From Candidatus Poribacteria bacterium (GTDB taxonomy: Bacteria; Abyssobacteria; SURF-5): 10,604 nt of DNA. The translations under genes were made by a program, and so were the position numbers. The stretch lies in the NCBI GenBank assembly GCA_016215705.1, contig JACRIR010000178.1:1-10604 (forward strand), in the 5' to 3' direction. Positions within the stretch are counted from its first letter, which is position 1. The number at the start of each line of letters is the position of its first letter. A model generated the notes under the pieces. The model was not told where the DNA came from and ran no database searches. It saw only the letters and a program-made list of their open reading frames with translations. Positions 1-10,604 of the stretch are shown here, piece by piece.

Positions 1-133
1 ACGATCGCTCGAGCTGCTTCAATAAATCAAGCGCCGACTTCTTCGTCTTACCAGCTCGCTTGATCTCCGTCACAAAACTCGGCCATGGACCCTTCTCCAA
101 CTCGTCCAACATCGGCGTCCCATTCTCACTCAT
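1..133 (-). CDS. dsrA: Dissimilatory sulfite reductase alpha subunit, N-terminal fragment
   Basis: The minus strand opens with an ATG at 133 and stays open for 44 codons to the window edge, so the rest of the gene is outside. The residues [20 protein letters not shown] match, from memory, the characteristic start of DsrA, followed by the usual helix ending LLKQLERS. DsrA with DsrB forms the siroheme and [4Fe-4S] enzyme that reduces sulfite in the cytoplasm, with DsrC as sulfur acceptor. None of the siroheme or cluster cysteines lie in this fragment, so the call rests on the N-terminal motif and on the sulfate-reduction context. An AAGGAGGAGG ribosome binding site precedes the ATG at a rather long spacing of about 12 bases. 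A promoter-like sequence sits 76 bases upstream. dsrB presumably follows downstream of the window, which cannot be seen. Confidence 0.8.
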
Positions 134-153
134 AGCTCTCTTTAGCCTCCTCC

Positions 154-176
154 TTTACCTTACAAAGTCCGGTAAA
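154..176 (-). promoter_or_regulatory. Leader hairpin abutting the dsrA ribosome binding site
   Basis: On the minus strand TTTACC (171-176) can pair with GGTAAA (154-159) across an 11-base loop. The 3' arm GGTAAA runs straight into GGAGG, so forming the hairpin would cover the A-rich left part of the dsrA Shine-Dalgarno sequence. The stem is only six base pairs and mostly A-T, so its effect is uncertain. It resembles the arrangement in front of sat. Confidence 0.3.
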
Positions 177-208
177 CCTTGGCAGCCGCAACACACATAA
201 TCAAAAGC

Positions 209-237
209 ATATTAACACTCTGTCTAATCCGAGTCAA
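209..237 (-). promoter_or_regulatory. Candidate sigma70-type promoter for dsrA
   Basis: Reading the minus strand, TTGACT (232-237, five of six matches to TTGACA) is followed after exactly 17 bases by TAATAT (209-214, four of six matches to TATAAT). Transcription would start near position 202, giving a 5' untranslated region of about 70 bases before the dsrA ATG at 133. It lies in the 190-base spacer between qmoC and dsrA (134-323), the only non-coding gap after the apr/qmo genes large enough for a promoter. No convincing terminator with a T-tract was found after qmoC, so read-through from qmo is also possible. Confidence 0.5.
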
Positions 238-323
238 TATGGACTTCAGGTGTAATTCCACGCCAGCCGCTGCGATTTCTCGGCTCCTGCCCATCCCTCA
301 GGCTTTTCTCCTGCAAACTGTCC

Positions 324-1499
324 TCAAGCCGCCAGATCGGCAACTCCGGCGTCTCTCCCCGTATACTTCGAATGAAGGATTGCCACAAACCGATAGAAAA
401 TGTGAGCAAACTTCGAGTAGGGGAAATACCCGAGGAGCGCAAACACAAACACTAAATGAACAATGTAACCCCAATAGGCGAGCCAGGCGATGCCTGCAAA
501 ACGAACAAGCTCGACCAATTCGCCGGTCACGGCGACCGTCAGCAAGACTACAAGCAGATACCAGTCCTGGTACGTGGACTTGCTTACCTTCTCGTCGCCT
601 GACAGCCTGTGACGAATAACCAGAATCAAGCCTATCACCAACGCGATGATTCCCAGATGTCCGAGAATCTTCGGCGGTGTGAATTGCCCGAATGGCGGCT
701 CAATCCTCAAACCATACATCATGAAGAACGCTATGCCCGTGCCTATCGCGATCGAGAGGAATCCATACATGATCCCAAGATGCCCCAAGTACCGGTGTTT
801 GCTCTCATCGCATTTTCCGAACTTGGCGTGCGTCAGTATCTCCTTCACCGTCGCGATTACGCTGGCGCGAAGGTCTCCTGCCGTCGCTCCACGCGAATTG
901 CCGACGGCAGAACTCACGTCCGACGCTCCCAACATTTTCCAGAACCTGACCAGGCTTACCAGCAGGAACAGAGCGGCCAAGTGCGTAGACGAAATGAATA
1001 CGGCATAAAGTCCGCCGTGAGGCAGGAACTTGGAAAACTCGATTTCGCCCTCCGGAATTTTTCCGATGGTGCCGGCTGCTGAAAGAGCGGCCAGCAACAG
1101 GATAATCGGAACACCGAACACAAGCGGTAAATACTTCGGCTCACTCATCCATGTCCCCAGAAACCGCGGAAACGTGAGGTTCTTGAACAGGTAGTTCCTG
1201 ATAGCCGCAAGCGTATCACCGGGTTTTGCGCCCCGCGGGCACTTCACGGAGCAATCGTTGCACTGGTGACAGAGCCACACGTCGGGGTCTTTGACAAGCT
1301 TATCCTTCAACCCCCACGAGGCCCAGATCATCTCCTTTCGCGGAAAAGGCCGATTGTCGGGCGTAAGATTGCATACCACGGAACAGGTGGCGCACTGAAA
1401 ACACTTCTTTAGAGTGTCTCCACCTGCCGCATTGACTTGACGAATAAAGTCAAGGTCCGGGTCAACCTTGATGGTTTTCTGTTTTTGCTCCGCCGCCAT
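324..1499 (-). CDS. qmoC: QmoC, membrane subunit of the quinone-interacting Qmo complex
   Basis: This 391-residue protein fuses an HdrC-like iron-sulfur domain to an HdrE/NarI-like cytochrome b domain. The N-terminal part has two classical [4Fe-4S] motifs, C33-x2-C36-x2-C39-x3-C43 and C77-x2-C80-x2-C83-x3-C87. From about residue 123 onward there are roughly six hydrophobic segments, several carrying histidines that could bind heme b (for example H161, H173 and the two later GHLG motifs). QmoC anchors the complex in the cytoplasmic membrane and is the site of menaquinol oxidation; electrons then pass to QmoA and QmoB and on to AprAB. The ATG is preceded by AGAGGAGGT about 9 bases upstream, and the gap to the qmoB stop is 16 bases, so the three qmo genes form one unit. 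No qmoD-like gene follows it; the next gene is dsrA. Confidence 0.95.
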   Translation of the reverse strand: MAAEQKQKTIKVDPDLDFIRQVNAAGGDTLKKCFQCATCSVVCNLTPDNRPFPRKEMIWASWGLKDKLVKDPDVWLCHQCNDCSVKCPRGAKPGDTLAAIRNYLFKNLTFPRFLGTWMSEPKYLPLVFGVPIILLLAALSAAGTIGKIPEGEIEFSKFLPHGGLYAVFISSTHLAALFLLVSLVRFWKMLGASDVSSAVGNSRGATAGDLRASVIATVKEILTHAKFGKCDESKHRYLGHLGIMYGFLSIAIGTGIAFFMMYGLRIEPPFGQFTPPKILGHLGIIALVIGLILVIRHRLSGDEKVSKSTYQDWYLLVVLLTVAVTGELVELVRFAGIAWLAYWGYIVHLVFVFALLGYFPYSKFAHIFYRFVAILHSKYTGRDAGVADLAA

Positions 1500-1515
1500 G
1501 TCGAGAGAACCTCCT

Positions 1516-3768
1516 CTACATTCCCTTGAACGGATTCATTCCAACTTGCTCAATCGTCTCCATGAACTCGCCGATGATGGTCGGAATCTTCTCGTATTCC
1601 GATACCTGAATCTGATGCAGTTGGACTCGTTCATTCTCGAGCGCCATCTGCTTCAGCTTCTCCCTTACATTGTCGCCGCGAGTGTTCATTAGCTCGCTGC
1701 CGCGAATAAAATGGCATTGATAGTCATCGCCGTATTTGCACCCGAGCAGCAACACGCCGTCGAATCCCTTCGCGAGGGATTCATTGATCCAAATCACGTT
1801 GACCGACCCGAGGCATCTCACCGGTATTACTCGAATGAACGGACTGTATTGCAGCCGTTTCAACCCCACGGTATCAAAAGCGGGATAAGCGTCGTTCTCG
1901 CACGCCAGGACAAGCACCCTCGGCTTCTCTTCGTCTTCGTCAGGAACTTCGACCGCTTTGATCATGGAGGCGATCATGTCGACCGAGTAGTTCTTGAAGT
2001 TGATGATGCGCTCGGGACAAGCCCCCAGACAAATACCGCATCTCCGGCATCGCGTCGGATTCGGCAGCGGGGTTCCCTTCACGTCTTCGTTGAGAGTTCC
2101 GAATGGGCATTCCTCGGTGCAGCGTTTGCACTGAGTACAACGCTGCAGGAAGAACTCCGGATAGGAACGGTCGCCCGCGCGCGGCAGAACCGTCTCGCCC
2201 CGCGAGAGCATCTCGACGCACTGAATGGCCTTGAACGCCGCCCCCGTCGCATCCTCAACGCTTCCCAAACCATCCATCGGAGCCCTCACGGCCCCGGCAG
2301 TGTAGATACCCGTCCGGCGGGTTTCATAAGGGAAGCAGATGAAGTGCGAATCGGGGAAACCGTATTGCAGCGTGGGAAGGTCAGGCCCCTGCCGATAGTC
2401 GAGGTTGAGAATCTCGGTGCCCTCATGTTGCCCAATGTCCTCTATTCTCTTCTTCATGACATCGACTTGCGGTCCGCCTTCACCGCTGGCAAGAAACGCT
2501 TTCGCATCCTTGACGGTGCGTATTTTCTCGCCGTCCGCCGAGCATGGAACCATTCCAACGGCCAAAACCACAAGATCGGCGTCAACACTGATATTCTCGC
2601 CGAGAAGCGTCTTCTCGACATCCACCGTCAGCGACTTGTCCGCGTTCTCGGCGACGCGAACGACATCTCCCTTTGTGAGGAACACACCGGGGTCCTGCTG
2701 CATCTTCTTGTAGAAATATTCGTAGTGCCCCGGCGCTCGCAGGTTGTCATATATGATGTATGCCTTGCCTTCGCTTGACTGCTCGCGGACGTAGGCGGCC
2801 TGTTTGAGCGAATTAAGGCAACAGATCGACGAGCAGTATGAAAGATGCGCTTTGTCGCGAGACCCCGCGCACTGAACAAAAACAACTCGCTTGGCGTCCT
2901 TGCCGTCGGATTTGCGCGCGATCCGCCCATTTTTGGCCATCTCTTCAAGCTCAACATTTGTTATTACATTGGCGAACTTGCGAAAACCGAGATGATCCAG
3001 ATTCTTGGGTTCAAAAGGTTTCCAGCCGGTGGCTTGTACTATGGCGCCGACACGAAACGAAGCGGCGCCCGGCCCCTTGAGTGTGACATCAAACAGCCCC
3101 GGACCACCCTTGATCGTTTCGATCTCGGTCGAGGTGAAAATCTTGACCTTGGGATTGCTCTGGACCTGCTTGATCTTCTCCTCGATACCCGTATCCTCGA
3201 GCGCCTCGTAAGGCGGCGTCCTCGGGATCGACTTCTTCAGTTTCGCCATCCAACCGCCAAGTTGGGCGCTTTTTTCGATGAGAACAGTGTTGTAGCCAGT
3301 CGCAGCAGCTTCGAGCGCAGCGGTTATGCCGGCAATGCCGCCGCCCACGACCATGATTGTCTTATCGATATCCTTACTCTCAGGGAAAGCCTCGACAGGC
3401 TGCATCTTCTGGACTTTGACTATGCCCATACGGAGATAGTCTTCCGCCAGCATCTGCGTATCTTCGTTGTTTGCGGGCTGGCACCAGACAACCTGCTCTC
3501 TGAGATTCACAAACTCGACGATAACATTTTCTGGAAACGAACCTGTCGCATAGAAACGCGGTGACGGCCCGGCAATCACGGCTCTCTCGAGACCTTGCTC
3601 CGTGATGTCCTTCTTGATGAAATCCAGGTCGTCGGCTTCACACGACGAAACTGTCTTGCAGACATCGACCTTATATTCTTTGGTGGCTACGCTGGAGAGC
3701 TGTTCCACGTTCAACGCCTCTCCAATGCCATAGCCGGTGCAAATGTAGACTCCTATCTTGCTTGCCAC
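1516..3768 (-). CDS. qmoB: QmoB, HdrA/MvhD-like flavin and iron-sulfur subunit of Qmo
   Basis: This 750-residue HdrA-like flavoprotein carries electrons between QmoC and AprAB in the cytoplasm. In order it has an N-terminal HdrA-type region, a dinucleotide-binding GGGIAG at 142-147 with the downstream acidic end VLIEK, a cysteine block QCAGSRD...YCSSICC (C300, C312, C316, C317), and an FAD-domain end near AGAVRAPMD (491-499). Two ferredoxin motifs follow, C544-x2-C547-x2-C550-x3-C554 and C574-x2-C577-x2-C580-x3-C584. The C-terminal MvhD-like domain has C623, C652, C677 and C685. The length fits QmoB, which is longer than QmoA because of the ferredoxin and MvhD parts. The start is GTG; the AGGAGG site that serves it is formed by the last two arginine codons of qmoA, only 7 non-coding bases away. 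Translational coupling to qmoA is therefore likely. Confidence 0.95.
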   Translation of the reverse strand: MASKIGVYICTGYGIGEALNVEQLSSVATKEYKVDVCKTVSSCEADDLDFIKKDITEQGLERAVIAGPSPRFYATGSFPENVIVEFVNLREQVVWCQPANNEDTQMLAEDYLRMGIVKVQKMQPVEAFPESKDIDKTIMVVGGGIAGITAALEAAATGYNTVLIEKSAQLGGWMAKLKKSIPRTPPYEALEDTGIEEKIKQVQSNPKVKIFTSTEIETIKGGPGLFDVTLKGPGAASFRVGAIVQATGWKPFEPKNLDHLGFRKFANVITNVELEEMAKNGRIARKSDGKDAKRVVFVQCAGSRDKAHLSYCSSICCLNSLKQAAYVREQSSEGKAYIIYDNLRAPGHYEYFYKKMQQDPGVFLTKGDVVRVAENADKSLTVDVEKTLLGENISVDADLVVLAVGMVPCSADGEKIRTVKDAKAFLASGEGGPQVDVMKKRIEDIGQHEGTEILNLDYRQGPDLPTLQYGFPDSHFICFPYETRRTGIYTAGAVRAPMDGLGSVEDATGAAFKAIQCVEMLSRGETVLPRAGDRSYPEFFLQRCTQCKRCTEECPFGTLNEDVKGTPLPNPTRCRRCGICLGACPERIINFKNYSVDMIASMIKAVEVPDEDEEKPRVLVLACENDAYPAFDTVGLKRLQYSPFIRVIPVRCLGSVNVIWINESLAKGFDGVLLLGCKYGDDYQCHFIRGSELMNTRGDNVREKLKQMALENERVQLHQIQVSEYEKIPTIIGEFMETIEQVGMNPFKGM

Positions 3769-3775
3769 GGAACGA

Positions 3776-5032
3776 TTACCTCCTGACTATCTGGATAGCT
3801 TTCATTACAGCCGCTGTGGCGTCTTTTACCGATCTGGAAACATCCAGGGGCCTTTTGACACACCCTGCGCCGAAGATTCCGCCTCCATTCGGACTGTCGA
3901 CCAGGAATCCATCGCTGTCGCAAGTGAGGTTGACTCCCGCGATAGGCGAATCCATGATCGACGGCACGATGCCCGTCGCGAGCACCACCATATCGAACTG
4001 CTCGCTCAGTTTCTTGCCGGGAATGACTTCCTCAGCCTCGACAATGGGATTCCTTGTCACAGGATCTTCGGTAATCTTCGCGACTTTTCCTTTGATGAAT
4101 GAGATGTTCGGGTCTTCCAGCAGATCGTAGTAGAACTTCTCGAATCGACCGATAGTCCGAATATCTATATAGAAAATGGTGACCTTCGAGTCAGCCACTT
4201 TCTCCCTGACGTAACGGGCCTGTTTCAACGAGCCCATGCAGCAAACAGCCGAACAGTACGGCAGATGATTCTCATCCCTCGAGCCCGCGCACTGGACAAA
4301 TGCAACCTTGGCCGGCTCTTTCCCGTCAGACGGGCGGAGCAGTTTTCCTGCAGTCGGACCACTGAGCGCGGCAAGTCTCTCCATCATAACGTTGGTAATC
4401 ACGTTCACGCATCTGCCAAAGCCCAGATTGTCGAGGCGCACGGCGTCATATGGGCGCCAGCCGGTTGCTATGATCACGGCGCCGACTTTGACCTCGATTC
4501 GCTCGTCTTTCATGTCCAGGTCAATCGCGCCTCCGGGCGAAGCATTCTTGAGCCGCTGTGACTCCTCGGATGTCAACGCATCTTTTTTCAAAACGTAAAG
4601 CGGCGGATACGCTGCATCATGTGGCAAGAAGAGAGCTTTCGTCTTATCCATCCCGTAATTGAACGTATTTGGAACTTCAGTCGCGACCGCATCGAGATGG
4701 GCCTGCGTGACAGGCTGCTTGCCGGTCACGTAGCGGGGATTCACACGAATCGTGACTGTGTAATCGCCCGCCTGGCCGGAGATTTTCTCAACCTCGGACA
4801 GAGTGTACACCTTGATCCGGGGATTCTGGCGAATTCTGCGGACATTTATCTCCATTCCGCACGTGGGCGGGCAGAGTTTCGGAAAGTACTGGTTCATTCG
4901 GATCACGCGCCCGCCCAGGTAGGGCTCCTTCTCAACCAGCACAACTTCGCAGCCCAGTTCGGCCGCGTCAGCGGCGGCGGAGATACCGCTTATGCCACCG
5001 CCTATAACGAGAATCTTGCCGTTGGCGCTCAT
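3776..5032 (-). CDS. qmoA: QmoA, HdrA-like flavoprotein subunit of Qmo
   Basis: This 418-residue protein resembles the flavin-binding core of heterodisulfide reductase HdrA. It has GGGISG at residues 11-16 for FAD binding, VEKEPYLGGR around 33-42, a CPPTCGME motif (C54, C58) and the HdrA-type cysteine block QCAGSRD...YCSAVCC (C248, C260, C264, C265). It ends with an FAD-domain close near FGAGCVKRPLD. It lacks the ferredoxin and MvhD domains seen in QmoB, which separates the two paralogues. A longer reading frame continues upstream to 5146, but that part overlaps the preceding gene. The ATG at 5032 gives MSANGKILVIGGG, places the nucleotide-binding strand at the very N-terminus as expected, and has GGAG five bases upstream. 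The gap to the upstream YkgJ-type gene is 11 bases. Confidence 0.95.
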   Translation of the reverse strand: MSANGKILVIGGGISGISAAADAAELGCEVVLVEKEPYLGGRVIRMNQYFPKLCPPTCGMEINVRRIRQNPRIKVYTLSEVEKISGQAGDYTVTIRVNPRYVTGKQPVTQAHLDAVATEVPNTFNYGMDKTKALFLPHDAAYPPLYVLKKDALTSEESQRLKNASPGGAIDLDMKDERIEVKVGAVIIATGWRPYDAVRLDNLGFGRCVNVITNVMMERLAALSGPTAGKLLRPSDGKEPAKVAFVQCAGSRDENHLPYCSAVCCMGSLKQARYVREKVADSKVTIFYIDIRTIGRFEKFYYDLLEDPNISFIKGKVAKITEDPVTRNPIVEAEEVIPGKKLSEQFDMVVLATGIVPSIMDSPIAGVNLTCDSDGFLVDSPNGGGIFGAGCVKRPLDVSRSVKDATAAVMKAIQIVRR

Positions 5033-5043
5033 AGAGTCTCCAT

Positions 5044-5871
5044 TCAAAGTGCCTGTTCCTTTTTCTTCAACTCTTGAATCTTGGTCTGGAGCAACTGCTC
5101 GCGAACCTTCACAGTAGGCTCGTTGAAAAGCGCACGCTTGAGCCACTGAACCGCGAACTTCATCAACTCGAGATCGTCCGTCCGGATTCTCTCGACCGTC
5201 TCCGGATCAACCTCGAAATACTGGAGAAACCTGCTTTCAAAAACAAAACGCCGGAACTTGTCCACGTTGTAACACCCCATGTAAAACATCTCCATCTTTG
5301 CCGGACCAAGGTCCCCGCCCTTTTGGAGATAGTCATGCAGCGTTATCTCTTTGAAAGATTCCCCCATCCGGTTGTATTCAGCAATGCCCTGGTCTTCCAG
5401 CCATTTCCTGACCGTCCATTCCTTCTGCTCGCCGAAACCCCGGCAATGAGCCTCTTCCATAACGAAATAGAACTTCTCCTCTTTCGCGGGATTCTCTTCC
5501 TTTGGAGATGCAAGGCCGAGCGGATACATACGGCAGGCCCACGGCCGATCCTCATAGACGGTACACCCTTTGGGGCTCACAAAAGGACATCGCTTATTCT
5601 CATCACCGCCCATTTTCAAGATTACGAGCGGAAGACGCTGCTTCTTGTTGAATGGGACGATGGTGTATTTCTCAAGAAATTCGTCAGAGGAAATCCCGAG
5701 ACGCTTCTTCATCCGAAGGATATCATAAGGAGTGAGGAAGATAGTGATATCGGCGCAGCACTGAGTGAAGCAGCTTAAACCCTCATTGCAGGAAAATCTG
5801 AACTTGTCGTTCTCAGTGAATCGGGGCGCATCTTTCAGGACCGCCTCTTTGAAACTATCCAAATCGCTCAT
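5044..5871 (-). CDS. YkgJ-family cysteine-cluster (putative Zn/Fe-binding) protein
   Basis: This 275-residue soluble protein belongs to the YkgJ/UPF0153 family, whose exact biochemical role is unknown. The family signature is clear: C28-x5-C34-x3-C38-C39 near the N-terminus, then C95, C103 and C113 in the pattern RCPFV...GCTVYEDRPWACRMYPL, with a further C143. These cysteines are expected to bind zinc or an iron-sulfur cluster. The C-terminal half is charged and ends in a lysine- and glutamate-rich, probably helical tail; no signal peptide or membrane segment is seen. It sits 39 bases after the zinc-finger gene and 11 bases before qmoA, so it is probably cotranscribed with qmoABC. The ribosome binding site before its ATG is weak. 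A role in metal-cluster assembly or maturation of Apr or Qmo is an inference from position only. Confidence 0.85.
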   Translation of the reverse strand: MSDLDSFKEAVLKDAPRFTENDKFRFSCNEGLSCFTQCCADITIFLTPYDILRMKKRLGISSDEFLEKYTIVPFNKKQRLPLVILKMGGDENKRCPFVSPKGCTVYEDRPWACRMYPLGLASPKEENPAKEEKFYFVMEEAHCRGFGEQKEWTVRKWLEDQGIAEYNRMGESFKEITLHDYLQKGGDLGPAKMEMFYMGCYNVDKFRRFVFESRFLQYFEVDPETVERIRTDDLELMKFAVQWLKRALFNEPTVKVREQLLQTKIQELKKKEQAL

Positions 5872-5910
5872 TTAGTGTCTTGCGTATCTCTTTCTTTTGA
5901 AACCTTGTCT

Positions 5911-6195
5911 TCACTTAATAATTTGGTCTTTCAGCGCATCAGCAGACCAAACCGGCAAGGGACGGGAACAGCCCGTGGCCGGATCAACGCAATGTCTGTA
6001 CGATGCGTTCGCCTGATACTTCTCACGCATCCATTGCCAGCCGGTGACGAAATACACGCATTCGTCATTGAAGCACACATAGTGAAATTCCGCATCCCAC
6101 GACGACGCGGCAGGAATGGTCCACTTGTCCATCTCTTTACCGCAATGCGGACAGACAAAAATCGCCATGTCTTCAACGGTTGCTTTTTCTTCCAT
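5911..6195 (-). CDS. Small Ogr/Delta-like zinc-finger protein
   Basis: This 94-residue protein contains C15-x2-C18-x22-C41-x4-C46. That is the same spacing as the zinc finger of phage P2 Ogr and satellite P4 Delta, which activate late-gene transcription. As in Ogr, an aromatic/hydrophobic segment (VYFVTGWQWM) follows the last cysteine. Two more cysteines, C69 and C76, lie in the C-terminal part. No helix-turn-helix or membrane segment is visible. It could be a transcription factor acting through RNA polymerase or, equally, a structural zinc protein with a role in APS reduction. No phage genes surround it. I start it at the ATG at 6195; a TTG three codons upstream (6204) keeps the frame but fits the purine-rich AGAAAGAAG site less well. 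It is 107 bases after aprA, behind a strong hairpin, and 39 bases before the YkgJ-type gene. Confidence 0.8.
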   Translation of the reverse strand: MEEKATVEDMAIFVCPHCGKEMDKWTIPAASSWDAEFHYVCFNDECVYFVTGWQWMREKYQANASYRHCVDPATGCSRPLPVWSADALKDQIIK

Positions 6196-6255
6196 TTGAA
6201 TCAACTTCTTTCTGACTACTCCCGCAATCGCACTGCCTTGAGATCACGGAAAATG

Positions 6256-6288
6256 TTCCCCCGGGCGCCCAAAGAGCGCCCGGAGGAA
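6256..6288 (-). terminator. Strong GC-rich hairpin after aprA (terminator or mRNA-end stabiliser)
   Basis: The arms 6276-6288 and 6256-6268 pair over 13 base pairs with a single G-U wobble, around a 7-base loop. It begins 14 bases after the aprA stop codon. On the minus strand it is followed by CATTTTCC, so the T-tract is short (four T). It could terminate part of the transcripts, or protect the aprBA 3' end so that apr is made in excess of qmo. No T-tract follows it on the plus strand. Confidence 0.65.
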
Positions 6289-6302
6289 ACGGTCCTTCTC
6301 TG

Positions 6303-8177
6303 TTACTTTACGATGTTGATAACGGGCTTCTTCTCCATCTTCCAATCGCCCGACTTGGGATTCCACGTCGCATTGACGAAGACTCTCCAATTTGCCTCGT
6401 CCATCTTCGGGAAATCGGCTCTCATGTAGTAGCCCGGCCAACGAGTCTCTTGCCGGAAGAGAATAGTCCGGATGTGGACTTCAGCTTGCCACAGCCTCTG
6501 CACGTTCTCCCAGCACCGCATGAGTTCATGCAGGTCCTCTGCCGCGAGCTTCTCGGCGTCCTCTCTCAACATCCCGAGCAGCTCGAGTGCTTTTTCGAGC
6601 GCCATCTTGTTGGTCGTGAACTGTGAGGTCACGCCGGCGCCGTATTCGTCCATAGCCTTCTGCAGCCGGAACATGAACATTTTCGGCTTCATGAAGTTCG
6701 GATTGATGTCCGGATCGCTCGAAGCGCTCTTGAACTCCTGGAACAGATCAAGCGGCTTCAGGATTTTCGCCTTCAGCGCGTTGACAGCAGCCATGTCGAC
6801 CTTGGGTTGAGTGTTGTTCTCGACGATATAGCGGATGGCCTCTTTCGCCGCAATTCTGCCTTCCGTCAAAGAGCCGGAGGAGAACTTGTGGCTGGAAGCG
6901 CCCGACGCATCGCCTGCGCAGAACATACCCTTTACGGTTGACATATTAGCATAGCCCCAGAAGTACTCCGGAGGAGCAAGGTCTTTCGGACCGCTCACCC
7001 ATGCGCCGGAAGCGCCGGAGTGCGAACCGATGAAGTACGGCTCTGAAGCCGCGATTTCGGAAGGTTTCACTTCGGGCTCGACGTTCGTGCCTGCCCACAG
7101 GATGGCCTGCGAAATGGTCATGTCGAGGAAGTCTTCCCATGCTTCGCTTTCGAGTTCCTTTAGCTTCTTCTTCCGCTCTTTCGGATCCTGCACGGCCTCG
7201 GACAGCTTCTGGATGGCCTCTTCTGTGCGCATGTAAATGGGGCCTTTGCCTGCCATGACATCCAGCATGCCGAGATAGTTTCTCAGGTTCGCCGGAACCG
7301 GTTTCACGTTGCCATACGGAAGCCAATTCTGCAGCTCGGGCTTGCGCTCGACCATATAGTCGCCGCCCATCGCGTTGGTTGCCCTGGATTTGAACAGAAG
7401 GAACCACGCGCCGACTGGACCGTAACCGTCCTTAAAGCGGACGGGAATAAAGCGGACTTCCTGACAGGTCATCTCTGCGCCCGCGCGGATTGTGAAGTAT
7501 GCGCTCGAGCCGGAGTTCCACGGAGGATACCACGCGCGGCCAAGGCCTTCACCTACGGACCTCGGCTTGAACACGTGAACTGCGCCTCCCATGGATACCA
7601 ACACTGCCTTCGCCTTGAAGACGTAGAACTTGTTTTCACGAACACTGAAGCCGACGGCGCCCGCGATGCGGTCTCCGTCCATCAGAGGCTCGACTATGAA
7701 AACGCGTTCGATGATATTGCTGATTCCTAGAGCGTTCTTCGCAGCTTCCGCCACGATGACTTTGTACGATTCGCCGTTGATCATGAGCTGCCAGCGGCCT
7801 TCATGAACGTACTTGCCCGCAGCGTCTTTCCAAATGGGGAGGCCCCATTTTTCGAACAGATGCACGGTGGAATCAACGTGCCGGGCGATGCTCGCCACGA
7901 GGTCCTCGCGGGTGATGCCCATGAGGTCGTTGCGCACGTATTTCACGTAGTCTTCAAGCGTGTTTTCGCCGTCCTTCAGACCGACGTATTGGTTGATGGC
8001 CGAAAGTCCCATCGCGACTGCGCCGCTGCGATCCATCGCAGCCTTGTCGACGAGGGTCACTTTCACGTTGTGTTTCTTCGCCCAATGGGCCGCCTCAACG
8101 GCAGCGCCACAGGCCGCCATACCGCCACCCAGTATCAGTAGATCGGTAGTTACCTCTACGGTTTCGAAATTAGCCAC
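6303..8177 (-). CDS. aprA: Adenylylsulfate (APS) reductase alpha subunit
   Basis: AprA is the FAD-containing catalytic subunit of dissimilatory APS reductase, which reduces APS to sulfite and AMP in the cytoplasm. The 624-residue product belongs to the fumarate reductase/succinate dehydrogenase flavoprotein superfamily. It has GGGMAACGAA at 17-26 for FAD, VDKAAMDRSGAVAMG at 43-57, the very typical RFKDGYGPVGAWFLLFK block at 247-263, GSHSGASGAW at 384-393 and the flavin-domain end FCAGDASGASSH at 419-430. N62, R247 and H386 are my candidates for active-site residues described in the Archaeoglobus enzyme; this was not aligned. It is slightly shorter than many bacterial AprA proteins (about 640-660). 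The start is GTG, preceded by an excellent AAAGGAGGTG eight bases upstream; an 18-base gap follows the aprB stop, so aprBA are translated as a pair. Confidence 0.97.
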   Translation of the reverse strand: MANFETVEVTTDLLILGGGMAACGAAVEAAHWAKKHNVKVTLVDKAAMDRSGAVAMGLSAINQYVGLKDGENTLEDYVKYVRNDLMGITREDLVASIARHVDSTVHLFEKWGLPIWKDAAGKYVHEGRWQLMINGESYKVIVAEAAKNALGISNIIERVFIVEPLMDGDRIAGAVGFSVRENKFYVFKAKAVLVSMGGAVHVFKPRSVGEGLGRAWYPPWNSGSSAYFTIRAGAEMTCQEVRFIPVRFKDGYGPVGAWFLLFKSRATNAMGGDYMVERKPELQNWLPYGNVKPVPANLRNYLGMLDVMAGKGPIYMRTEEAIQKLSEAVQDPKERKKKLKELESEAWEDFLDMTISQAILWAGTNVEPEVKPSEIAASEPYFIGSHSGASGAWVSGPKDLAPPEYFWGYANMSTVKGMFCAGDASGASSHKFSSGSLTEGRIAAKEAIRYIVENNTQPKVDMAAVNALKAKILKPLDLFQEFKSASSDPDINPNFMKPKMFMFRLQKAMDEYGAGVTSQFTTNKMALEKALELLGMLREDAEKLAAEDLHELMRCWENVQRLWQAEVHIRTILFRQETRWPGYYMRADFPKMDEANWRVFVNATWNPKSGDWKMEKKPVINIVK

Positions 8178-8195
8178 TGTTCACACCTCCTTTCC

Positions 8196-8639
8196 TTATT
8201 TCTTGAACCCTATGACACCCGGCAAGCCGAGCGACTCGGGTTCGGAAAACAAAACCGGGCTGCTCAGATCTTCTGTAGCCGTCTTCCATCCGCCATCCGG
8301 CACAGCGGAGCCTTCCGGCGTAGTGCGGATCGGGAACTTGAACCGCTTGATCTGGCCGTTGCGGAACTTAATGGTCCACATGATGTCTTCGGTGCTGCGC
8401 ATCGGACTGACACTCGCGCCCATGGGAACGAAATCCGCGTAGCCTCTAACCTCGACAGCCTGCGTCGGGCAGATTTTTACGCAGTTGTAACATTCCCAGC
8501 ACATTTCCGGTTCCTGATTGTAAGCCTTCATCAGCTCTTTGTTCAGGACCATCAGATCGTTCGGACAAATGTACTGGCACGCAGTCTTATCCAATGCTTT
8601 GCAGCCGTCGCACTTCGCTGGATTCACAAAGCTTGGCAT
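8196..8639 (-). CDS. aprB: Adenylylsulfate (APS) reductase beta subunit
   Basis: AprB is the ferredoxin-like partner that passes electrons to the FAD of AprA. The 147-residue product has two [4Fe-4S] motifs: C10-x2-C13-x7-C21-x3-C25, whose widened spacing is typical of AprB, and C47-x2-C50-x2-C53-x3-C57. W48, next to C47, corresponds in position to a tryptophan described between cluster and flavin in the Archaeoglobus enzyme. The C-terminal half (KFPIRTTPEGS...VLFSEPESLGLPG) is the tail that wraps around AprA. At 147 residues it is of the short type, compared with about 166 in Desulfovibrio, from memory. The ATG has AAGGAG upstream at normal spacing. aprA follows 18 bases downstream. Confidence 0.97.
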   Translation of the reverse strand: MPSFVNPAKCDGCKALDKTACQYICPNDLMVLNKELMKAYNQEPEMCWECYNCVKICPTQAVEVRGYADFVPMGASVSPMRSTEDIMWTIKFRNGQIKRFKFPIRTTPEGSAVPDGGWKTATEDLSSPVLFSEPESLGLPGVIGFKK

Positions 8640-8808
8640 TGTTTAACTCCTTGGACGTTTTGGTTAAGTTGTCTATATCGCTTCCCGTGATCTGACTTCC
8701 CTTCCACACTGAAGCACTCTCTCAAGTTCTTCTCTCCTGTACCATACCTCCTTTCGCAAAAAAGGCCAAAGTGTTGCAATTCAAGTCCTGGTATCATCAA
8801 AAACCTTC
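8640..8808 (-). other. Non-coding spacer between sat and aprB with an orphan ribosome binding site
   Basis: This 169-base gap has no supportable gene. On the minus strand it contains a run of six T (8758-8763) soon after sat, but no clear stem before it, so I do not call a terminator. It also holds a perfect AAAGGAGGT (8746-8754) followed one base pair later by an ATG that opens only seven codons to a TGA; the spacing is too tight for efficient initiation. No promoter with good -35 and -10 boxes was found. The true aprB ribosome binding site lies near 8645-8650. Confidence 0.5.
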
Positions 8809-10041
8809 CTACTTCTTGTCCTTCTTTGCGGCTTCGCCCGTCGCCGCTCCGTGCAATTTGATCTCGACTTTCTCCGTCAGACCGGCGTAGTACTGCTTGA
8901 GGATTGTGAGCACTTCGGGCCGGCTGAAGTCGGCAGGCACTTCGCCGCCTTCGGACAACATCTTGCGGAGCATCGTACCGCTCAGCAACAGGCGATCTTC
9001 TTTGCCGTGCGGGCAAGTTCTCATCGAGGCCATGCCGCGGCACTTGCTGCAATAGAACGTCCAGTCGATATTGAGTGGTTTCAGTTCCAGGGCATCCTTC
9101 GGAATTTCGTTGAATATCTTCTGAGCGTCGAATGGGCCGTAGTAGTCGCCCACACCGGCGTGGTCGCGTCCGACGAGAAGGTGGCTGCAACCAAAGTTCT
9201 GGCGGAACACAGCGTGCAACAGCGCCTCGCGCGGACCGCCGTAACGCATTTCCATCGGATAGCCGCCCTGAATTACGGTGTTCTTGACGAAGTAGTGTTC
9301 CACAAGCACGTCGATGCACTTTACGCGAACGTCGGCAGGGATATCTCCAGCCTTCAGCTTACCGACAAGCTGATGGATGAAAAGACCGTCGCAAATCTCA
9401 ACGGCTATCTTGGCAAGATACTCATGCGAGCGGTGCATCGGATTGCGAAGTTGCAGCGCCGCCACGGTTTTCCAACCTTTTTCCTCGAAGAGCTTCCGGC
9501 TCTCGGCCGGCCTCATATAGACGCCCTTGAACTCTTCGGGATATGTGCTTTCACTGAAGACTTTTACCGGCCCGGCAAGGTTGACATCGTACTGCGACAT
9601 AACCTTGGCGACGCCAGGGTGCTCTTTGTCATTGGTGCGGAACACTTGCTTGCACTCGTATTCCTTGTCGATCGTGTACTTCTCGGTCACCTTCATGCTG
9701 CCCATCAATTCGTTCGTTTCCTCATCGATGAGCGCGATTTCGCTGCCTTCCTTGATGGAATCCGCAACTTCTTTCTTCGCCGAAAGCGTAATGGGAATGG
9801 GCCAGAACAGGCCATTCGCCATTTTGTATTCCGCGCAGACGCCCTTCCAGTCAGCCTTCGTCATGAAGCCTTCAAGCGGGGTAAAGGCGCCTATTGCCAT
9901 CATGATAAGGTCGGATGTTTCCCGGCTCGTCATGATAACCTTTGGCAGCTTCTCGGCCTTCTTCTTCTCTTCCTTGAGTTTATCCCCGCTCAAGAGAAGA
10001 GGTTTCAAAACCGGGGATCCATGTGGTTTCACAAGTGCCAT
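8809..10041 (-). CDS. sat: Sulfate adenylyltransferase (ATP sulfurylase)
   Basis: Sat activates sulfate with ATP to APS and pyrophosphate, the first step of sulfate reduction in the cytoplasm. The 410-residue product has the nucleotide-binding motif [11 protein letters not shown] at 197-207 (with H203 and H206) and the second catalytic motif [13 protein letters not shown] at 291-303. It also has a probable zinc site C331-x2-C334-x8-C343-x-H345, and [10 protein letters not shown] at 353-362. There is no APS-kinase domain, as expected for the dissimilatory enzyme. A longer frame opens at a GTG at 10062, but that GTG lies upstream of and reads through the AAAGGAGG site. The ATG at 10041 (MALVKPHG) is therefore the better start. 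The C-terminus ends in a lysine-rich tail. It stands alone between two sizeable spacers, 405 bases after dsrD and 169 bases before aprB. Confidence 0.97.
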
Positions 10042-10446
10042 TATCGACTGCCCTCCTTTCACCGTTCCGGTGAATCTGGGTGGTCAACCGACTCAACAGC
10101 CGCCGACGCCCTTTGCGTTTTTGGGGTGGTCTGTTGCACGGCATCGGCCTGAGTTCGCGCTGACCGTTACGGATGGAATCACCTCAGCGTAGTTCCGTTT
10201 CTTCTTCAGATGTCGTTCGGGCTTACCTCCTTTGTGAGCCTTCCTGACTCACCAAAAGCTAACAAGCCAACATCTCGGACACATTCATTAATCTTTTGCA
10301 TCACCCCGTGTGAAACTGCTTCGCAACTCGTGGTTCACGCACGGCGTGCCGTACTCTACAGTCAATTGCCGGACAGATTCGGAACCATCTCCATGTCGTT
10401 TGTGGCCGGAGCCTCGGTTCAGGAGAAGGTTCGATGGGGCCTTCTT
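10042..10446 (-). other. 405-base non-coding region between dsrD and sat
   Basis: No convincing gene was found on either strand. On the minus strand, right after the dsrD stop, AGAAGG/CCTTCT arms (10424-10445) could form a six-base-pair stem, but no T-tract follows, so termination is doubtful. A short perfect dyad ACGGC-gt-GCCGT lies at 10341-10352. An AAAGGAGGT without a matching start codon lies at 10225-10233, just after a small GTGAG/CTCAC hairpin (10234-10252). A hairpin abuts the sat ribosome binding site. I saw no good sigma70 -35/-10 pair, although the length suggests that a sat promoter or leader is here. Confidence 0.55.
10058..10074 (-). promoter_or_regulatory. Leader hairpin abutting the sat ribosome binding site
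   Basis: On the minus strand TTCACCG (10068-10074) and CGGTGAA (10058-10064) form a perfect seven-base-pair stem with a three-base loop. The 3' arm ends inside the AAA of the sat AAAGGAGGG ribosome binding site (about 10051-10059). Folding would place a compact stem directly against the site and could tune initiation or protect the 5' end of a processed message. Confidence 0.45.
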
Positions 10447-10604
10447 TCATTCGCCTTCCGGGGTTTCGCCGGAGCCGGGTTGATAGCCTTTAAGCGTGAT
10501 GTAGGTCGTGCTTCCGCTCGACCAGTAGTCCAGCACGTTCTCCTCGATCAACTCCTGCGTCAGTTTCTTTATCAGTTTCCGGTCTATTTCCGGAAGCCCC
10601 TTCG
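10447..10604 (-). CDS. dsrD: DsrD, C-terminal part (truncated by the window edge)
   Basis: The last 51 residues of a reading frame entering from the right edge end at a TGA at 10447. They contain ENVLDYWSSGSTTYITLKG, which matches the signature end of the DsrD winged-helix domain (LEYWSSGSTT-x-LKG in Desulfovibrio, recalled from memory). A short glycine- and glutamate-rich tail follows. DsrD is a small protein of about 75-80 residues that has been shown to activate dissimilatory sulfite reductase DsrAB; it does not bind siroheme itself. It commonly lies just after dsrAB, so dsrAB may lie upstream beyond the window. The N-terminal roughly 25-30 residues and the start are not visible. It is followed by sat after a 405-base gap. 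Confidence 0.85.
   Translation of the reverse strand, partial: KGLPEIDRKLIKKLTQELIEENVLDYWSSGSTTYITLKGYQPGSGETPEGE

Follow-up and report, generated by a model that had tools for sequence, protein, structure and literature searches.

A small zinc-ribbon protein, most likely an accessory of the dissimilatory APS-reductase system in one of its major lineages

Dissimilatory APS reduction holds a key place in sulfur cycling worldwide, and in the usual account Sat, AprAB, and Qmo suffice for it. The QmoD of Desulfovibrio is a small uncharacterized protein encoded with qmoABC; the protein that we describe here, a 94-aa zinc-ribbon protein whose gene we call znf, resembles it in each of these respects. 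What follows suggests that AprAB has uncharacterized helper proteins. Thiel et al. (2019; PMC6338057) described the arrangement "sat-aprBA-hyp-hyp-qmoC" in Candidatus Thermonerobacter and related Ignavibacteria-type metagenome-assembled genomes (MAGs), in which a pair of conserved hypothetical genes separates aprA from qmoC; the two genes were left unidentified, were not compared, and were not followed beyond those MAGs. Judged by position, as in our loci L013, L014, L021, and L027, these genes are very likely znf and its neighbor, a ykgJ-type gene. Apart from the "hyp-hyp" remark, a literature search covering few subscription journals returned no paper naming the two genes or their distribution beside apr. 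PMC10504309 cites Zane et al. 2010.

By domain, the closest described proteins are the PF04606 Ogr/Delta activators, P2 Ogr and the Delta protein of satellite P4, with which znf has in common a four-cysteine finger of spacing C-x2-C-x22-C-x4-C and a Pfam score over the cut-off. It differs from them in reaching about half their PF04606 score, in being acidic, in carrying an extra conserved C-terminal half, and in standing outside any phage context. The ykgJ-type partner recalls FliB, a flagellin lysine methyltransferase with a CX4CX3CC motif, eight conserved cysteines, and a [4Fe-4S] cluster (PMC8598068).

We analyzed a stretch of 10,604 nt (the window) from a Candidatus Poribacteria bacterium assigned to Abyssobacteria. 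The genes lie on its minus strand in the order dsrD fragment (10447–10602; PF08679, E = 1.3e-11), cut by the contig end upstream of sat; sat, for ATP sulfurylase (8809–10062; PF01747, E = 8e-90); aprB and aprA, for the APS reductase beta (8196–8639; PF12139, E = 5e-37) and alpha (6303–8177; TIGR02061, E = 9e-275) subunits; znf (5911–6195); the gene for a 275-aa YkgJ-like CxxCxxCC protein (5044–5871; PF03692, 43.6 bits versus a cut-off of 23); qmoA, for an HdrA-like flavoprotein (3776–5032, the start at 5032 being inferred from the MSANGKILVIGGG start); qmoB (1516–3768), which has PF02662 FlpD and Fer4 domains and is syntenic in relatives; and qmoC (324–1499; NF038018, E = 6e-136). Gaps of 107 bp between aprA and znf, 39 bp between znf and ykgJ, and about 11 bp between ykgJ and qmoA separate the central genes, spacings that are consistent with one operon. 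A first-pass annotation of this DNA had set znf between aprA and qmoA; aprA is indeed its neighbor on one side, but the CxxCxxCC gene (5871–5044) separates it from qmoA.

A strong hairpin, either attenuator- or terminator-like or a 3′ stabilizer, lies between the aprA stop and znf on the same strand (6256–6288). We rejected it as a znf-specific cis element because it occurs equally commonly after aprA with and without znf: among loci L011–L090 and L111–L130, 60 of the 63 with znf have it 3′ of aprA, as do nearly all of those without znf, in which a T-run is often present. It likely marks the end of the aprBA transcript or stabilizes that transcript. At the other end of the locus, the contigs of two related genomes (L007 and L008) also start inside dsrD. 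A search for dsrA (TIGR02064) found it in G041 and did not find it in G000, G001, or G002, which are 91–98% complete; as dsrD sits at the contig edge, this may reflect an assembly or binning gap, and since the window contig ends inside dsrD we give the missing dsrA no evidential weight.

The znf open reading frame runs from an ATG at 6195 to a stop at 5911, with an alternative TTG start at 6204; its assignment draws on the translation, the Pfam match, an alignment, and an AlphaFold2 (AF2) model. The cysteine spacing that the first-pass annotation had read from the sequence is exact (Cys15-x2-Cys18-x22-Cys41-x4-Cys46). Residues 15–57 form the PF04606-like finger, followed by the conserved C-terminal half, and the match to PF04606 (E = 3e-10, 40.2 bits, gathering cut-off 26.3) recurs in 65 of 66 aligned relatives, so the finger is not a chance motif. 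The AF2 model is one compact domain (pLDDT 89.5, pTM 0.79) comprising the ribbon, a helix at 47–60, and strands at 65–70 and 77–82. A sequence search of the PDB found no relative of znf, which is weak evidence, and a fold search brought up zinc ribbons of RNA polymerases and topoisomerase I as weakly similar (Z of 3.4 or less). The protein presumably binds zinc and would act at low stoichiometry. Two additional cysteines that had drawn attention, C69 and C76, are present, but in only 2 of the 66 sequences (the window and SURF_17); they therefore fall outside the core, and we rejected this lineage-specific pair as part of the metal site.

Across the alignment, whose 66 members come from many phyla, the four finger cysteines are invariant, as are the FND after Cys41, Tyr48, Trp53, Tyr66, Arg67, and Pro72. 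The finger is equaled in strength of conservation by the C-terminal half, SYR-x4-DP-x-TG-x3-PLPVWS-x2-ALK-x2-I. In Desulfobacterota, the unit of about 80 aa also occurs within larger proteins: fused C-terminally to a class I SAM methyltransferase (L091–L093, L110), or as the N terminus of a protein of about 225 aa that ends in another zinc ribbon and has a HEAT-like middle, where the repeats were assigned by eye (L094–L104, L109). Reading frames of methyltransferase-fusion length occur in Acidobacteriota and in the Zixibacteria-type phylum of genome G063 as well.

These properties bear on the proposal, made in the first-pass annotation, that znf may be a domesticated regulator of the sulfate-reduction genes. 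As an Ogr/Delta-type regulator of the apr/qmo operon, it would contact RNA polymerase through its finger; the Ogr/Delta activators turn on transcription by way of the polymerase alpha subunit. The above-threshold PF04606 matches, a finger spacing identical to that of P2 Ogr, and the faint fold resemblance to polymerase and topoisomerase ribbons are what one would cite for it. The proposal fares poorly in direct comparison, however. Taken from genome records, P2 Ogr reaches 77 bits and P4 Delta 78 bits against PF04606 versus 40 for znf, and both are basic (pI 8.8 and 9.3) versus a pI of 5.0 for znf and a family median of 6.0. In the reciprocal search, our znf family profile, A2, gave the window protein 144 bits and recovered neither Ogr nor Delta at E ≤ 10, and a PHROGs search with znf matched no named Ogr family (best E = 5e-4). 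The strongly conserved C-terminal half also counts against a regulator, and, given the methyltransferase and HEAT-like fusions, a docking module fits better than a phage-type activator. The earlier remark that phage genes are lacking nearby holds, there being none on the 10.6-kb contig. A transcriptional role is less likely, and we consider the domesticated regulator improbable.

To place znf in its genomic setting, we scanned genome contigs, which yielded 176 relatives, and kept the best 80 of these for locus analysis. Among these 80, 73 loci carry apr or qmo genes, so the family is not scattered through contexts that lack a link to them; aprA, znf, and ykgJ are contiguous on one strand in 50, and ykgJ genes are convergent to znf in 20 more. 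The loci come from about ten phyla: Acidobacteriota, Zixibacteria, Bacteroidota/Ignavibacteriota-labeled MAGs, Kryptoniota, Planctomycetota, Omnitrophota, Armatimonadota, Electryoneota, Abyssobacteria, and Desulfobacterota. Two of the seven loci without apr or qmo (L035 and L069) lie beside dsr genes, and phage or satellite surroundings were not encountered for the 73 and these two. Where znf lies away from apr/qmo in L024, L032, and L056, a full-length aprA is present elsewhere in the genome; L064 has znf-ykgJ on an 11-kb contig with no apr or qmo on the locus, and no full-length aprA was found in the L019 genome. We considered a link to dsrAB instead of apr and do not favor it, because aprA is the constant neighbor of znf.

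Two further features of these loci deserve mention. In several loci of Desulfobacterota (L024, at 10271–11035, L019, L044, L051, L054, L061, L079, and L089), the gene after znf encodes a SEC-C motif protein of about 255 aa. Locus L042, labeled Ignavibacterium sp., belongs to the phylum group that includes G063, a Zixibacteria genome, and the L042 AprA pairs with one from Zixibacteria; the record is probably mislabeled.

Co-occurrence across genomes ties znf to aprA in three phyla. Among 297 Acidobacteriota genomes, znf is present in 18, aprA in 19, and both in 17 (Fisher p = 1.6e-24). For the Zixibacteria-type phylum of G063 (132 genomes), the corresponding numbers are 46, 48, and 44 (p = 8e-28); in all four aprA-only genomes the contig is cut just 3′ of aprA, and in both znf-only genomes znf starts within 1 kb of a contig end. 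In Desulfobacterota (247 genomes), stand-alone znf occurs in 29, aprA in 98, and both in 27 (p = 2e-10). The ykgJ-type protein, scored as present at E ≤ 1e-30, is found in 103 of these 247 genomes, including 96 of the 98 with aprA (96 with both, 9 discordant; p = 3.5e-57) and 29 of the 29 with znf. These counts indicate that the CxxCxxCC protein goes with AprA broadly in Desulfobacterota, and znf with a part of it. As 71 of the 98 aprA genomes lack znf, APS reduction as such does not require the protein. In znf-free Desulfobacterota, ykgJ-type genes often still adjoin apr, for instance as aprBA-ykgJ-ykgJ-qmoABC (L112 and L128); three other such genomes have a single ykgJ-type copy away from apr.

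A quickly searched tree of 55 AprA sequences, 19 of them znf-free, places the znf-linked AprA proteins on a single branch (SH-aLRT 92); the exceptions are three znf-free sequences, among them L119, whose contig ends at aprA. The znf labels require 4 changes on this tree versus 15.9 when shuffled. Desulfosarcina widdelii (G060) and G187 hold both AprA types, and in each znf adjoins the branch AprA only. Distances also show co-inheritance (Mantel r = 0.42 for znf and aprA, r = 0.53 for znf and ykgJ, p = 0.001). That znf follows one AprA lineage over about ten phyla, sits at just one of two apr loci within the same genome, and is stably paired with the CxxCxxCC protein speaks further against a regulator, although operon-encoded regulators too travel with their operons.

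Relative to 16 znf-free AprA sequences, the branch AprA proteins differ in that the Thr directly following SAIN is replaced by Gln (in a few by Glu) and ME-x-R by QE-x-R or QE-x-V; the window AprA has SAIN-Q at residue 63 and QE-x-R at 239. Aligned with A. fulgidus AprA, these branch-specific residues presumably flank Asn-A74 and Arg-A265. PMC2211403 lists both among the active-site residues.

Could znf simply ride along as a neutral passenger of a horizontally transferred operon? Movement of the operon between phyla is clear, but znf has 12 invariant residues and 17 that are nearly so when 66 sequences of diverse phyla are compared, is kept beside rearranged operons, and, where detached, is kept elsewhere in genomes that still have aprA. 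Strong purifying selection on znf thus disfavors this explanation, which we find very hard to credit. A different account would place znf within an AprAB-QmoABC supercomplex, as a small subunit that is structural or couples electron transfer. In the window, as in many relatives, it stands between aprBA and qmoABC, and in seven Desulfobacterota loci it comes directly after qmoC; these positions, like the distinctive residues beside the likely AprA active site, agree with such a subunit. Set against this, znf stays with aprA and ykgJ where qmoAB are elsewhere (L013, L014, L031, L052, and L062), its four-cysteine ribbon has no obvious redox center, and it is absent from the other AprA branch; we hold the subunit to be rather unlikely.

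The partner protein has a CX5CX3CC motif and eight invariant cysteines (28, 34, 38, 39, 95, 103, 113, and 143), and its AF2 model is confidently folded (pLDDT 94.4). No match was found in NCBIfam, and sequence and fold searches of the PDB gave no solved relative, an absence that is weak evidence. It resembles FliB in its PF03692 domain and its eight invariant cysteines, with CX5CX3CC where FliB has CX4CX3CC, and it is unlike FliB in lacking an NCBIfam match and in its context, which is APS reduction and not flagella. With neither an NCBIfam match nor a solved relative, the parallel with FliB is drawn from the shared Pfam domain and the cysteine pattern. By this analogy, the partner is a probable Fe-S protein, motif-related to a [4Fe-4S] enzyme, and the likeness may serve as a lead to its chemistry, not as proof.

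Taken in its setting, znf most likely belongs, as an accessory part, to a major lineage of the dissimilatory APS-reductase system. We think it probable that znf is an accessory factor and that, together with the YkgJ-type protein, it serves in maturing, modifying, or coupling AprAB/Qmo. The first-pass annotation had offered, as its other suggestion, a small metal protein serving AprAB/QmoABC, and the apr/qmo neighborhoods and aprA co-occurrence in three phyla bear this out as far as association goes, the function itself being inferred. In the mechanism we propose, znf, encoded like ykgJ in the sat-aprBA-znf-ykgJ-qmoABC cluster and 3′ of a hairpin with a probable attenuating or stabilizing role, would act after translation as an adaptor. 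It would dock on AprAB or on the AprAB-Qmo interface by means of the zinc ribbon together with the conserved C-terminal half, which is rich in Arg, Trp, and Pro; there, with the CxxCxxCC protein, it would lead to AprAB/Qmo being assembled, modified, or coupled. Physical contact with AprAB/Qmo and a role in maturation or modification are thus predictions of this proposal. More tentatively, the pair might form a dedicated, hitherto unrecognized post-translational system in which the adaptor brings a FliB-like [4Fe-4S] enzyme to AprAB/Qmo, where that enzyme would add a modification or cofactor, the CxxCxxCC protein being a near-universal AprA companion in Desulfobacterota and znf defining one AprA lineage; this is a possibility to which we give limited credence.

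A role in maturation or coupling would lend itself to direct test, and znf together with ykgJ could mark the AprA lineage in metagenomes. If our reading is true, the usual picture of APS reduction would lack two parts, uncharacterized metal-binding proteins that follow AprA from phylum to phylum.
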